A DNA stretch of 64,000 nucleotides from Cupriavidus phytohabitans (GTDB taxonomy: Bacteria; Pseudomonadota; Gammaproteobacteria; Burkholderiales; Burkholderiaceae). The notes beneath the pieces are model-generated. The model saw only the letters and a program-made list of their open reading frames with translations, did not search any database and had not been told where the DNA came from. Below, in pieces: positions 1 through 64,000 of the stretch (positions within the stretch are counted from its first letter, which is position 1; each line of letters begins with the position of its first letter). Where the stretch lies: positions 62,001-126,000 of the forward strand of contig NZ_AUFE01000003.1 of the NCBI RefSeq assembly GCF_000426345.1, given 5' to 3'. Position numbers and translations under genes: made by a program.

Positions 1-487
1 CGTCGCCGTCGGCCTCGCCGTTGATGCTCATCAGACCCGCCATGGCCTGCACGGCAGCGTCATAGCCGGGCAGCCCGCCGAGAGGACCGTCCGCGCCGAA
101 GCCGGACACGCGGCAATGCACCAGGCGCGGGAAGCGCTGTGACAGCGTGTCATAGCCCAGGCCCCATTTCTCCATGGTGCCGGTCTTGAAGTTCTCGACG
201 AGCACGTCGGCGTCCGCGAGCAGCGCGAGGAGCACCGTGCGGTCGGCCTCCGTGGTCAGGTCCAGCCGCATCACGCGCTTGTTGCGGTTCAGGCCGAAGT
301 AGTACGACGCGACGCCGTCCTTGAACGGCGGCCCCCAGGTACGGGTGTCGTCGCCTTGCGGCGGTTCGATCTTGAGCACGTCGGCGCCGTGGTCGCCCAG
401 GATCTGGCCACAGTACGGGCCGCCCAGGATGCGCGACAGGTCGACCACGCGGATGCCGGCAAGCGCGCCGGGGCTGGATTGGGTCAT
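1..487 (-). CDS. CaiB/BaiF-type (family III) CoA-transferase, 3' part cut by window edge
   Basis: This is the N-terminal 162 residues of a class III CoA-transferase, an enzyme that moves CoA from an acyl-CoA donor to a carboxylic acid. The start is an ATG at 485-487 and the reading frame is open to the left edge. The family N-terminus is clear: GIRVVDLSRILGGPYCGQ followed by LGADV-like GDHGADVLKIEPP, and NRNKRVMRLDL. The GYDAAVQAMAGLM segment near residue 146 carries the Asp that forms the acyl-anhydride intermediate in this family. The Bug receptor gene lies 25 bp upstream in the same direction and an acyl-CoA dehydrogenase follows further upstream, so a small carboxylic-acid catabolic operon is likely. 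The substrate cannot be read from the sequence. Confidence 0.93.
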   Translation of the reverse strand, partial: MTQSSPGALAGIRVVDLSRILGGPYCGQILGDHGADVLKIEPPQGDDTRTWGPPFKDGVASYYFGLNRNKRVMRLDLTTEADRTVLLALLADADVLVENFKTGTMEKWGLGYDTLSQRFPRLVHCRVSGFGADGPLGGLPGYDAAVQAMAGLMSINGEADGD

Positions 488-512
488 GGCTGGCTCCTGT
501 TCACCTGGTCGC

Positions 513-1487
513 TTAGTCAAGCTGTGCGCCCGACTTCTGCACCACGGCGCGCCACTTGCCGACCTCGGCCTTGACGAAGCCGCCAAGCTGCTCCGGGGTG
601 GTCGACGGCGCGAATTCCAGGCCCTGCGCCTGCAGGGTCTTGCGGACTTCGGGCTGCTTCAGCGCATCGGCGAAGGCGCGGTTGAGCTTGCCGATCACTT
701 CTGGCGGCGTACCGGCCGGCGCCACCACGCCGAAGAACACCGAAACGTCGAAGCCCGGCACGCCCTGCTCGGCGACAGTCGGCACATCCGGCAGCGCCTG
801 CGAGCGCGCCTTGGTAGTGACACCGAGCGCGCGCACCTTGCCGCTCTTGATGAAGGGCATCGCGGTCAGCACGTCGGTGAAGGTCATGCTGACCTGGCCG
901 CCGAGCAGGTCGTTCAGCGCCGGGCCGGTGCCCTTGTACGGGATATGCTGGAAGTCGGTGCCGGTGACGTTGTTGAACAGCACGCCCGCCAGGTGCGACG
1001 ACGCGCCGTTGCCGGACGAGGCATAGGTCAGCTTGCCCGGATGCGCCTTGCCGTAGGCGATGAGCTCGTTGACGTTCTTGGCCGGCACCGACGGGTTCAC
1101 CACCAGCACGTTGGGCAGCTGGCCGATCTGAATGACTGGGGCGAAGCTCTTGACCGGGTCGTAGTTGATCTTGCGATAGAGGCTGACGTTGATCGCCAGC
1201 GGCGCCGAGGTGCCGAACATCAGCGTGTAGCCGTCAGGCTCGGCGCGCGCGACCGCCTCCGCGCCGATGTTGCCGCCGGCGCCGGCGCGGTTTTCCACCA
1301 CCACCGGCTGGCCCAGGCTGGTCTTGAGCGCGGCGGCCAGCGTGCGGGCCATGGCGTCGGTCGGACCGCCCGGCGGATAGGTGACGACCATCATGATGGG
1401 CTTGGTCGGGAAGTCCTTCTGGGCGAAGGCGGGGGCGATGCAGAGCGAGCACGCGGCAATGGCCGCGAGGCGGTGCCAGAGTTTCAT
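513..1487 (-). CDS. Tripartite tricarboxylate transporter (Bug/TctC) substrate-binding protein
   Basis: The 324-residue product is a periplasmic solute receptor of the Bug/TctC family, which binds organic carboxylates. A Sec signal peptide (about residues 1-22, ending APAFA) is followed by the typical opening FPTKPIMMVVTYPPGG and by VVVENRAGAGGNIGAE and PDGYTLMFG. The chosen ATG at 1485-1487 has a strong AGGAGA site 8 bp upstream; the frame extends further upstream through a palindromic repeat and that part is not coding. No TctA or TctB membrane genes lie nearby, which is usual for orphan Bug proteins in Cupriavidus and Bordetella relatives. Its neighbours, a CoA-transferase and an acyl-CoA dehydrogenase, suggest that it presents a carboxylic acid which is then activated to a CoA ester. 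Ligand unknown. Confidence 0.95.
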   Translation of the reverse strand: MKLWHRLAAIAACSLCIAPAFAQKDFPTKPIMMVVTYPPGGPTDAMARTLAAALKTSLGQPVVVENRAGAGGNIGAEAVARAEPDGYTLMFGTSAPLAINVSLYRKINYDPVKSFAPVIQIGQLPNVLVVNPSVPAKNVNELIAYGKAHPGKLTYASSGNGASSHLAGVLFNNVTGTDFQHIPYKGTGPALNDLLGGQVSMTFTDVLTAMPFIKSGKVRALGVTTKARSQALPDVPTVAEQGVPGFDVSVFFGVVAPAGTPPEVIGKLNRAFADALKQPEVRKTLQAQGLEFAPSTTPEQLGGFVKAEVGKWRAVVQKSGAQLD

Positions 1488-1551
1488 GGCGTTGTCTCCT
1501 GGTGTAGGACATCTCCCGCGGAGGGCGGGATGGTTGGGGCGTCTGGGGGTG

Positions 1552-1670
1552 CTCCCCCCCCCGCTTGCGGGAGAGGGTTGGGGAGAGGTCGGGAGCATCA
1601 ACGAAGCGAGGCGTATCGGCATGCCACCGCCTGCCCTCTCCCCCGGCCCCTCTCCCGCAGGCGGGAGAGG
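1552..1670. repeat. Paired palindromic GC-rich repeat (GCGGGAGAGGG type)
   Basis: Two related elements face each other between the Bug gene start and the acyl-CoA dehydrogenase stop. The left copy (about 1552-1603) reads CCGCTTGCGGGAGAGGG then TTGGGGAGAGG. The right copy (about 1631-1670) ends in a perfect hairpin, CCTCTCCCGC, AG, GCGGGAGAGG, at 1649-1670. The copies are roughly inverted to each other, so a longer stem can form as well. This looks like a REP-type intergenic repeat. It splits the operon between the acyl-CoA dehydrogenase and the Bug gene and could attenuate transcription or stabilise an mRNA end; that role is inferred. Confidence 0.7.
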
Positions 1671-1699
1671 AGAGCAAACAAAGGGGAATGGCTACCGCG

Positions 1700-3499
1700 T
1701 CAGAACACGTTGACGTCGGCGACCGCGCCGGCCGCGCGCACCACGCCATCGGCGGGAGGCGCCACCGTCTCGGCCAGCCATTCCGGCTCGGTGGCTGCCG
1801 CCAGCGGATCCTGCGGCAGCACGCGGTGGCGCAGCACCAGCTGCGCCAGGCGCATGCGGCGCACCGAGCCAATGCGGCCCGCTTCCCAGGCCATCGCCAC
1901 CGCGGTGGTCACGTGGTACAGCGCGGAAGCCGCCTGGCGCGCCAGCAGGTCGCCCTCGGCGCCGGCTTCGGCGGCCTGCGCGGCCAGTTTCGCCGCAGCG
2001 GCGATGGCGCCCTCAAACGTGGCGCGTGCATGCGCGTGCATCGGCGTATCGGCCAGCAACCCGGCAAGATGTGCCTGCAGCACCGGCAGCGCGCCTTCGC
2101 GGCGGATCGCGCGCAGCACGTCGAGCGCGACGATATTGCTGGTGCCTTCCCAGATCGAGCCGAGATGGGCGTCGCGCACCAGGCGCGGGTCGCTCCATTC
2201 CTCGATATAGCCGCAGCCGCCGCGGATCTCCATCGCGTCGCCGGTGACCTTGCGCGCGTCGCGGCAGGCGCGGAACTTGATCAGCGGCGTCAGGATGCGC
2301 ATCAGCGGGTAGGCGTCGGCCTCGCCGGCATCGGCGCGGCGCAGCGCCTCGGCGGTCTGGAACACCATGGTGCGGGCCTGCTCGGCGGGCAGTGTCAGCT
2401 TGAGCAGCTGGCGGCGCATCAGCGGCATGTCTTCCAGGCGCTTGCCGAAGGCGCGGCGCTCATGCGCGATGAACAGGCCCTCGGTCAGCGCGCGGCGCAT
2501 CAGGCCGGCGGCGCGCACGCCGTTGGACAGGCGCGAATTGTTGATCATGTCGGCCATCTGCACGAAGCCGCGGCCGGGTTCGCCGACGAGGTAAGCCTGC
2601 GCGCCTTCCAGCCGGATCTCGCCGCTGGCCATCGAGCGGGTGCCGAGCTTGTCCTTGAGCCGGATGATGCGGTAGTGGTTGTCGCTGCCGTCGGCCAGCT
2701 TGCGCGGCAGCAGGAACAGCGATACGCCCTTGTGGCCGGGCACGGCGTTGCCGGCTTCGTCTTCCACGCGCGCCAGCACCATCGCCAGCGCGGCATCGGG
2801 GTTGGAGCAGAACCACTTGTCGCCGTGCAGGCGCCAACCGCCCTCGGCGCCTGCATCGCGCACCGCGCGCGTGGCGGTGGCGGCCACGTCGGAACCGGCG
2901 CCCTGCTCGGTCATGAACATGGCGCCCTGGTACAGGTCTTCGAACACCTGCGTGGTCAGGTTGGGCAGGAATTTTTCGACCAGTGCCGGATCCCCGAACT
3001 TGCGCAACGTGCGCGTCAGCGAGTCCGTCATCGACAGCGGGCAGCACAGGCCGAATTCGGCTTGCACGAACAGATATGTGAGCGCGTACTTCGCCGCCGG
3101 CGGCATGGGCTTGTCCCAGCCGAGCACGCCGCCGCGGTGCGAGGCGGCGGCCAGCCCGAATTCGGCGAAGGCCACGCGCTCCATTTCCACATAGGCAGGA
3201 TGCTTGTCGATGCGCTGCGCGTCCACGCCGCTGCGGGTGCGATAGCTCAGCGTCGGGGGGTTCTGGTCGGCCACGGCGGCCAGTTCGTCGAGCACGCCGC
3301 CGGCCAGCACGCCCATGCGCTCCAGGTGCGGCAGCAGGTGATTGAACAGGTCCGCGGGCAGGTAGAGCGGCAGCAGCGCACGCAGCTCGGGGTCGGCGGC
3401 GAGCAGGCTGCCACCCTGGCGGTCGGGCACCGGATGGGCGGCGGCGGGGCTGTCAGGCTGGGCGTGAGGTGCGGCATTGCGCACGGCGCTGGTCGGCAT
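1700..3499 (-). CDS. Acyl-CoA dehydrogenase family protein, AidB-like
   Basis: The 599-residue protein belongs to the flavin-dependent acyl-CoA dehydrogenases, in the AidB-like branch. The N-terminal half carries CCPLSMTDSLTRTLRKFG, then MTEQGAGSDVAATAT, which is the FAD-contacting loop of the family, followed by WRLHGDKWFCSN. The C-terminal half has NSRLSNGVRAAGLMRRAL and RGGCGYIEEWSDPRLVRDA then IWEGTSNI, both typical of AidB relatives and isovaleryl-CoA dehydrogenase. The ATG at 3497-3499 is preceded by AAGGAG about 8 bp away; a much longer open frame upstream overlaps the divergent LysR gene and is not real. Length is close to AidB (about 540) with extra residues at the N-terminus. Likely role is oxidation of a branched or unusual acyl-CoA made by the neighbouring CoA-transferase. 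A DNA-protective role as in E. coli AidB is possible but less fitting here. Confidence 0.92.
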   Translation of the reverse strand: MPTSAVRNAAPHAQPDSPAAAHPVPDRQGGSLLAADPELRALLPLYLPADLFNHLLPHLERMGVLAGGVLDELAAVADQNPPTLSYRTRSGVDAQRIDKHPAYVEMERVAFAEFGLAAASHRGGVLGWDKPMPPAAKYALTYLFVQAEFGLCCPLSMTDSLTRTLRKFGDPALVEKFLPNLTTQVFEDLYQGAMFMTEQGAGSDVAATATRAVRDAGAEGGWRLHGDKWFCSNPDAALAMVLARVEDEAGNAVPGHKGVSLFLLPRKLADGSDNHYRIIRLKDKLGTRSMASGEIRLEGAQAYLVGEPGRGFVQMADMINNSRLSNGVRAAGLMRRALTEGLFIAHERRAFGKRLEDMPLMRRQLLKLTLPAEQARTMVFQTAEALRRADAGEADAYPLMRILTPLIKFRACRDARKVTGDAMEIRGGCGYIEEWSDPRLVRDAHLGSIWEGTSNIVALDVLRAIRREGALPVLQAHLAGLLADTPMHAHARATFEGAIAAAAKLAAQAAEAGAEGDLLARQAASALYHVTTAVAMAWEAGRIGSVRRMRLAQLVLRHRVLPQDPLAAATEPEWLAETVAPPADGVVRAAGAVADVNVF

Positions 3500-3631
3500 G
3501 TCTGGTCTCCTTGGCGGGTGGACCGGCATGGCTGACGAACACGCTGCGGCCCTTTGGTCTGCATTATTCAAACCCCAAGGATTTGCGTCTAATTCTAAAA
3601 TTGGCTTGATCCATATAATTTTTGTATCGCC
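3500..3631. promoter_or_regulatory. Divergent promoter region of the LysR gene and the acyl-CoA dehydrogenase operon
   Basis: The 132-bp gap between two divergent genes is distinctly AT-rich at 3565-3630, with runs such as TCTAATTCTAAAATTGG and CCATATAATTTTTG. The TATAAT-like hexamer in the second run would serve the LysR gene. Divergent placement of a LysR gene and its target operon is the usual arrangement and suggests that the regulator binds here. No single operator can be fixed by eye. Confidence 0.5.
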
Positions 3632-4567
3632 ATGGAATTCCGCCACTTGCGCTATTTCCTTGTGCTGGCAGAGGAACTGCACTTCGGCCGGGCCGCGCGC
3701 CGGCTCGCCATTTCGCAGCCGCCGCTGTCGCTGAACATCCAGCAGCTCGAAGCCTCGGTCGGCGCCCGGCTGTTCGACCGCGACAGCCGCGGCGTGCGCC
3801 TGACCGCGGCCGGACGCGCCTTTCGCGAATCGGCAACGGCCTTGCTGGCGCAGGCCGAAGCAGCACGGCTGCTGGCGCGCGAGATCGAAGCGGGTGCCAT
3901 CGGCCGGCTGCGGGTCGGCTTTGTCGGCTCGATGCTGTATCGCGGCCTGCCGCAGATCCTGCGCGGCTTCGAGGCGGCTTACCCTGGCATCCAGGTGGCG
4001 CTGACCGAACTGAATTCGCAGGAGCAGATCGATGCACTGCTGCACGACGAGCTCGACGCGGCATTTATCCACACCGGGCGCGTGCCGGACTCGCTGCAAG
4101 CAACCCGCGTGCACGCCGAACCGTTCGTCTGCTGCCTGCCGGCGGACCACCCGCTCGCGGCGCAGACGGAACTGGCGCTGGCGGACCTGCGCGGCGAAGC
4201 CTTCGTGCTGTTCTCGCGCAAGGCGTCGCCGGATTACTACAGCCGTATCTTTGATATGTGCGCGGCCCAGGGGTTTTACCCGCAGATCCGGCACGAAGTA
4301 CGCCACTGGCTCTCGGTGGTGTCGCTGGTCTCGCAGGGCATGGGCGTGGCCGTGGTGCCGGCGGCGTTGGCGCGCTCGGGCATGGCAGGCGCGGCGTTCC
4401 GGCCGCTGGCGGGCACGGCGGTGCGCTCCGAAGTCTATTGCGTGTGGAAGACGGCGCCCGACCATCCCGCCCGCGACAACTTTGTGGCGATGGTGACCAC
4501 GCAGGCGGCGTCGAGAGGGGCCGACCCCAAAGAAAAAGCCACCGGCACGGTGACCGATGGCTTGTGA
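3632..4567 (+). CDS. LysR-family transcriptional regulator
   Basis: The 311-residue product is a LysR-type regulator. Residues 1-60 form the winged helix-turn-helix: MEFRHLRYFLVLAEELHFGR, AARRLAISQPPLS, LNIQQLEASVGARLFDR and LTAAG. The effector-binding domain begins near residue 90 with RLRVGFVGSMLYRGLP and shows VVPAALA near the end, a typical feature of the second lobe. The opening motif HLRYFLVLAEELHF places it near the BenM/CatM-like or CynR-like branch. It is divergent from the acyl-CoA dehydrogenase / Bug / CoA-transferase operon and probably regulates it in response to the organic acid or its CoA ester. The tail after residue 290 (ADPKEKATGTVTDGL) is low in complexity and probably disordered. 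Confidence 0.93.
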   Translation: MEFRHLRYFLVLAEELHFGRAARRLAISQPPLSLNIQQLEASVGARLFDRDSRGVRLTAAGRAFRESATALLAQAEAARLLAREIEAGAIGRLRVGFVGSMLYRGLPQILRGFEAAYPGIQVALTELNSQEQIDALLHDELDAAFIHTGRVPDSLQATRVHAEPFVCCLPADHPLAAQTELALADLRGEAFVLFSRKASPDYYSRIFDMCAAQGFYPQIRHEVRHWLSVVSLVSQGMGVAVVPAALARSGMAGAAFRPLAGTAVRSEVYCVWKTAPDHPARDNFVAMVTTQAASRGADPKEKATGTVTDGL

Positions 4568-4882
4568 AGTACGCGTGGAACGGGGTGTTCAGCGTGCTTG
4601 CAGCTTAACGCCGCAGGCTTGCGGCATCCAATAACGCAAATGCAGTAATTGCAGGGTGTTGCATGAAACCTGTTGCGTTAGGTTCTGGAAAGCCGAACTC
4701 CGAAATGCCGGCGGCCTATATGTGCCGCCACGCTGACATGCCACCGCCAGCCCCCAAGCTAGTCCCTTCGGCACGCGCGTCTTCAACGGTTATCAACGGT
4801 TATCATTCGCCTCCTGCCGCGCTGGCGCGGCGGCTGGCGTGCCTGCCACTTGCAGGGCATCGCCGTGCCTTATTTGCGATAC
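4568..4882. other. Intergenic stretch upstream of feo, no gene seen
   Basis: This 315-bp stretch between the LysR stop and the Fur box has no convincing reading frame. A frame of about 74 codons from 4663 lacks a ribosome binding site and any recognisable composition. A short direct repeat, GGTTATCAACGGTTATCA, lies around 4788-4805. The left part is AT-richer than its surroundings. It presumably contains the distal promoter of the iron-uptake operon. Confidence 0.5.
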
Positions 4883-4901
4883 AATGAAAACGATTTTCAT
4901 T
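4883..4901. promoter_or_regulatory. Fur box upstream of feoAB
   Basis: The 19-bp sequence AATGAAAACGATTTTCATT is an inverted repeat with perfect 8-bp arms (AATGAAAA / TTTTCATT) around CGA. It fits the Fur consensus of alternating GATAAT-like hexamers and is preceded by GATAC, which gives a partial third hexamer. It lies 70 bp before the feoA start. Known Fur control of ferrous-iron uptake genes in proteobacteria makes iron repression of the operon very likely. Confidence 0.88.
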
Positions 4902-4971
4902 TACGTACCCAGCGAGGTCATGCCGGCCGCACCACGGCCGCGTCGGACGACCGCGCCAATGGACTGGAAGC

Positions 4972-5304
4972 ATGATGCGGCTGTCTGAACTTCCACGGCG
5001 CACGCCCGCCGTAGTGCAATCGGTGGACGACGCCACGCCCGGCGACCCGATTGCGCGCCGCCTGCGAGAGCTGGGCTTTGTCCCTGGCGAGATTGTCCAG
5101 ATCATCGCCTATGGGGCCTTCGGCATGGATCCGCTGGTCGCGCAGGTCGGCTTTACCCGCTTTGCGCTGCGCCGCGTGGAAGCGGCGCGCATTGGCGTCG
5201 AGCTTGCCAGCGCCTCGGTGACCAGCATCGTGCCCGCCGAGGCGAGCGAACAGCCCGGCGCCAAGGCGTCCACACCGAATGAGCGGACCAAGCGGACCGC
5301 CTGA
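4972..5304 (+). CDS. feoA: FeoA, ferrous iron transport accessory protein
   Basis: The 110-residue protein is FeoA, a small cytoplasmic SH3-like protein that assists FeoB in Fe(II) uptake. The core is plain: RLSELPRRTPAVVQSV, then IARRLRELGFVPGEIVQII and GAFGMDPLVAQVGFTRFALRRVEAARIGV-like residues. FeoA proteins are usually about 75-90 residues; here a C-terminal extension of about 25 residues (PAEASEQPGAKAS and onward) has no recognisable fold. The start could be either of two adjacent ATGs (4972 or 4975). The gene end overlaps or closely abuts feoB, and the operon lies under a Fur box. Confidence 0.95.
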   Translation: MMRLSELPRRTPAVVQSVDDATPGDPIARRLRELGFVPGEIVQIIAYGAFGMDPLVAQVGFTRFALRRVEAARIGVELASASVTSIVPAEASEQPGAKASTPNERTKRTA

Positions 5305-5317
5305 GCCCTTCCGGAAC

Positions 5318-7177
5318 ATGTCAGCAGCAGCCTCTCCGAATCCTGCCCTGCGCATCGCGCTGGTAGGCAACCCCAATTGCGGCAAGACCGCACTGTTCAA
5401 CCGACTGACCGGCAGCCGGCAGAAGGTGGCCAACTACGCCGGCGTGACCGTCGAGCGCAAGGAAGGCCATTTCGTCTCGCCGGCCGGACGCCAGGTGCGC
5501 ATCCTGGACCTGCCAGGCGCCTACAGCCTGCACGCAGCCAGCCTGGATGAAGGCATCACGCGCGACGTCTGCATGGGCGTGCGCGCGGGCGAGCAGCGTC
5601 CCGACCTGCTGGTGTCGGTGGTGGACGCGACCAACCTGCGCCTGCACCTGCGCTTTGTGCTGGAACTGCGCCGCCTGGGCCTGCCGATGGTGGTGGTGCT
5701 CAACATGAGCGACGCCGCCGCGCGCCGCGGCATCCGGATCGATCGTGACAAGCTGGCCGCCGCGCTGGGCGTGCCGGTGGTCAGCACCGTGGCGGTCAAG
5801 CGCGACGGCGCGGCCGCGCTGCTGGCGCTGCTCGACGGCGCCCTGCCTGCCGCGCCGGCACCCACGCCCGAACCCGCCAGCGATGTTGACGTGCACGCGG
5901 ATGTCAACCGCTTGCTGGCCGCATCGGTCAGCATGCCGGCGCGCACCGCGGCGCTGGACGACCGCCTCGACCGCATCGTGCTGCACCCGGTGTTCGGCCT
6001 GCTGCTGCTGGCGGTGCTGCTGTTCCTGATGTTCCAGGCAGTGTTCTCGTGGGCCGAGCCCCTGATGGACGGCATCGAGGGCGGCGTGCACTGGGCCGGC
6101 GAACTGCTTGGCGCGCATATGCCCGACGGCCTGCTCAAGAGCCTGCTGGTCGACGGCCTGATCGCGGGCCTGGGCAGCGTGGTGGTGTTCCTGCCGCAGA
6201 TCCTGATCCTGTTCCTGTTCATCCTCACGCTGGAAGAATCGGGCTACCTGCCGCGCGCCGCATTCCTGCTGGACCGGCTGATGATGGGCGCGGGGCTGTC
6301 CGGCCGTTCGTTCATCCCGCTGCTGTCGAGCTTTGCCTGCGCGATCCCCGGCATCATGGCCACGCGCACTATCCAGGATCCGCGCGACCGCCTCACCACC
6401 ATCCTGGTGGCGCCGCTGATGACCTGCTCGGCACGCCTGCCGGTGTATGCGCTGCTGATCGGCGCCTTTATCCCCGAACGCACGGTGATGGGCCTGTTCA
6501 ACCTGCAGGGGCTGGTGCTGTTCGCGCTGTACGTGGCCGGGATCATCAGCGCGCTGGTGGTGGCCTATGCGCTCAAGTTCTTCCGCCGCGACCGCACCGA
6601 CCATCCGCTGCTGATGGAGCTGCCGTCGTACCGCATCCCCAATGTGCGCGACGTAGCCATCGGCCTGTGGGAGCGTGCCCGCATCTTCCTGTCACGCGTG
6701 GGCAAGGTGATCCTGACGCTGACCGTGCTGCTGTGGTTCCTGTCGACCTTCCCGGCGCCGCCGGAAGGCGCCACCGCGCCGGCCATCGACTACAGCTTTG
6801 CCGGCATGATCGGCCACGCGCTGCAGAAGGTGTTCGCGCCGGTGGGCTTCAACTGGCAGATCTGCATCGCGCTGGTGCCGGGCCTGGCCGCGCGTGAAGT
6901 GGCGGTGGGCGCGCTGGCGACGGTATATGCGCTGTCGGGGAGCGAGGAAGCCATGGCCACGCAGCTCGCGCCGATGATCGCGGCACAATGGTCGCTGGCT
7001 ACCGCGCTGGCGCTGCTGGCCTGGTATGTATTCGCGCCGCAGTGCATCTCGACGCTGGCGGTGATCCGCCGCGAGACCAACTCGTGGAAGGTCATGGCAG
7101 GCTCGATCGTGTACCTGACCGGGCTGGCCTACCTGGCCGCGTTCGTCACTTATCGCGTCGCGCTGCTGTTCAGCTGA
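5318..7177 (+). CDS. feoB: FeoB, ferrous iron transporter with G domain
   Basis: The protein is the Fe(II) permease FeoB of the inner membrane. The N-terminal GTPase domain shows G1 GNPNCGKT (residues 17-24), G2 around GVTVE, G3 DLPGAYSL (64-71) and G4 NMSD. A helical GDI-like region follows, and then a membrane part of about eight to ten helices with the gate motifs LSSFACAIPGIMATR and PLMTCSARLPVY, whose Cys residues are conserved in the family. Length is 619 residues from this ATG, shorter than the E. coli protein (773) but usual for the short beta-proteobacterial form. An in-frame ATG at 5279 would add 13 residues and overlap feoA by 26 bp; the chosen ATG gives the typical MSAAASPNPALRIALVG start. 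Confidence 0.96.
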   Translation: MSAAASPNPALRIALVGNPNCGKTALFNRLTGSRQKVANYAGVTVERKEGHFVSPAGRQVRILDLPGAYSLHAASLDEGITRDVCMGVRAGEQRPDLLVSVVDATNLRLHLRFVLELRRLGLPMVVVLNMSDAAARRGIRIDRDKLAAALGVPVVSTVAVKRDGAAALLALLDGALPAAPAPTPEPASDVDVHADVNRLLAASVSMPARTAALDDRLDRIVLHPVFGLLLLAVLLFLMFQAVFSWAEPLMDGIEGGVHWAGELLGAHMPDGLLKSLLVDGLIAGLGSVVVFLPQILILFLFILTLEESGYLPRAAFLLDRLMMGAGLSGRSFIPLLSSFACAIPGIMATRTIQDPRDRLTTILVAPLMTCSARLPVYALLIGAFIPERTVMGLFNLQGLVLFALYVAGIISALVVAYALKFFRRDRTDHPLLMELPSYRIPNVRDVAIGLWERARIFLSRVGKVILTLTVLLWFLSTFPAPPEGATAPAIDYSFAGMIGHALQKVFAPVGFNWQICIALVPGLAAREVAVGALATVYALSGSEEAMATQLAPMIAAQWSLATALALLAWYVFAPQCISTLAVIRRETNSWKVMAGSIVYLTGLAYLAAFVTYRVALLFS

Positions 7178-7190
7178 CGCCATCGCTGCC

Positions 7191-7505
7191 ATGACGCTCT
7201 ACCACGCCATCGAAACGCTGCTGGTCCCGCTGATCGTGCTGGTGTGCGCGGTATCGGTGGTGGCGCGCTATGCGCCGCGCACGCGCGAGCGCGTCAAGGC
7301 CGCGCTCGCGACACGCCTGGGCGGCGCCGCCGCGAGCGGCTGGCGCGGCCGGCTGGTGCGCTGGCTGGCCCCGCAGGCTGCCTCAGGCTGCGCCAGCGGC
7401 TGCGACGACGGCGGCTGCGACACCTGCGGGTCCAACACCGCCAACGCCACCGACGCGCAAGGAAAGCCTGCCGAACAGGTCGTGCGCTTCGTGCGCAAGC
7501 GCTGA
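7191..7505 (+). CDS. Small Cys-rich membrane protein in the FeoC position
   Basis: The 104-residue protein follows feoB by 13 bp and is surely part of the operon. One membrane segment lies at about residues 8-26 (TLLVPLIVLVCAVSVVA). A basic region follows, and then a cluster of four cysteines, C67, C71, C76 and C79 (CASGC, then CDTC), near the C-terminus. FeoC of enterobacteria is a winged-helix protein with a Cys cluster; this protein lacks the winged helix but has a Cys cluster at an equivalent operon position. It may bind an iron-sulfur cluster or iron near FeoB. This function is inferred from position and cysteines only; I recognise it as a small family seen beside feoB in Burkholderiales. 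Confidence 0.85.
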   Translation: MTLYHAIETLLVPLIVLVCAVSVVARYAPRTRERVKAALATRLGGAAASGWRGRLVRWLAPQAASGCASGCDDGGCDTCGSNTANATDAQGKPAEQVVRFVRKR

Positions 7506-7565
7506 ACGGCGCGTCTTTCCTCCTCTTTTCCCTCCATTCCCCCTTCGGGGCCCGTTTTCTCTTCT

Positions 7566-7835
7566 ACGCAGAAATGGGTACGGCCGCTGCTTGCGCGGGA
7601 TGCGCTGGCGGCGGTTTGCGCGCACTCGTGCCGCGTCCCTGAGCGGGCTGGCGAGCGTGCGTCGCAGCCCGTGCAGGCCCGTTGCGTGGCACGCAGAAAT
7701 GGGTACGCTTTGCGTGCGAGGCATGGCTGGCGTGGGCTGCGGTGCGGGCAAAGCGCGCGGTTGCTGGAGCTGTGTGGCGGGCTCTGCTGCGCACGGAAAC
7801 CGCCTGTCGCTGTCGCGCAGAAATGGGTACGCTTT
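7566..7835 (+). repeat. Three phased copies of the CGCAGAAATGGGTACG repeat
   Basis: ACGCAGAAATGGGTACG occurs at 7566-7582 and 7691-7707, and CGCAGAAATGGGTACG again at 7816-7831. The second and third copies extend into GCTTTG. The spacing from copy to copy is 125 and 124-125 bp. The sequence between copies one and two and between two and three shows only weak similarity (for example CTTGCGCGGGATGCGCTGGCG against TTTGCGTGCGAGGCATGGCTGG), so this may be a decayed 125-bp tandem array. The stretch from 7506 to 7934 lies between two converging genes and holds no credible gene. Confidence 0.85.
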
Positions 7836-7882
7836 GGGAGCAATGCCGTCGCTCCCGGAGCCGCCGGCCCGCATCCAATGCA

Positions 7883-7909
7883 AAACGCCCTCCGCATCGG
7901 AGGGCGTTT
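7883..7909 (-). terminator. Rho-independent terminator of the Ig-like lipoprotein gene
   Basis: AAACGCCCTCCG, CAT, CGGAGGGCGTTT forms a perfect 12-bp stem with a 3-base loop. On the minus strand the stem is followed by a T run, and the structure lies 26 bp after the stop of the lipoprotein gene at 7935. The same stem could also serve the converging feo operon. Confidence 0.85.
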
Positions 7910-7934
7910 CACTTGCGCGCGGGAACGTTGCTGC

Positions 7935-9287
7935 TTACTTGACAGTGCCGACGAAGACCAGCTTCAGCGGCGTGTTGTCTTCGATCACCGTGCAGGTGGC
8001 AGTGATGGTGAAGTCGCCGGCGGCGGTGCCGGTGGCTTGCACCTGGTGCGGCAACATGAGCATGCTGGGCGTCAGCGACACCGGACCGGTGCTGGTCCAC
8101 TTCCAGTCCTTGCACTGGGTGTACTGCGCATCATCGCCCAGGTGCCGCATGCGCGCGGTCACTTCCACCGGGATCGCCGGCGTCAGCAGCAGCGTCAACG
8201 GCTGCTGGTTGTCGTCGACCAGCGACCAGGTCGGATTCTCGGTAACGGACAGGGCGGCAGCCGGGCGCGCAGCCAGCTTGGTGCTCACGGCGGTCACCGT
8301 CAGCGTGCTCTGGACCGGACCGGTGCCCTTGGCCAGGCTGCTGCTGACCGTGGCGTCGTGCGTACCCGCGGCTTCGGCAGTCGACAGCGTCGGCGAGGTA
8401 GCGGTGTAGGTCCAGGTACCGTCGAAGTCGGCCGTGACATCCTGGCCGTCGTTGCGCAGCACGCGCGAGGTGAACCTGGCCGGATGGTCGTTGAGCACCT
8501 GCAGCGCATCCACCGGCTGACCGTAGCGCGTGGTCACCACGCGATAGGTTGCCGAGCCGTTCTTCGCGACCGTCACCACGATGACGCCGCCGATTGCGCG
8601 GCCATCCGGCGCCGTGACCGACACCGACACGTCAGCCGTCACCGCCGCGGTGGCCGAGCTGTTGCTCGCCTTCAGCGTGGCGTTGTTCTGGCTGGCCGTG
8701 ACCTGGACCGCGGTGGCGCTGCTCGCCCACGCCCAGCTGTTGACGCTGGCCGAGACGTCATTGCCATTGCTGTCGATCAGCGACACCTTGACCGGCAGCT
8801 CCTGGCCGTCGCTCATCGACAGATTGTTATTGGGAATGGACAGGCTGTAGCTGACCGCGGAAGCCGGCACCACGGTAATGGTGGCGGTCTGCGCAGGCAG
8901 CGTGGTGGTGGTGTTGTCGGCGTTCTTGACCGTCGCGACCACCTGCACGTTGGTGGTACCGGTGGCGATGCCGCGGACCACCGCATTGGCCGGCGTGGCC
9001 GGGACCGGCTCGACCGTGGCGACGCCATTGTCGATGCTGCTCCAGGTGAACACCGTATTGCCGCTGACATCGACGCCGTTGCTGTCCACGGCCAGCGCGC
9101 TGATGGTGAGCGTGCGGCCCACGCCTACCTCGCCCGAGGTCGTGCTCATCTTGACGGTGAAGGTCAGCGGCGTGGTCGCGGCAGGCGTGGCGGGCGAGCT
9201 CGAGCCACCGCCACCACCGCCGCAGGCGGCCAGCAAGCATGTCATGGCCGTCCCTGCCAACCAGGTTGCCCACGTTCTCAGTTTCAT
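7935..9287 (-). CDS. Secreted lipoprotein with bacterial Ig-like repeats
   Basis: The 450-residue protein has a lipoprotein signal peptide ending in the lipobox LLAAC (Cys22), followed by a run of Gly and Ser (CGGGGGGSSS) that acts as a flexible tether. The rest resembles tandem bacterial Ig-like (BIG2/invasin-type) beta domains. Sequences such as LTISALAVDSNGVDVSGNT, TWSSIDNGVATV and GIATGTTNVQVVAT recur in related form (VKVSLIDSNGNDVSA, WAWASSATAVQVT). At least three such units of about 90-100 residues are visible. It is predicted to sit in the outer membrane, facing periplasm or surface. Start ATG at 9285-9287 has GGGGGAA upstream. The gene stands alone between a terminator and a 690-bp gap. 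Function unknown; adhesion or envelope roles are typical of the fold. Confidence 0.88.
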   Translation of the reverse strand: MKLRTWATWLAGTAMTCLLAACGGGGGGSSSPATPAATTPLTFTVKMSTTSGEVGVGRTLTISALAVDSNGVDVSGNTVFTWSSIDNGVATVEPVPATPANAVVRGIATGTTNVQVVATVKNADNTTTTLPAQTATITVVPASAVSYSLSIPNNNLSMSDGQELPVKVSLIDSNGNDVSASVNSWAWASSATAVQVTASQNNATLKASNSSATAAVTADVSVSVTAPDGRAIGGVIVVTVAKNGSATYRVVTTRYGQPVDALQVLNDHPARFTSRVLRNDGQDVTADFDGTWTYTATSPTLSTAEAAGTHDATVSSSLAKGTGPVQSTLTVTAVSTKLAARPAAALSVTENPTWSLVDDNQQPLTLLLTPAIPVEVTARMRHLGDDAQYTQCKDWKWTSTGPVSLTPSMLMLPHQVQATGTAAGDFTITATCTVIEDNTPLKLVFVGTVK

Positions 9288-9981
9288 GATGTTCCCCCGT
9301 GTGTTTTTTCCCGCGCTACCAGACTAGGCGCAACGGTTCCGGCGCAATACCGGCCAGATGACTGAGGGATAACGTACGGAAATGCGCCTGACTCATCCTT
9401 TCAGCGCACACGCGACCGTCCTTCGGTCGAGGCGAACCGGCACGACACCGCCGTTTGGCTTGCGATGTGGAAGTGCGGGTGGGAGAGGCGACGGGCTTCA
9501 GCGCGGGCATCGATGCGAACCTGCACGGCGTCGCTGCGCGCGGTGGTTTCGGGCGTGAACCGGTACCCGCGGGCAGGCTTTGGCGCGGGCACCGCGCCAG
9601 CCGGCGGACGAAGCCGCCGCGGCCTGATACGGCGCCGGCCGCAAGGGGATCCGAAGAAAACCGGTGTGCCCCGCCCCCACGGAGCACACCCGGAAAGACG
9701 CCCTTGCGGACGCCCACGACATGCCCGGTGCCACGGCGCCCGCCTTCGCGTGAAAGCTTGCGGGCGCTGATCTCCTGCATAGCGTAAGGGCTGGCGCACC
9801 GGCTCGCCACGAATGATTCCGCATGTCGTTATTAGCGGAGGATTGGCACCGCAACACCGTTGTCGCGCGATCGCGACGCCCCCGCGTGTGGCGGCGGCAA
9901 GACTTGTTTTGCGTCAAGGTCGGTACGGACCCGCTCGGCCAAACTGGCCGCGGCCTCTCTGCCAGACCAAGACAAAACATC
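9288..9981. other. Long divergent intergenic region before ompW
   Basis: This 690-bp gap separates the lipoprotein gene (minus) from ompW (plus). Several overlapping open frames exist on both strands, but none has a signal, domain or ribosome binding site that would make it credible. The right end must contain the ompW promoter; an FNR-like palindrome lies at 9904-9917. Confidence 0.5.
9904..9917. promoter_or_regulatory. Possible FNR/Anr box upstream of ompW
   Basis: TTGTTTTGCGTCAA matches the FNR consensus TTGAT-N4-ATCAA at 8 of 10 positions, with substitutions at one base in each half. It lies about 65 bp before the ompW start. OmpW genes are under FNR control in several proteobacteria, which supports the reading, but the match is imperfect. 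Confidence 0.35.
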
Positions 9982-10626
9982 ATGAACAAGCTCTCTCTCC
10001 GTACCCGGCTCACCTGCTCGGCCATCGCCGCCTGCGCCATGCTCGGCGCCTTTGCCACGCCCGCCCTGGCCGCTGACGACGCTCAGGGCAACTGGATGGT
10101 GCGCCTGCGCGGCACCTATCTCGACATGAGCAAAAGCTCCGATCCCGTAGGCGGCGTGGGCGCATCGGACCGAATCACGGTCAACAACAAGTGGATCCCC
10201 GAACTCGATGTCACCTACTTCTTTACCCCCAACATCGCCGCCGAGCTGGTGCTGACCGTGCCGCAGAAGCAGAACGTCTATCTCGACGGCAACAAGATCG
10301 GCACCTTCAAGCACCTGCCGCCGTCGCTCCTGGTGCAATACCACTTCATCCCCAACGGCACCTTCCGTCCGTATGTCGGCGCGGGCCTGAACTTCACCCG
10401 CATCTGGGACGAGAACCTTGCCAACAACGCGCTGCAGCTCGACAGCTGGAGCGTGGGCCCGGCGCTGCAGATCGGCATGGACTACAAGCTGACCAAGAAC
10501 TGGTTCCTGAATGCCGACATCAAGAAGATCTGGCTGTCGAGCGATGTGAAGGCCGGCGACGTCAAGGTTTCCAAGGTAAACCTGGACCCGTGGCTGTTCA
10601 GCATGGGCGTGGGCTATCGCTTCTGA
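9982..10626 (+). CDS. ompW: OmpW-family outer membrane protein
   Basis: The 214-residue product is a small outer-membrane beta-barrel of the OmpW family, which forms a narrow hydrophobic channel. A Sec signal peptide of about 31 residues ends in TPALA. The mature part starts with GNWMVRLRGTYLDM, a typical first strand of OmpW. Other family motifs are WIPELDVTYFFTPNIAAELVL, LPPSLLVQYHF and PYVGAGLNFTRIW, and the final strand ends GVGYRF with the terminal Phe needed for outer-membrane insertion. A longer open frame from 9823 exists, but the ATG at 9982 gives the proper signal peptide. A strong terminator follows. Expression probably responds to oxygen through the FNR-like site upstream. Confidence 0.95.
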   Translation: MNKLSLRTRLTCSAIAACAMLGAFATPALAADDAQGNWMVRLRGTYLDMSKSSDPVGGVGASDRITVNNKWIPELDVTYFFTPNIAAELVLTVPQKQNVYLDGNKIGTFKHLPPSLLVQYHFIPNGTFRPYVGAGLNFTRIWDENLANNALQLDSWSVGPALQIGMDYKLTKNWFLNADIKKIWLSSDVKAGDVKVSKVNLDPWLFSMGVGYRF

Positions 10627-10642
10627 GCGGCAACCCGACAGT

Positions 10643-10678
10643 AAAAAAGGCCGGCGCCCGAAGGCGCCGGCCTTTTTT
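10643..10678. terminator. Bidirectional rho-independent terminator between ompW and amn
   Basis: AAAAAAGGCCGGCGCC, CGAA, GGCGCCGGCCTTTTTT is a 16-bp perfect inverted repeat with a CGAA tetraloop and six A or T on each side. It ends transcription of ompW from the left and of amn from the right. Confidence 0.95.
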
Positions 10679-10706
10679 ACGTTGGCGGCGGGAAAAACGT
10701 CGCGGC

Positions 10707-12194
10707 CTAGCGGAACGCCGGCTCGTCGAAGCTGCGCAGCTTGCGCGAATGCAGCTGCTCGACGCCGTTCTCGCGCAGGATGCGGATCGCCTCCAGCCCG
10801 ATGGTCATATGCTGGCTGACACGTTGCCGGTAGAACGCATTGGCCATGCCGCGCAGCTTGAGTTCGCCGTGCAGCGGCTTGTCCGAGACGCACAGCAGCG
10901 TGCCGTAGGGCACGCGCAGCCGGAAGCCGTTGGCGGCCACCGCGGCGCTCTCCATGTCGATGGCGATGGCGCGCGACTGGTTGAAGCGCGCGTACAGCGA
11001 CTTGGACTTCAGCTCCCAGTTGCGATCGTCGGTGGAAACCACGGTGCCGGTACGCATGCGCGTCTTCATTTCGCTGCCGGACAGGCCGGTGACGCGCGCC
11101 ACCGCTTCCTGCAGCGCCACCTGGATTTCGGCGATCGGCGGCACCGGCACCCACGGCGGCAGGTCGTGGTCGAGCACGTGGTCGTCGCGCACGTAGGCGT
11201 GCGCCAGCACGTAATCGCCCAGCTGCTGCGAGCGGCGCAGGCCGCCGCAGTGGCCGACCATCAGCCAGCAATGCGGGCGCAGCACCGCAAGATGGTCGGT
11301 CATGGTCTTGGCGTTGGACGGGCCCACGCCGATATTCACCAGCGTCACTCCCAGCTTGTCCTCACGCACCAGGTGGTAGGCCGGCATCTGCGGCAGCGCG
11401 CGCGGGCGGGTCGCGTCTTCGGGCTCGGCACCGCCGAAGTCCTGCACCACGTCGCCGGGCTCGACGAAGCGGGTGTAGCCGCCGCCGTCGCTGCTGCCCA
11501 TCAGCCCGCGGCCCAGCGCGACGAACTCATCGACATAGCGCTGGTAGTTGGTGAACAGCACGAAGCGCTGGAAATGCTGCGGCGCCGTGCCGGTGTAGTG
11601 GTACAGCCGCTGCAGCGCCAGGTCCACGCGCTCGGCGGGGAACAGCGACAGCGGCCAGGCCTCGCCCGGGATCGGCTCGTAGGTGCCGTTGGCGATGCCG
11701 TCGTCGATGCGGCTGAGCTCGGGCAGCACGAACGAGGCCTCCAGCTCGCGCGCCTGGGTGTAGCTGATGTCGGTGGTCGAGGCCTCGATCACGAACGGCA
11801 GCGGAATCGGGCGCCGGCTCAGGCCCACGACCACCGGAACGCGGTGGTAGCGCATCAGCCGTTCGATCTGATCGCGGTAGTACTCCGCCAGCAGGTCGGG
11901 GCGAGTCACCGTGGTGCCGTACACCCCGGGGTAGGCCACCGTGCCCCAGGAGGGGCGGCTGTCGGTGACCATGGTCTCGATATTGACCGAGATCCCCAGG
12001 TATGGGTAGCAGGCGTGCGCGGCCGAGGGCAGCGGCTTGCCGCTGGCGAATGCATCGAAGCGCGCGCGCACGGCGCCGACCGAGGCGTCGTAGATTTCGC
12101 GGATGCGCGCCAGCGCTGCATCCGCGTCAGAAAATTCGGCGAGCTGGTCGGCCGGATGGGCTGAGGAGAAGACGGGGGCATTCATGCAGGCCAT
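10707..12194 (-). CDS. amn: AMP nucleosidase
   Basis: The 495-residue protein cleaves AMP to adenine and ribose 5-phosphate. The N-terminal domain (YPYLGISVNIETMVTDSRPSWG) is the AMP-nucleosidase-specific part, and the C-terminal half is a nucleoside-phosphorylase-like catalytic domain. It shows TLVNIGVGPSNAKTMTDHLAVLRPH, WLMVGHCGGLR and AIAIDMESAAVAANG; the MES motif is the purine and ribose site of the superfamily. Length matches the proteobacterial enzyme (about 480-500). Two starts are possible: ATG at 12192-12194 (GGGG upstream, chosen) and ATG at 12183-12185. An apparent further extension upstream runs into the divergent GNAT gene and is rejected. The enzyme regulates AMP pools in purine salvage. 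Confidence 0.95.
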   Translation of the reverse strand: MACMNAPVFSSAHPADQLAEFSDADAALARIREIYDASVGAVRARFDAFASGKPLPSAAHACYPYLGISVNIETMVTDSRPSWGTVAYPGVYGTTVTRPDLLAEYYRDQIERLMRYHRVPVVVGLSRRPIPLPFVIEASTTDISYTQARELEASFVLPELSRIDDGIANGTYEPIPGEAWPLSLFPAERVDLALQRLYHYTGTAPQHFQRFVLFTNYQRYVDEFVALGRGLMGSSDGGGYTRFVEPGDVVQDFGGAEPEDATRPRALPQMPAYHLVREDKLGVTLVNIGVGPSNAKTMTDHLAVLRPHCWLMVGHCGGLRRSQQLGDYVLAHAYVRDDHVLDHDLPPWVPVPPIAEIQVALQEAVARVTGLSGSEMKTRMRTGTVVSTDDRNWELKSKSLYARFNQSRAIAIDMESAAVAANGFRLRVPYGTLLCVSDKPLHGELKLRGMANAFYRQRVSQHMTIGLEAIRILRENGVEQLHSRKLRSFDEPAFR

Positions 12195-12381
12195 GATACC
12201 CCGCCCGCGCGCTGGCGTGAGCAGCACCCCACCCAGCCTGAAGCCAAATTGACGCGCCCGCGCCCGCTCGCTACACTCCGCCAATTGTGCGGCGCGGGTT
12301 CCCGTGCCGTTCTCGACTCGCGGCGCCCCTGGTGGCAAGGGGCGGCGAGGGGCCGTACATGCTTCACTGGGAGAGCCGCCA

Positions 12382-12771
12382 ATGGAAATCCGTAACCTGT
12401 TGCCCGAGGACATCGAGGCAGCCAGACAACTACTGATCGCCAATGGCTGGTCCAACCGGATAGGCGGTCCCGACAAGTTCGCGCGGCTGGTGGCCAATTC
12501 CCAGCGCGTGGCCGTGGCAGTGGAAGACGGCGAGATCGTCGGCTTCGCCCGGGCCCTGTGCGATGACGTCTCCGACGGCTTCCTGTCGATGGTTGCCGTG
12601 GCCCCGAACCACCGCCGGCGCGGCATCGGCCGCGCGCTGGTGCGCTACGTCATGGGCAACGATCCCGATATCACCTGGGTGCTGCGCGCGGCGCGCTCTT
12701 CCGAAGCGGCCTTCTTCGGCCAGCTCGGCTTTACGCCGTCGATGGTGGCGATGGAGCGGCGCCGGCCCTGA
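12382..12771 (+). CDS. GNAT-family N-acetyltransferase
   Basis: The 129-residue protein is a complete GNAT domain. It opens with MEIRNLLPEDIEAARQLL, and motif A, the acetyl-CoA pyrophosphate loop, reads VAVAPNHRRRGIGRALV at about residues 76-92. The end FFGQLGFTPS is also typical. The ATG at 12382 follows GGGAG by about 8 bp; a longer frame from 12304 has no ribosome binding site. The gene is divergent from amn. The acetyl acceptor cannot be predicted. Confidence 0.92.
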   Translation: MEIRNLLPEDIEAARQLLIANGWSNRIGGPDKFARLVANSQRVAVAVEDGEIVGFARALCDDVSDGFLSMVAVAPNHRRRGIGRALVRYVMGNDPDITWVLRAARSSEAAFFGQLGFTPSMVAMERRRP

Positions 12772-12799
12772 GCCGGACCTGAACCGGACCTGAGCCGGC
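12767..12799. repeat. Three tandem 11-bp units over the GNAT stop codon
   Basis: CCTGAGCCGGA, CCTGAACCGGA and CCTGAGCCGGC stand head to tail. The first unit contains the TGA stop of the GNAT gene. The array ends 18 bp before the stop of the converging gene. Confidence 0.8.
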
Positions 12800-12817
12800 G
12801 CCAGCCTGTCCCGGCCC

Positions 12818-13585
12818 TTACTCGGCTGATCTCGCCTGCGCGCCCATCTTGCGCCGGAATTCCCCGGCCGTACCGACCTGCCTGAACAACGGCCCGCCCG
12901 GCGCAAAGCGGTCGGCGCTGGACAGCGGACCCACCACCACGGGCTCGAAGCCCGCATCCCGCACCAGCTGCGCCGCCACGTCGAGCGCGGCCTTGTCGTC
13001 GCCAGCAATCGGCACCGCGACCAGCCCGCCTTGCCGGTGATGCTCGCTGGCAAACTGCGCCGCCCCCATGAAGTTGAACGCCCGCACCACGCGAGCCCCA
13101 CGCAGGTAGCGCGCCGTGGTCAGGCCGATGCCGTCGCGCCGGGTCTCTTCGGCGATCGGGCCGTCGCGGTGATCAAAAGCGTTGGTGGCGTCGAGCACGA
13201 TCTTGCCCCGCCAGGCCTCGGCGTGGTCGCGGCTCAGCTGCGGCAGGGCGCCATAGGGCGTGGCCAGGAACAGCACGTCGGAGAAGGCGATGGCCTCGGC
13301 CACGGTGCCGGCCCGGGCAAGCGTACCCATTTCTGCGACCATCGGCTTCAGGGCTTCGGGGTGACGCGAGGAGAACAGCACGGGGTGTCCGGCCTTGACC
13401 CACAGTCCACCGATGGTGCCGCCGATGCGGCCGGCGCCGATCACACCGATTGGCTGCGCCGCGGCATTGCGGCCGGCACTTTGCGAGCGCGCGGGGAGCG
13501 GCAGGCTGGCGGCGAGCGCGGTGCAGGCCGCGGCGCCCAGCAACAGGCGCCGTTTGCGATCGAGCGGGGATGCAGGGGTTGCCAT
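12818..13585 (-). CDS. Exported NADPH-dependent F420-reductase-like oxidoreductase
   Basis: The 255-residue protein has an N-terminal export signal with DRKRRLLLG before a hydrophobic stretch ending LPARSQ, which resembles a twin-arginine (Tat) signal. The rest is a Rossmann domain of the NADP oxidoreductase, coenzyme F420-dependent family: PIGVIGAGRIGGTIGGLWVKAGH, then FSSRHPE, DVLFLATPYGALP and KIVLDATNAF. A Tat route would fit a cofactor-loaded Rossmann protein. The ATG at 13583-13585 has GGAGG upstream. A copy of the dispersed 17-bp repeat lies inside this gene, encoding VAEMGTL. Relatives without the signal peptide act on NADP(H) in the cytoplasm; what the periplasmic version reduces is unknown. 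Betaproteobacteria usually do not make F420, so the family name should not be taken as cofactor evidence. Confidence 0.87.
   Translation of the reverse strand: MATPASPLDRKRRLLLGAAACTALAASLPLPARSQSAGRNAAAQPIGVIGAGRIGGTIGGLWVKAGHPVLFSSRHPEALKPMVAEMGTLARAGTVAEAIAFSDVLFLATPYGALPQLSRDHAEAWRGKIVLDATNAFDHRDGPIAEETRRDGIGLTTARYLRGARVVRAFNFMGAAQFASEHHRQGGLVAVPIAGDDKAALDVAAQLVRDAGFEPVVVGPLSSADRFAPGGPLFRQVGTAGEFRRKMGAQARSAE
13321..13337 (-). repeat. Dispersed 17-bp repeat inside a coding region
   Basis: GCGTACCCATTTCTGCG is the exact reverse complement of CGCAGAAATGGGTACGC. It is read in frame as part of VAEMGTLARAG in the exported oxidoreductase. It is the only one of the copies found inside a gene. 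Confidence 0.8.
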
Positions 13586-13677
13586 GGCGCGCCTCCGGCA
13601 AGGAACCGCGGCCCGTGCCGGTCCGGCGCGGGCCCATGGCATGACTCTAGGCGAAAAAACGCGGCGTGCGCTCCGGC

Positions 13678-14721
13678 CTATCGATCCGTGCGGATCGGAC
13701 CGTACTCGGCCGGCACCCAGGTATAGCCGGCGGTATCGCGGCGCACATGGCCGAGCCCGGGGAACGGCAGGTGCGCGCCGCCCACCCACAGCTTGCCCTT
13801 GGCCGCATCGGCCAGGATGCGCTTGCGCGTGATCACCGCGGCATGGCTGTCGGTATCGAACTCGATCGCCACCTGCGGGCGGCGGAACTGCACCGCATGG
13901 CTGTGGATGATGTCGCCCCACAGCAGCAGGCTCTCCTTGCCCGAGGTGAGCAGGTAGCCACTGTGGCCCGGCGTATGCCCGTACGCGGGCAGCGCGCGCA
14001 CGCCCGGGATCGGTTCGGTACCGTTGCCGCCGTTGAAGGTGTGGAACCGGTTGGCCGCCTGGTACGGCGCGACCGCGGCGCGTGCCATCGCGAACAGCCC
14101 CTGCGCTTCCTTCGGCGCCGCGGCGGCATTGGCTTCGCTGAGCCAGTAGTCGGCGTCAGCCTTGTCGACATGGACCGTCGCGTTGGGGAAGGCCGGCTGG
14201 CCGTTCGGTGCGAGGCCGCAGGCGTGGTCACCGTGCAGGTGGGTCAGCAGCACGGCATCGACCTGTTCGGGCGCATAGCCCGCCGCGCGCAGGTTGTCGC
14301 CGATGCGCCCGAGCGTGGGACCGAAGCATGCCGCCGCGCCGGTATCGACCAGCACCAGGCTGCGGCCGGTATTGATGAGGTAGGCATTGACCGCGGTCTG
14401 CATGCCCGGCGTCGACTCGACGAACATCCGTGCCAGCAGGCTTTGCACCTCGCGCGCGCTGGTGTACTTGAGGATCTTCGGGTCGAGGTCGATGTAGCCG
14501 TCGTACAGCGCGGTGACTTCCAGCTGGCCGATCATCATGCGGTAGTAGCCTGGCACCTGCGTCTTCTGCTGCGCCGCGGCGGCATGGGCGGTGCCGGTCG
14601 CGGCCGGCAGCAAGGCGCTGGCCATCGCGGCGGCCAGCACGATGGCAGGCAGGCGCAGCGCCTTGTGCATGGCGTGGCCGGGTCGGGCATTGGCGAGGCG
14701 CGCGGCGGACTGCAGCTTCAT
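13678..14721 (-). CDS. Exported metallo-beta-lactamase-fold hydrolase
   Basis: The 347-residue protein has an N-terminal signal (residues 1-47, ending GTAHAA) and a metallo-beta-lactamase domain. The metal-binding motif THLHGDHA is at residues 160-167 (H161, H163, D165, H166). Further ligands are in GHTPGHSGYLL and WGDIIHSHA. The segment YRMMIGQLEVTALYDGYIDLDP before the domain is typical of a periplasmic MBL-fold subfamily found in many proteobacteria. The chosen ATG follows AAGGAAC. The gene is alone, followed by the F420-reductase-like gene 92 bp downstream. Substrate unknown; the family includes lactonases, esterases and thiol hydrolases. Confidence 0.92.
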   Translation of the reverse strand: MKLQSAARLANARPGHAMHKALRLPAIVLAAAMASALLPAATGTAHAAAAQQKTQVPGYYRMMIGQLEVTALYDGYIDLDPKILKYTSAREVQSLLARMFVESTPGMQTAVNAYLINTGRSLVLVDTGAAACFGPTLGRIGDNLRAAGYAPEQVDAVLLTHLHGDHACGLAPNGQPAFPNATVHVDKADADYWLSEANAAAAPKEAQGLFAMARAAVAPYQAANRFHTFNGGNGTEPIPGVRALPAYGHTPGHSGYLLTSGKESLLLWGDIIHSHAVQFRRPQVAIEFDTDSHAAVITRKRILADAAKGKLWVGGAHLPFPGLGHVRRDTAGYTWVPAEYGPIRTDR

Positions 14722-14855
14722 GTCTGGTTCCTTGTTGTTGGTCGTTCTCGAGGGAGGCAAAGGCGTATGTTAAGCCGGATGTCGACGCACCGGAAAAGCA
14801 CGCGGGACGCTGACGGCCGCGGCAATGAACGACACGAAACGGCACAGGAACAGCC

Positions 14856-14900
14856 ACGCAGAAATAGGTACGCCCGGCCAAAGCGTACCTACTTCTGCGT
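14856..14900. repeat. Inverted pair of the dispersed repeat forming an 18-bp hairpin
   Basis: ACGCAGAAATAGGTACGC and GCGTACCTACTTCTGCGT face each other across nine bases. The arms pair over 18 bp with one mismatch. Both arms are variants of the repeat (TAGGTACG in place of TGGGTACG), and the shared change suggests that they coevolve as a hairpin. Confidence 0.85.
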
Positions 14901-14928
14901 AAAAAACGGGGCCACGCGGCCCCGTTTT
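14901..14928 (-). terminator. Rho-independent terminator after the second Bug gene
   Basis: ACGGGGCC, ACGC, GGCCCCGT forms an 8-bp stem with A6 on the left and T4 on the right. Read on the minus strand it ends in TTTTTT, about 30 bp after the stop of the Bug gene at 14959. The palindromic repeat at 14856-14900 lies directly behind it. Confidence 0.85.
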
Positions 14929-14958
14929 CCATTCATGCGAACTTGCAACGGCTCGTCG

Positions 14959-15927
14959 TCACTCGGGCTGGATATTCGCCGCCTTGATGATGCGACCCCA
15001 CTTGCCGGACTCCTGCGCCTGGAATTTCGCGAGCTCGGCGGGCGTGCTGGTAAACACTTCGGTGCCTGTCGACTGGTAGAAGCTGGCCGCGGTGTCGCTG
15101 CGCGCGGCCTTCACCATCAGCGCGTTGAGCCTGGTCACCACGGGCTGCGGCGTTCCGGCCGGCGCATACGCCGCGAACCAATAGCTCATCTCATAGCCCT
15201 TGACGCCGGCCTCGTCGATGGTCGGCACGTCGGGCGCCAGCGGCGAGCGTGCCTTGCCCGAAACGCCCAACGCGCGCAGCTTGCCGCTCTTGACCTGCGG
15301 CAGGCCCGTGGCGGTGTCGGTGATCATCATCTGGATCTGGTTGCCGAGCAGGTCGGTGATCGCCAGCGGGTTGCTCTTGTACGGCACATGCAGCAGCTCG
15401 ACGTGCGCCATCTGCTGGAACAGCTCGCCGGCGATGCGCGACGACGAGCTGCCGCTGCCGAAGCTGAGCTTGCCCGGTTGCTTCTTTGCCAGCGCGATGA
15501 ACTCGCCCACGGTCTTGGCCGGCACCTGGGGGTTGACCACCATGATCTGGCCGCCGCGGCCGAGCGCGGTCACCGGCGCATAGTCCTTGACCGGGTCGTA
15601 TGGCAGCTTCCTGAACAGGTGCTCGTTGGCGGCATGCGTGGTGTTGGTGCTGATCAGCACGGTGTAGCCGTCGGGCGCGGCCTTGGCGACGTCAGACGCC
15701 GCGATAAAGCCGTTGGCGCCGGGCTTGTTGTCGACCACCACGGTGACCTTGCTGTCCACCGTGATGGCCTGGCCGATGGCCCGCGCGAGCTGGTCGGTGG
15801 CGCTGCCGGCGGCGAATGGCACCACGAAGCGGATCGGCTTGTCGGGGAATTCGGCCCACGCCTGTCCGGCGGGCAGGACCAGTGCGCACAGCGCGACGGC
15901 GGCCAGTGGCTTGAGGAATCGGTGCAT
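14959..15927 (-). CDS. Bug/TctC substrate-binding protein
   Basis: The 322-residue protein is a second solute receptor of the Bug family. Its signal peptide ends near GQAWA, and the mature part opens EFPDKPIRFVVPFAAGSATD. Family motifs KVTVVVDNKPGANGFIAA, APDGYTVLIS and YDPVKDYAPVT are present. The ATG at 15925-15927 follows AGGAGA by 6 bp. It is the last gene of a minus-strand operon behind two AtuA-type genes, so its ligand is probably the acid handled by those enzymes. No membrane permease genes accompany it. Confidence 0.95.
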   Translation of the reverse strand: MHRFLKPLAAVALCALVLPAGQAWAEFPDKPIRFVVPFAAGSATDQLARAIGQAITVDSKVTVVVDNKPGANGFIAASDVAKAAPDGYTVLISTNTTHAANEHLFRKLPYDPVKDYAPVTALGRGGQIMVVNPQVPAKTVGEFIALAKKQPGKLSFGSGSSSSRIAGELFQQMAHVELLHVPYKSNPLAITDLLGNQIQMMITDTATGLPQVKSGKLRALGVSGKARSPLAPDVPTIDEAGVKGYEMSYWFAAYAPAGTPQPVVTRLNALMVKAARSDTAASFYQSTGTEVFTSTPAELAKFQAQESGKWGRIIKAANIQPE

Positions 15928-15962
15928 CGTTGTCTCCTGTAGAAATCGTTGTTGGTGCGGAT

Positions 15963-16319
15963 TCAGGGTGCGGCCGGCGCCAGCCGCGGCGGCAGCGGGA
16001 TCTGCAGCTGCAGCAGGCGGAATGACAGCGCCTTGCCGTGGGTGTCGAGGTTGAGCGCGTCATTGACGCCGCCGTCGAGCACGCCGTCGATGACGAAGTT
16101 CATGGCGTGCAGCGACGGCACCAGGTAGCGCGTGACGGCGCTGGGCCGGCGCTCGCTGAACAGCGCGCGCACGGCGTCCTCGGTGACATGGGCAACCAGG
16201 TGCTCGTAGTCGCGCGCGTCGTAGGCGATCACGCTGATGTTGGAACGGTCGCCCTTGTCGCCGGTGCGGCCGTGGGCGAACTGGTAGAGCGCGGCGGTGG
16301 CAGTATCGATCGTGGTCAT
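15963..16319 (-). CDS. AtuA-like C-terminal domain protein (ferredoxin-like fold)
   Basis: This 118-residue protein corresponds to the C-terminal domain that in some bacteria is fused to the AtuA/DUF1446 protein. It opens with YQFAHGRTGDKGDRSNISVIAY, and the GRTGDKGDxxNI sequence is the hallmark of this domain. It is followed by YLVPSLHAMNFVIDGVLDGG. The gene lies 10 bp after the DUF1446 gene and the two products very probably form a complex. A longer upstream frame overlaps DUF1446 in another phase and is not real. Biochemical role is not established; fused relatives take part in acyclic terpene or branched acid breakdown. Confidence 0.9.
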   Translation of the reverse strand: MTTIDTATAALYQFAHGRTGDKGDRSNISVIAYDARDYEHLVAHVTEDAVRALFSERRPSAVTRYLVPSLHAMNFVIDGVLDGGVNDALNLDTHGKALSFRLLQLQIPLPPRLAPAAP

Positions 16320-16329
16320 GGCGTCGTCC

Positions 16330-17691
16330 TCAGGCGATGAAGCGATGCGTGGCGGTGACGGCTTCGCGCGGCACCAGGCACGACACGGCGTTAAGACGCG
16401 CGCGTTGCGCCGTGCGCACGCCACCGCCGCCGGCGGGGCCGCAGGTGTAGAGCGCGTTGACCTCGCGCAGCAGCGCCTGCGCCACCGCGGCATCGTCATG
16501 CGCCAGCGCCGCGCGCAGGCGCACGTCCTGCGCTTCGGCTTCGGACGGCTGGCGCCGGGCGAGCATCGCGCCGGCGTCGTCGGCAAATACGCTGAGCACG
16601 CCGATCAGGTCGAAGCGGATGGGCACGTCGTGGCCAAGCATCTGCATGCGCCGGCGCAGGATGTCGGCCGCCAGGCGCGCGCGGGCAGCGGCGTTCGGGC
16701 CGGCATAGGAAATCTCGCCTTCGGCCAGCCAGCCGCCGTGGCTGAACACATTGGCCTTGAGCTGCGCCGGGCGGGCGTGGCCGCGCACGTTGCGCACCGC
16801 CACGCGGTCCGGGCCAATCTGCGTGACGATGACGGCGCCAATGTCGGCGACTACGTCAGGGGTCAGGTACGCGGCCGGATCGTGGACTTCGTACAGCAAT
16901 TGCTCCTTGACCGTGCGCAGGTCGACGCAGCCGCCGGTACCGGCTGCCTTGAAGATCTCGATGCCGCCGTCGCTGGCGAGCTGCGCGATCGGAAAACCAA
17001 GCGCGTGGACATCGGGCACGTCCTTCATGTTGGGATCGGCAAAGTAACCGCCTGTAACCTGGGCCCCGCACTCGAGCAGGTGGCCGGCCATGGTGGCGGC
17101 GGCGAGCCGGTCCCAGTCGTGCCACGACCAGCCGTGATGCGCCATCGCCGGACCCACCGCCAGCGCCGGGTCGGCGACGCGGCCGCACACCACGACCTGC
17201 GCGCCGCCGGCCAGCGCCGCGGCGATGCCTTGTGCGCCGATATAGGCGTTGGCGCAGACAAAGCGCTCGGCGTCGAAGGCGTCGCCAAGGATGCCCTGGA
17301 GCAGCGCGCGCCCGGCGTCGTGCGAGAGATCGTCGCCCTCCACTACCGCCACGCGCGGCACCGGCAGGCCGAGTTCGGCCGCCAGCTGCAGCACGCGCCG
17401 CGCCGCCGCTTGCGGATTGGCCGCGCCGAAATTGCCGATGATGGGAATGCCATGTTGCAGGCACAGGCCGAGCACCGGCGCCAGCAGCGCATCGAGCAGC
17501 GGTTCGTAGCCGTGCGCGGGATCGTTGCGCCGCGCCAGCTGCGCCAGCGCCAGCGTGCGTTCGGCCAGCGTCTCGAAGATCAGCGCCGCGGGCTGGCCGG
17601 CGGCGATCAGGGTGCGCACCACCGGCAATGCGGCGTCGGTGCGGTCGCCGGAGAAGCCGGCGCCGGAGCCGATCAGCAAGGGAGCAGTCAT
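16330..17691 (-). CDS. Acyclic terpene utilization AtuA family protein (DUF1446)
   Basis: The 453-residue protein is a DUF1446/AtuA-type protein. It begins LLIGSGAGFSGDRTDAALPVV and continues with YEPLLDALLAPVLGLCLQHGIPIIGNFGAANP, VVCGRVADPALAVGP and ECGAQVTGGYFADP, all characteristic of the family. Members occur in citronellol/geraniol breakdown in Pseudomonas, where AtuA is essential but has no defined reaction, and in many other carboxylic-acid operons. Here it is first in an operon with its small partner domain and a Bug receptor, and a LysR gene is divergent. No carboxylase or acyl-CoA genes of the full atu pathway are close, so the substrate may be another branched or hydroxylated acid. 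Confidence 0.9.
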   Translation of the reverse strand: MTAPLLIGSGAGFSGDRTDAALPVVRTLIAAGQPAALIFETLAERTLALAQLARRNDPAHGYEPLLDALLAPVLGLCLQHGIPIIGNFGAANPQAAARRVLQLAAELGLPVPRVAVVEGDDLSHDAGRALLQGILGDAFDAERFVCANAYIGAQGIAAALAGGAQVVVCGRVADPALAVGPAMAHHGWSWHDWDRLAAATMAGHLLECGAQVTGGYFADPNMKDVPDVHALGFPIAQLASDGGIEIFKAAGTGGCVDLRTVKEQLLYEVHDPAAYLTPDVVADIGAVIVTQIGPDRVAVRNVRGHARPAQLKANVFSHGGWLAEGEISYAGPNAAARARLAADILRRRMQMLGHDVPIRFDLIGVLSVFADDAGAMLARRQPSEAEAQDVRLRAALAHDDAAVAQALLREVNALYTCGPAGGGGVRTAQRARLNAVSCLVPREAVTATHRFIA

Positions 17692-17804
17692 GGTCGGGGC
17701 AAGGTTGTTGGCTGGGTCGAAGCCATTCTAGGTCGCACCCGTCCAGCCAAAAAACGGATTATTTGGATTAATCTATCGCCTTATTGGATAAGTACGAATC
17801 CTCG

Positions 17805-18710
17805 ATGAACCTGTCGGTCAAGCACCTGCGCGCCTTCGTGGCGCTGGCAACCTACCGCAACTTCACCCGCGCGGCGCGCGCCTGCCACCTGTCGCAGTCG
17901 GCCTTCAGCGCACTGGTGCAGACGCTGGAGGAGCAGGCCGGCAGCCGCCTGTTCGAGCGCACCACGCGCCACGTTGAGTTGAGCACTGACGGCGTGCGCT
18001 TCGAGCAGACCGCGCGGCGGCTGCTGGCGGATTTCGAAGCGGCGTTTGAGGACCTGCGCGCGCACGCCGAGCGGCGCAAGGGCCGCGTGTCGATCGCCGC
18101 GCTGCCGTCGCTGGCGGGCGGCGACCTGCCGCCGCTGCTGGCACAGTTCCGCGCACGCTACCCAGGCATCGTGCTGGAACTGTTCGACCAGTTGGCCGAT
18201 GGCTGCATCGAACTGGTCCGGCAGGGCCGCGCCGACTTCGCGCTGGCACCCGCGCCGGCGCAGGACGACGACCTGCGCGTCGAGCCGCTGGTGCGCGACA
18301 CCTTCCACCTGGTATGCCCGGCCGGCCATCCGCTGGCGCGCAAGCGCCGCATCGCGCCGCAAGCCCTGGCGGGCGAGCCGTTTATCCAGCTGTCGCGCAC
18401 GACCAGCGTGCGCCAGCATCTCGACGCTGCACTGCACCCGTTGCGGGTACACAGCGTGATGGAGGTGGAGCACCTGGCGACCGTGGCGGCGCTGGTGCAG
18501 GCCGGACTCGGCATCAGCGCGGTGCCGTCGCTGGCGCTGTTCCAGTTCCGGCGCGAGGGCCTGGCGATCCGGCCGCTGCAGCTGCCGTCACTGGTGCGCG
18601 ATATCTGCCTGGTGCGGATGAAGGACCGCGGCGACTCCGCGGCCGCCGCGGCAATGATCGAAAGCCTGCAGGCGTTCTACCGCGGCGGCAAGGCTCCGGC
18701 GCGGCGCTGA
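17805..18710 (+). CDS. LysR-family transcriptional regulator
   Basis: The 301-residue protein is a LysR regulator: MNLSVKHLRAFVALATYRNF, TRAARACHLSQSAFSALVQTLEE and GSRLFERTTRHVELSTDG form the DNA-binding domain. The sensing domain begins near residue 90 (GRVSIAALPSLAGGDLPPLL). The ATG at 17805 is preferred over an in-frame TTG at 17784. It is divergent from the AtuA-type operon across a 113-bp AT-rich gap containing GGATTATTTGGATTAATC, and is probably its regulator. Confidence 0.93.
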   Translation: MNLSVKHLRAFVALATYRNFTRAARACHLSQSAFSALVQTLEEQAGSRLFERTTRHVELSTDGVRFEQTARRLLADFEAAFEDLRAHAERRKGRVSIAALPSLAGGDLPPLLAQFRARYPGIVLELFDQLADGCIELVRQGRADFALAPAPAQDDDLRVEPLVRDTFHLVCPAGHPLARKRRIAPQALAGEPFIQLSRTTSVRQHLDAALHPLRVHSVMEVEHLATVAALVQAGLGISAVPSLALFQFRREGLAIRPLQLPSLVRDICLVRMKDRGDSAAAAAMIESLQAFYRGGKAPARR

Positions 18711-18738
18711 CCCGCCCCCATCACCCTCGCGGACTGGC

Positions 18739-18760
18739 ACGCAGAATTGGGTACGCTTTG
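18739..18760 (+). repeat. Dispersed repeat copy between converging genes
   Basis: ACGCAGAATTGGGTACGC followed by TTTG is the repeat with one substitution (AATT for AAAT). It lies 29 bp after the LysR stop and 15 bp before the stop of the converging SDR gene. Confidence 0.75.
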
Positions 18761-18774
18761 CCGTTTGCGGCTGG

Positions 18775-19572
18775 TCAGAAGTGGCCGAGGTAGCCGCCGT
18801 CGACCGCCAGCACGTGCCCGGTGATATACGACGCCGCCGGCGATGCCAGGAATACCGCCGCGCCCGCGATCTCATCCGGCCGGCCCCAGCGGCCCAGCGA
18901 GGTACGCTGGCGCAGCCACTCGGCCACGCTTTCGTCGTCGACCATCGGCTGGTTCGGTTCGGTGGCGAAGTAGCCGGGCGCGATCGCGTTGACGGTGACG
19001 CCGAAGCGGCCCAGGTCCGCGGCCAGCGCGCGCGTCAGCGCATCCAGCCCGCCTTTGGTGGCGGGATATAGCACGTCGCCCGCGCGCGCGACCTGGCCCG
19101 CGATCGAGCTGACGTTGACGATGCGGCCGTACCGGCCGCGCTGCATCCGTTGCGCGGCGTGGCGGCACAGCGTATAGGGCGCGACCAGGTTGGTCTCGAG
19201 CATTTCGCGCAGGTCGCCGGCATCGAGATGCGCCATCGAGCTGCGGTTGCGCGCGCCGGCGTTGTTGACCAGGACATCGAGCCGGCCATGGGCGGCATCG
19301 ATCCGCGCGAACGCTGCCTCGACCGCCGCTTCATCGGTGATGTCGAGCACCAGCGCCTCGGCGCTGCCGCCGCGCGCGGCCAGGGTGGCGACCGCGTCGT
19401 GCACGCGCGCCTTGCTGCGCGCCGCCACCAGCACATGCGCACCGGCATCGGCCAGCCCGGCGGCAATCGCCAGGCCCAGGCCCTGCGCGCCGCCGGTCAC
19501 CAGCGCGACGCGCCCATGCAGTGAAAACGGGGTACGCGCAGCGGCGTCGGGGGATGAGATAGGAGTAGCCAT
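18775..19572 (-). CDS. Short-chain dehydrogenase/reductase
   Basis: The 265-residue protein is a classical SDR with the NAD(P) motif TGGAQGLG at residues 26-33, NNAG in LVNNAGARNRSS, the catalytic Ser in VNVSSIAG, and YPATK as the YxxxK motif near residue 168. The end ASYITGHVLAVDGGYLGHF is typical of gluconate 5-dehydrogenase-like and 3-oxoacyl-ACP-reductase-like members. It stands alone between converging LysR and the LivK-type gene. The start ATG has only a weak ribosome binding site, and no better start is visible. Substrate unknown. Confidence 0.92.
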   Translation of the reverse strand: MATPISSPDAAARTPFSLHGRVALVTGGAQGLGLAIAAGLADAGAHVLVAARSKARVHDAVATLAARGGSAEALVLDITDEAAVEAAFARIDAAHGRLDVLVNNAGARNRSSMAHLDAGDLREMLETNLVAPYTLCRHAAQRMQRGRYGRIVNVSSIAGQVARAGDVLYPATKGGLDALTRALAADLGRFGVTVNAIAPGYFATEPNQPMVDDESVAEWLRQRTSLGRWGRPDEIAGAAVFLASPAASYITGHVLAVDGGYLGHF

Positions 19573-19649
19573 GCGGGCGAATATACCGCAGCAGGCCGGC
19601 CCACGTTGCGCGCAGCCAGCCTGCCCCGCAGGCCTGTCCGCCCGCTCGC

Positions 19650-20786
19650 TCAGCGGATCAGCTTGCCGGTGGAAGAGACGATCGACATCTCGACAAAGGA
19701 CGAGCCGGTATGGCGCGCGGCGCTGTAGCTGATCAGGATGCCGCCGAGGTCATAGTCGCGCAGGCCTTCGAGCGCGCTGACCAGGCGCTCGCGCGTCGGC
19801 TCGGGCCCGGCGCGGCGCAGGCCTTCCACCAGCACCTTCGCCGACATGAAGCCTTCCATGCCGGCGTTGGACGGCTCCACGCCCTGCTGCCGCGCCTGGT
19901 TGCGGTACTCGCTGGCGAGCGTCATCTGGCTGGAGTTGGTTCCCGGCACCACCTGCGTGATGATCAGCCCGCGCGCATCGTCGCCCAGCTCGCGGATAAA
20001 GGAATCGGCGGCGTTGTTCGACAGCGTGACGAACTGCGCCTGGCTGCCGGCGCGGCGCAGCTCGCGGATGATGCGCGCGGCTTCCGAGCCCGAGCCGATC
20101 ACCAGCACCGCCTGCGGGTTGGCCTTGTTCATGGTGGCAACGCCCTGGCTGATGTCGCCCATCGGCCGCGCGAAGCTGACAGCCGCCGCCGGCTGCACGC
20201 CGCGCGCCTGCAGCGCGGTGGTATAGCCTTCGAGCACGTCCTGGCCGAAGCCGTCGGTGGTGTGGAAGATGCCGATCCGGCTCATCCCGGTAGTGGCCAG
20301 GTGGTTGATCGCGCGCGCGACTTCATCCTGGTACTTGGCGCGCACGTTGAACACGTAGCGGTTCACCGGCCGGTGCAGCGTGATCGCACCGGTCAGCGGC
20401 GCCACCAGCGGCACCTTGTGCTCGGCCACCAGCGGCAGGATGCTCTCGTTCTGCGGCGTGCCGCGCACCATGAACAGCGCGAACACCTTGTCTTCGTCGA
20501 GCAGCTTGCGCACATTGTCCGGCGTGCGCTTGGCATCGAAGCCATCGTCGTAGGTGACCAGCTCGATGCGCCGTCCCGCCACGCCGCCACTGGCGTTGAC
20601 CGAGCGCAGGTACACCTGCGCGCCGGCGATCTGCTCCTTGACCGAACCGGCGACCGGGCCGGTGATGCCGGCCGACTGGCCGATGCGGATGGTGTTGCGG
20701 GTCACGCCCGGTTCCGCCTGCGCCGTTTGGGCGGCCCATCCCAGCGTGGCGGCCAGCACGCCGCACGCGATCCATTTCGCCTTCAT
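19650..20786 (-). CDS. ABC transporter substrate-binding protein, LivK-like
   Basis: The 378-residue protein is a periplasmic binding protein of the branched-chain amino acid (LivK/type I fold) family. The signal peptide ends AQTAQAEP, and the mature part begins VTRNTIRIGQSAGITGPVAGSVKEQIAGAQ-like residues. The motif GRRIELVTYDDGFDAKRTPDNVRKLLDEDKVFAL is split here into VTYDDGFDAKRTPDNV and KLLDEDKVFAL, both typical. The ATG at 20784-20786 follows AGGGGACA. No permease or ATPase genes are adjacent. Such orphan LivK-like receptors often bind amino acids or aromatic acids. Confidence 0.93.
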   Translation of the reverse strand: MKAKWIACGVLAATLGWAAQTAQAEPGVTRNTIRIGQSAGITGPVAGSVKEQIAGAQVYLRSVNASGGVAGRRIELVTYDDGFDAKRTPDNVRKLLDEDKVFALFMVRGTPQNESILPLVAEHKVPLVAPLTGAITLHRPVNRYVFNVRAKYQDEVARAINHLATTGMSRIGIFHTTDGFGQDVLEGYTTALQARGVQPAAAVSFARPMGDISQGVATMNKANPQAVLVIGSGSEAARIIRELRRAGSQAQFVTLSNNAADSFIRELGDDARGLIITQVVPGTNSSQMTLASEYRNQARQQGVEPSNAGMEGFMSAKVLVEGLRRAGPEPTRERLVSALEGLRDYDLGGILISYSAARHTGSSFVEMSIVSSTGKLIR

Positions 20787-21061
20787 CGTTGTCCCCTCTG
20801 GTATGTCGTTCTTCTGTTGCACGATTGCGCGCGCTGCGCACGGCAATAGCCATGCGCCGTTGCGAAAATTACCGCATGCGTCAGGCCAGGGCAAACAGGA
20901 GGTGGAGGGGTGTTGCAGCGGCATCACACCGGAACCGGATGGCGGTTCCGGTGTGGCCAGCCACGCGCTAAGAGATGCGCGTCAAGGCGCGCCACGCGGG
21001 GGCGCGCGAGAGACTGCGGATGGCCTTTGCCCTCACGACGGCAAGGCCTGCTGCGGACGGA

Positions 21062-21574
21062 TCAGGGGAAGGCCGGCACGGCCGGATCGAGACCGGCGAA
21101 ACGGGCTTCCGGATGCGCGTTCTGCAGCAGCGTTTCGATTTCCTCGACGCGGCCGCGCGGCACGTCGACCATCAGCAGGATCTTGCCCGCCTCGATGTCC
21201 TTCTCGAACGCGCGCAGGCGGCTGTTGGGCGCAGAACTGCCGATCATGCTCGCGGCCCATGCGCCGAACACCGCGCCGAGCACCGCCAGCACCCCGACCA
21301 GGCCCCACTGCGGCGTATCGCCGACGATCGGGAACATGGCCACCACCACGCCAGCCACCACGCCCACGCCGCCGCCGACCATCAGGCCCATTTCCGCGGC
21401 ATGGACGATGTCGGACGTCTGGAACAGGTTGGCTTCGTGCAGGCCCGTCATGTCTTCGCCGTCGCGCGCCACGAAGTGGATGCGGCGGTTTTCGACGCGG
21501 GCGAGCAGCAGGTCGTCCATGGTGCGCCGGGCGCTTGCCACGTCGGGCAACAACCAGAAGATGCGTTTGCGCAT
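21062..21574 (-). CDS. DUF1269-like membrane protein
   Basis: The 170-residue protein has a soluble N-terminal part (MRKRIFWLLPDVASARRTMDDLL), a Gly-rich hydrophobic stretch with two membrane segments (LMVGGGVGVVAGVVVAMF and GVLAVLGAVFGAWAASMIG), and a C-terminal soluble domain (KILLMVDVPRGRVEEIETLL). This layout fits the DUF1269 and general-stress membrane proteins in which two membrane passes lie between two ferredoxin-like halves. The ATG at 21572-21574 has AAGGAGAG upstream. Function unknown; related proteins are induced by stress. Confidence 0.85.
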   Translation of the reverse strand: MRKRIFWLLPDVASARRTMDDLLLARVENRRIHFVARDGEDMTGLHEANLFQTSDIVHAAEMGLMVGGGVGVVAGVVVAMFPIVGDTPQWGLVGVLAVLGAVFGAWAASMIGSSAPNSRLRAFEKDIEAGKILLMVDVPRGRVEEIETLLQNAHPEARFAGLDPAVPAFP

Positions 21575-21801
21575 GTCTCTCTCCTTGTTCAGGCCGCGCC
21601 GTTGGTGTGGGTAGACCAGGTGAGAAAGTACCGCTGACGGCGCGGGGTTATTTCGTTGTACGCCGTTCGGGTGGCAAGCGCAAGGCAACCGCCGGGTCGC
21701 TTCGCGCGCGCACGCGCATGTGAAGCGCACGCGTGCCCTGCTGGTGCAAGGCACGCGTCACGTGAGTAAGAAACGCCTGGAAAAGCGCGGCGAAAGCCGC
21801 T

Positions 21802-23238
21802 TCAGAAAGTGATCGGCAGGCGCAGGTTCACCTGCAGGTCTGGCGTGTCCCGTGTCAGGCCCGCACCCACCGACAGGTTCAGCGTGTAGCGGTCGTTGAA
21901 GCGGTACGAGTAGCCCACCAGCAGCGTGCCTTGCGTGATGCGCACCGAGCCCGGCACGGTCTGTCCGTTCTGCTTGGTCGGCCAGATGATGGCCTGGTCA
22001 TAGCCGATACTGAACGAGGCCTTCTCGTTGAGCGACAGGCCCATGCCGAAGCTGAACTCGAAGATATCGCCCGGGGCGATCTTGCCCAGGTTCTCCGTCT
22101 GGCCGTTGAGCACCGTGCGGCTGACGTTGTCGCGAGCAAAGTTGTGCAGGTAGCTGAAGGTACCGAAGAACACCGCGGGGTCGGTCGGCAGCAGCCAGGT
22201 GATGCCCGGCTGGATGGCCTGGAAGCCGGTGCCGGTCGGCAGCCCGAGCGGCAGGCCGGTGCCGGTGGTGTTGCCCACGCAGCGCGTCACGCAATCGGTC
22301 ACCACTTCGAACGGATCCGTGCCGGTGGCCGACTTGTAGCGCAGCCAGCCGACGAAGTACGGCATCTTCTCGTTGCCGTAGTTGAGCTGGTAGCGCACCG
22401 TCGCCTCGACGTCGCCGAGGCCGGCGCCGCTGGCATTGAATACGTTGTCGACGGCGGTGCCGGTGAAGACTTCACGGCTGATGGTCGAGCCCGAGGTCTT
22501 CACATAAGGCACCTTGGCCTCGACTTCCAGCCGCTTGGTCACGCCATAGCGCAGCGCGATCGACGGGATGTAGGTCGAGGTCTTGACCTCGCGCACATCG
22601 AGCAGGCCGATCAGGATCGCGGGGATCACCGTGTAGCCCACCAGCGCCACGCGGTTGTTGGACGAGTAGCCGTACTGGAAGCCAGGCTCGACCACCAGCT
22701 TGCCCTGCGCGGTCAGCACGCCGGGCTGGTCGATGATCGGCGCGATCTCGGGCGGCCGGGTTTCGCGCTCGGGCGGGCGGCCCACGGGTTCTTCCACGGC
22801 CACGGTCTGCGGGTTGGCGGACTCGCCCGCCTGCGGGCCCTGCGCGACATCCTGAGGCGGCTGCAGCGTGATCTGCTGCGGGTTGTTGACCGCGTTGGGC
22901 GCGCTTTGCGCCGCGCTGGCCGCCGCCGCAGCGGTGGCGGCATTGGTGGCATTGTTGGACGGCGACACGCCGCCGCCGACGCCCTGGCCGCCGCGCTTGG
23001 TGGCCAGCACTTCATTGCTGATGACGCTGCGCAGCTCGCGGATGACTGCCTCTTGTTCGGCCAGTGCCCGCTTCATGGCGTCGAGCTGGGTGGCCTGTTC
23101 GGCGAGTTCCCTTTGCAGCATTTCCAGGCCCGCCGCGGGTCCGCCCGCATCCGGCGTCTGGGCCTGCGCCAGGCCACCGAGCAACAGCAACGTCGAGCAT
23201 CCGGCATTCCGGATGCCCTGCATCGACCGCTTCTTCAT
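21802..23238 (-). CDS. FapF-like outer membrane channel with N-terminal coiled coil
   Basis: The 478-residue protein has a signal peptide (to about residue 26, GLAQAQ), a coiled coil at about 38-75 (LEMLQRELAEQATQLDAMK, then ALAEQEAVIRELRSVI) and an Ala/Asn/Pro-rich linker to about residue 180. The rest is a beta-barrel of about 290 residues: LVVEPGFQYGYSSNNRVAL, TSTYIPSIALRYGVTKRLEVEAKVPY, LGDVEATVRYQLN, and a last strand ending VNLRLPITF with terminal Phe. This matches the design of FapF, the trimeric outer-membrane channel that exports Fap amyloid subunits, with its coiled-coil plug. The barrel also resembles the transporter group of Phenol_MetA_deg proteins. It is the last gene of an operon with a C39 peptidase, as in the fap operon. 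The ATG at 23236-23238 has GGAGGAAG upstream. Confidence 0.88.
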   Translation of the reverse strand: MKKRSMQGIRNAGCSTLLLLGGLAQAQTPDAGGPAAGLEMLQRELAEQATQLDAMKRALAEQEAVIRELRSVISNEVLATKRGGQGVGGGVSPSNNATNAATAAAAASAAQSAPNAVNNPQQITLQPPQDVAQGPQAGESANPQTVAVEEPVGRPPERETRPPEIAPIIDQPGVLTAQGKLVVEPGFQYGYSSNNRVALVGYTVIPAILIGLLDVREVKTSTYIPSIALRYGVTKRLEVEAKVPYVKTSGSTISREVFTGTAVDNVFNASGAGLGDVEATVRYQLNYGNEKMPYFVGWLRYKSATGTDPFEVVTDCVTRCVGNTTGTGLPLGLPTGTGFQAIQPGITWLLPTDPAVFFGTFSYLHNFARDNVSRTVLNGQTENLGKIAPGDIFEFSFGMGLSLNEKASFSIGYDQAIIWPTKQNGQTVPGSVRITQGTLLVGYSYRFNDRYTLNLSVGAGLTRDTPDLQVNLRLPITF

Positions 23239-23313
23239 CACGTCTTCCTCCCCCGGGACGGGCGGGCTATTGTCAGGAGCCCGCAACCTGTACTGCCTGC
23301 TGCTTCGCTACGA

Positions 23314-24192
23314 TTACCTCATGCTGGCGGCCCGCATCAACGCATCCTGCAGCGTCGTGTTGGCCAATTGCGACCGGAAAGCCTGCAGCGTATTCACGCT
23401 TGCGTCGATTGTCATCAGGCTCCGGATGCTCTGGTTGTTCAGACTGTTCTGGATCACCGTCGTGGGCGTACCCGCCAGCGACCCTACCGCGGCCGAATTG
23501 CCAGGGCCGTTCTGGATCACGTTCAACAGGCCGTTGGTCGCCACCTGGCCAGTGCTGGTCCCGACCACCGTCATGGGCGGGCCGGCAGCGCCGGCACTGC
23601 TGGCACTGCTGCCGCTGGCCGACGCGGACGCAGACGCGGCAGCACCGGCCGCACCGCTGGTCGACGCCGCAGCGCCGGCGCTCGCGCTGCCGGCCGACCC
23701 GTTCGCGCTTCCCTGAGCACCGCCCGTGAGACCCGCCAGCGCGCTATCGACCGCGGCGTTCGTGGAAGCCACAATGGCGGGACCCAGTGTCGTCGCCAGG
23801 CGCGCCGCCTGTTCTGCGGTGATGCGTCCGACGTCCGGGATGTTAATGCTGGTTGCGACGACCAGGGCCCCGTTGATATACACCGCGCGTTCGATACCGA
23901 ACGAAACTTGCAGGTTCGGCATCTCGAATCCGCCCCGCATCTCGTCAAGCTTTTCATGTGCGACCGGTTTCCAGCCGGCCATGCTGCCGCGCGCGGCAGC
24001 CACGGGTGTGTCAGTATCGCGGGCCGAAGCGGCTGCCTGCGATGGCAGCGCCGACGGGTCGAGCCGGTCGGGCTGGTCAAGCGAACTGGCATGTGCCACG
24101 CCGGCACAGGCCAGACCCGCACCAAGCAGCATCGCGGCCGCCGCCGTGGCGGTGCGAGGCGCTGCAGGGGTCGGGAGGGAAGTCTGCAACAT
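23314..24192 (-). CDS. Secreted protein with internal double-glycine motif (presumed C39 substrate)
   Basis: The 292-residue protein has a signal peptide ending GVAHA (residue 35). A hydrophilic propeptide-like part leads to HEKLDEMRGG at residues 80-88, with L82 at -7, M85 at -4 and G87-G88 at -2/-1, which fits the consensus cleaved by C39 peptidases. Beyond it come FEMPNLQVSFGIERAVYING and an Ala/Ser/Gly-rich stretch (about 155-205). The C-terminal part contains NVIQN and VIQNSLNNQSIRSLM. The gene lies between the C39 peptidase and the outer-membrane channel. The ATG at 24190-24192 has GAGGAA upstream; an ATG 30 bp earlier would overlap the peptidase gene. I do not recognise a named family. 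A surface or fibre component processed by the peptidase is the best guess. Confidence 0.85.
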   Translation of the reverse strand: MLQTSLPTPAAPRTATAAAAMLLGAGLACAGVAHASSLDQPDRLDPSALPSQAAASARDTDTPVAAARGSMAGWKPVAHEKLDEMRGGFEMPNLQVSFGIERAVYINGALVVATSINIPDVGRITAEQAARLATTLGPAIVASTNAAVDSALAGLTGGAQGSANGSAGSASAGAAASTSGAAGAAASASASASGSSASSAGAAGPPMTVVGTSTGQVATNGLLNVIQNGPGNSAAVGSLAGTPTTVIQNSLNNQSIRSLMTIDASVNTLQAFRSQLANTTLQDALMRAASMR

Positions 24193-24202
24193 GATGCATT
24201 CC

Positions 24203-24901
24203 TCAGAAATCGCCAACGCCATGCTTGGGCATGACAGTGAAAAACAGGCTATCCCGGTTGACTCCCATCCAGTAAGGGCCGCTGGGCGCCAGGCGCCAGT
24301 CCGCGGCCAGGTTGAAGCGCGCGTTGTCCGTGCGGTTGTGGATCACGAACAACAGCTGGCTTTCCCATACTTTTTCGAAGTGCTCGCGTGACATGGCACG
24401 TGTTCCGCGGGCCGGATCACCGACCAGCACGCGGTTGCCCTTCACACCCTTGATCACCACGAAATGGTGGTAGCCATTCTCGGCGATCAGCACAATGGCC
24501 GGCACCTGCGTTTCTTCCAGCTTGGAAAGCGGCAATTCATAGCCGTCTGCTTCATAGCCCAACGCGGCCAGGAAGCGCTTCATGTCCAGCAGCGAGAACC
24601 CTTCGGCGCGGATCTTGGCCTGGTCGCCGTTGAGATACATGCTCTGGAACACCGTGGCTTCGTTCATCGGATGGCCGTACTGGTAGGTCAGCAGCGTGGC
24701 CACCGCGGCCGAGCCGCAGCTGAAGTCGTATTGCTGCCGGATCGTGGATTTGAAGCGCGCTTCGCGAACGCTGGTGACCCTGACGTTGTAGGGTTCGCCT
24801 GACGGACCGTAGAAAAGCGTGTCTGCGGCGTGGGCACAGGGGGTGGCCCCCGCGACCAGAGCGAACGTTACAGACGCCAACAGTTTTCGCAGCAGCTTCA
24901 T
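24203..24901 (-). CDS. Periplasmic C39-family cysteine peptidase, FapD-like
   Basis: The 232-residue protein has a Sec signal peptide (to about residue 25, PCAHA) and a C39 peptidase domain. The catalytic residues are in place: Q57 and C62 in RQQYDFSCGSAAVATLLTYQ, H145/H146 in NGYHHFVVIKGVKG and D162 in VGDPARG. Bacteriocin-type C39 domains are fused to ABC transporters and act in the cytoplasm; this one is free and exported, as is FapD of Pseudomonas. The start codon overlaps the stop of the upstream gene by one base (TAATG), so translation is probably coupled. Two flanking genes encode proteins with double-glycine sites, which makes them the natural substrates. Length agrees with FapD (about 220-250). 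Confidence 0.93.
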   Translation of the reverse strand: MKLLRKLLASVTFALVAGATPCAHAADTLFYGPSGEPYNVRVTSVREARFKSTIRQQYDFSCGSAAVATLLTYQYGHPMNEATVFQSMYLNGDQAKIRAEGFSLLDMKRFLAALGYEADGYELPLSKLEETQVPAIVLIAENGYHHFVVIKGVKGNRVLVGDPARGTRAMSREHFEKVWESQLLFVIHNRTDNARFNLAADWRLAPSGPYWMGVNRDSLFFTVMPKHGVGDF

Positions 24902-25335
24902 TATTTGAACTGGACGTTGAGGATCGTGGCGTTCTGGATCAGCACGTTGGAGCCGGAATTCTGGATTGCCGTAGGAATTCCAGAGGCGCTCGCGAACGCG
25001 CCATCCGCAATATTGTTCGCACCGGACAACACGTTGACCGCCGCGTTTTCAGCCACGGTGCCGTGCAAGCGCATGTCGTTGACAGTAACTTCCGAACCAC
25101 CGCGGATATCATCTAGTTTAGTCACAGGTACAGCTTTCGCCACCCCGCCGAACAATGTGGTGTCGGCTGCGGCTGAAGGTTGCGTGTGAGCAACAGTCTC
25201 CTGAGGGACGCTTGCAACACTGCGTGCGGCTGCCATGGCCTGATCCAGCCCTGGCGGCTCTGCACTTGCCTGCAGTGCAGGACAGGCAAGTAGGACCGTC
25301 GCAAACGCACTGACGGCAATGCGGACCGATTGCAT
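24901..25335 (-). CDS. Small secreted protein with double-glycine motif
   Basis: The 144-residue protein has a signal peptide (to about residue 25, LQASAEP), a Ser/Thr/Ala-rich propeptide and the motif TKLDDIRGG at residues 72-80 (L74 at -7, I77 at -4, G79-G80 at -2/-1). This closely matches KLDEMRGG of the protein encoded two genes downstream. The predicted mature part of 64 residues begins SEVTVNDMRLHGTVAENA and ends IQNSGSNVLIQNATILNVQ, rich in Asn, Ile and Val and likely beta-forming. The gene directly precedes the C39 peptidase with a one-base overlap. The ATG at 25333-25335 has GGAGGA upstream. No known family. It could be an amyloid-like subunit or nucleator; this is inferred. Confidence 0.88.
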   Translation of the reverse strand: MQSVRIAVSAFATVLLACPALQASAEPPGLDQAMAAARSVASVPQETVAHTQPSAAADTTLFGGVAKAVPVTKLDDIRGGSEVTVNDMRLHGTVAENAAVNVLSGANNIADGAFASASGIPTAIQNSGSNVLIQNATILNVQFK

Positions 25336-25523
25336 GGTGTCATCCTCCCCAGGCCTCGTGCACGTACCCTGTCCCGGGCGGCACTAAGGCATATAGGCTT
25401 GCGTGGACGTGACAGGATCCGCGCGCCCGCACACAGGATGCGGGCGCCGGTCCTGCCGACATGGCATCGCGAAGTGCCGGCCCGCCCTCGCAATAAGCTC
25501 AGGCAGGGCCGAGTCTGCGCGTA

Positions 25524-27041
25524 TCAGGGGCCAGCGTTGACGTTGGCCTGCACGTTCACGCTCATCTGCGTCAGCGAGGCGGCGCCGCTGTTCTGGCTCG
25601 CCATCATGATGCCCGCCGCGGACTGACCGACGCTGGTCATCAGGTTGGACATGTTGAAGTCGCCTGTGGTGACGACGACGTATCCGCCAGCGCCGCCAGC
25701 GCCGCCAGCGCCGCCGTTGCCGACACCGCCAACGCCACCGGTACCGCCGGTGCCCGCACCGCCAGCGCCACCTGCACCGCCGGCGCCGCCGCTACCCGTG
25801 GTAGCGCTGCCGTTCGAGGCCGAGGTGCTGGCGCTGCCTGCGGATGCCGCACCACCAGCGCCACCGGCGCCGCCGGAAGCCGTCTGCGTGCCACCGGCAC
25901 CGCCAGTGCCCGAGCCAGCGCCGCCAGTTGACGACGAGGCCGCGGTGTTCGTGCCGCCGGCGCCGCCGGTGCCGCTGCCCGCACCACCGGTCGCCGTAGC
26001 GCCGGAGCTTCCGGAACCGCCTGCGCCACCGGTAGCGCCCGCTCCGCCGCCCGTGCCAGAGCCCGCACCAGCCGTGTTGGTCCCGGCAGCGGTTGCACCG
26101 GCACCCGCGCCACCCGCACCGGCCGTGTCGCCACCGCTACCGTTGGCATTGCCGCCCGAACCGCCGGAACCGCCAGCCGCACCGGCCAGACCGCCAAGGG
26201 CGCCGCTGGCCCCCAGGGCATCACCGCCGATCGCACCGGCGCTGCCGCCACGGCCGCCTGCACCGAGCGAAGCGCTCAGAGCACCGCCACCCTTGCCATA
26301 GCCACTGCCACCGCTGGCGCCCGCAGCGCCTGCCGCGCTAAGCGCGCTGCCGCCCTTGCCATAGCCGTCGCCGCCATTGGCACCCCAGTTGGAGGCACGC
26401 CCGCCGTCGCCGCCATCGCCTGCCCTGGCCGAGCCGGCCTTGGCCCAACCAGCCGTGGCGCTGCCATTGGATGCGGAGGCGCTACCGCCCTCTGCACCGA
26501 CGGCGCCGTTGCCGCCCGAACCACCTTGGCCAGTGCCACCGGCGCCGCCCGTGCCGCCCTTGCCACCGTAGCCGGTGCCGCCGTTGGCACTACCGGTGTT
26601 CGTGGCAACGTTGCCAATGCCATAGATGTTGTTGCCGCTCACGGTGCCATTCAGCTTGCTGACCGCAATTGCCGTGGTCTTGTTGAAGGAGCTGGCGATG
26701 CTGGACGATGCGGCGCCGCCAACAGCCGCCGCAGTCCCGATGCCGTCAGCCGAGGCCTTCAGGCGGTTGTCGGAATTGGTCTTGGTCTTCGTACTCGTCT
26801 TCGACTTCGTGACCGTGGTGGTCCGGGTGTCAGTGCTGCTGTCGGTGCTGTTGTCGTTCTTCTGGATGGCCTTCGAGTACTCGTTCGCCGCTGCGCCACT
26901 GCCGCTTTGCGTCGAGTTGGCTGTGGCGGTCTGGTTGTTGTCGCCACCACCCCCTACGCCGTCATTGTTGGTGGTCGGATTTGCCCATGCGGAACCCGCA
27001 AATGCCATGGCAATCGCCGACGCCAGTAAGGTCTTTTTCAT
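25524..27041 (-). CDS. Gly/Ala-rich secreted repetitive protein, presumed main structural subunit
   Basis: The 505-residue protein has a signal peptide (MKKTLLASAIAMAFAGSAWA), an Asn/Thr/Lys-rich part to about residue 150, and then some 300 residues of GGAGG-type sequence with Ser, Asn, Thr and Tyr (for instance GYGKGGSALSAAGAAGASGG, twice in related form). The last 50 residues are different: TTGDFNMSNLMTSVGQSAAGI and then SQNSGAASLTQMSVNVQANV. The QNSG-x(3)-L-x-Q-x(4)-NVQ pattern there is shared with the tail of the small double-glycine protein downstream. Low-complexity Gly-rich export proteins form fibres or matrices. As first gene of the operon with its own promoter region, it is likely the most abundant product. 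No double-glycine leader of the L(-7)/I(-4) type is seen. Start ATG at 27039-27041. Confidence 0.87.
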   Translation of the reverse strand: MKKTLLASAIAMAFAGSAWANPTTNNDGVGGGGDNNQTATANSTQSGSGAAANEYSKAIQKNDNSTDSSTDTRTTTVTKSKTSTKTKTNSDNRLKASADGIGTAAAVGGAASSSIASSFNKTTAIAVSKLNGTVSGNNIYGIGNVATNTGSANGGTGYGGKGGTGGAGGTGQGGSGGNGAVGAEGGSASASNGSATAGWAKAGSARAGDGGDGGRASNWGANGGDGYGKGGSALSAAGAAGASGGSGYGKGGGALSASLGAGGRGGSAGAIGGDALGASGALGGLAGAAGGSGGSGGNANGSGGDTAGAGGAGAGATAAGTNTAGAGSGTGGGAGATGGAGGSGSSGATATGGAGSGTGGAGGTNTAASSSTGGAGSGTGGAGGTQTASGGAGGAGGAASAGSASTSASNGSATTGSGGAGGAGGAGGAGTGGTGGVGGVGNGGAGGAGGAGGYVVVTTGDFNMSNLMTSVGQSAAGIMMASQNSGAASLTQMSVNVQANVNAGP

Positions 27042-27158
27042 TCCTAGCTCCCAGGAGTATTCACAGTGTCACTGCGGCTCAGCCTCCGGCCGGCGCTCAA
27101 GTCCGGAACGACGGCTGGAGGTTCAGGTCCGGCAACTGCCAAACCGACCACCCCTAGC

Positions 27159-27173
27159 GCATAATCGGTGCCA
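27159..27173 (-). promoter_or_regulatory. Sigma-54 type (-24/-12) promoter of the secretion operon
   Basis: On the minus strand the sequence reads TGGCACCGATTATGC. It matches TGGCAC-N5-TTGC with one substitution (ATGC) and keeps the invariant GG-N10-GC spacing. Transcription would start near 27147, leaving a leader of about 105 bases before the Gly-rich protein gene. Confidence 0.6.
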
Positions 27174-27197
27174 GCCTCGCCACGTGAGGCGGCAAAC

Positions 27198-27212
27198 CCT
27201 TGTAATACAAGG
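27198..27212. promoter_or_regulatory. 15-bp palindrome just upstream of the -24/-12 promoter
   Basis: CCTTGTA, A, TACAAGG is a perfect inverted repeat. It lies about 25 bp upstream of the -24 element and is flanked by GAGGC and GCCTC, so a longer cruciform is possible. It may be an operator. No family assignment is possible. Confidence 0.45.
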
Positions 27213-27292
27213 CCTCGCCGGTGGCAGCCGGGGAACTTTCTGGCCGCTTGCGCCATCAATGCGACCCCGCTCGCTGTGCACGTCAAACGACA

Positions 27293-27310
27293 TGTCACAC
27301 CGCTGTGACA
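27293..27310. promoter_or_regulatory. 18-bp perfect palindrome, enhancer-like site
   Basis: TGTCACA, CCGC, TGTGACA is a perfect inverted repeat with 7-bp arms. It lies about 120-135 bp upstream of the -24 element, the usual distance for the binding site of a sigma-54 activator. The identity of the activator is not known. Confidence 0.55.
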
Positions 27311-27753
27311 GCGCCCCCCCAAGCGGCTCAGGGGTTACGCCGGGGTTCTAAAAAAATCCATTGGATTTCAAAGGCTTACTGATATCGCTGGGAGTTGCCC
27401 GATGCGCCATGCCACGTATCGGGCCTGAAACACGATTCCCGGGGTGCCGCCTCCGTCTCCCGTGTGCGCTGCCCCACATAGGGGGGATGTCCGCTTTTCG
27501 CCGCCTGCTTCCGGTCATCCGCACGTTCACCAGGTGGCGTGCCACCCCCGCTCCCGCGCAGTGCCACCGGCACGCGCATGACGCCGCCGTATGACCGGCC
27601 ACCGGCTTGGCGCAATGCGGAGGTCATGGTGAAGCGGCGCGCGCGCGGACGTTGTATCCGAAGCGCCTCAGCCGCTATCCATGCTAGGCTCTATGTCTGA
27701 TTTAAAGTACATTAGAGGCATTACAGACTTGTCATCTCTCCACAAGGGAAACC

Positions 27754-28536
27754 ATGAGTGAAGCCGTCGTTCCCCTGTATCACCAGATTTACGTGGTACT
27801 GCGCCAGCAGATCGTCGAAGGACGCTTCGGCCAAGGTCCCCTGCCGGGGGAGATCGACCTGGCCAAGCAGTTCCACGCCTCGCGCGTGACCATGCGACGC
27901 GTGTTCGACCGGCTGGTGCAGGAAGGCCTGGTGCGGCGCCATCGCGGGCTCGGCACCTTCGTCAACCCGCACCCCGTGCGTCCCGCGTCGGCTACCGAGG
28001 AACGCGGCACCAGCCTGCTCGACAACATCATCGACATGGGCCAGAAGACGTCGGTGAAGGTGATCTCGATCGACGAAGTCCACGCCACGCCCGACGTGGC
28101 CGAGTCGCTGGGGATCCAGCCGGGGGATCCCGTGGTCAAGATCGTGCGCGTGCGCCACTACCGCAACCGGCCGCTGTCGCATATCACCGTCTACCTGCCG
28201 GCGGACCTGGGCCGCCCGATCTCGCGCAAGGCGCTGGAGGAAACCCCCGTGCTGCGCCTGCTCGAAGCCGGTGGCGTCAAGCTGGGCCGTGCCAGCCAGG
28301 TGCTGTCGGCGCGCCTGGCGGACGTGGTGGTGGCGCCGCTGCTGGACGTACCGGTGGGCGGCGCGCTGCTGGCGGTGCGCCGCGTAGTGAAGGATCAAGG
28401 CGGGCGCCCGGTGCAGTTGCTGCTCGGCCAGTACCGCCCCGACCGCTACGAGTACCGCATGGAGCTGTCGCCCGCCGGCGTGGACAGCGCCAATGTCTGG
28501 GTGGAAAGCGAGACCCGTCCCGGCCTGCGCGACTGA
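27754..28536 (+). CDS. GntR-family regulator with UTRA domain
   Basis: The 260-residue protein is a GntR regulator of the HutC type. The winged helix spans residues 1-75 with PLYHQIYVVLRQQIVEGRF, EIDLAKQFHASRVTMRRVFDRLVQEGLV and RRHRGLGTFV. The UTRA effector domain follows from about residue 90 (TSVKVISIDEVHATPDVAESLGI) with YLPADLGRPISRKALEETP. The ATG at 27754 has AAGGGAA upstream. It precedes a Bug / hydro-lyase operon by 90 bp and is very probably its repressor, sensing the organic acid or an intermediate. Confidence 0.94.
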   Translation: MSEAVVPLYHQIYVVLRQQIVEGRFGQGPLPGEIDLAKQFHASRVTMRRVFDRLVQEGLVRRHRGLGTFVNPHPVRPASATEERGTSLLDNIIDMGQKTSVKVISIDEVHATPDVAESLGIQPGDPVVKIVRVRHYRNRPLSHITVYLPADLGRPISRKALEETPVLRLLEAGGVKLGRASQVLSARLADVVVAPLLDVPVGGALLAVRRVVKDQGGRPVQLLLGQYRPDRYEYRMELSPAGVDSANVWVESETRPGLRD

Positions 28537-28626
28537 TCCCGTCCGCGCGCCGCGAGGCGAGGGATGCGGGGACACCCGAGTCGGGCGATACTGCGCACTC
28601 CCGATCACATCAAGCGAGGAATCGTC

Positions 28627-29679
28627 ATGCCTGTGTTCCGCCCGGTTTCATCCAGCCCGATCCGTCAGTCTCCGCCTGTGCCGGCTCGCCGCACCACGCT
28701 GCGACGGGTTGCCGCCATGGCCGCCTGCGGGCTGATCCTGCCACTTGCCGCCGCGGCGCAGGCGCAGGGCCAAGGCCAGAACCAGGTCGCCGGCGGCAAG
28801 CCGATCCGGATCCTGGTGGGCGCGCCCGCCGGCGGCACTACCGACACGCTGGCGCGCACCATCGCCCAGGAGATGTCGCAACTGCTGGAGCAGTCCGTGG
28901 TGGTCGAGAACCGGCCCGGCGCGGGCGGCAATATTGCCGCCGAGCTGGTCGCCAGGAGCGCGCCGGACGGCAGCACGCTGCTGATGAGCTTCACCAGCCA
29001 CACCATCAACGCCACGCTGTACAAGAAACTGCCCTTCGACCCGGTGCAGGATTTCACGCCGGTCACGCTGGTCGCCACCGTGCCCAGCGTGCTGGTGGCC
29101 ACGCCGAAGCTGCCTGCGAGTAACGTGCCCGAGCTGATCCGGCTGGCGCGCGCGGAGCCGGGCAAGCTGAATTTCGCCATCGGCTCGGTCGGCTCGTCGC
29201 TGCACATGGCCGGCGACATGTTCAAGATGATGACCGGCACCTATATCGTCAACATTCCATACAAGGGCACCGCGCCGGCGCTCACTGACGTGCTGGCCGG
29301 CCAGTGCGAGCTGATGTTCGCCAGCACGATCAACGTGCTGCCACACGTGCGCGCCGGCAAGCTCAAGGTGCTGGGCGTGACCAGCCCCGCGCCGATGTCG
29401 CAGTTCCCGGGCGCGGCGCCGATCGGCGCGACCGTCAAGGGCTTCGAGTCGAGCGCGTGGTTCGGCCTGTTCGGGCCGGCCGGCATGCCCGCGGAGGTCA
29501 CGCAGGCGCTCTACCAGGCGGCGCGCAAGGGGCTGGAATCCCCCGCGGTGCGCAAGCGCCTGGAAAATGACGGTGCGCAGCCGGTGGGCATGGCGCCCGA
29601 GGCGTTTGCTGCCTTCGTCAAGCAAGACGTGAAGCGCTGGGCCTCGGTGGTCAAGTATTCGGGGGCATCGCCGGAATGA
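28627..29679 (+). CDS. Bug/TctC substrate-binding protein
   Basis: The 350-residue protein is the third Bug-type receptor in this window. The signal region is long (about 47 residues) and contains RRTTLRRVAAMAACGLILPLA before AAAQAQ; the RR pair could be read as a Tat signal, but a Sec signal is usual in the family. The mature part shows KPIRILVGAPAGGTTDTLAR, VVVENRPGAGGNIAAELV and YKKLPFDPVQDFTPVT. The gene overlaps the hydro-lyase large subunit by 4 bp (ATGA), so the transported compound and the dehydrated compound are probably the same or linked. Confidence 0.95.
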   Translation: MPVFRPVSSSPIRQSPPVPARRTTLRRVAAMAACGLILPLAAAAQAQGQGQNQVAGGKPIRILVGAPAGGTTDTLARTIAQEMSQLLEQSVVVENRPGAGGNIAAELVARSAPDGSTLLMSFTSHTINATLYKKLPFDPVQDFTPVTLVATVPSVLVATPKLPASNVPELIRLARAEPGKLNFAIGSVGSSLHMAGDMFKMMTGTYIVNIPYKGTAPALTDVLAGQCELMFASTINVLPHVRAGKLKVLGVTSPAPMSQFPGAAPIGATVKGFESSAWFGLFGPAGMPAEVTQALYQAARKGLESPAVRKRLENDGAQPVGMAPEAFAAFVKQDVKRWASVVKYSGASPE

Positions 29680-30995
29680 GCGTGCCTGCGGACTCGCCTT
29701 GCCCTGATGCAACGGCCAGGCCGGCGACGCTGGCCCAGAAGCTGGTCGCCCGCGCGGCCGGCCTGGACTATGCCGAGATCGGCACGGTGGCGATGTGCCA
29801 GGTCGACCTGGCGATGTCGCACGATTCCAGCGGCCCGCGGCGCGTCGCGCCGCTGTTGCAGGAGCTCGGCGTAGGCGTGTGGGATCCGTCGCGCTACGTC
29901 GTGGTGACCGATCACTTCGTGCCGGGCGGCGATGCCCAGGCCGAATCGATCCTGCGCTTCACCCGCGACTGGACGCGCCAGGCCGGCGCCGAGCTGATCG
30001 ATGCCGAAGGCATCTGCCACGTGGTGCTGCCCGAACGCGGGCACGTGCTGCCGGGCCGCCTGATCGTCGGCGGCGACAGCCACAGCCCGACCGGCGGTGC
30101 GTTCGGCGCCTACATGTTTGGCGTGGGCGCCACCGAGATGGCCGGCGTGCTCGCCACCGGCCAGATCTGGCTGCGCGTACCGCACACGATCCGGCTGGAA
30201 TGGGATGGCGTACTCGCAACCGGGGTCTGCGCCAAGGACATCAACCTGTTCCTGTGCGCCACGCTCGGCCTGGGCGGCGGACGCTATGAAGCGCTCGAGT
30301 ACACCGGCAGCGCCGTTGCCGCGCTGCCGATGCAGGAGCGCATGACGCTGGCCAACATGAGCGCTGAACTGGGCGCGCAGACCGGCCTGGTTGCCCCCGA
30401 TGCGGTCACGCTGGACTGGCTGGCACAGGCCGGCGTGGCGGCGCAGGTGCTGGCACAGATCGACCTGTCGCACTGGCGCACCGACGCGCAGGCGCCGGTG
30501 CTGGCGCACCACCGCTTCGATGCCACGGCGCTGGCGCCGCAGGTGGCCGCGCCGCATTCGCCGGCCAACAGTGCGCCGGTCGACCAGGCCGCCGGCGAGC
30601 CGGTGCAGATCGCCTACCTCGGCGCCTGCACCGGCGCCAAGCTGGAAGACCTGCGCATGGCCGCGCGTGTATTGCGCGGACGCCGGGTCGCGCCGGGCGT
30701 CACGCTGCAGGTGGCCGCCGCCTCGCGCCGCGACCAGCAGCAGGCCGAACGCGAAGGCACGCTCGCGATCCTGGCCGAGGCCGGCGCCAGCCTGCTGCCC
30801 AACGCCTGCGGCGCCTGCGCCGGCTATGGCGCCGCGCGCTTTCCCGCCGGCAGCAGCGCCATCGCCTCGACCGCCCGCAACTTTTCCGGCCGCATGGGCG
30901 ATGCCGGCAGCGCGGTGTGGCTGGGCTCGCCGATGACCGTGGCCGCCAGCGCCGTCACCGGCCGCATTACCGACCCGCGCACCTTGCTGGCATAA
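29676..30995 (+). CDS. Aconitase-family hydro-lyase, large subunit (LeuC-like)
   Basis: The 439-residue protein belongs to the large-subunit group of 3-isopropylmalate dehydratase and homoaconitase. The three cluster-ligating cysteines are visible in IAYLGACTGAKLED and in LLPNACGACAGYGA. Further motifs are VVVTDHFVPGG, GRLIVGGDSHSPTGGAFGAYMFGVGATEMAGVLATGQ (here in parts) and GRITDPRTLLA. The length is typical. It overlaps the Bug gene and is followed after 55 bp by the small subunit. The pair probably dehydrates or hydrates a hydroxy-dicarboxylate that the Bug receptor brings in, for example a citramalate- or dimethylmalate-like acid. A role in leucine synthesis is unlikely in this context, since leuA and leuB are absent and a GntR gene is present. 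Confidence 0.92.
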   Translation: MSVPADSPCPDATARPATLAQKLVARAAGLDYAEIGTVAMCQVDLAMSHDSSGPRRVAPLLQELGVGVWDPSRYVVVTDHFVPGGDAQAESILRFTRDWTRQAGAELIDAEGICHVVLPERGHVLPGRLIVGGDSHSPTGGAFGAYMFGVGATEMAGVLATGQIWLRVPHTIRLEWDGVLATGVCAKDINLFLCATLGLGGGRYEALEYTGSAVAALPMQERMTLANMSAELGAQTGLVAPDAVTLDWLAQAGVAAQVLAQIDLSHWRTDAQAPVLAHHRFDATALAPQVAAPHSPANSAPVDQAAGEPVQIAYLGACTGAKLEDLRMAARVLRGRRVAPGVTLQVAAASRRDQQQAEREGTLAILAEAGASLLPNACGACAGYGAARFPAGSSAIASTARNFSGRMGDAGSAVWLGSPMTVAASAVTGRITDPRTLLA

Positions 30996-31050
30996 AACCA
31001 TAACGACCCGGCCTGACCGCGCGCCTGCGCCGGCGGGCCTGACCTCTTGC

Positions 31051-31608
31051 ATGACTGCTCCTGTCGCCCCCAATCCGGCCCATACGCCGACCCATACGCC
31101 GACCCATACGCCGGCCCCCACCCCGGCCGGCCGCATCTGGCGTTTCGGCGACAACGTCGACACCGATGCCATGGCCCCCGCCGTGCTGATGAAATCGCCG
31201 CTGCCCGTGCTGGCGCGGCACTGCCTGGCATCGCTGCGCCCGGAGTTTCCGGGCAGCGTGCAGCCGGGCGATATGGTGGTAGCAGGCGCCAACTTCGGCA
31301 TCGGCTCCTCGCGCGAACAGGCGCCCCAGGCGCTGCGCGAGCTCGGCGTGGGTGCCGTGGTGGCGCTGTCGTTCGGCGGGCTGTTCTACCGCAACGCGAT
31401 CAACCTGGGACTGCCGGTGCTGGTGTGCGCGGAGGCCGGCCGGCTGGCCGACGGCGCGCGGGCGGCGCTGGACCTGGAAACGGCGCTGCTGCGCCTGGAC
31501 GACGGCAGCACGGTGGCGTGCGAGCCGATCCCCGATTTCCTGCGCGAGATCCTCGGCGCGGGCGGGCTGGTGCCGCATCTGAAGCGGCGCCTGGCCGCCC
31601 GGGCCTGA
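31051..31608 (+). CDS. Aconitase-family hydro-lyase, small subunit (LeuD-like)
   Basis: The 185-residue protein is the swivel-domain subunit. It has the family motifs RIWRFGDNVDTDAMAPA, VVAGANFGIGSSREQAPQAL and ALSFGGLFYRNAINLGLPVLVC. Ahead of this stands an odd N-terminal stretch with three THTP units (PAHTPTHTPTHTPAPTPAG), encoded by a 12-bp tandem repeat. A normal small subunit would begin at GRIWRFGDN, so the repeat part is an added, probably disordered tail. The start ATG at 31051 has only a weak ribosome binding site. It works with the large subunit directly upstream. Confidence 0.92.
   Translation: MTAPVAPNPAHTPTHTPTHTPAPTPAGRIWRFGDNVDTDAMAPAVLMKSPLPVLARHCLASLRPEFPGSVQPGDMVVAGANFGIGSSREQAPQALRELGVGAVVALSFGGLFYRNAINLGLPVLVCAEAGRLADGARAALDLETALLRLDDGSTVACEPIPDFLREILGAGGLVPHLKRRLAARA
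31080..31113. repeat. 12-bp tandem repeat in the hydro-lyase small-subunit gene
   Basis: The unit CCATACGCCGAC occurs twice in full and a third time in part. It encodes the THTP repeats and changes protein length by four residues per unit. Confidence 0.9.
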
Positions 31609-31646
31609 CGCTTACGCTGACGCTGACGCTGACGCTGCCGCTGGCG
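31605..31646. repeat. Six-base tandem repeat between converging genes
   Basis: Seven units of CTGACG with variants (CTTACG, CTGCCG, CTGGCG) run from the stop codon of the hydro-lyase small subunit to 3 bp before the stop of the phosphoribosyltransferase gene. The middle three units are identical. Confidence 0.85.
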
Positions 31647-31648
31647 CG

Positions 31649-32344
31649 TCAGCCCGCGCGCGTGGTGGCCGCCTGGCGCAGCAGCCCGAGCGCCTCGTCG
31701 TCGCTGGTCTGGGTGAAATCCAGGTAGAAGGAGCCGACCGCGCCGAAGTTGGGCGGCGTATTCAGGCAGATCACTTCGTCGGCCGCCGGCTCCAGGGTGG
31801 CCAGCCCTTCCTGCGCGCCGACCGGCGTGGCCGCGATCACCCGTGCGGCGCCGGCCATGCGCACGCCTTCCAGCGCGGCGCGCATGGTCGCGCCGGTGGC
31901 GACGCCGTCATCGACCACGATCACGGTACGCCCGGCCCGCGCCGGCAACGGCGCGCCGCCGCGGTAGCGCTGCTGGCGCCGGGCGATCTCATCGAGCTGG
32001 CGCCCGCGTTCGGCATCGAAGCTGCCGCTTTCCACCGCGCGGCGCGCCCAGGGATCGTCATTCACCACCGTATGCGGCCCGCCGCCGCCGGCATCGCCCT
32101 CGACCACGGCGCCCAGCGCCAGCTCCGGGTAGCCGGTGGCGCCGATCTTGCGCACCAGCAGCACGTCGAGCTGCGCACCGAGCGCGCGCGCCACCTCGAA
32201 GGCGACCGGCACGCCGCCGCGCGGCAGCGCCAGCACCAGCGCCGGCTGGCCGAGCTTGTCGGCGCCGAAGCCCAGTTCCGCCAGGCGGCGGCCGAGGTAA
32301 TGGCCGGCTTCGCGGCGATCGGCAAAGCACGGTGGGACTGGCAT
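31649..32344 (-). CDS. Phosphoribosyltransferase-domain protein
   Basis: The 231-residue protein is a type I phosphoribosyltransferase-like protein. The PRPP-binding motif TVIVVDDGVATGATMRAAL lies at about residues 136-154, and the hood opening reads ALPRGGVPVAFEVARALGAQLDVLLVRKIG. The family, sometimes called predicted phosphoribosyltransferases, occurs singly in many proteobacteria, and the base substrate is unknown. The ATG at 32342-32344 follows GGGAGC. It converges on the hydro-lyase operon. Confidence 0.9.
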   Translation of the reverse strand: MPVPPCFADRREAGHYLGRRLAELGFGADKLGQPALVLALPRGGVPVAFEVARALGAQLDVLLVRKIGATGYPELALGAVVEGDAGGGGPHTVVNDDPWARRAVESGSFDAERGRQLDEIARRQQRYRGGAPLPARAGRTVIVVDDGVATGATMRAALEGVRMAGAARVIAATPVGAQEGLATLEPAADEVICLNTPPNFGAVGSFYLDFTQTSDDEALGLLRQAATTRAG

Positions 32345-32607
32345 GGCGCGCTCCCGGTTTGGCTGGCCGGCAGGTTCCGGCCGGGGCACCGAATGGTAGC
32401 CCTCCGGCCAATATAGACCTTGCCGCGGAAGGCGTCCGCGCAACCGGCGCGTCGCCTTCATCCGCGGTCAACGTCACGCAAACCGTCGCGATTGGACACG
32501 ATTGCGCAACAGTGTGTTCAACGCAGGGGGGCTGATCCCGGCGCGCCGGCGCATTAGGATGGTTGCGTTGCCAATCGCCGGCCCGGCCGGCCTCGACGTA
32601 CCGCAAA

Positions 32608-32799
32608 ATGACTTCGCAAGCCCACGCCCAGCATCCTGCCCACCATCCCGCCCATCCCTCCGACGCCACGGAAGCCGCCAGCCTGAACGCGCCCGACATC
32701 CCCTTCGGCTCGCTCGAAGCCGCGGCGCTTGCCGAACTGCCATACACCTTCCGGCCGTCCGGCACCTGCACCCGCTACTACAACGAATACTTCGGCTGA
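32608..32799 (+). CDS. Small hypothetical protein (63 aa)
   Basis: The ATG at 32608 opens a 63-codon frame. A His/Ala/Pro-rich start (AHAQHPAHHPAHPSDATEAA) is followed by a compact C-terminal part, NAPDIPFGSLEAAALAEL, then PYTFRPSGTCTRYYNEYFG, which looks like a folded or binding motif and not like random translation. No ribosome binding site of strength is seen. It lies between a phosphoribosyltransferase gene and a LysR gene, both on the other strand. I do not recognise a family. Confidence 0.55.
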   Translation: MTSQAHAQHPAHHPAHPSDATEAASLNAPDIPFGSLEAAALAELPYTFRPSGTCTRYYNEYFG

Positions 32800-32806
32800 C
32801 GCGCCG

Positions 32807-33697
32807 CTAGCCGGCGTCCGGCGCCGCCGCGCCGGAACTCATGACACGCTCGCACAGTGCGGCCAGGCGCGCGGCCATGTCGCGCGCCGGGGCCGGCAGG
32901 TCCGGCTGCGCGTGCAGGCTCAGCTCGACGTCCGGCACCGCCGCCGGCCAGCCGCCGCCGTCCAGCACCTGGTGATGCGCCGTGGCCAGGCGCCGTGGCA
33001 GCAGCGTGATGCCGAGCCCGTCCGCCACCGCGGCCAGGATGCTGGCCAGGCTCGCGCTGACGAAGGCGATGCGCCAGCGCCGCCCGCCGGCGTCGAGCGC
33101 GTGCGTCATCTCGCCGCGGTACAGCCCGCCGGCGGGAAATGCCACCAATGGCACCGGATCGCGCGCCACCGCCGGTCGGCTGCGGCTGTCGATCCAGCAC
33201 AGCGGCTCGGGCCAGCTGGCCATGCCCGGCGCTTGCGCCACGCGCTGCTTGACCAGCACCAGGTCGAGCTCGCGGTCCTGGAAACGCTGCCACAGCTCGT
33301 GGCTCATACCGCTGGTCACTTCCAGGCGCACCCCCGGCCAGTCGTCGGCAAACCCGGCCAGCACCGGCGTCAGCGGCCGCGCGGCAAAATCCTCTGGCAC
33401 ACCGATGCGAATCTCGCCCTGCCCGGCGCTCTGGCGCAGCTGCCCGACCGCCTCGGCCATCAGCTGCTGCAGGCGGCGCGCATAGCCCAGCAGGCGCTCA
33501 CCCTCCGGCGTCGTCACCACGTATCGCCCGCCACGGTCCAGCAGCACGCAGCCAAGCTGGTCTTCAAGCCGCCGCACCTGCTGGCTGACGGTTGACTGGG
33601 TCAGGTGCACGCGCTGCGCTGCGCGGGTAAAGCTGCCGCTTTCCGCCACGGCGACAAAACTCTGCAACAGCACGGGATCGAGTCGGGGGTCCTGCAT
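32807..33697 (-). CDS. LysR-family transcriptional regulator
   Basis: The 296-residue protein is a LysR regulator: LDPVLLQSFVAVAESGSF, TRAAQRVHLTQSTVSQQV and RRLEDQLGCVLLDRGG form the DNA-binding domain, and the effector domain starts at GEIRIGVPEDFAARPL. The ATG at 33695-33697 gives the standard start MQDPRLDPVLL; the frame extends upstream without a site. It is divergent from a deaminase / transporter gene pair across 151 bp and probably regulates them. Confidence 0.93.
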   Translation of the reverse strand: MQDPRLDPVLLQSFVAVAESGSFTRAAQRVHLTQSTVSQQVRRLEDQLGCVLLDRGGRYVVTTPEGERLLGYARRLQQLMAEAVGQLRQSAGQGEIRIGVPEDFAARPLTPVLAGFADDWPGVRLEVTSGMSHELWQRFQDRELDLVLVKQRVAQAPGMASWPEPLCWIDSRSRPAVARDPVPLVAFPAGGLYRGEMTHALDAGGRRWRIAFVSASLASILAAVADGLGITLLPRRLATAHHQVLDGGGWPAAVPDVELSLHAQPDLPAPARDMAARLAALCERVMSSGAAAPDAG

Positions 33698-33848
33698 GGC
33701 CGGCCTTCCATTGGATTTTCCACTGCCGGTGATTTCATCATTTAATTTCCCAATCACCAAGCCCCCGCGTACAGTGGGCACCCTGCCAGTTGCCATGCCG
33801 CAAGTCTTGCGAGCGTGGACTCACTTATAAAAAATCCCTGTACAGAAC

Positions 33849-34316
33849 ATGACCACTCACCAGGAATTCATGCGAGAGGCGGTGCGCCTTGCCGCGGCCA
33901 ACCGCGACCGCGGCGGGCGTCCCTTCGGTGCCATATTGGCCATCGACGGCCAGGCCGTGGCCACCGGCGTCAACGACATCGTGCACAGCCACGACCCGAC
34001 CACCCACGCCGAAATGGAAGCGGTGCGGGCCGCGGCGCGCAAGCTCGGTCGTCCGGACCTGCGGGGCAGCGTGGTCTACGCCAGCGGCCACCCGTGCCCG
34101 ATGTGCCTGGCCGCGATGACCATGGCGGGGGTCCATGCGGTCTACTACGCCTTCGACAACAACGACGCCGCGCCCTACGGCTTGTCCAGCGAAGCCGCCT
34201 ACCAGGCGCTGCGCCTGCCGCTGGATCCGCCGCCGCTGCCGCTGACGCGCGTGCCGGCAGACCTGTCCGCCGCCCAGCTCTACGGCCCCCGCGCCCCGCA
34301 TACCCCGCGAGGCTGA
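33849..34316 (+). CDS. Nucleoside/guanine deaminase-like zinc protein
   Basis: The 155-residue protein has the cytidine/deoxycytidylate deaminase fold. The zinc site is H53-A54-E55 (THAEMEAVR) and C83-P-M-C86 (GHPCPMCLAAM). The combination of PFGA at the start of the domain, THAE and PCPMC fits the guanine deaminase and tRNA-adenosine deaminase group. It is followed by a CynX-type transporter after one base and lies opposite a LysR gene, so it likely acts on an imported purine- or pyrimidine-like compound. Which base is deaminated cannot be told. Confidence 0.92.
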   Translation: MTTHQEFMREAVRLAAANRDRGGRPFGAILAIDGQAVATGVNDIVHSHDPTTHAEMEAVRAAARKLGRPDLRGSVVYASGHPCPMCLAAMTMAGVHAVYYAFDNNDAAPYGLSSEAAYQALRLPLDPPPLPLTRVPADLSAAQLYGPRAPHTPRG

Positions 34317-34317
34317 C

Positions 34318-35631
34318 ATGGCGGACATGGCACGGGCGCCCGACCTCGCCGGCGCCGCGGCATGCACGCGCAGCAGCAGGGCACCGGCGCGCTGGCTGGT
34401 GCTGGCCGCCGTGGCAGGCATCGGCCTGAACCTGCGGCCGTTCCTGACGGCGGTGGGGCCGCTCGCGCCGACGATCCGCGCCGGCACCGGGCTTACGTAC
34501 CAGGGCATGGCCTGGCTGACCTTGCTGCCGATGCTGCTGATGGGCGTGGGCGCGTTCTTCGGTCCCGCGCTGTGCGCCCGCCTGGGCGCGCGCAACGCGG
34601 TGCTGGGTGCGCTGGTGCTGCTGGGCGCGGGCTGCGCGCTGCGCCTCGGCGTGACCGACGGTGGCTGGCTGATCGGCTCGGCGGCGCTGTGCGGGCTGGG
34701 CGTGGCGGTGGTGCAGGCGGCCTGCCCCGGACTGGTCAAGCAGGAATTTCCCGGCCGCGTGGCCCCGGTAATGGGGCTGTACTCGGCCGCGCTGATGGGT
34801 GGCGGCGCGCTGGGCGCGCAACTCTCGCCCTACGTGACGGCGCTGTCCGGCAGCTGGCGCGAGGCGCTGGCGCTGTGGGCACTGCCGGCGCTGGCCGCGC
34901 TGGCGCTGGCCTGGGTGGCACTGCCGCGCGCGCATCGCAACAACCGGCTGCCGGACCACGCAGCGTCACGCAGCCAGCCCGCGGGCGCGGCGCGCACCCT
35001 GCTACGGCGGCCGCGCACATGGCTGCTGATGGGATGCTTCGGCGTGATGAATGGCGGCTATGCCTCGCTGGTGGCGTGGCTGGCGCCGTTCTACCAGGGC
35101 CATGGCTGGAGCGCACCTGCGAGCGGCGCGCTGGTGGCGCTGATGGCGGTGGCGCAGGCCGGCGCTGCGCTGCTGCTGCCGGCGCTGGCGGCCCGCCGCG
35201 TCGACCGGCGCGCGTGGATGGTGCTGGCGCTGGCGATGCAGGCGACCGGCTTTGCCGGGCTCGCGCTGTGGCCCGACGCGGCGCCGTATGCATGGGCCGC
35301 GATCGGTGGCGCCGGGCTGGGCGGCTGCTTCGCGCTGTACCTGGTGGTGGCGCTGGACCACCTGCCCGACCCGAACAGCGCCGGCGCACTGAGCGCGCTG
35401 ATGCAGGGCGGCGGCTTCCTGCTGGCGGCACTGGCGCCGTGGCTGACTGCGATGCTGCAAGCCAATACCGGCGGCTTTGCCGCGGGCTGGTGGTACCACC
35501 TCGGCTGCGCCGCGCTGGTGGGCGTGCTGACGCTGCGCCTGAACCCGGCCGGCTACTGCTCGGCCTATAGCGCGACCTACAGCGCGACCTACAGCGCGAC
35601 CTATGCCGCAGCGTCCGTCGAGCCCCGGTAG
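34318..35631 (+). CDS. CynX/NimT-type MFS transporter
   Basis: The 437-residue protein is a twelve-helix major facilitator of the CynX/NimT group. The typical first helix LVLAAVAGIGLNLRPFLTAVGPL is present, as are GMAWLTLLPMLLMGVGAFFGP and GVAVVQAACPGLVKQEFPGRVAPVMGLYSAALMGGGALGAQ (in parts). The C-terminus carries three SATY units encoded by a 12-bp tandem repeat. Members transport cyanate, 2-nitroimidazole or unknown small anions. The gene starts one base after the deaminase stop. It may import the substrate or export the product of the deaminase. Confidence 0.92.
   Translation: MADMARAPDLAGAAACTRSSRAPARWLVLAAVAGIGLNLRPFLTAVGPLAPTIRAGTGLTYQGMAWLTLLPMLLMGVGAFFGPALCARLGARNAVLGALVLLGAGCALRLGVTDGGWLIGSAALCGLGVAVVQAACPGLVKQEFPGRVAPVMGLYSAALMGGGALGAQLSPYVTALSGSWREALALWALPALAALALAWVALPRAHRNNRLPDHAASRSQPAGAARTLLRRPRTWLLMGCFGVMNGGYASLVAWLAPFYQGHGWSAPASGALVALMAVAQAGAALLLPALAARRVDRRAWMVLALAMQATGFAGLALWPDAAPYAWAAIGGAGLGGCFALYLVVALDHLPDPNSAGALSALMQGGGFLLAALAPWLTAMLQANTGGFAAGWWYHLGCAALVGVLTLRLNPAGYCSAYSATYSATYSATYAAASVEPR
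35564..35599. repeat. 12-bp tandem repeat at the 3' end of the transporter gene
   Basis: CCTATAGCGCGA, CCTACAGCGCGA and CCTACAGCGCGA stand in tandem and encode YSATYSATYSAT before the stop codon. A fourth, truncated start of the unit (CCTAT) follows. Confidence 0.9.
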
Positions 35632-35633
35632 AT

Positions 35634-35662
35634 ATGTTGTCGGGCAGCAACCTGCCCAACAT
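35634..35662 (+). terminator. Possible hairpin after the transporter gene
   Basis: ATGTT, a 3-base bulge, GGGCAG, CAAC, CTGCCC, AACAT forms a stem of 11 pairs directly behind the stop codon of the transporter gene. There is no T run after it, so factor-dependent ending or mRNA protection is as likely as intrinsic termination. Confidence 0.4.
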
Positions 35663-35756
35663 CTCGCTGCGCACCCGCTTCCCATGGGGATCGGCTTCGC
35701 GCTGAACTCCATGCGGAAATCGATCGCGCTCGCGATGCCGCCGCCCTGGCGGCAGG

Positions 35757-35894
35757 TCAGCGACTCAGCGCGGTTTCGACCGTGGCCGTGGCATCCGGCG
35801 CCTCCAGCTCCTGGGGCAGCGCGAACAGCGCCGCGGCGGGCGGCGACAGCCCCTGCAAAAACTGCAAGGCAAGCACGATGAGCATGATTGGCAT
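35757..35894 (-). CDS. Small hydrophobic protein (45 aa)
   Basis: The ATG at 35892-35894 is preceded by AAGGAGG at ideal distance, one of the best ribosome binding sites in the window. The 45-residue product has one hydrophobic segment (MPIMLIVLALQFLQGL, with PPAAALFALP behind it) and an acidic tail ELEAPDATATVETAL. It is probably a single-pass inner-membrane peptide with an unknown partner. No gene in the same direction is adjacent. Confidence 0.65.
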   Translation of the reverse strand: MPIMLIVLALQFLQGLSPPAAALFALPQELEAPDATATVETALSR

Positions 35895-36104
35895 GGCGCC
35901 TCCTTCAAGCACACGTGACAGATTCCGCTTCCCGGCACGACCGTCTGGCACTCCGCGAGGTGCAAGCTTCATGCCATTGGCGCAGTACCCGTGGGTGGCC
36001 GTACTACTGGCATCCCGCACGCACCGTACGAAGCCCGCCCGGCACGCAGCGCGAGCCATGCTGACGCATGCTGCACCGGCTCGGCCCCTCTTGCAACGAC
36101 TCGG

Positions 36105-36137
36105 CAAGGACTCAGCAAGGACTCAGCAAGGACTCAG
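36105..36137. repeat. Three perfect tandem 11-bp units
   Basis: CAAGGACTCAG is repeated three times without change, preceded by a degenerate unit (CAACGACTCGG). It lies in noncoding DNA, 14 bp ahead of a copy of the dispersed repeat. Confidence 0.9.
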
Positions 36138-36150
36138 CATTGCCACCGGC

Positions 36151-36167
36151 CGTACCCGTTTCTGCGT
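36151..36167 (-). repeat. Dispersed repeat copy
   Basis: CGTACCCGTTTCTGCGT is the reverse complement of ACGCAGAAACGGGTACG, the variant with ACGGG in place of ATGGG. It is intergenic. Confidence 0.8.
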
Positions 36168-36479
36168 CACCGCGGCAATGCACCCGCCGCCAGAACGGAA
36201 CGCTGGCGGCCCCTCGGCGCCCACGTTTGCTTGCGAGATCTATTTCCGATGTAACGTCACATTACGCCATCCGTTGGATTGCTGCACCCTTCGCCAGTGC
36301 CGCTCCCGCGTCCGGCACGCCTTGCCGCGCAAGGCTCCGCAGCCATCGCCAGGCACCGTGCGCCCGATCCCGCGCGGTTCAGCGCCATGTGAGACAGCCT
36401 TACAAGTGCAAGCACGCAGCGAGGAGGCCGGTCGCTACATTGAAGCCGTGTCCAACGCGATCCCGCCAGGAGCCCAGAA

Positions 36480-36605
36480 ATGCAACGAGCCCTTTCCCTG
36501 GTCGTGCTGCTGTCCACCACGGCCGCGCTGCTTTCCGCCTGCATCGTCGTGCCGCCGCGCGGCGGCCCGCCGCCCCGCCACCACCATCACTACGACCGGT
36601 ATTGA
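36480..36605 (+). CDS. Small lipoprotein (41 aa)
   Basis: The ATG at 36480 follows AGGAG by 8 bp. The product is MQRALSLVVLLSTTAALL followed by the lipobox LLSAC with Cys21, and then a 20-residue tail IVVPPRGGPPPRHHHHYDRY rich in Pro and His. It is a clear lipoprotein precursor of the entericidin size class. The His-rich tail could bind metal. It precedes the YXWGXW-repeat gene by 66 bp in the same direction and may be cotranscribed. Confidence 0.8.
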   Translation: MQRALSLVVLLSTTAALLSACIVVPPRGGPPPRHHHHYDRY

Positions 36606-36671
36606 TCCTTGGGTTGATCCCCGGATTGATGATTGATTGCCTGACAACGACCGCCCACAAGGAGTCATCCC

Positions 36672-36986
36672 ATGAAACGCCAGCTCATGCTTGCCGCAGC
36701 CGTCCTCGCCACGGGCGGCGCCTTCGGACTCATCGCCCCCGCCGAAGCCCATCCCACCGCCGTGGCCCACGGCTATGGCCATCCGCCGCCGCCGCGCTAC
36801 GAGCCGCATCCCGCCGCGCGCCGTGGCCAGGTCTGGGTGCCCGGCCACTGGGTCGGCGCGCGCGGCCGCTACGACTGGCGCCCCGGCTACTGGCAGGCGC
36901 AGCGCCCGGGCTACCGCTTCGTGCCCGACCGCTGGGTGCGCGGACCGCAGGGCTGGGTCATGCGTCCCGGCCACTGGAGCCGCTGA
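36672..36986 (+). CDS. YXWGXW-repeat periplasmic protein
   Basis: The 104-residue protein has a signal peptide ending APAEAH (residue 26) and repeats of the YXWGXW type: GQVWVPGHWVGARGRYDWRPG, YWQAQRPGYRFVPDRWVRG and GWVMRPGHWSR (each given in part). Small proteins with such W/P/G repeats are common in Burkholderiales and are believed to act at the envelope, but no function is established. The ATG at 36672 follows AAGGAG. It may form a unit with the small lipoprotein gene upstream. Confidence 0.9.
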   Translation: MKRQLMLAAAVLATGGAFGLIAPAEAHPTAVAHGYGHPPPPRYEPHPAARRGQVWVPGHWVGARGRYDWRPGYWQAQRPGYRFVPDRWVRGPQGWVMRPGHWSR

Positions 36987-37687
36987 CGGACTGGGTCCCG
37001 ATACCGGCTTGCCACCCTGCCGGAAGCAGTCGGTGGCAAGCCGGGTGCAGACCTGCGCGGTGGCCTTCCCAGGTCTCATGCCTAGGGTGTAGTCACGGCT
37101 CATCCAGAAGCACTAGTCCATGCGCCCGAGCGCGTAATAAATCGCGCAGATATATTACGAAACGCGGTATCCAGTTGCCGTTTCATAATTGCGCCACCTG
37201 CATGCGCCATATATTCCGTACACCCCACTATAGGGTTAGCAACCGCTCTCATAAGGGCTTCGGAAAATGCGATCTGTTTCAGCGTTGCAACCATATTAAA
37301 TCCGGGTGTCACATCGTTGAAACTGCTGAAACCCAGAGCCCGGGCGGCGTTTGCGGAACCTGGGATGGCGCATTCGGGTGAATTCTTAAAGGATTATGAC
37401 GAGCCTGTCATTCCAACCCTGTCTCGTTCCAATTCAGCTCGCTTGCAATCCACCCAACCAGCCCATAAGATGAATTTAAGCCGATTTAGGAGCGAGAATC
37501 TTTCGGGTTCGGGTTCGGGTCAACCATCCAGCCATCGACAAGTTCCATCCAGAAGAACGGGACTGCCGGGGCATGGAAGCATGGGGGTCACACACGCGCT
37601 CAGACACCATGGTGGCTGAGGTCCTGCACTGCCCTCCATACGCAAAGCGCCCCGCAGTCCGCTCCCGAGTAACGGGGAGTGAAGTCA
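36987..37687. other. 700-bp noncoding region, partly AT-rich, before the polysaccharide cluster
   Basis: The stretch from about 37095 to 37330 is much richer in A and T than the rest of the window (for example ATATATTACG, CATATATTCCG, CATATTAAATCC). A minus-strand frame at 37100-37312 of 70 codons has no ribosome binding site and no recognisable family. The part from 37500 to 37519 contains TTCGGG three times in tandem. The region carries the promoter of the LuxR-type gene. The unusual composition could mark a small acquired fragment. Confidence 0.5.
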
Positions 37688-38641
37688 ATGAACGCGTTGC
37701 TGATCGAGGAGCATCCGCTGCTCCGGCTCGGGCTGTTGCAGATGCTCGAGAACATCCAGGAATCCGCCCAGGTGGCAGCCATTGCGCCAGCGGATATCGC
37801 CAGGCTGGATAGCCGGCACCACCATGCAGACCTGCTCGTGTTCGGCATGCCCGCCGAATCCGGCCCGGGCTGGGTACAACTCGAACAGGCCCAGGCCGTG
37901 CTGCAGCCGCAGCGCGTGCTGATCCTGGCCGACGTACTGCCCTTGCACGTGCCCAATCCGGAAAGCGCTCGCGGCGTGTGCGGCTGCCTGCCGAAAACAG
38001 CTTCGCTGGCGGTGATCGAGGCGGCCATCCGCCTGGCCATATCTGGGGTGCAGGGCCTGCTGTTCTCGGCCGAGACCGGGACCACGCCTTCCGCCTCGCG
38101 CTCGGCCTTTCCGGCGGTGCAGTCGCTTGCCTCTGCCGCGCCGCTGCCTTTGCCGGCGGCCATGCCCACCGACTCGCTCTCGCTCGCCTCATGCGCCAGC
38201 GCGCAGCGCAGCACGCCGCGCGCTAGCGTGGCGGTGCGCGACCTGACCGACCTGAGGCCGGGCCAGCCGTTGCCCGCGCCAGCTGCCGCCAGCCCCGTGC
38301 CGATCGCCGAGGAAGAGCCGAGCTATGGCGAAGCGGAAATGCTCAAGATCACGCCGCGCCAGTACGAAGTGCTGGTGCTGCTGGCACGCGGCTACCCGAT
38401 CAAGACGGTCAGCCGCATGCTGAATATCTCGGTGGCCACGGTGAAGAGCCACGCCTGCACGCTGTACCAGCGGCTCAAGGTGCGCAACAAGGGCGAAGCG
38501 GTCTACGCCGCCCTGCAGCGCGGCGCGACGCTGGAGTGGGTCAGCGGCGACGAACGTTTTTCGCGCGACAGCAGCGCGCGCCCGCTAGTCGCATCCCGCG
38601 GTGGCGACGCCGCATTCCAGGCCACCAGCACGGCGCTGTAG
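37688..38641 (+). CDS. LuxR-type regulator with degenerate receiver domain
   Basis: The 317-residue protein has an N-terminal receiver-like domain and a C-terminal LuxR/FixJ helix-turn-helix (ITPRQYEVLVLLARGYPIKTV, then LNISVATVKSHACTLYQRL). In the receiver the acidic pair (IEEH) and the Lys (CLPKTAS) are present, but the phospho-acceptor Asp position reads ADLLVFGMP, with Gly where Asp is expected. It is therefore likely a phosphorylation-independent pseudo-receiver. A disordered Ala/Pro/Ser linker of about 70 residues joins the domains. The ATG at 37688 follows GGGGAG; a GTG 9 bp earlier is possible. It opens the polysaccharide cluster and is probably its regulator. Confidence 0.9.
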   Translation: MNALLIEEHPLLRLGLLQMLENIQESAQVAAIAPADIARLDSRHHHADLLVFGMPAESGPGWVQLEQAQAVLQPQRVLILADVLPLHVPNPESARGVCGCLPKTASLAVIEAAIRLAISGVQGLLFSAETGTTPSASRSAFPAVQSLASAAPLPLPAAMPTDSLSLASCASAQRSTPRASVAVRDLTDLRPGQPLPAPAAASPVPIAEEEPSYGEAEMLKITPRQYEVLVLLARGYPIKTVSRMLNISVATVKSHACTLYQRLKVRNKGEAVYAALQRGATLEWVSGDERFSRDSSARPLVASRGGDAAFQATSTAL

Positions 38642-38650
38642 CGCCAGACT

Positions 38651-38684
38651 CTGCGCCGTACCCGCGCTAGACGGGCCGGCGCAG
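38651..38684. terminator. GC-rich hairpin between the regulator gene and the first glycosyltransferase gene
   Basis: CTGCGCCG and CGGCGCAG pair, followed inward by CCCG/CGGG. No T run follows, so it may weaken readthrough without ending transcription. Confidence 0.45.
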
Positions 38685-38718
38685 TGCCTGGATCTGAGAA
38701 TCACCAGGGGGGTCAAAC

Positions 38719-39651
38719 ATGCCGGCACGCACTTTCCTGCCGACCTTTTCGGTGTGTGTCGCCACGTGCGACCAACCTGAAAGCCTGCGGCACACGCTGC
38801 AATCCGTAGCCGATTCCACCATGCCGCCGCATCAGCTGATCGTCACGGACGACAGTCACGGCTACGACACGCGCGAAATGATGCGCCACGACTATCCGGA
38901 CATCACCTATCTGGAAGGTCCGCGCCGCACCAGGGCCGCAAACCGCAACCGTATATTGCCCGTTGCCACCGGTTCGCACGTGCTGTTCCTGGACGACCGC
39001 ACACGGCTGGGACCAACCTTCCTGCAGCAGATGGCCGACTGCCTGGCCGACGACTACATGCACCGCACTGCATCGGGCTGCGCCACACCGCTGATCGTGA
39101 CGGGCACGGACATGTGCCAGGGACAGCGCGGCAAGCCGCGCAAGGCAGCCTTTCTGGGCTACCCGTCTCTGGACTACAGCCATGGCGAGCGGCTGTGCTC
39201 AGTGGTGCTCCACAGCACCGTGTTCCCGCGCGCGTTGTTCGACCATGTCCGCTTCTGCGAGCAGCTCGCGGCGGGCTACGAGGACTGCGAGTTAGTCGGC
39301 CGCGCGGTGTACGAGTTCGGCCACCGCATCGCGCTGGTACCAAGCGCGGTCAATCAGTACACGGTCTCCGTCGGCCATGACGATGACACCGAGCCGGCCA
39401 GCGCAGCCTCGCGCCTGTACGTGACCTATCGCCGCTACGGGCGCAGCCAGCACCGCCCGGTCAGGGCGGCGCTGTTCCTGGCGGTGGCGCTGCCACATAT
39501 GCTGGCGCGCAATGTGCGCCACGCAGGCTGGCATGGCACGACGCCGGCATGGGACACGACACGGAAATTGTGGGCGCTGCTGCGCGCCGACCGGCAGCCG
39601 CAGGCGCGCGGCGCAGCAGCCGGCACGAGCCTGCCGGGATCCATGGCCTGA
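38719..39651 (+). CDS. Family 2 (GT-A fold) glycosyltransferase
   Basis: The 310-residue protein begins with FSVCVATCDQPESLRHTLQSV and has LIVTDDSHGYDT and GSHVLFLDDRTRLGPTFLQQM, the DDS and DD motifs of a GT2 enzyme. The C-terminal part (GYEDCELVGRAVYEFG) contains the ED catalytic motif. A weakly hydrophobic stretch lies near residue 255 (LFLAVALPHMLARN), so it may associate with the membrane. It probably adds one sugar of the polysaccharide repeat unit. The donor is unknown. Confidence 0.9.
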   Translation: MPARTFLPTFSVCVATCDQPESLRHTLQSVADSTMPPHQLIVTDDSHGYDTREMMRHDYPDITYLEGPRRTRAANRNRILPVATGSHVLFLDDRTRLGPTFLQQMADCLADDYMHRTASGCATPLIVTGTDMCQGQRGKPRKAAFLGYPSLDYSHGERLCSVVLHSTVFPRALFDHVRFCEQLAAGYEDCELVGRAVYEFGHRIALVPSAVNQYTVSVGHDDDTEPASAASRLYVTYRRYGRSQHRPVRAALFLAVALPHMLARNVRHAGWHGTTPAWDTTRKLWALLRADRQPQARGAAAGTSLPGSMA

Positions 39652-39674
39652 GTGGCGCCCCGCAAGGGCGGCCA

Positions 39675-39691
39675 GCGTACCCGTTTCTGCG
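39675..39691 (-). repeat. Dispersed repeat copy between converging genes
   Basis: GCGTACCCGTTTCTGCG is the reverse complement of CGCAGAAACGGGTACGC. It lies 24 bp after the glycosyltransferase stop and 19 bp before the stop of the converging FemAB-like gene. Confidence 0.8.
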
Positions 39692-39709
39692 CCCTGCTCC
39701 AGGATCAAA

Positions 39710-40744
39710 CTAGCGCCGGTACGCCGGAAAGTATCCGCGCAGGTCCGCCAACTCCTGCTCGCCGGCCTTGCCACCGCCGCACAACGCGGCGTAGCGCTTG
39801 GGATCGACAATCAGGCGCTGGGTGCGGAACATCCGGGTGTCAGGCGAGAAGCCTCGCTTGAAGCGAAGCAACGAATCCTGCTCCCCGTTGCTCCCACGCC
39901 CCCCGCCCAGGTTCAGCACGCGATATCCGTGCTCGCGGCCCCATTGCCGTTGCGCGTGGATAAGCAGTTTCAGCGGCTGGCGATTCAGGCTGCGATCGTC
40001 GGCGCCATACAGGTGCCCCTGCAAGATGCCCGACGACGGCGCCACGGTAAGCAGCGCTGCGGCGATGGGCACGCCAGCCTCCTCGGCGACGAACAGCTTC
40101 AGCAGGGCTCCGAGTTCACGGCGCAGTGTGTGGTAGTAGCGCTCGTCAAAGTAATAGAATGCCGGCGCCCCCAGCCGCCGCATTGATGCGTTGTACATGG
40201 CGAGGAAGCTGCCCAGCGCGCCAAAGGACTCGTCGATGCGCACGGTGACGCCGGCGCGCATGGCCCTGTTGATATCACTGCGGTGACCATGCGCGGTGTC
40301 GCGCCAGTGCGCGGCCTCGCTCTTGGTCAGATCAATCGTGACCGTGGGGCCTTGATCCACCACCTCGCCGACGGCGCTGTTCCAGCTTGAATTGAGGAGT
40401 GGATGCAAGCGGATAAACCAGGACACGCAGCCATCGGCGCGCAACATGGCAATAGCCTCGCGCAGTGCCGCATCAGCAAAGTCCTGGCCGGCGCCCGCGC
40501 TCAGGAGCGGCCCGCCGTAGCCATAGGGCGAGACGGCATCCCACTCCCCACAGCTAATGGCGCGCCTTACCAGCGGCAGCAGCAACTCGGCATCACCGTC
40601 GCGGGCATACAGCGCCCTTGCGCTGCCACGGTCGCCGAACTCCGCCGCACGCGCCCAGCCGGGCATGTGGTAGCAGTCGTGACAGCGGCGCCGCAGCGCC
40701 TCACCCCAGGCTGGGTCAGATGGAGCGAGCAGCCGGATCTTCAT
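39710..40744 (-). CDS. FemAB-like GNAT acyltransferase
   Basis: The 344-residue protein has the double-GNAT arrangement of FemAB/FemX-like proteins: an N-terminal half (MKIRLLAPSDPAWGEAL, then HMPGWARAAEFGD) and a C-terminal half with the GNAT core (LFVAEEAGVPIAAALLTV and GILQGHLYGADDRSLNRQPLKLLIH in part). The line RVLNLGGGRGSNGEQDSLLRFKRGFSP is typical of this group in exopolysaccharide loci. FemAB enzymes transfer amino acids from tRNA; members in polysaccharide clusters probably acylate amino sugars. It is the first of three such proteins here, and the most divergent. Confidence 0.85.
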   Translation of the reverse strand: MKIRLLAPSDPAWGEALRRRCHDCYHMPGWARAAEFGDRGSARALYARDGDAELLLPLVRRAISCGEWDAVSPYGYGGPLLSAGAGQDFADAALREAIAMLRADGCVSWFIRLHPLLNSSWNSAVGEVVDQGPTVTIDLTKSEAAHWRDTAHGHRSDINRAMRAGVTVRIDESFGALGSFLAMYNASMRRLGAPAFYYFDERYYHTLRRELGALLKLFVAEEAGVPIAAALLTVAPSSGILQGHLYGADDRSLNRQPLKLLIHAQRQWGREHGYRVLNLGGGRGSNGEQDSLLRFKRGFSPDTRMFRTQRLIVDPKRYAALCGGGKAGEQELADLRGYFPAYRR

Positions 40745-40964
40745 GACGTCACAGGTTGCGGTTCAGGCTGTCTGGCTGTCCGCACAGTTTGCCCTCCCAC
40801 GCGAAAAAAATGCCGAACCTGGCAGCCGCACGCAACAGAGCAGCGACAGGGCCTAACGACACAAGCCATCGCAGCGCACCGCGCGACGCATCGCCCGCGG
40901 ACGGCACCAGCGCGAGGGGCAACAGCCCCCACGGTGTCCAGCCGGATCAGCGTTGGACAATGCA

Positions 40965-42218
40965 TCATCGCTGCATGGCGCCTGCGCAATCCCGAGCCGG
41001 ATCGCGCATCACCACGCCTTCCACGTCCTGCCCTGCTCCCGTCGGCAGGGTTGCCCGAAGGACTACCTCGCGCACCACCCGCGCAGCCAGGTCGATCTCG
41101 GCCTCGGTCAGGGTGGGATGTACCAGCAGCATCAGGCTGCATTCACCCAGCAATCGGGCATTGGGCAACCGGCACGGTGGACGCCAGCCAGTGCCATCGA
41201 ACGCCTTCTCTAGATAAGCCTCCGAGCAGCCGCCCACATAGCAGGGCACCCCAGCTGCCTGGATCTCGGCCACGATGCGGTCACGGCTCCAGCCTTCCCT
41301 GAGCAACTCCGGGCGGACGAATGCATAAAACTTGTACCATGCGGGTCGGGCATCAGGCGGGCAGGCGGGCAGCCAGACTGCAGCGCATTGCCGAAGCGCG
41401 CCGGCAATGACCTCTGCATTGGCAGTGCGCTGCGCCGTCCATTGCGTCATGCGCGCAAGCTGTATGCGCCCGATCACCGCCTGCATTTCCAGCATGCGCC
41501 AGTTAGTACCGAAGGATTCATGCAACCACCGGAATCCCGGGGCATGCTGGCGCCCATATACCGCGTCCCAGTTCTTGCCATGATCCTTGTACGACCACAT
41601 GCGGAGCCAGAGGTCTCTTGCGCTGGTCGTCACCATCCCGCCCTCGCCGCCAGTGGTCATGATCTTGTCCTGGCAGAAGGACCAGGCGCCCACATCTCCA
41701 ATTGCGCCAACCGAGCGCCCTTTGTAGCGCGCGCCGTGCGCCTGCGCGCAATCCTCGATCACCTTGATGCCGTGCTCGCGCGCCAACGCCATGATCGGGT
41801 CCATGTCGCAGGGTATGCCGGCCAGGTGCACGCAGATGATGGCTCGTGTCCTTGGCGTCAGCACCTTGCCGATCGTCGCCGCGGACAGATTGCCACTAGC
41901 AAGCTCGACATCGGCAAAGACTGGCGTTGCTCCCGCATTCACCACGCATGAAATGCTGGCGATAAACGTTCGTGGCGTGACCACGACCTCGTCGCCTGGG
42001 CCGATGCCTAGCGCCTTCAACGCGACATCGAGCGCAAGCGTCCCGTTTCCCAGCGCAATCGCATGCGGCGTTCCCACCCAACTGGCAAACTCCTCCTCGA
42101 ACTTCCGGCATTCGTCGCCTGTCCAGTAGTTCACACGATTCGACAACAGCACCTTCTGCACGGCAGCCGCCTCGTCGGCAGTGAAGCTTGGCCAGGGAGA
42201 AAAGCTGGAATCCAGCAT
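40965..42218 (-). CDS. DegT/DnrJ/EryC1 PLP-dependent aminotransferase
   Basis: The 417-residue protein is a sugar aminotransferase of the DegT family. Motifs are GNGTLALDVALKALGIGPGDEVVVTPRTF (in parts), VIEDCAQAHGARYKGRSVGAIGDVGAWSF (in parts) and Lys185 in CQDKIMTTGGEGGM, which forms the Schiff base with PLP. The ATG at 42216-42218 has GAGG upstream; the frame continues upstream without support. It probably aminates a keto-sugar nucleotide, such as the 4-keto product of the WbpM-like dehydratase encoded divergently. That would give a 4-amino-2,4,6-trideoxy sugar such as bacillosamine-type or FucNAc4N-type. This link is inferred. Confidence 0.93.
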   Translation of the reverse strand: MLDSSFSPWPSFTADEAAAVQKVLLSNRVNYWTGDECRKFEEEFASWVGTPHAIALGNGTLALDVALKALGIGPGDEVVVTPRTFIASISCVVNAGATPVFADVELASGNLSAATIGKVLTPRTRAIICVHLAGIPCDMDPIMALAREHGIKVIEDCAQAHGARYKGRSVGAIGDVGAWSFCQDKIMTTGGEGGMVTTSARDLWLRMWSYKDHGKNWDAVYGRQHAPGFRWLHESFGTNWRMLEMQAVIGRIQLARMTQWTAQRTANAEVIAGALRQCAAVWLPACPPDARPAWYKFYAFVRPELLREGWSRDRIVAEIQAAGVPCYVGGCSEAYLEKAFDGTGWRPPCRLPNARLLGECSLMLLVHPTLTEAEIDLAARVVREVVLRATLPTGAGQDVEGVVMRDPARDCAGAMQR

Positions 42219-42664
42219 GGTCGTCCACCTCAGCAATGGAAGTCGGAGCGGGTGCTGCCGCGCAAGCCAGGCGTCATTTGAGCACCCGATGGAATGCAAT
42301 CATCTAACCAGACTTGCATCGGCACGTGAAGGCCACCATGTGGACTAGGACAGTCAGATGAGGCGCCATGGTGCAGGCGCGCGCCGGCGTCCATTGCGTA
42401 CGCAAGCCCACGTTGCGATGTTGCAAGAGACGCGCCAGCAACAATAATTGCATCAGTCTGGAATGGTGCCGGAGCACCCAGTCATGCTGACGGGCTGACG
42501 GGCTAACGGGCCAACGGCAAATCGAAAGCCATTGACAGAAGAAGCCTCAAGACAATGCAGAACCGTGTGCAGCCATTCCTGTCCGCTCCGCCAGTAGAGC
42601 ATCCTTGTCGCAGCCTGGTCGCCACCAGGTCCCTGCACCCTGCGGTGCATGGAGGTTCCGGCAA
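42219..42664. promoter_or_regulatory. Divergent promoter region of the DegT and WbpM-like genes
   Basis: This 446-bp gap lies between two divergent genes and has no credible reading frame. The minus-strand box CTGGTTAGATG at 42301-42311 resembles CTGATTAGATGG boxes found upstream of other genes of this cluster. The region 42420-42520 is AT-richer, and GGGCTGACGGGCTAACGGGCCAACGG near 42490 is a short imperfect direct repeat of GGGCTRACG. Confidence 0.5.
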
Positions 42665-44680
42665 ATGACCAGACTACTTTCGCGCTGGCTGCTTGCGCTG
42701 CCCCGACGCCGCAAGGTCGCGCTCATGGTATCGGCTGACCTGCTTGCGCTGCCGATGTGCTTTGCTTTCGCATTGTTCCTGCGCGTCGGCAATCTCGAGT
42801 TGCTGGCTCAGTACGGCATCACACCGCCGCTGATCATTGCGGCCTGCACGATTCCCGTGTTCTCGCTCAGCGGCCTGTATCGGACCGTCGTGAGGTATTT
42901 CGACCTGAAAGTACTTTGGACGACTGGCACCAGCCTGGCCTGCATCATCGGGATCACCTATGCGCTGTCGTTCCTCGTGCACCTCGACCGGCTGCCTCGC
43001 ACCGGTCTGCTGATCTACTGGTTCATCGCTTTCTCCTATGTCGTCATCTCCCGCTTTGTCGCGCGTGCATTGCTGACGCGCTCGCTCCAGTCCCGGCAGG
43101 TGCAGAACGAGCCAGCGCCTCTGCGCGTGGCAATATTTGGCGCCGGCGAGGCCGGCTTCCAACTCGCCATCGCCATGCGATCCAGCCTGCGTCACAAGGC
43201 TGTCTGCTTCTTTGATGACGACTTCGCGCTCGAGGGAAAGATCTTTGCCGACCTCCCCGTCCATCACAGCAACCAGATGCGCTCGCAGATCCAGAAGTAC
43301 GCGATCAATGAAGTCGTGCTGGCCGTGCCGACCCTGCCCATGGCGCGCCGCCGCCAGATTGTGGAGAAATTGCACCACTATGCGGTCAGCGTGCGCACAG
43401 TGCCCACCCTGCTCGAACTGGTCGACCGACAGATCACAGTGCAGTCCATCCGTGACATCAGCGTGGAAGACTTGCTGGGCCGCGACATCGTCCCCCCGCG
43501 TGAAGACCTGTTCGCCAAATGCACGCTACGCAAGACGGTAATGGTCACCGGCGCGGGTGGTTCCATCGGCAGGGAGCTATGCCGTCAGATCGCCACACAG
43601 GGACCGCAGCGACTGATCCTGTTCGACCACTCCGAATATGCCCTCTACGCGATCGCAGAGGAGTTGCGGCAGCGCTATCCTGAACTGCAGATCGATGCCC
43701 GGATCGGCTCCGTCTGCGATTCCACCGCAGTGTCCGCGGCACTGCGCGGCCAGCAGGTCGACACCCTCTATCACGCCGCGGCTTACAAGCATGTGCCTCT
43801 GGTCGAAGTGAACATGCCGGAGGGCATTCGCAACAATGTGTTGGGTTCCCAGACGGTCGCCGACCTGGCGGATCATTTCGGCGTTCAGACCTGCGTGCTG
43901 ATTTCCACCGACAAGGCGGTCCGGCCTACCAATGTCATGGGCGCAAGCAAACGGATTGCAGAACTCGTTTTCCAGGCTGCCGCCGCCCGCCCCAATACGA
44001 GAACTACGTTCTCGATGGTGCGCTTTGGCAATGTATTGGGCTCATCCGGGTCGGTGGTGCCGCTGTTCCGCAAGCAGATCCGCGCGGGCGGGCCCATCAC
44101 AATTACGCATCCGGATGTCATTCGCTTCTTCATGCTGATTCCCGAAGCGGCGCAGCTGGTAATACAGGCTGGCGCGATGGCCAAGGGTGGCGAAGTATTC
44201 GTGCTCGACATGGGCAAGCCGGTCCGCATCATCGACCTTGCCCGCACGATGATCGAAATGTCCGGACTGGTGGAAAGGACGCGCAAGAACCCTGCCGGCG
44301 ACATCGAGATCAAAGTCGTAGGGCTGCGCCCGGGCGAGAAGCTTTTTGAAGAGCTCCTGATCGGTGGCGAGGTGACGGCCAGTGGGCACGAGCGCATCAT
44401 GTGCTCGAACGAACCGTTCCTCGAAGCCGCAGAGCTGAATGCGAAGATCCAGCGCCTGTTCGTAGCCTGCGACACCCGCGACGAGTTGGAGATCCAGATC
44501 GCCGTACAGAGCCTGGTTTCCGAGTACACCCCCTACAGCTCTCTGGATTCGCCCGCCCGCAAGGTGCCGGCACCCACACCGCCGCCATTGCGCGGCGTTG
44601 CATCGCGCCGGCCCTCGTCCCCGGAAATCGGCGTGGACCTGCCGCCGGCAACATTGTCCAATCCGGGCGAGGCCAGCTGA
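42665..44680 (+). CDS. wbpM: WbpM/PglF-type UDP-N-acetylglucosamine 4,6-dehydratase
   Basis: The 671-residue protein has four N-terminal membrane segments within residues 1-140 (for instance VSADLLALPMCFAFALFLRV), a central NAD-binding CoA-like domain starting at PLRVAIFGAGEAG and a C-terminal SDR domain with TGAGGSIGRELCRQI. Catalytic residues lie in LISTDKAVRPTNVMGASKRIAELV, giving the S/M-x3-K triad typical of WbpM rather than S-Y-K. It converts UDP-GlcNAc to the 4-keto-6-deoxy compound. The length agrees with P. aeruginosa WbpM (665). The ATG at 42665 has GGAGG upstream. A Pro-rich tail of about 50 residues extends past the usual end. Confidence 0.94.
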   Translation: MTRLLSRWLLALPRRRKVALMVSADLLALPMCFAFALFLRVGNLELLAQYGITPPLIIAACTIPVFSLSGLYRTVVRYFDLKVLWTTGTSLACIIGITYALSFLVHLDRLPRTGLLIYWFIAFSYVVISRFVARALLTRSLQSRQVQNEPAPLRVAIFGAGEAGFQLAIAMRSSLRHKAVCFFDDDFALEGKIFADLPVHHSNQMRSQIQKYAINEVVLAVPTLPMARRRQIVEKLHHYAVSVRTVPTLLELVDRQITVQSIRDISVEDLLGRDIVPPREDLFAKCTLRKTVMVTGAGGSIGRELCRQIATQGPQRLILFDHSEYALYAIAEELRQRYPELQIDARIGSVCDSTAVSAALRGQQVDTLYHAAAYKHVPLVEVNMPEGIRNNVLGSQTVADLADHFGVQTCVLISTDKAVRPTNVMGASKRIAELVFQAAAARPNTRTTFSMVRFGNVLGSSGSVVPLFRKQIRAGGPITITHPDVIRFFMLIPEAAQLVIQAGAMAKGGEVFVLDMGKPVRIIDLARTMIEMSGLVERTRKNPAGDIEIKVVGLRPGEKLFEELLIGGEVTASGHERIMCSNEPFLEAAELNAKIQRLFVACDTRDELEIQIAVQSLVSEYTPYSSLDSPARKVPAPTPPPLRGVASRRPSSPEIGVDLPPATLSNPGEAS

Positions 44681-45041
44681 AGGCGGCCGGCCACGTGCCC
44701 GTGACGACGACGCAGTAACCCGATTGCCGAGCGATGTCCTGCACGACGCCGTGTGGCTCGGCACAGCTGAGCGCACGCCTGGCCCGAGGATCAGGGCATT
44801 TCCGAGCGTTCCGAGCGTTCCGAGGGCCAGGCAGGGCGGTGCTTCGCGGGTCTGGCATGCAAGGCGCACGCGCCGGCCGTCAAGTCCGCCCGCGGCTATC
44901 CGTGCTTAGTGGAGAACGCACTCGACATCGCCGGCCTGCGACGCGCCAGACATCATCCGTCATGCCGCCACGACGCTGTTCGCCGCACCTGTCGAAAGAT
45001 CCGGTACGGCGCCCGATGGAAAAAGCCAGGGATTTCCGACG
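44681..45041. other. Intergenic region between converging genes with a 9-bp triplication
   Basis: No gene is seen in this 361-bp gap. At 44799-44825 the sequence TTTCCGAGC, GTTCCGAGC, GTTCCGAGG is a threefold 9-bp tandem. No clear rho-independent terminator is present. Confidence 0.5.
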
Positions 45042-46376
45042 CTATTTCGCCTTGTTGCCGGAGACTTGAAGCATGGTTTGCCCATGCAAACGGCTTCCAC
45101 TGTTTTCCTTGTCCGGTTCCGGCCCGACAGCCGGTGGTTGGACATGATGATCCGCGTCCTGTTTGAAGCGTCCGAGAATGTGCCGTGCCAGGTGTGGTGC
45201 CGCATACTTCGCGCCATAGACGAAACGCAGTGCCGGCCCGAAGCTCAGCGCAGCCGCGGGTCCAACCACGTACAGGTCGCGTAGATTGGTTTCGAAATTG
45301 CGCGTCAGGCTTGGCGCGCCACAAACGAGTGAGAGCGAGTCCTGAAGTTCCTGGGAGAGGAAGGAATGCCTGGTCAAATCAATCTTGAACCCTGTGGCCA
45401 GAACAACATGATCGGCACTAATTCGGGACACTTTATTCGCAGTCGAGACCTGCAGGACTACCTGACCGTCCCTGAGTTCGGCATCCCTGATTTCGGTCTG
45501 GGTCCGGATATCGATCTTGCCCTCCACGCGATCGCGCAGCCACGACGCGCCAGACGGTGCCCAACCCGTGTCGAGCAACCTCTGGCGGCGCTGGAGATCC
45601 AGCATGTGGAAGAAAGCGGGGTGCTCGGACAACAGGAAGGACATCAAAAGCGCACTTGGACTGTTGGAATCCCAACCACGTCCCAAGCCGATCCGCCCTC
45701 GGAGCAGCCTTCTGACACCACCGTGGGAGCTACGCGACTCCCTGCTCCAGTTGACCTCGCCGCGCACAAGCAGCCGAACCCGAGCTCCGAGTTCGCCAAA
45801 AAGCGCGGCAAGCCCGATTGCCGACTGCCCCCCCCCGACAACAACGATACGCTTGCCTTTCGCCCATGCCAGGCTTCCGATTTCGCCGGAGTGGACCACG
45901 TAAGGCTTCGGCATGGCCTGCAGTGCCGCGGGCACCTGCGCGAATCCTTTCAGGCCCAGGGCAACGACCACGCGCCGCGCCGCCATGGCGCTGCCATCGC
46001 TCAGAAGCAGCCGGTAGAGCCCCTCCTTGCGGTGCATGTCAATAACGTCCACCGGACGCACATGACTGACCAGTCGCGACTGGAACCACAGCCCATAGTC
46101 CACGAAGAGTTCCAGCGGCACGCGCATTCCAACCTGTCGGTACGGGACGCGGTTACGACGGCAATATTCTTCCAGCGTATAGCCTTTCCACGGCGCGTAG
46201 AGGTTCGAGGCAAACGGTTCAGAGCGCAAGAGCATCCCCGGCGGCATGAAATTTCTCCAGGCATGCATTGGTTCCCCGAGAATCTGATTGGGCACGCCGG
46301 CCTTGCTCAGATAGGCCGAAACCGACAGACCATAGGGGCCGGCCCCGACAATAACCGTATCCGTGGACGAGATCAT
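45042..46376 (-). CDS. FAD-dependent oxidoreductase (flavin monooxygenase-like)
   Basis: The 444-residue protein has two Rossmann motifs, TVIVGAGPYGLSVSAYLSKAGV at residues 6-27 (in part) for FAD and RIVVVGGGQSAIGLAALFGELGA near 170 for NAD(P)H. ATG-containing DHVVLATGFKIDL and GPAAALSFGPALRFV follow. This layout fits the class B flavin monooxygenases and ornithine/lysine N-hydroxylase relatives. Inside a polysaccharide cluster it may hydroxylate an amino or amino-acid group on the polymer or a precursor. The partner substrate is unknown. It converges on wbpM and the frame is complete with a typical MISSTDTVIVGAGP start. Confidence 0.88.
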   Translation of the reverse strand: MISSTDTVIVGAGPYGLSVSAYLSKAGVPNQILGEPMHAWRNFMPPGMLLRSEPFASNLYAPWKGYTLEEYCRRNRVPYRQVGMRVPLELFVDYGLWFQSRLVSHVRPVDVIDMHRKEGLYRLLLSDGSAMAARRVVVALGLKGFAQVPAALQAMPKPYVVHSGEIGSLAWAKGKRIVVVGGGQSAIGLAALFGELGARVRLLVRGEVNWSRESRSSHGGVRRLLRGRIGLGRGWDSNSPSALLMSFLLSEHPAFFHMLDLQRRQRLLDTGWAPSGASWLRDRVEGKIDIRTQTEIRDAELRDGQVVLQVSTANKVSRISADHVVLATGFKIDLTRHSFLSQELQDSLSLVCGAPSLTRNFETNLRDLYVVGPAAALSFGPALRFVYGAKYAAPHLARHILGRFKQDADHHVQPPAVGPEPDKENSGSRLHGQTMLQVSGNKAK

Positions 46377-46719
46377 TATTGCTCTTCCCTTTGAGTTTTC
46401 CTGGCGCCTGCGAAGGCGCGCCGTCCGGAACAGCGTGGCGCGCCATGCCAGCCGTCGTCGGTTACATCGGTCACGCGTCCAGTCAGATTAAAGGCAGTCT
46501 GAAACCTGCCTTAAGCGGCATCGGTACGGCCCCGCACACTCCTTTTCGATCACAGCGGCGCCCCGGCTTGGGCATGTTGCAGCAGAACGTGGCCTCAACC
46601 ACATTTGCCGCTTCACACAACGACCCGATTTTGGTGAGATAGGGATCCAGAGCGGAAATTCGGAATCCGTCGGACGGCGGCAATGGACTCCTCTGCGTGA
46701 CAGACTGGACGGATCGATC
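46377..46719. other. Intergenic region before the initiating sugar transferase gene
   Basis: This 343-bp divergent gap has no convincing gene. CAGATTAAAGGCAGTCTGAAACCTGCCTTAAGC near 46484-46516 contains inverted AAAGGCAG / CTGCCTT arms and so could be an operator or attenuator. Promoters for both flanking genes must lie here. Confidence 0.5.
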
Positions 46720-47376
46720 ATGAAGCGCTTGTTTGACATAGTGTTCGCCTCCATGGCATTGCTTGTGCTGGCAATACCGCTGCTGCTCCTGGCAGGTGCC
46801 GTGCGCTGGAAGCTAGGCAGCCCGGTGCTGTTTCGCCCGACGCGCGCGGGCCTGGACGGCAGACCATTTCAAGTCGTGAAGTTCCGCACCATGACGGATG
46901 AGCGAGGCCCTGACGGCAATCTCCTGCCGGACAACGACAGGCTCACGCCGTTCGGCAGATTTCTGCGCCGCGCCAGCCTCGATGAGCTACCCCAGTTCTG
47001 GTGCGTTCTGCTGGGGGACATGAGTGTCATTGGCCCACGCCCGCTGCCAATGAAGTATTTGCCGTGTTACTCACCCGACCAGGCTCGCCGTCTTCTGGTC
47101 CGTCCCGGCATATCCGGGTGGGCACAGGTGAACGGGCGGAACACCCTGACCTGGGAAGAGAAATTTCGCCTGGACACCTGGTACGTAGACCACCACTCTT
47201 TCTGGCTGGATCTGAAGATCCTGTTGCGCACGGTAGGCACCGTTGTTGGCCACCAGGGCATCAACGCAGCAGGCGACCTCGAGGTACCGACGTTCACAGG
47301 CAGTCCCGGTGTTCAGCATGCGGCGAGCGTGCCCCGGCCCGCTGCGAACGAAGACGTTCCGATTCACATCGCATGA
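46720..47376 (+). CDS. Initiating sugar transferase (PglC/WcaJ C-terminal type)
   Basis: The 218-residue protein is a monotopic phosphoglycosyl transferase that moves a sugar phosphate onto undecaprenyl phosphate and so starts the repeat unit. It has the N-terminal reentrant helix (IVFASMALLVLAIPLLLLAG), then LFRPTRAGLDGRPFQVVKFRTM, the D-E dyad in RRASLDELPQFW, GPRPLPMKYL and VRPGISGWAQVNGRNTL. It lacks the N-terminal membrane half found in WbaP/WcaJ, so it is the short PglC-like form. The likely substrate is the product of the WbpM-like and DegT enzymes. The start ATG at 46720 has GGACGG upstream. Confidence 0.93.
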   Translation: MKRLFDIVFASMALLVLAIPLLLLAGAVRWKLGSPVLFRPTRAGLDGRPFQVVKFRTMTDERGPDGNLLPDNDRLTPFGRFLRRASLDELPQFWCVLLGDMSVIGPRPLPMKYLPCYSPDQARRLLVRPGISGWAQVNGRNTLTWEEKFRLDTWYVDHHSFWLDLKILLRTVGTVVGHQGINAAGDLEVPTFTGSPGVQHAASVPRPAANEDVPIHIA

Positions 47377-47480
47377 CGACTCGTCTCGTGCTGAATGTCA
47401 CATTCCCGCCCGCGGTACGAGAGGCGTGTCACCACTTCGTGAATTTGCGCACATATCACGCTGCTTTCGGGCAGGCCATT

Positions 47481-47492
47481 CTGATTAGATGG
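47481..47492 (+). promoter_or_regulatory. CTGATTAGATGG box upstream of the ATP-grasp gene
   Basis: CTGATTAGATGG lies about 195 bp before the ATP-grasp gene, in noncoding DNA. Near-identical sequences lie before two further plus-strand genes of the cluster (57135 and 62885), and a CTGGTTAGATG variant lies before the DegT gene on the minus strand. Confidence 0.4.
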
Positions 47493-47577
47493 CATATGTC
47501 AGACATTGAGCGCGGGCATCGTGCGCAGAAGGCTTCCGCGCGGTCGGCAAGCCCGTGACTCAAGGCAGTAGAAAACA

Positions 47578-47597
47578 AGTGCCGGTGTCCCGGCACT
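47578..47597. terminator. Hairpin between the sugar transferase and ATP-grasp genes
   Basis: AGTGCCGG, TGTC, CCGGCACT is a perfect 8-bp stem with a 4-base loop. No T run follows. It could be a weak terminator or an mRNA stability element. The 309-bp gap around it (47377-47685) has no gene. Confidence 0.5.
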
Positions 47598-47685
47598 AAT
47601 CCAACGAAAACGGCCGAAGGCCTGCATGACGTGGCCTGCCGGGCTACGACAGGGTCAATGTGACTGGAATGGCATTGGGGTGAAC

Positions 47686-48726
47686 ATGAACGTTCTGCTG
47701 ACGTGCATAGGTAGAAGACGCTACCTGGCGGAGTATTTCAAGTCGGAGCTGAATGGGACCGGTCTGGTGCTTGGAGTGGACATGAATGGCGGCGCGCCGG
47801 CTGCGAGCGCGTGCGACAGGTTTTTTCTGGCGCCCGGGCTTGATGCGGATAACTACATCGACTTCCTGCTCAACCTGTGCAGCGAGCATCGGGTCTCCGC
47901 CATCCTGTCCCTGAATGACCTGGAACTTCCGCTCCTTGCAGCGAACGCACAACGGTTTCGCGAGATCGGAACGATACCGGTGATCTCGTCGACAGAGGTG
48001 GTGAATCTGTGCGCGGACAAGTTCCTGACCGCGCAGTTTGCCGAATCAATCGGAGTATCCACGCCGCGCAGCTATGCCACGCTGGAGAGTGCCGAAGATG
48101 CAATTTCTGCGGGAACGGAAATTTTCCCGCTGGTGGTCAAACCCCGCTGGGGCAGCGCAGGTTTTGGCATATTGTTCGTGGAGAACCTGGACGAGCTTCG
48201 CTTCGCCTATGCCTACTGCCTGCGGATGTGCCGGAAATCGGCTTTTGCAAGGCTGGGACAGCCAGATGCGGCGGTGCTGGTCCAGGAATTGATCTCGGGC
48301 CAGGAGTACGGACTCGATATCTTCAACGACCTTGAAGCGAGGCCGGTCGGATTTGCCGTGCGCAAGAAGCTGTCGATGCGCGCGGGAGAGACCGATCGCG
48401 CGATCACTGTCGAAAGCGAGCCTTTCGACGACATCGCCACGCGCATCGGCCATGAATTGGGGCATATCGGCAATGTCGACTGCGATGTGATCGAGCGCGA
48501 AGGACGCCAGTATCTCCTAGAGCTGAATCCAAGATTTGGAGGCGGCTACCCCTTTACCCATCTGGCGGGAGCCAATCTGGTAAGAGTGCTGCTGAATTGC
48601 GTGCGCGGGCAGCACAGCCAGAAAGTCCACTACCAGGCCGGCATCGAACTGTTCAAGTGCGCCTACCTGGCCAGAGTCGGCGAACTGGCGGAGCAGCATG
48701 TTGCCATGGAAGCATCAGCCGGCTAA
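47686..48726 (+). CDS. ATP-grasp family carboxylate-amine ligase
   Basis: The 346-residue protein has the ATP-grasp fold of carbamoyl-phosphate-synthase-like ligases. It begins MNVLLTCIGRRRYLAEYFK, has VVNLCADKFLTAQFAESIGVSTPRSY, the ATP-binding PLVVKPRWGSAGFGILFVEN and the metal-binding LLELNPRFGGGYPFTHLAGAN. Such enzymes join an amine to a carboxylate with ATP. In front of a FemAB-like gene (17 bp away) it probably prepares an aminoacyl or acylamide group for the polysaccharide. The ATG at 47686 gives the typical start. Substrate unknown. Confidence 0.92.
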   Translation: MNVLLTCIGRRRYLAEYFKSELNGTGLVLGVDMNGGAPAASACDRFFLAPGLDADNYIDFLLNLCSEHRVSAILSLNDLELPLLAANAQRFREIGTIPVISSTEVVNLCADKFLTAQFAESIGVSTPRSYATLESAEDAISAGTEIFPLVVKPRWGSAGFGILFVENLDELRFAYAYCLRMCRKSAFARLGQPDAAVLVQELISGQEYGLDIFNDLEARPVGFAVRKKLSMRAGETDRAITVESEPFDDIATRIGHELGHIGNVDCDVIEREGRQYLLELNPRFGGGYPFTHLAGANLVRVLLNCVRGQHSQKVHYQAGIELFKCAYLARVGELAEQHVAMEASAG

Positions 48727-48743
48727 CGGCATGGAAGGAATCG

Positions 48744-49853
48744 ATGAACAGCGCGAACGTGATTGCCAGTGCCGCGACGGACCTGGTCCAGCCGACTTCC
48801 GACTCCAGCCGTCAAGGGGACGCTGACCATGCGCCAGCGGCGAGCGGAGCCACTGCTCCCGTCAGGCAGATCGCTGACACGGAGGTTGCGGGTGACGCGG
48901 CACAAGCCCGCTACCGCCAGCTCTGCAATACTGCTGCGAATATTCCGCTATTTAGTCAGGCGTGGTGGCTGGACGCCACCGCCGGCCCCGGGAACTGGAG
49001 CGCAGCACTGGTCGAGCGCGGCGGTCAGATAGTGGCAAGCCTGCCCTACGCCCCCCGGCGCATGTATGGATTTTCAGTCATTGCCCAGCCGGCACTGGCC
49101 AAGATGTCCGGACCGTGGCTGGCCCCGATGGATGGCAAGCCGCCGAGAGTGCTGGGCCAGCAGAAGGAATTGATGGACGCCCTGATCGGGCAGCTGCCGC
49201 GGTTTGACCATTTCCAGCAGCACTGGGATCCCGGCCAGACCAATTGGCTGCCCTTTGCCTGGAAGGGGTTCCGCCAGACCACCAAGTACACCTACGTCCT
49301 CGATGACCTGTCGGATCCGGAAGCGCTCTGGAATGGCATGCAGCCCAACATCCGGGCCGAAATCCGCAAGGCGGGCTCCCGCCATGGTCTTCAGGTGCGC
49401 GACGACCTTGGTATCGAGGAGTTCATCAAGCTGAACAGGCAGGTCTTCTCCCGGCAAGGCATGGCGCTACCCTACACGGACGACTACGTGCGCCGCCTTG
49501 ACGCCGCGTGTGCGGCGCGAGGGGCACGCAGGATCTTCATTGCCGTGGATAAGGAAGGCCGTCGTCATGCCGGCGTCTATCTGGTCTGGGACGGGCGAGT
49601 CGCCTATTACCTGATGGGAGGCTCAGATCCGGTGCTCCGGACCAGTGGGGCGGCCAGCTTGTGCATGTGGGAAGCAATCCGCTTCTCCTCGGGCGTGGCG
49701 CGCGCGTTTGACTTCGAAGGGTCGATGCTGGAGCCGGTCGAGCGCTTTTTCAGGGCATTCGGCGCCAGGCAGCAGCCTTATTTCTTTATTCAGAAGACCC
49801 CCTCGCGCATCCTGCTGACATACCTGTTCCTGCGTTCGCTCCGCAATCCCTGA
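48744..49853 (+). CDS. FemAB-like GNAT acyltransferase (paralogue A)
   Basis: The 369-residue protein has a disordered N-terminus of about 60 residues and then a FemAB-like double-GNAT part: LFSQAWWLDATAGPGNWSAALVER, PRFDHFQQHWDPGQTNWLPFAWKGFRQTTKYTYVLD (in parts), MQPNIRAEIRKAGSRHGL and AFDFEGSMLEPVERFFRAFGA. It is closely similar along its length to the protein at 58606 (same AWWLDAT, GQQKEL/SQQKEL, NWLPF, SMLE-VERFFR-FGA blocks), so the two arose by duplication. It lies 17 bp after the ATP-grasp gene. The likely role is transfer of an acyl or aminoacyl group to a sugar amine. Start ATG at 48744 with AAGGAA. Confidence 0.88.
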   Translation: MNSANVIASAATDLVQPTSDSSRQGDADHAPAASGATAPVRQIADTEVAGDAAQARYRQLCNTAANIPLFSQAWWLDATAGPGNWSAALVERGGQIVASLPYAPRRMYGFSVIAQPALAKMSGPWLAPMDGKPPRVLGQQKELMDALIGQLPRFDHFQQHWDPGQTNWLPFAWKGFRQTTKYTYVLDDLSDPEALWNGMQPNIRAEIRKAGSRHGLQVRDDLGIEEFIKLNRQVFSRQGMALPYTDDYVRRLDAACAARGARRIFIAVDKEGRRHAGVYLVWDGRVAYYLMGGSDPVLRTSGAASLCMWEAIRFSSGVARAFDFEGSMLEPVERFFRAFGARQQPYFFIQKTPSRILLTYLFLRSLRNP

Positions 49854-50339
49854 GGTATTGCTATTGCTTGTCGTGGCAGTGCCTATTGCGTCGACGCGCG
49901 TTGCTTTCAGGTCGCGCCGATTCGTGGCGGTTGCGCGTGGATTCGCGGCAGCTCCGATCCTCCATTGCCCGCAGTCCGGGAATGCCACCTTGCCAGCATC
50001 CGTGCGGTTTCGCACATTGCTGGCCTGTCGCGCACCGCATGCGCGATGGTGGTACGGCCTCAGTCGAATGGACGATACCCGTTGGAACGATGTTTCCTTC
50101 AATTGCCAATCGCTAGTCTGATGACTCCCCGGCACGCCGCGACGAGTAGCGGCACTGGGACGCGCCCTGCCGGCAGATCTCAGGTGCAAGTGCAGCAATG
50201 TGTGTGGGTGACAACAATGCCCACATATCTGGAGGTCGGGGAATTTCTACAATCGGAGCACGGTTCATCGGTTCAGCGCTGTCACCTCGCAAGTCAGTCC
50301 GACTCGATCGGCTTCAACCACAAACCTTCTGATTCCATC
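49854..50339. other. Intergenic region before the wbpA-wbpB-wbpD-wbpE genes
   Basis: This 486-bp gap holds no credible gene. The base composition is moderate in GC and no clear terminator follows the FemAB-like gene. It must contain the promoter for the wbp genes. The start of the wbpA gene at its right end has only a weak ribosome binding site. Confidence 0.5.
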
Positions 50340-51656
50340 ATGTCGAGCCCAATCGCCAAAGATCTCATCGAACGGATCAAGAACAGGGAGTCCATTATCG
50401 GCATCGTCGGCCTGGGCTATGTCGGGCTGCCCTTGATGTTGCGCTACTGCGCAATCGGGTTCCGTGTGTTGGGTATCGACATCGACGAGAGCAAGGTTGC
50501 CAGGCTCAACGCCGGCCTGAGCTATATCGAGCATATTCCCGCACGCAGCATCGCCCGTGCCCGCGAGACCGGGTTCGAGGCCACCACGGATTTCGAGCGT
50601 GCCGGAGAGTGCGATGCCATCATCCTGTGCGTGCCGACGCCGCTCAACAAGCATCGCGAACCCGACATGAGCTTTGTCATCAGCACCGCGGACGCCATCA
50701 AGAAGTACCTGCGCGCCGGACAGGTGGTGTCGCTGGAAAGCACTACCTACCCCGGCACGACCGAGGAGGAACTGCTGCCTCGCATGCAGGAGGGGGGGCT
50801 GGAGGTGGGCGACGACATCTTCCTGGTCTATTCGCCGGAGCGCGAAGACCCGGGCAATGGCAAATTCGAAACGCGCAGCATTCCCAAGATCGTCGGTGGC
50901 CAGACGCCAGTCTGCCGCGAGGTCGGTATGGCGCTGTACGAAGTGGCGATCGACCGCGTGGTGCCGGTCAGCTCGACCAAGGCCGCCGAGATGACCAAGC
51001 TGCTCGAGAACATCCATCGTGCCGTGAACATCGGCCTGGTCAACGAAATGAAGATTGTGGCCACGCGGATGGGCATCGATATCTTCGAAGTGGTCGACGC
51101 CGCTTCAACCAAGCCATTCGGTTTCACCCCTTACTATCCCGGGCCGGGCCTGGGCGGGCACTGCATCCCCATCGATCCCTTCTACCTTACCTGGAAGGCG
51201 CGCGAGTATGGCTTGCACACCCGCTTCATCGAATTGTCCGGCGAAGTCAACAAGGCCATGCCGGAGTACGTGGTCAGCCGGCTGGTGGAAGGACTGAACC
51301 AGCAGGGCAAGGCACTCAAAGGCTGCCGGGTGCTGGTGCTGGGCATTGCCTACAAGAAAAACGTCGATGACATGCGCGAATCGCCCTCTGTCGAGATCAT
51401 GGAACAGATTCGCGCACGGGGCGCGACGGTCGCATACAGCGATCCACACGTCCCGGTGTTTCCGAGAATGCGCGAGCACCATTTCGAGCTGTCGAGCGTG
51501 CCGCTCGACGGCGAATCGCTCTGCGGCTTCGACGCCGTGGTGCTGGCCACGGATCACGACGCCTTCGACTATCTTCTGATCCGCCAGCATGCGAAGCTCC
51601 TCGTCGACAGCCGCGGAAAGTATCGCGCGTCGTACGCGAATGTTGTCAAGGCCTGA
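50340..51656 (+). CDS. wbpA: UDP-N-acetylglucosamine 6-dehydrogenase (WbpA)
   Basis: The 438-residue protein oxidises UDP-GlcNAc twice to UDP-GlcNAcA, using NAD. The Rossmann motif is [12 protein letters not shown] (residues 21-32). The catalytic Cys275 is in [20 protein letters not shown]. The central helix region [19 protein letters not shown] and the C-terminal UDP-binding domain ([18 protein letters not shown]) are complete. The length agrees with P. aeruginosa WbpA (436). The order wbpA-wbpB-wbpD-wbpE is the same as in the Pseudomonas and Bordetella gene sets, which settles the substrate over UDP-glucose. The ATG at 50340 gives the start; longer frames upstream run into noncoding DNA. 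Confidence 0.94.
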
Positions 51657-52625
<969 letters not shown>

Positions 52626-52632
52626 GGCTGTG

Positions 52633-53214
52633 ATGACGGACCAGGTACATCCATCGGCCATCGTCGACGAGGGAGCCCAGATCGGCGAAGGATCGCGCGT
52701 CTGGCATTTTGTGCATGTCTGTGCCGGCGCGCGCATCGGCAGGCATTGCTCGCTCGGCCAGAACGTGTTCGTCGGCAACCGCGTCGTCATCGGGGACCAC
52801 GTCAAGGTGCAGAACAACGTCTCCGTCTACGATAACGTCACGCTGGAGGACGGCGTTTTCTGCGGCCCCAGCATGGTGTTCACCAATGTCTACAACCCTC
52901 GCTCGCTGATCGAACGCAAGAACGAGTACCGCGACACGCTGGTGAAGCGGGGCGCGACCCTGGGCGCCAATTGCACCATCGTCTGCGGCGTCGTTATCGG
53001 CGAATATGCCTTCGTCGGCGCAGGCGCCGTTGTCAACAAGGACGTACCTGCCTATGCGCTGATGGTCGGCGTTCCTGCACGGCAGGTCGGCTGGATGAGC
53101 GAATTCGGCGAGCAGCTTGACCTGCCAGTGCGCGGCGAGGGCGAGGCCGTCTGCCGGAATAGCGGGCAGCGCTACATCCTGGACGGCGCAACTCTGCGCA
53201 AGGCCGCAGCCTGA
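52633..53214 (+). CDS. wbpD: UDP-GlcNAc3NA N-acetyltransferase (WbpD)
   Basis: The 193-residue protein is a left-handed beta-helix acetyltransferase. Hexapeptide repeats run through residues 5-150 ([20 protein letters not shown], then [24 protein letters not shown] in parts). [20 protein letters not shown] and [25 protein letters not shown] are characteristic of WbpD. It acetylates the 3-amino group made by WbpE with acetyl-CoA, giving UDP-GlcNAc3NAcA. The ATG at 52633 is 7 bp after the wbpB stop. Confidence 0.95.
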
Positions 53215-53262
53215 GGCAGTGAAAAATCCCCTCCGCATGCCGTCTGCACAGGAAATCCAGCC

Positions 53263-54378
53263 ATGATCGAGTTCATCGACCTCAAAGCACAGCAAGCCCG
53301 CATCAAGCACAGGATTGACACCGGCATCCAGCGCGTGCTGGCGCACGGCCAATATATTCTCGGGCCGGAGGTCGAGGAGCTGGAGCAGCGGCTTGCGCAC
53401 GATACCGGCGCCGGGTACTGCATCAGTTGCGCGAACGGCACGGACGCGCTGCAGATCGCCCTGATGGCGCTGGGCATCGGGCCAGGCGACGAGGTCGTCA
53501 TGCCCGGCTTTACCTATATTGCCACCGCCGAGACCGTCGCCTTGCTGGGCGCAAAGCCGGTCTATGCGGACGTGGATCCGCGCACCTGCAACCTGGATCC
53601 CGCGGCGCTCGAAGCGGCGATCACCGAGCACACAAGGGCCATCATCCCGGTCAGCCTGTATGGACAGTGCGCCGATTTCGACGTCATCAATGCCATTGCC
53701 GCGCGCCACGGCTTGCCGGTCATCGAGGACGCTGCGCAGAGCTTCGGTGCCACCTACAAGGGCCGCAGCAGCTGCAATCTGTCCACGATCGCCTGTACCA
53801 GCTTCTTTCCCAGCAAGCCACTGGGCTGCTACGGGGACGGTGGAGCGATCTTCACCAACGACGAAGATCTGGCCAAGGCGATGCGCCAGATCGCCCGCCA
53901 TGGCCAGGACCGGCGCTACCACCATGTCCGCGTTGGCGTGAACAGCCGCCTGGATACGTTGCAGGCGGCCATCCTGCTGGCAAAGCTGACGATCTTCGAT
54001 GAGGAGGTCGAGCTACGCCAGCAAGTGGCGGCGCGGTACGGAGAACTGTTGCGCCACGGGGGGTTCGAGGCCACGCCGCATGTCGAACCCCACAACCTCA
54101 GCGTATGGGCACAGTACACCATCCGTGTCCCGGATCGCGATTCCTTGCAGGATGTGCTGAAGGCCGCCGGAATCCCCACTGTCGTGCACTATCCGTTACC
54201 GCTGAACCGGCAGCCCGCAGTAGCCGCCTGCCAGGCCCGCCTGCCGGTCGGCGACGCGCTGGCGCGAGAGGTGTTGAGCCTGCCGATGCATCCGTACCTC
54301 GACATGGCAAGCCAGCAGGCTATCTGTTCAGTGATTCTCCGGCATGCCATGTGCCAGCCAGAGCGAGTCGTGCCTTGA
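53263..54378 (+). CDS. wbpE: UDP-3-oxo-GlcNAcA aminotransferase (WbpE)
   Basis: The 371-residue protein is a DegT-family aminotransferase. It begins MIEFIDLKAQQARIKHRID, and the line YILGPEVEELEQRLA is diagnostic of WbpE relatives. Other motifs are CANGTDALQIALMALGIGPGDEV, VIEDAAQSFGATYKGR and Lys185 in FFPSKPLGCYGDGGA, which binds PLP. It aminates the 3-keto group with glutamate as donor and feeds 2-oxoglutarate back to WbpB. The stop codon overlaps the start of the flippase gene. Confidence 0.95.
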   Translation: MIEFIDLKAQQARIKHRIDTGIQRVLAHGQYILGPEVEELEQRLAHDTGAGYCISCANGTDALQIALMALGIGPGDEVVMPGFTYIATAETVALLGAKPVYADVDPRTCNLDPAALEAAITEHTRAIIPVSLYGQCADFDVINAIAARHGLPVIEDAAQSFGATYKGRSSCNLSTIACTSFFPSKPLGCYGDGGAIFTNDEDLAKAMRQIARHGQDRRYHHVRVGVNSRLDTLQAAILLAKLTIFDEEVELRQQVAARYGELLRHGGFEATPHVEPHNLSVWAQYTIRVPDRDSLQDVLKAAGIPTVVHYPLPLNRQPAVAACQARLPVGDALAREVLSLPMHPYLDMASQQAICSVILRHAMCQPERVVP

Positions 54379-55835
54379 GCAAGCAGGCGCTCGCCGTGGA
54401 CCCTGGCACGGCGGAGAAACCCCGTGTCGGCAGAAGCATTGGCGTGCTGGTCAGCGGGCAGGCCGCCGCGCAGATACTTACGCTGGCGGTTTCGCCCATC
54501 CTGACGCGCCTCTATTCTCCGCAGGATTTTGGCGCCGTGGCGGTCTTCGCGGGCCTGCTTGCGTTCTTCGGCGTTGTCGCCTGCCTGCGCTATGACTTGT
54601 CGATCGCGCTGCCCGCCCGCGATCGCGATGCCGAGAACCTGGTGGCCTTGTGCCTGCTGTGCGTGGCGGCAACCAGCGCGCTTTGCGCCCTCGGCGTGCT
54701 TTTCTTCGGCGAATCGCTGATCCTGACCCTGAACTGGTCAATCGACGCGGCCGCTCTCTGGCTGCTCCCCTTCGGCGTGGCTTCGGCCGGCCTCTACACT
54801 GTGATTGAGCGATGGATGGTCCGGATGCAGTATTTTGGCCAGCTGGCGCAGACCAGGCTGCTGCGGTCCGTGATTGCAAACCTGGTGCAGCTGGGCGGCT
54901 ATGGTTTCGGCGTCCTGGCCTTGATGGGCGGAACGGTGATCGGGCATGGCACCGGCGGACTGTTCTACGCGATCAGGGAAATCCGTCGCAGGCGGGGCGG
55001 CGACGTGAAGCTGGTCCGCATCGTGGCCCTTGCGCGCCGCTACAAGGACTTTCCGCTGTACTCCACCTGGACAGCCATATTCAATGTGGCGGGCGTGCAC
55101 CTGGTGCCGCTGATCTTCTCGGCATTGTTCGGCGCTGCCGTAGTCGGCCACTTTGCCTTCGCGCTGCGCATGATATCGGCGCCGATCTCACTGATCGGCG
55201 CGGCGATCGGCAGTGTCTTTTTTTCCCAGGCCCCGGCCGCCATGCGGGCCGGTCGCCTGCCCGAGGCGGCCGAGGCGCTGCGCCGGAAGCTGGCCAATGC
55301 CGGCATCCCGGCACTGGTGCTGCTTGTTTGCGCCGGGCCGGACCTGTTCGCGGCCGTGTTCGGCGAACGGTGGCGCATGGCCGGCCACTATGCGCGCTGG
55401 ATGGCACCCTGGATCTATTTCCAGTTCCAGTTCTCGCCGCTCTCCTGCCTCCCTGATGTGATGGAACTGCAAAAGATGGAACTGATCGCGCAGTTCAGCA
55501 CCTTTGCGGTTCGTCTTGCCACGCTGGCAATGTGTTACGGATTCAGCGTTGCGGCGGACCCCAGCATTGCCGTTTTCTCCGCAGTGAGCGCCGTTGCCTA
55601 TCTCGGGATGCTTACCCTGTTCATGTCGCGAGTGGGAGTGAGGCTCAGGACAATGGTGACGCACGATGCGGGACGCATACTGGTCTTCTGCGCCTGGGCA
55701 CTGCCTTCGATACTGCTGTTCAGCGGCGAATCCGGCTGGCGGTCCCTGGTTTCCGCCGCTTACTTCCTGGGCCTGTCTGCGTTCTGGATGCGGCGTACGC
55801 TGCGCCCGACGCAGACTGACGATGAACGATGGTAG
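54375..55835 (+). CDS. wzx: Wzx-type oligosaccharide flippase
   Basis: The 486-residue protein is a multi-span membrane protein of the polysaccharide flippase family with about 12-14 helices. Residues 20-60 read SIGVLVSGQAAAQILTLAVSPILTRLY and PQDFGAVAVFAGLLAFFGVVA (in parts), the typical Wzx opening. DFPLYSTWTAIFNVAGVHLVPLIFS and GHFAFALRMISAPISLIGAAIGSVFFSQ occur in the middle. No ATG is placed well; the chosen start is a TTG at 54375 that overlaps the wbpE stop (TTGA). It moves the lipid-linked repeat unit across the inner membrane. Confidence 0.9.
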   Translation: MSKQALAVDPGTAEKPRVGRSIGVLVSGQAAAQILTLAVSPILTRLYSPQDFGAVAVFAGLLAFFGVVACLRYDLSIALPARDRDAENLVALCLLCVAATSALCALGVLFFGESLILTLNWSIDAAALWLLPFGVASAGLYTVIERWMVRMQYFGQLAQTRLLRSVIANLVQLGGYGFGVLALMGGTVIGHGTGGLFYAIREIRRRRGGDVKLVRIVALARRYKDFPLYSTWTAIFNVAGVHLVPLIFSALFGAAVVGHFAFALRMISAPISLIGAAIGSVFFSQAPAAMRAGRLPEAAEALRRKLANAGIPALVLLVCAGPDLFAAVFGERWRMAGHYARWMAPWIYFQFQFSPLSCLPDVMELQKMELIAQFSTFAVRLATLAMCYGFSVAADPSIAVFSAVSAVAYLGMLTLFMSRVGVRLRTMVTHDAGRILVFCAWALPSILLFSGESGWRSLVSAAYFLGLSAFWMRRTLRPTQTDDERW

Positions 55836-55905
55836 CCTCGATCCGCAAGCGGACCAGACATCTCTGTGCCGGATGCACGTCGTGGCGTTGTAGACGGAGT
55901 TTCAA

Positions 55906-57018
55906 GTGCAAGTTCCTAACGTCGCCCACCTTACCTCGGTTCATCCGCGCTACGATGACCGCATCTTCCTCAAGCATTGCCGTAGCCTGGCGGCCAACGG
56001 CTATCGGGTCTCGCTGGTGGTGGCCGACGGCGAAGGGGATGAAAGCCGGGACGGGGTTTTCATCACCGATGTCGGCGGCTCGGCGGGGCGCTTGAACCGC
56101 GTCTTCCGGACCACGACACGCGTGCTGCGCCGGGCGCTCACGCTGAATGCCGACATCTACCACCTGCACGACCCCGAGTTGATTCCCGTTGGCTTGAAGC
56201 TGAAGAAGATGGGCAAACGCGTCATCTATGATTCGCATGAGGACGTGCCCCGGCAGTTGCTCAGCAAACCCTACCTTGGGCCGAGGCGGTTGCGCGCGCT
56301 GGCGGGTGCTTTTGCCCTGTACGAGAGACGTGCCTGTCGCGAGTTCGACGGCATCGTAGCGGCCACTCCCTTTATCAGGGACAAGTTCCTGCCGATCAAT
56401 CCTCGCACCGTCGACATCAACAATTACCCGATTCTCGGCGAACTTGGCGGCCCGGTGCAGTGGGAAGCCAAGCGAGCAGAAATCTGCTATGTCGGCGGCA
56501 TCAGCTCAACTCGCGGTATCCGCGAGACTGTCATGGCGCTCGAGCAGGTGCAATCCGCGGCGCGCCTGAATCTGGCTGGCCGGTTCGGCGACCAGGCACT
56601 GGAATTGGAGGTGAGGGCGGCCAGCGGCTGGTCCCGCGTCAACGAGCTCGGGTATCTGGACCGGGCCGGGGTGCGGGGCGTGCTGGCGCGGTCGGTGGCC
56701 GGCCTGGTGACGCTGCACCCGCTCATCAATTTTCTCGATGCACTGCCGGTGAAGATGTTCGAGTACATGGCGGCCGGGATCCCGCCCATTGCCTCCAACT
56801 TCCCGCTCTGGCGCGAAATCGTGGAGGAAAGCGAAAGCGGCCTGTGCGTGGACCCGCTGGATCCGAAGGCAATCGCCAATGCCGTCGACTATCTGGTGAC
56901 GCACCCTGACGAGGCGCGCCGCATGGGCGAGAACGGACGCCGCACCGTGACCAGGAAATACAACTGGGCGAACGAACAGGACAAGCTGTTTCATTTCTAC
57001 GAGCGGATCCTGGCGTGA
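55906..57018 (+). CDS. Family 4 (GT-B fold) glycosyltransferase
   Basis: The 370-residue protein is a GT4-like enzyme. It starts VAHLTSVHPRYDDRIFLKHCRSLAANG, has YHLHDPELIPVGLKLKKMGKRVIYDSHED (in parts), and the nucleotide-sugar site GIPPIASNFPLWREIVEESESGLCVDP with the EX7E-like pair. The opening TSVHPRYDDRIF is typical of WbpH-type and related O-antigen transferases. The start is a GTG at 55906 with GGAG upstream. It is likely to add one sugar, perhaps the diacetamido uronic acid, but the donor is not shown. Confidence 0.9.
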   Translation: MQVPNVAHLTSVHPRYDDRIFLKHCRSLAANGYRVSLVVADGEGDESRDGVFITDVGGSAGRLNRVFRTTTRVLRRALTLNADIYHLHDPELIPVGLKLKKMGKRVIYDSHEDVPRQLLSKPYLGPRRLRALAGAFALYERRACREFDGIVAATPFIRDKFLPINPRTVDINNYPILGELGGPVQWEAKRAEICYVGGISSTRGIRETVMALEQVQSAARLNLAGRFGDQALELEVRAASGWSRVNELGYLDRAGVRGVLARSVAGLVTLHPLINFLDALPVKMFEYMAAGIPPIASNFPLWREIVEESESGLCVDPLDPKAIANAVDYLVTHPDEARRMGENGRRTVTRKYNWANEQDKLFHFYERILA

Positions 57019-57134
57019 GTGCGTGACCGGTTCACCGCTTCATCGGCTCGGCCGAGGCATGGCATTGGCTTCGGGCTTGCGCAATGTCCGGTGTGGGCTG
57101 GCTCACGCACTGCGCTACCAAAGTCGCGGCAGAT

Positions 57135-57146
57135 TTGATTAGATGG
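57135..57146 (+). promoter_or_regulatory. TTGATTAGATGG box upstream of the polymerase gene
   Basis: TTGATTAGATGG lies about 157 bp before the polymerase start and matches the box at 47481 at 11 of 12 positions. Confidence 0.35.
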
Positions 57147-57302
57147 ATGGAGCGCGAGCGGATATCCGTGGCTGAGCCTTGCATCCGGAAAGGCCAGATC
57201 CACCGCTTGCCCGGGGGCAGACTTTCACTGGCTGATGGACTGCAAGGGGACGGCAATCCGGAACCCGCAATGAACGACCAACAGGGAGGCGGCAGGGCGA
57301 TC

Positions 57303-58532
57303 ATGAAGCGCAGCAACCTCTCGCTCTTTGGCAGCTTAGTTTTCCTCACGCTCTTTCCGGGCTTTTTCTACTATCACACCGCGGTGGCCAGCGCCTCTTT
57401 TCCGCCGGTGCTGGGTGGCTTCTTCGGCCCCATGTCGGTAGTCCTCGGCATCCCGCTGGTGATATTCGGTTTCGGTGCACTGGTACGCGGGCGCGAGCCG
57501 ATACTGTTTATCGATCGGGCCTTCGTTCTGTATGTGCTCTTTGTCCTGGCATGGTCAAGCCTGCACTACCTGCTTGGTACAGGCGTGCAAGAGTCCCTCG
57601 ACTTCTATATGTATAACCTCAGCACGATATTCATGTGGCTGGTGGTCTACATGTCGGTAAGAAACCTCGATCTGAACGAGAAGTGGGTGCGTTGGATACT
57701 ATCTTTTTCAGTGCCCGTATTTCTGGCCATCGCCGCGTGGAGCTCGAATGGCCAGTTCTACGATACAGAGAAGATTGCCGGTGATGCCGTGCGGGTTTCC
57801 GGCTATCAGGGATTGGCCCGTTCTGCCGCCATTGTCGCCCTGGCAGCGCTCGCGTTGCATCGCGGATTGCGTGCCGCGCTGGTGGTAGTGATTGCCGTAC
57901 CGCTGTTGTTCCTGCTCGGGGCGAGGAGCGAGTTCATGGCATTCCTCGTCGTAGCCGCGGTTCTCTTCGGGCTTCGGGATGGCGCTTCGCGGACCACGCT
58001 GGTCTGGGTTCCCCTTGGCATTGCCGGCCTCGCCTATCTGGCTGTCAGCTTCCAGGTCTTCGAGGGCAGCTCGCGCATCCTCCAGCTCCTGGAGATCAGG
58101 GAATCGACTTCCTATCAGGCAAGAAACGAATTGCAGCAGTACGCGGTCAGGACAATCGCAGAGCATCCGCTGCTCGGCAGCTACGCTTCCCAGTTGTACC
58201 TCGGCGATATCGGGAGCTACGCGCACAACGCGCTCTCCGCGTGGGTCAGCTTCGGGCTGGTGGGCTTCCTGGGCTTCGTCCTCCTGCTTGGCTATGCATT
58301 GGTGCAATCAGCCAGGCTGGCCAGGAAGGGCTACGCCGCGCATCCGGAGGTTGCGCTCGCGCTGGCATTCAGCGTCTATACGGTGACCTTGGCGGCCACC
58401 GCCAAATCCGTCAACGACCCGATTTTCGCCCTGGCATGGGGCGCGATGGCCTGCGCACTGCGCAAGCGCGAGCGGGCGGGCAGCCGGCCCGCGCTTGCGC
58501 AGTGCGCAGGTCGGCAAGCTGCGCGATCCTGA
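57303..58532 (+). CDS. O-antigen polymerase/ligase-like membrane protein (Wzy candidate)
   Basis: The 409-residue protein has about ten to eleven membrane segments, among them LFGSLVFLTLFPGFFYY and SAAIVALAALALHRG. A larger periplasmic loop lies around residues 255-305 (FQVFEGSSRILQLLEIRESTSYQARNELQQ in parts), followed by HPLLGSYASQLYLGDIGSYAHNALSAWVSFGLVG. The last part, with NELQ-x(n)-HPLLG and SYAHN, is the Wzy_C-type motif of polymerases and ligases. As the only such protein seen, it probably polymerises the repeat units. Start chosen at the ATG 57303; an ATG at 57270 is possible. Confidence 0.87.
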   Translation: MKRSNLSLFGSLVFLTLFPGFFYYHTAVASASFPPVLGGFFGPMSVVLGIPLVIFGFGALVRGREPILFIDRAFVLYVLFVLAWSSLHYLLGTGVQESLDFYMYNLSTIFMWLVVYMSVRNLDLNEKWVRWILSFSVPVFLAIAAWSSNGQFYDTEKIAGDAVRVSGYQGLARSAAIVALAALALHRGLRAALVVVIAVPLLFLLGARSEFMAFLVVAAVLFGLRDGASRTTLVWVPLGIAGLAYLAVSFQVFEGSSRILQLLEIRESTSYQARNELQQYAVRTIAEHPLLGSYASQLYLGDIGSYAHNALSAWVSFGLVGFLGFVLLLGYALVQSARLARKGYAAHPEVALALAFSVYTVTLAATAKSVNDPIFALAWGAMACALRKRERAGSRPALAQCAGRQAARS

Positions 58533-58605
58533 CAGGTATCCGCCAGTCCGCTCATCAGGCATGGCCTGTACCGCGACAACTGACATTCATCGATGATTGA
58601 GGCAT

Positions 58606-59562
58606 ATGGACATCAATCAGGACAAGTACAGAGAGCTCTGCGAGAGCGAACGTTCAATCCGGCTGTCCAGCCAGGCCTGGTGGCTTGACGCGACGGTTGG
58701 GGCCGACCGCTGGAGCGTGGCCCTGGTGGAGCGAGCAGGAAAGGTGATCGCAGCCATGCCCTACGTCAAGAAGACGAGGTACGGCTTTGTCATCCTTACC
58801 CAGCCTCCCGCCGGACACGGATTGGGACCATGGCTTGCGTGCAAGGATGCAAAGCCGACAAAACTGCTGAGCCAACAGAAGGAGTTGATGACGAACCTGA
58901 TCGAACAACTACCGAGGTTCGACCATTTCGCGCAGGCCTGGGACTACAACAATACCAACTGGCTGCCCTTCTTCTGGAAAGGCTATCGGCAGACCACGAG
59001 ATATACCTACATTCTTCCGGACCTCAGTGACGAGGCGTCGCTTTGGAGCGCCATGCAACCCACGGTGAAACAGGACATCCGGAAAGCGAACGACCGCTTC
59101 AATCTTCGCGTGCGCCACACCGACAACATTGATGAATTCCTGCCTCTGAACCGCAACGTTGGCATTGACCCGAAATGGCGACGAGGCTATTCCGATGACG
59201 TCGCGAGGCGAATCGACGCTGCGTGCAAGGAGCGTGGCAAACGCAGGATCTTTATCGTCGAGGATGAGCAGGGACGGCCTCACTACAGCGCCTATCTCGT
59301 GTGGGACGAGCAGAGCGCGTACGGCCTGATGGGAGGCGCAAACCGGGACATGCCACCCAATACCGGAGCCGGCAGCTACTGCATTTGGGAAACCATCAGG
59401 TTCGCCTCGACGGTAACCAAGGCCTATGACTTCTCTGGCTCCATGCTGGAATCGGTGGAACGCTTCTTCCGAGGCTTCGGTGCTGTTCAGAGACCGTATT
59501 TCCTCATTACGAAGACACCATCCAGGGCGCTCTCGCTGTATCAGCTCATGCGTTCCCGATAG
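58606..59562 (+). CDS. FemAB-like GNAT acyltransferase (paralogue B)
   Basis: The 318-residue protein is the duplicate of the protein at 48744, without its disordered N-terminus. Shared blocks are SSQAWWLDATVGADRWSVALVER, SQQKELMTNLIEQLPRFDHFAQ, NWLPFFWKGYRQTTRYTYILPD and SMLESVERFFRGFGAVQRPYFLITKTPSR (each in part). Two paralogues in one cluster suggest two acyl acceptors or donors. The ATG at 58606 follows GAGG by 5 bp. It lies between the polymerase and a secreted protein of unknown fold. Confidence 0.88.
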   Translation: MDINQDKYRELCESERSIRLSSQAWWLDATVGADRWSVALVERAGKVIAAMPYVKKTRYGFVILTQPPAGHGLGPWLACKDAKPTKLLSQQKELMTNLIEQLPRFDHFAQAWDYNNTNWLPFFWKGYRQTTRYTYILPDLSDEASLWSAMQPTVKQDIRKANDRFNLRVRHTDNIDEFLPLNRNVGIDPKWRRGYSDDVARRIDAACKERGKRRIFIVEDEQGRPHYSAYLVWDEQSAYGLMGGANRDMPPNTGAGSYCIWETIRFASTVTKAYDFSGSMLESVERFFRGFGAVQRPYFLITKTPSRALSLYQLMRSR

Positions 59563-59613
59563 CGGTGCCGCCGGGAAAGCAAGGCGCCCGCGCTTTTACA
59601 AGGAGATGCTGGC

Positions 59614-61167
59614 ATGAGCAAGCACAACGCACGCGCCCGTCGACCTCTTGCGCGCGCGCTGCTGCGCGCCGGTAGCCTGGCTGTACTGCTGGTCTGTACC
59701 GTGCCAGCGGCGCAGGCGCAGCCTGGCGGCGTGATGCCTGCCGCGCTGGAATGCGGTGGCCCTGTCGAAGGCCTGGTCTGGCGCCGCTGGGACGAAGGCG
59801 GGTTCGTCTTCGTGCAACAGCAACTGATCGCGGAACGGCTGGTGAAGCAAGGCGACACCTATGCGCTATACCACATAGAGATCTTCTTTCACAACTTGCT
59901 GGCCATGGCACAACGTTGCCAGCGCAGCGCCCGGCAGGCCCAGTTGGCCGGCCTGGTTGCCAAGACTTATGCACAGCTCGAACCCGCGCCCGGCGACCAG
60001 CCAGGGCGGGCCTGGATATGCCGCGGTGGTCCCGAGTGCAGCCACAGCATCCGGCTGCGCAACACCGAGGTGTTGCTCAACAGCACCCAGTTCCTGGCCT
60101 TCGCGAGCAGCCTTGCCAACGGCATGAGCCGCGAGGTTCGGACGGCGGCTCCCAACGACTTCGTCGAGCAGACGGCACGCATCGCGCGCGAGCACCTGGA
60201 ACGCTGGAGAACGCCTGCGGCGCAGGACGCGTTGCGCAAACGGATCGCCGCGAGGCCGGAGGATGTCAAAAATACCTCGTCGGAACTGTTCCTGACCGAC
60301 AAGGATCTTTGGCAGATTGCCATCTACGCGGATCTGGCCGGCATGCTGGCCGCGCGACCTCGGCTTGCCCAGGCGGCGGGCCTGGAGGACGGCAGTATTG
60401 CCACCATGAAAGCACACCTGGACTTGTTGCTGCGCCTGGTTGCGGCTCGTACTACTGTACAGGCGCTTCCCGACCCGGAGGGCAAGACTGGCAAGAGCAT
60501 CAGGGTGGCCGATCTTGATGCGGGATTCTGGCGGCTTTATGACACAAACCGCTATGCCGCCTACACCGGGCGGGACAAGCCTGTTGTATGCAAGCGCGAT
60601 CCGGCCCGACCAGAACTGGTCACGGTGCAGACGCTTATCCCAGCCGAGCGCTTCGCGCCGGTCGCCAACATCGGCTGGGACATCAGCCACGCACGCCGGC
60701 TGGTGCATTTTTTTGATGCCATCGAGCGCAATCGTGCGGCCTTGGTCCAGGTCTACGGCATCGACCCGGCGAGTTTGCCCTCGCAAGACACCATGGCTGC
60801 CTTTGCACGCCAGTTCAGTCTTCACGTCTGGAATCAGGATCGGGCCCGCCCGCTGTTCGCCAACTATTTCAGCGGCGCCAACGGCTGGTATCGGGTGAAT
60901 TACGACAACGGCACAGGCAGTTGCGCGGAGGGCTATCCACCGTATGGCCTGGCTGAGTCATTCCCCACCGGTGGCTATGCAACCTGGCCAGCGATGCACG
61001 CGCTGGGTGTGCGCTTGTACGACATTACCCAGTCGTCGCGCAAGGAAGACCGGGACTTCGTTGCAGCCCATTACCCCGGCTTCGCCAGGCGGCCCGGCGA
61101 CAGCGAGCGCATGCTTGCCGAGATGATGTTCTGGCCTACGCTGGTGCGCCGCGGCGGCGCGCGCTGA
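59614..61167 (+). CDS. Secreted protein of unknown function in the polysaccharide cluster
   Basis: The 517-residue protein has a signal peptide (to about residue 35, PAAQA) and no recognised domain. The sequence is rich in aromatic and helical segments (QFLAFASSLANGMSREV, DISHARRLVHFFDAIERN, VNYDNGTGSCAEGYPPYGLAESF, GGYATWPAMHALGVRLYD). The WDISHARRLVHFF and Y-P-P-Y-G patterns suggest a helical toroid similar to polysaccharide lyases or glycosidases of the (alpha/alpha)n type. It has six or more cysteines that could form disulfides. By position it could trim or release the polymer in the periplasm. This is inferred from context; no catalytic residues can be named. Confidence 0.82.
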   Translation: MSKHNARARRPLARALLRAGSLAVLLVCTVPAAQAQPGGVMPAALECGGPVEGLVWRRWDEGGFVFVQQQLIAERLVKQGDTYALYHIEIFFHNLLAMAQRCQRSARQAQLAGLVAKTYAQLEPAPGDQPGRAWICRGGPECSHSIRLRNTEVLLNSTQFLAFASSLANGMSREVRTAAPNDFVEQTARIAREHLERWRTPAAQDALRKRIAARPEDVKNTSSELFLTDKDLWQIAIYADLAGMLAARPRLAQAAGLEDGSIATMKAHLDLLLRLVAARTTVQALPDPEGKTGKSIRVADLDAGFWRLYDTNRYAAYTGRDKPVVCKRDPARPELVTVQTLIPAERFAPVANIGWDISHARRLVHFFDAIERNRAALVQVYGIDPASLPSQDTMAAFARQFSLHVWNQDRARPLFANYFSGANGWYRVNYDNGTGSCAEGYPPYGLAESFPTGGYATWPAMHALGVRLYDITQSSRKEDRDFVAAHYPGFARRPGDSERMLAEMMFWPTLVRRGGAR

Positions 61168-61250
61168 AGGGACGAGCCAGCCGCCGCGCTCGTTTCCATC
61201 GCGCGCGGCCGGGCGGTGGGGCGACCGTGGCTCGCTGACGCGACAGCCTG

Positions 61251-62603
61251 TCAGTAGGCGACGACAGCCTGGTACAGCTCGCGCTCCTCGGCGTTGCTGA
61301 GCGACGAGTTATGCCACAGCATGGTAAAACAGCCATTCACCGCCTTGCAGGTATCCTTCAGTTCCCGGAACTTTCTCCATGCTGCATCGCCGGTTCCAAG
61401 CTTCATATAACCCATGACGGTGCCTTCCATGGCGATCAACGGGCGGATGCGCAAGCTCAGGGCCTTGCCTGCGACCGGATCGAAGGCCGGATATTCGAAG
61501 CAGGTGCCGCAGCGGAATCCGGCGTGGTCGGCATAGCTGAGCGTGCTGTCGTAGGTCATGCCCGCCTGCTCCCAACCGAGCATCGTGGTCGGGTGCTCCC
61601 AGCGCAGATAGTGCATGCGTCCGCCCCAAACCTCCTGCTCGATCTTCTCTTGCTCGCATACCCGCCGCAGCCGGTTTGCCTCCGCCTGCACCGCGCCGGG
61701 CGCCTGATAGGTATTGAAGCTCGGATGCAGGCCGATTTCATGGCCACGGGCATGGATACGCTGCATCAATCCGCGTATCGCAGGATGCTCCGGCTCGTAG
61801 TCGGCATCCATGCCGGGGTCGGTGCGCCCGCAGATGAAGTAGAAGGCGCTGACCAGCCCATGGCGCTCGGAAACATCCATGATCCAGTCAAAGGTATTGA
61901 CCCGATCGTTGGGATGCAGCGCGGTGCGCGTCTTCATCCTGATGACCGGGGCCTGCAGCACGCTCCGTACGTCCCGGCGAATCAGAATGTCGCCGGCCAT
62001 GCGGCGGACCATTCGCGCCGCGGAGCCAAAGCCATAACGACTGGGCACATCCACGTCATGCGACACCTTCATGCCGGGCCGAAGCTGCCGTAGCTGCAGT
62101 TCTGGCCACTGCCGCCTGATCACCTGCCCAAGGATATGCAACCACTCATCCACCACCGGTCGCTCCAGATAGCCATGCCTGTGGGCATGCGAGCGGCTGG
62201 CCGGGAAGCGTCTGTAGTTGTCCAGGTCGGTGCGGCCAACCTCCTCCTGGCGCGACAGCATCCAGTAGCAAAGACCGAGAATGTCATAGTGGATTCGATA
62301 GCCAGCCGGCGTCGCCTCGATCAGCGGCGACGGAGCGCGCGCAAGGCCCGGCGCCGGTAAAGGTCCGCGCAGGGCCGGCTGCCAGCCCTCGGCAAGCGCA
62401 TCCCAGGTTGTAAAGGCGAGCGCCGAGTCCGCGCGCTTGAAGGTGACGGGGTCAGCGGCAATCTCGATCGATCCCTCGCCGGATCCGGCAAGGCTCAAGC
62501 GGACAAAGCCCGCGTCGGTGCCTTGCAACTGAAAACCATGGCCAAACCGCTCCGCGAGAATCCGCTGCAGCCAGGAGAGGGTTTCCTCAGTCATGTGCCT
62601 CAT
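61251..62603 (-). CDS. Polysaccharide deacetylase-like protein
   Basis: The 450-residue protein has an N-terminal domain of about 190 residues and a C-terminal NodB-like deacetylase domain. The latter starts GMKVSHDVDVPSRYGF, with the metal-site Asp and His motif, and continues with HEIGLHPSFNTYQ and MTYDSTLSYADHAGFRCGT then YPAFDP. Proteins with this layout are common in polysaccharide and PEP-CTERM-associated loci. It could deacetylate the diacetamido uronic acid or another N-acetyl sugar. Start chosen at the ATG 62601-62603 (MRHMTEE); an ATG 9 bp downstream and a longer frame are possible. No signal peptide is visible, so it may act in the cytoplasm on lipid-linked precursor. Confidence 0.88.
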   Translation of the reverse strand: MRHMTEETLSWLQRILAERFGHGFQLQGTDAGFVRLSLAGSGEGSIEIAADPVTFKRADSALAFTTWDALAEGWQPALRGPLPAPGLARAPSPLIEATPAGYRIHYDILGLCYWMLSRQEEVGRTDLDNYRRFPASRSHAHRHGYLERPVVDEWLHILGQVIRRQWPELQLRQLRPGMKVSHDVDVPSRYGFGSAARMVRRMAGDILIRRDVRSVLQAPVIRMKTRTALHPNDRVNTFDWIMDVSERHGLVSAFYFICGRTDPGMDADYEPEHPAIRGLMQRIHARGHEIGLHPSFNTYQAPGAVQAEANRLRRVCEQEKIEQEVWGGRMHYLRWEHPTTMLGWEQAGMTYDSTLSYADHAGFRCGTCFEYPAFDPVAGKALSLRIRPLIAMEGTVMGYMKLGTGDAAWRKFRELKDTCKAVNGCFTMLWHNSSLSNAEERELYQAVVAY

Positions 62604-63110
62604 AGGGAATTCCAGAGTGAGAATGCCAGCGTTCTGATTGAACGATGGCTGTGCACGGCTTGAGCAGGGCATGGACACTACATGGCAAACCGAATGGCCG
62701 AGCCACAGCCGATTGCGCTGACAGAGAAGATTATCGGGACTCGCTACCGTGCCGGCAATGAAGCTGGGTGTGACGCCGAACGCAAGGTGCGTGCGCTTTC
62801 CTGCCGCACCCGCGAGGCTGCCGCGGTGCCGTGCCGGGCAGTGTGGTCTGGGCCACGCTATGCGCTTTCACGAGGCGTCGGACTCTGATTAGATATATTC
62901 GGGGCGGATGAAAAAGTACGCTGCCACAACGGCAAGGTATTTGATCATCCGGCCCTGACCATGGCCCTGTGCGTCCGCATGCGGTCGCGGCAGGATCCGC
63001 TATTGTCAGGCCCGCGTCTGCTCTGTTGGCCGACCCGGCGGGCCGGGTCGGCCAGCCGGGAGAAGCCCGCCAATGACATGCGCGCCAGCATCCCACGATC
63101 CGGTCCCTCC
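62604..63110. other. Divergent intergenic region before the last glycosyltransferase gene
   Basis: No gene is seen in this 507-bp gap. CTGATTAGAT at 62885-62894 lies about 217 bp before the glycosyltransferase gene. A GC-rich inverted repeat is present near 63029-63061 (GGCCGACCCGGCGGGCCGGG, then TCGGCC), which can form a strong hairpin. Confidence 0.5.
62885..62894 (+). promoter_or_regulatory. CTGATTAGAT box upstream of the last glycosyltransferase gene
   Basis: CTGATTAGAT is identical to the first ten bases of the box at 47481. It lies in an AT-rich spot (GATTAGATATATTCG). Confidence 0.35.
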
Positions 63111-64000
63111 ATGAAGCACGTCTGGATTCTCAATCACTATGCCCTGGAACCCGGCAGCGACCACGGCGGCACGAGACACTTCCACCTGGCAGAGCACCTG
63201 AGCTCGTCCGGCTGGCAGGCAACCGTTATCGCGGCCAACACGGTCGGCGCAAGGGAACGGCAGCTGGAGGGGGGCAGGTTGTCGCGCCTTGACAGTATTC
63301 GCGATGTGTCTTTCCTCTGGGTACGTACGCCCACATACGAAGGCAATGGCGCCGGCCGCATCCTCAACATGCTGGCCTACAGTTGGCGCGCCTTGCGGCG
63401 GCGGACCACGCGTGGCCTGCCGCGTCCCGACGTGGTGATCGGCTCCAGCGTGCACCCCTTCGCCGCGGCGGCGGGCGCCCTGCTGGCGCACCGCTTCAAG
63501 GTCCCGTTCGTGTTCGAGGTGCGTGACTTGTGGCCGCAGACGCTCGTGGACATGGGTCGCCTGCGCGAAGGAGATTTCCTGACCTGGGCGCTGCGCAAGC
63601 TCGAGCTTTGGCTGTATCGGCGTGCCACTCGCATCGTCGTGCTGCTGCCGCACGCGTGGGAGTACATCGCGCCGCTGGGCATTCCGAAAGAGCGCATAAC
63701 CTGGATACCCAACGGCGTGGACCTGTCGCTGTTCCCACCGCCCACGCCTGCGCGCACCGTCGCGCCGTCCGAGCGTTTTACGCTGATGTATTTCGGCGCC
63801 CACGGGCAAGCCAACGGCCTGGACAATTTGCTGCAGGCAATGAAGCTTGTGCAGCAGCGGCCAGAGGGGCGGCACATCATCCTGCGCATGGTCGGAGATG
63901 GCGGCCTCAAGCCTGCGCTGATGGCGCAGGCACAGCAACTCGGCTTGCGCAATGTCATCTTTGAGCCCCCCGTACCGAAGACCCGAATTCCGGCTGTGGC
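63111..64000 (+). CDS. Family 4 glycosyltransferase (WbuB-like), 3' part cut by window edge
   Basis: The frame is open to the right edge and gives 296 residues. It starts MKHVWILNHYALEPGSDHGG and has RHFHLAEHLSSSGWQATVIA, VFEVRDLWPQTLVDMG and WIPNGVDLSLFPPPTP then YFGAHGQANGLDNLLQA. This is the WbuB-type GT4 group, found in many O-antigen loci, which transfers FucNAc or related amino sugars. An in-frame ATG at 63078 could add 11 residues; the ATG at 63111 gives the standard start. The nucleotide-binding EX7E region lies past the edge. Confidence 0.92.
   Translation, partial: MKHVWILNHYALEPGSDHGGTRHFHLAEHLSSSGWQATVIAANTVGARERQLEGGRLSRLDSIRDVSFLWVRTPTYEGNGAGRILNMLAYSWRALRRRTTRGLPRPDVVIGSSVHPFAAAAGALLAHRFKVPFVFEVRDLWPQTLVDMGRLREGDFLTWALRKLELWLYRRATRIVVLLPHAWEYIAPLGIPKERITWIPNGVDLSLFPPPTPARTVAPSERFTLMYFGAHGQANGLDNLLQAMKLVQQRPEGRHIILRMVGDGGLKPALMAQAQQLGLRNVIFEPPVPKTRIPAV

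What the first reader, a model, noticed from the sequence alone, without database searches (positions are those of the whole stretch)
21802..27041. Fap-like secretion operon with two Sec-exported double-glycine proteins and a free periplasmic C39 peptidase
Five minus-strand genes combine a Gly-rich secreted protein, two proteins that carry both a Sec signal and an internal double-glycine site, an exported C39 peptidase and a coiled-coil outer-membrane channel. The peptidase and channel pair is the hallmark of the Fap functional-amyloid system (FapD, FapF). The presumed substrates do not look like FapB or FapC, so this may be a related but distinct fibre or matrix exporter of beta-proteobacteria. 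The architecture is seen directly; the comparison with Fap follows from known family layouts; the function is inferred.
Basis: partly seen in the sequence, partly recalled or inferred. Interest (0 to 1): 0.9.

Follow-up and report, generated by a model that had tools for sequence, protein, structure and literature searches.

The report
Sister system to Fap amyloid export
Five neighbouring genes in a probable Cupriavidus bacterium most likely build and export a glycine-rich surface polymer with a relative of the Pseudomonas amyloid machine, and their unusually clear cutting sites give a testable guess at what that machine's protease cuts.

Summary
Five minus-strand genes (21802-27041) encode a Gly-rich exported protein (P1), two Sec-type proteins with a double-glycine site (P2, P4), a free C39 peptidase (P3) and a FapF-like channel (P5). 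All five occur in 64 of 64 related loci of at least 12 kb, P1-P4 always in that order on one strand. P3 and P5 are FapD/FapF homologues but form a sister lineage; 15 of 150 sampled genomes carry both kinds.

Main new point: L-x-x-x-R-G-G is nearly invariant in P2 (65 of 66) and P4 (68 of 68), degenerate in P5, and matched by L/M-x-x-x-[R/T]-G-[K/R] in 33 of 33 FapE proteins. FapD's target was published as unclear, so this is a direct, testable proposal. No cleavage, fibre or secretion was shown, and no Pseudomonas sequence was reached. The Neisseria nap island is a published C39/FapF/GG precedent.

The parts
25524..27041 (-). P1: 505-aa exported protein; Asn/Thr/Ser-rich N-part, Gly-rich core (43% Gly over residues 131-450), conserved C-terminal module; presumed major secreted subunit
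   Evidence: no Pfam/NCBIfam/PHROG hit
24901..25335 (-). P2: 144-aa protein with signal peptide, ~55-aa propeptide, LDDIRGG site and 64-aa mature part remotely resembling one FapB-like repeat
25096..25116 (-). P2 predicted C39 site LDDIRGG
   Evidence: L(-7) 66/66, R(-3) 66/66, G(-2) 66/66, G(-1) 65/66 dereplicated rows
24203..24901 (-). P3: free C39 cysteine peptidase with signal peptide (FapD-like); Q56, C62, H146, D162 invariant
   Evidence: 81 of 81 rows; overlaps the P2 stop (TAATG)
23314..24222 (-). P4: 302-aa frame (or 292 aa from ATG 24192); signal peptide, propeptide, LDEMRGG site; FapE-like by position and site
23929..23949 (-). P4 predicted C39 site LDEMRGG
   Evidence: all four positions 68/68 dereplicated rows
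21802..23238 (-). P5: 478-aa outer-membrane channel, FapF-like: heptad segment about 37-75, linker, barrel about 165-478
22987..23007 (-). LATKRGG at the heptad-segment/linker junction of P5; candidate third C39 site
   Evidence: columns L 69, R 69, G 56, G 31 of 77 rows; L...RG[GA] in the first 170 residues in 45 of 77, in a few at another place; exact L...RGG in 28 of 30 rows L054-L083

Best explanation
This is a Fap-type (FapD/FapF-class) export and assembly system, a sister lineage of the Pseudomonas Fap amyloid system, carrying a glycine-rich main subunit. All five products are exported by Sec. In the periplasm P3 cuts P2 and P4 after the RGG of L-x-x-x-R-G-G, removing ~50-aa propeptides that would keep these seeding subunits inactive or target them. 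The mature P2 (one remotely FapB-like repeat) and P4 (FapE-like) cross the outer membrane through the P5 channel with P1, and seed or anchor a Gly-rich fibre or matrix of P1 on the cell surface. P3 may also cut P5 at its heptad/linker junction. Shown: homology, gene set, tree, site conservation, conserved catalytic residues. Inferred: cleavage, export, roles of P2 and P4, polymer formation.
For: P3-FapD and P5-FapF homology; all five genes in 64 of 64 loci of at least 12 kb, P1-P4 in order on one strand in all 64, P5 same strand downstream in 48, opposite downstream in 9, opposite upstream in 7; four site positions nearly invariant in two proteins whose N-terminal parts otherwise hardly align, 0 of 186 control frames; catalytic residues invariant in 81 of 81; the P4 profile aligns with the FapE profile exactly at the site, prob 89%, E 2.2e-6, reversed P4 0.1%; P2 and P1 C-termini match the P1-slot C-terminus of intermediate loci (97%, 2e-11; 96%, 3e-9; that alignment has 5 sequences), which matches FapB (88%, 3.5e-6), reversed controls at most 12.4%. 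FapD's active site is needed for FapC secretion and only FapE lacked N-terminal peptides (PMC5557850, passages).
Against: No expression, secretion or cleavage data. The FapB/C repeat model finds no hit in P1, P2 or P4; P1 C-terminus to FapB directly is 8%, to FapC and FapE nil. The P4 mature part alone hardly matches FapE (prob 2%, E 0.02), so the P4-FapE link rests on position and the site segment. P5 is on the other strand in 16 of 64 loci. AlphaFold models of P2 and P4 are too weak to use (pTM 0.22, 0.25). Scores lie well below NCBIfam's FapD/FapF cut-offs.
Confidence: 0.7

Rival explanations
1. It exports small bioactive peptides (like the Neisseria Nap peptides): P2, and perhaps P4, are bacteriocin- or signal-like GG peptides processed by P3 and released by P5, with P1 as a separate matrix protein.
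For: The nap island pairs a C39 peptidase (NapP), a FapF homologue (NapF) and GG peptides, proposed to be cleaved in the periplasm (PMC11798529, passages); mature P2 is only 64 aa.
Against: P1 is present with P2 in 64 of 64 loci of at least 12 kb; mature P2 is not cationic (2 K+R, 4 D+E), whereas the Naps are described as cationic; P2 is related to the P1 C-terminus and remotely to FapB.
Confidence: 0.12
2. P2 and P4 are not cut: L-x-x-x-R-G-G is a docking element for P3, which acts as chaperone or gatekeeper, and the channel is the regulated part.
For: FapE keeps L/M(-7) and G(-2) but has K or R at -1 in 33 of 33, and P2 homologues of intermediate loci have T, M, R or Q at -1 in the 4 seen, unusual for a C39 cut; some C39-like domains are non-catalytic (PMC5557850, passage).
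Against: P3 keeps Q56, C62, H146 and D162 in 81 of 81; in this system -1 is G in 65 of 66 and 68 of 68; the FapD active-site Cys was needed for FapC secretion in the E. coli assay (PMC5557850).
Confidence: 0.13
3. P5 is a COG4313-type uptake channel for hydrophobic compounds and its place beside the other genes is incidental.
For: FapF barrels resemble the COG4313 uptake family (PMC6173800, passage); neighbouring genes in the window look catabolic by eye.
Against: P5 is closest to FapF by profile and by solved-structure sequence and stays with P1-P4 in 64 of 64 loci even where its strand differs.
Confidence: 0.03

Closest known systems
Fap (functional amyloid of Pseudomonas), FapABCDEF
   Same: Sec-exported C39 peptidase (FapD-like), FapF-type barrel, FapE-like protein between the two genes; related site in FapE; remote FapB-like module in P1 and P2
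   Different: No FapA hit; no multi-repeat FapC; Gly-rich main subunit; full RGG sites in two proteins; separate clade for peptidase and channel; both systems coexist in some genomes
nap island of Neisseria gonorrhoeae (NapP, NapF, NapA-C; PMC11798529, passages)
   Same: C39 peptidase, FapF homologue and double-glycine substrates, cleavage proposed in the periplasm
   Different: Small cationic peptides for autolysis; no Gly-rich subunit mentioned in the passages seen; sequences not compared here
Fil system (FilB, FilC), putative pilus (NCBIfam names)
   Same: FilB C39 peptidase about as close as FapD (138.9 vs 147.3 bits)
   Different: FilC weak (40 bits, cut-off 630); gene set not compared
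Intermediate loci L177-L182 of the same class (no published name met in the searches made)
   Same: P3, P4 and P5 homologues in 6 of 6 and P2 homologues in 5 of 6; RGG in P4 in 6 of 6; same C-terminal module in the P1 slot (5-sequence alignment)
   Different: P1 slot holds Asn/Asp/Ser-rich rather than Gly-rich cores; P2 site ends in T, M, R or Q in the 4 seen

Membership tests
Fap (sensu stricto) | FapD at NCBIfam cut-off (330 bits) | tested here: not met
   147.3 bits. The cut-off is strict: four Fap loci of the same family scored 201.2-205.1, and none of 369 class genomes reached it, best 284
Fap (sensu stricto) | FapF at NCBIfam cut-off (700 bits) | tested here: not met
   137.7 bits; the same four Fap loci scored 361.5-392.1
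Fap (sensu stricto) | FapF-type outer-membrane barrel | tested here: met
   phmmer to 5o67, 5o65, 5o68: E 1.4e-26 to 1.7e-25 over 311-314 residues; by sequence only
Fap (sensu stricto) | FapC/FapB amyloid repeats | tested here: not met
   29-aa repeat model: no frame of 9724 in L054-L133 reaches 6 bits; only remote profile links through intermediates
Fap (sensu stricto) | FapE | tested here: inconclusive
   P4: no NCBIfam FapE hit; profile match to FapE at the site prob 89%, reversed 0.1%; mature part alone 2%
Fap (sensu stricto) | FapA chaperone | tested here: not met
   no FapA model hit for P1, P2 or P4 at E up to 1; absence of FapA is the commonest variant in Fap too (PMC6173800, passage)
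Fap (sensu stricto) | Falls in the Fap clade of peptidase and channel | tested here: not met
   33 FapD and 31 FapF rows on one side (100/100 in both); window type (21 rows chosen) a group of its own (97/92 and 100/99)
Fap (sensu stricto) | Extracellular amyloid fibres | not testable with these tools
   needs wet work
Fap-type (FapD/FapF-class) exporters in the broad sense | Free C39 peptidase with signal peptide plus FapF-homologous channel in one conserved locus | tested here: met
   signal peptide by eye
Nap | GG peptides with C39 and FapF homologue; autolysis function | not tested
   architecture known from passages only; no Neisseria sequence was compared
Fil | FilB/FilC at NCBIfam cut-off | tested here: not met
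   138.9 of 475 and 40 of 630 bits

The most novel reading that the evidence does not exclude
L-x-x-x-[R/T]-G-[G/K/R] is the ancestral recognition and cutting element of FapD-class periplasmic C39 peptidases. They cut a seeding subunit (FapE/P4 type), a second small subunit (P2 type, or the unnamed 'LWDE' protein of some Fap loci), and in this lineage also the channel, freeing its coiled coil. FapE is then the long-sought FapD substrate, cut near residue 40 of the FapE profile.
Probability: 0.45. Interest if true: 0.75.

Novelty: new variant of a known kind. Interest (0 to 1): 0.6.

Why it matters
Fap secretion needs the FapD active site, yet its target was reported as unclear in 2017 and undetermined in 2018 (PMC5557850, PMC6173800, passages), and a 2022 review still calls FapD's role unclear (PMC9268375, passage). 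A widespread sister system in which two partner proteins carry nearly invariant, canonical-looking C39 sites gives a short motif that can be followed back into FapE and tested by N-terminal sequencing. It also suggests that the FapD/FapF pair exports more than repeat amyloids: the P1 slot holds Gly-rich or Asn-rich cores on a shared C-terminal module. Surveys that require FapB/C repeats (as in PMC12392863, passage) would be expected to miss such loci.

Tried and rejected
Direct search of a FapB/C repeat model against P1, P2 and P4: nothing. Structure prediction of P2 and P4: too weak, so no fold search was run. FapE seeds by phmmer against the 80 named loci: no hit. Rfam, 7.5 kb: none at gathering threshold. 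Promoter/terminator scan: 1 and 5 sites against means of 0.6 and 4.5 in shuffles, so nothing above chance. A first, differently worded motif pattern found 52 of 79 P2 and 70 of 80 P4, some at wrong places; the aligned counts replace it. The first count of the FapE site used a pattern that fixes L/M(-7) and G(-2); a count of alignment columns without any pattern gave the same numbers. A first heptad test that counted Ala was not significant (2126 of 5000 shuffles); without Ala, on a segment picked by eye, 5 of 20000. Attempts to reach a Pseudomonas genome failed: AlgF rang in 0 of 369 class genomes and in no control, which does not prove absence, and the orders of G289 and G281 held 1 and 4 genomes. 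So the place of the site in Pseudomonas FapE is inferred only through the NCBIfam FapE profile (about position 40-41, counted without gaps). The idea that the small first gene of Fap loci is FapA was rejected: 0 of 6 such proteins hit a FapA model.
Full report
WHAT IS THERE. The window is G000:C3:62001-126000 of a 7.58-Mb genome. The nearest named relative of the peptidase is in Cupriavidus sp. LEh25 (92% identity), so the organism is very probably a Cupriavidus; this is inference. On the minus strand, in transcription order, lie P1 (27041-25524), P2 (25335-24901), P3 (24901-24203), P4 (24222 or 24192-23314) and P5 (23238-21802). P2 and P3 share a TAATG; P3 and P4 overlap or nearly touch; the P1-P2 gap is 188 bases and the P4-P5 gap 75. 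A GC-rich hairpin followed by TTTT just after P5 (about 21800-21781) is visible by eye, but the scan found nothing above chance. All five products begin with signal-peptide-like sequence (by eye). The own genome has one match to P3 at E 1e-10 or better, the window's, so no second FapD-like peptidase was found in it.

IDENTITIES. P3 is a C39 peptidase (Pfam 87.7 bits, cut-off 22), closest to FapD (147.3 bits) and FilB (138.9); at 232 aa it has no room for an ABC transporter. P5 matches FapF (137.7 bits) and, over residues 165-478, the crystallised FapF barrel (E 1.4e-26). Residues 37-75 of P5 show a heptad pattern (segment chosen by eye). P1, P2 and P4 have no family hit in Pfam, NCBIfam or PHROGs apart from one chance-level Pfam line for P4.

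CONSERVATION. A scan of one genome for each of 84,980 species gave 534 stretches encoding a relative of P3; the best 80 were kept. They lie in Cupriavidus, Paraburkholderia, Burkholderia, Pararobbsia, Polaromonas, Rhodoferax, Lysobacter, Pseudoxanthomonas, Luteimonas and others. Of the 64 loci of at least 12 kb, 64 have all five genes (phmmer E up to 1e-3). P1, P2, P3, P4 are in this order on one strand in 64 of 64; P5 is downstream on the same strand in 48, downstream on the other strand in 9, upstream on the other strand in 7. Of the 16 shorter loci 11 have all five and 5 lack one to three. C. metallidurans CH34 has all five.

SISTER OF FAP. Among 150 genomes of the family (the own one included), 67 have a match. 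By hand from that table, 35 genomes hold a close relative (56% identity or more), 46 hold a second class (33-40%), 15 hold both, and one holds neither kind clearly. I fetched 20 of the 46; all 20 have a FapF-like gene and a FapE-like gene next to the peptidase. Four were scored: FapF 361.5-392.1 bits and FapD 201.2-205.1 bits; three FapE scored E 1e-9 to 1e-13. In trees of 60 peptidases and 58 channels the Fap rows form one side (100/100 in both) and the window type a group of its own (97/92 and 100/99); six intermediate loci (L177-L182) fall with the window type against Fap. The two systems are therefore distinct lineages.

THE SITE. The N-terminal parts of P2 and P4 hardly align even among orthologues. 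Yet both carry L-x-x-x-R-G-G: L(-7), R(-3) and G(-2) in 66 of 66 P2 rows and 68 of 68 P4 rows; G(-1) in 65 of 66 (one Ala, L086) and 68 of 68 (dereplicated from 80 and 81). Hydrophobic residues at -7 and -4 before GG are typical of double-glycine leaders (recalled, not from a call); in P2 position -4 is not always hydrophobic (14 His, 7 Tyr of 66). Of 186 other signal-peptide-like frames in the same loci none has L...RGG within residues 25-140, and of 77 P1 proteins none has it. The catalytic Cys, His, Asp and oxyanion Gln of P3 are invariant in 81 of 81 rows (the roles are from knowledge of the family). The channel P5 has the same motif once, at residues 78-84, where the heptad segment gives way to the linker. 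By column: L 69, R 69, G 56, G 31 of 77; exact L...RGG in 28 of 30 rows of L054-L083; degenerate or absent in many others.

BACK TO FAP. FapE sits between fapD and fapF, as P4 sits between P3 and P5. In an alignment of 33 FapE proteins (20 of the window's family, 13 of other families of the class), counted by column without any pattern: -7 L 30, M 3; -3 R 18, T 15; -2 G 33; -1 K 24, R 9. A segment like that of P4 follows (FapE ELSGMRGRFIDGNKILYFGIQM, P4 KLDEMRGGFEMPNLQVSFGIER). FapE of an Aeromonas caviae record has ELAHLRGRY. Profile comparison aligns P4 with FapE exactly there (prob 89%, E 2.2e-6, 33 columns; reversed P4 0.1%), but mature P4 without the site barely matches FapE (2%, E 0.02). 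The site falls at about position 40-41 of the 247-position NCBIfam FapE profile. In Pseudomonas sp. UK4, FapE was the only Fap protein with no peptides in its first ~70 residues, FapD needs its active-site Cys, and its target was called unclear (PMC5557850, passages; also PMC6173800). In at least 14 of 33 Fap loci a small unnamed gene with an LWDE motif also carries a related site, full RGG in six of the 14; the pattern missed two more such genes, in L036 (RGR) and L169 (RAR). Against a simple reading, these sites and FapE often lack the second glycine.

SUBSTRATES. P1 is 31% Gly overall and 43% over residues 131-450. Its C-terminal end and the mature part of P2 match the C-terminus of the P1-slot proteins of intermediate loci (96%, 3.3e-9; 97%, 2.1e-11; 5 sequences), which matches FapB (88%, 3.5e-6). 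P2 to FapB directly is 48%, 1.8e-4; P1 to FapB directly 8%; reversed controls at most 12.4%. A plain model of the FapB/C repeat finds none of them, so this link is remote.

MECHANISM. I propose: Sec export of all; P3 cuts P2 and P4 after RGG; mature P2 and P4 and P1 leave through P5; P2 and P4 seed or anchor a Gly-rich polymer of P1. Homology, gene set and site are shown; cleavage, export and polymer are inferred.

NOVELTY. The combination C39 + FapF homologue + GG substrates is in print for the Neisseria nap island (PMC11798529, passages), and colocalised fapD/fapF homologues in five more phyla were noted in 2018 (PMC6173800, passage). A search for Cupriavidus with functional amyloid and Fap gave 1 paper (a barrel database, listing only); for Cupriavidus, C39 and glycine-rich, 0; for FapE, FapD, cleavage and FapF since 2018, 9 papers, four of which I checked by passages without meeting a cleavage site. 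Further searches: (listings). Only open-licence PMC papers were searchable and supplements could not be read. I therefore call it a new variant of a known kind whose value is the testable site.

Noticed in passing
L039, L043-L047, L049-L053, L165, L166, L171; also L036, L169: At least 14 of 33 canonical Fap loci, plus two missed by the pattern, carry an extra small exported protein ending in an LWDE motif with a site like L...RG[G/R/T] before it; 6 tested have no FapA hit. LWDE proteins also occur in L177 and L178.
   Followed up: partly
L177-L182: Intermediate loci in which the P1 slot holds Asn/Asp/Ser-rich sequence, in several on the same C-terminal module as P1.
   Followed up: partly
L088, L091, L092, L102, L103, L122, L133: Paraburkholderia-type loci with two P1-like frames in tandem (visible part of a cut output).
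   Followed up: no
window 27754-30995: Upstream of the operon, on the plus strand, a GntR/UTRA-like regulator, a Bug/TctC-like receptor and an aconitase-like frame (names by eye); the operon sits among catabolic-looking genes.
   Followed up: no
L185: The 4.9-Mb Aeromonas caviae 'plasmid' NZ_AP026896.1 is the size of a chromosome.
   Followed up: no
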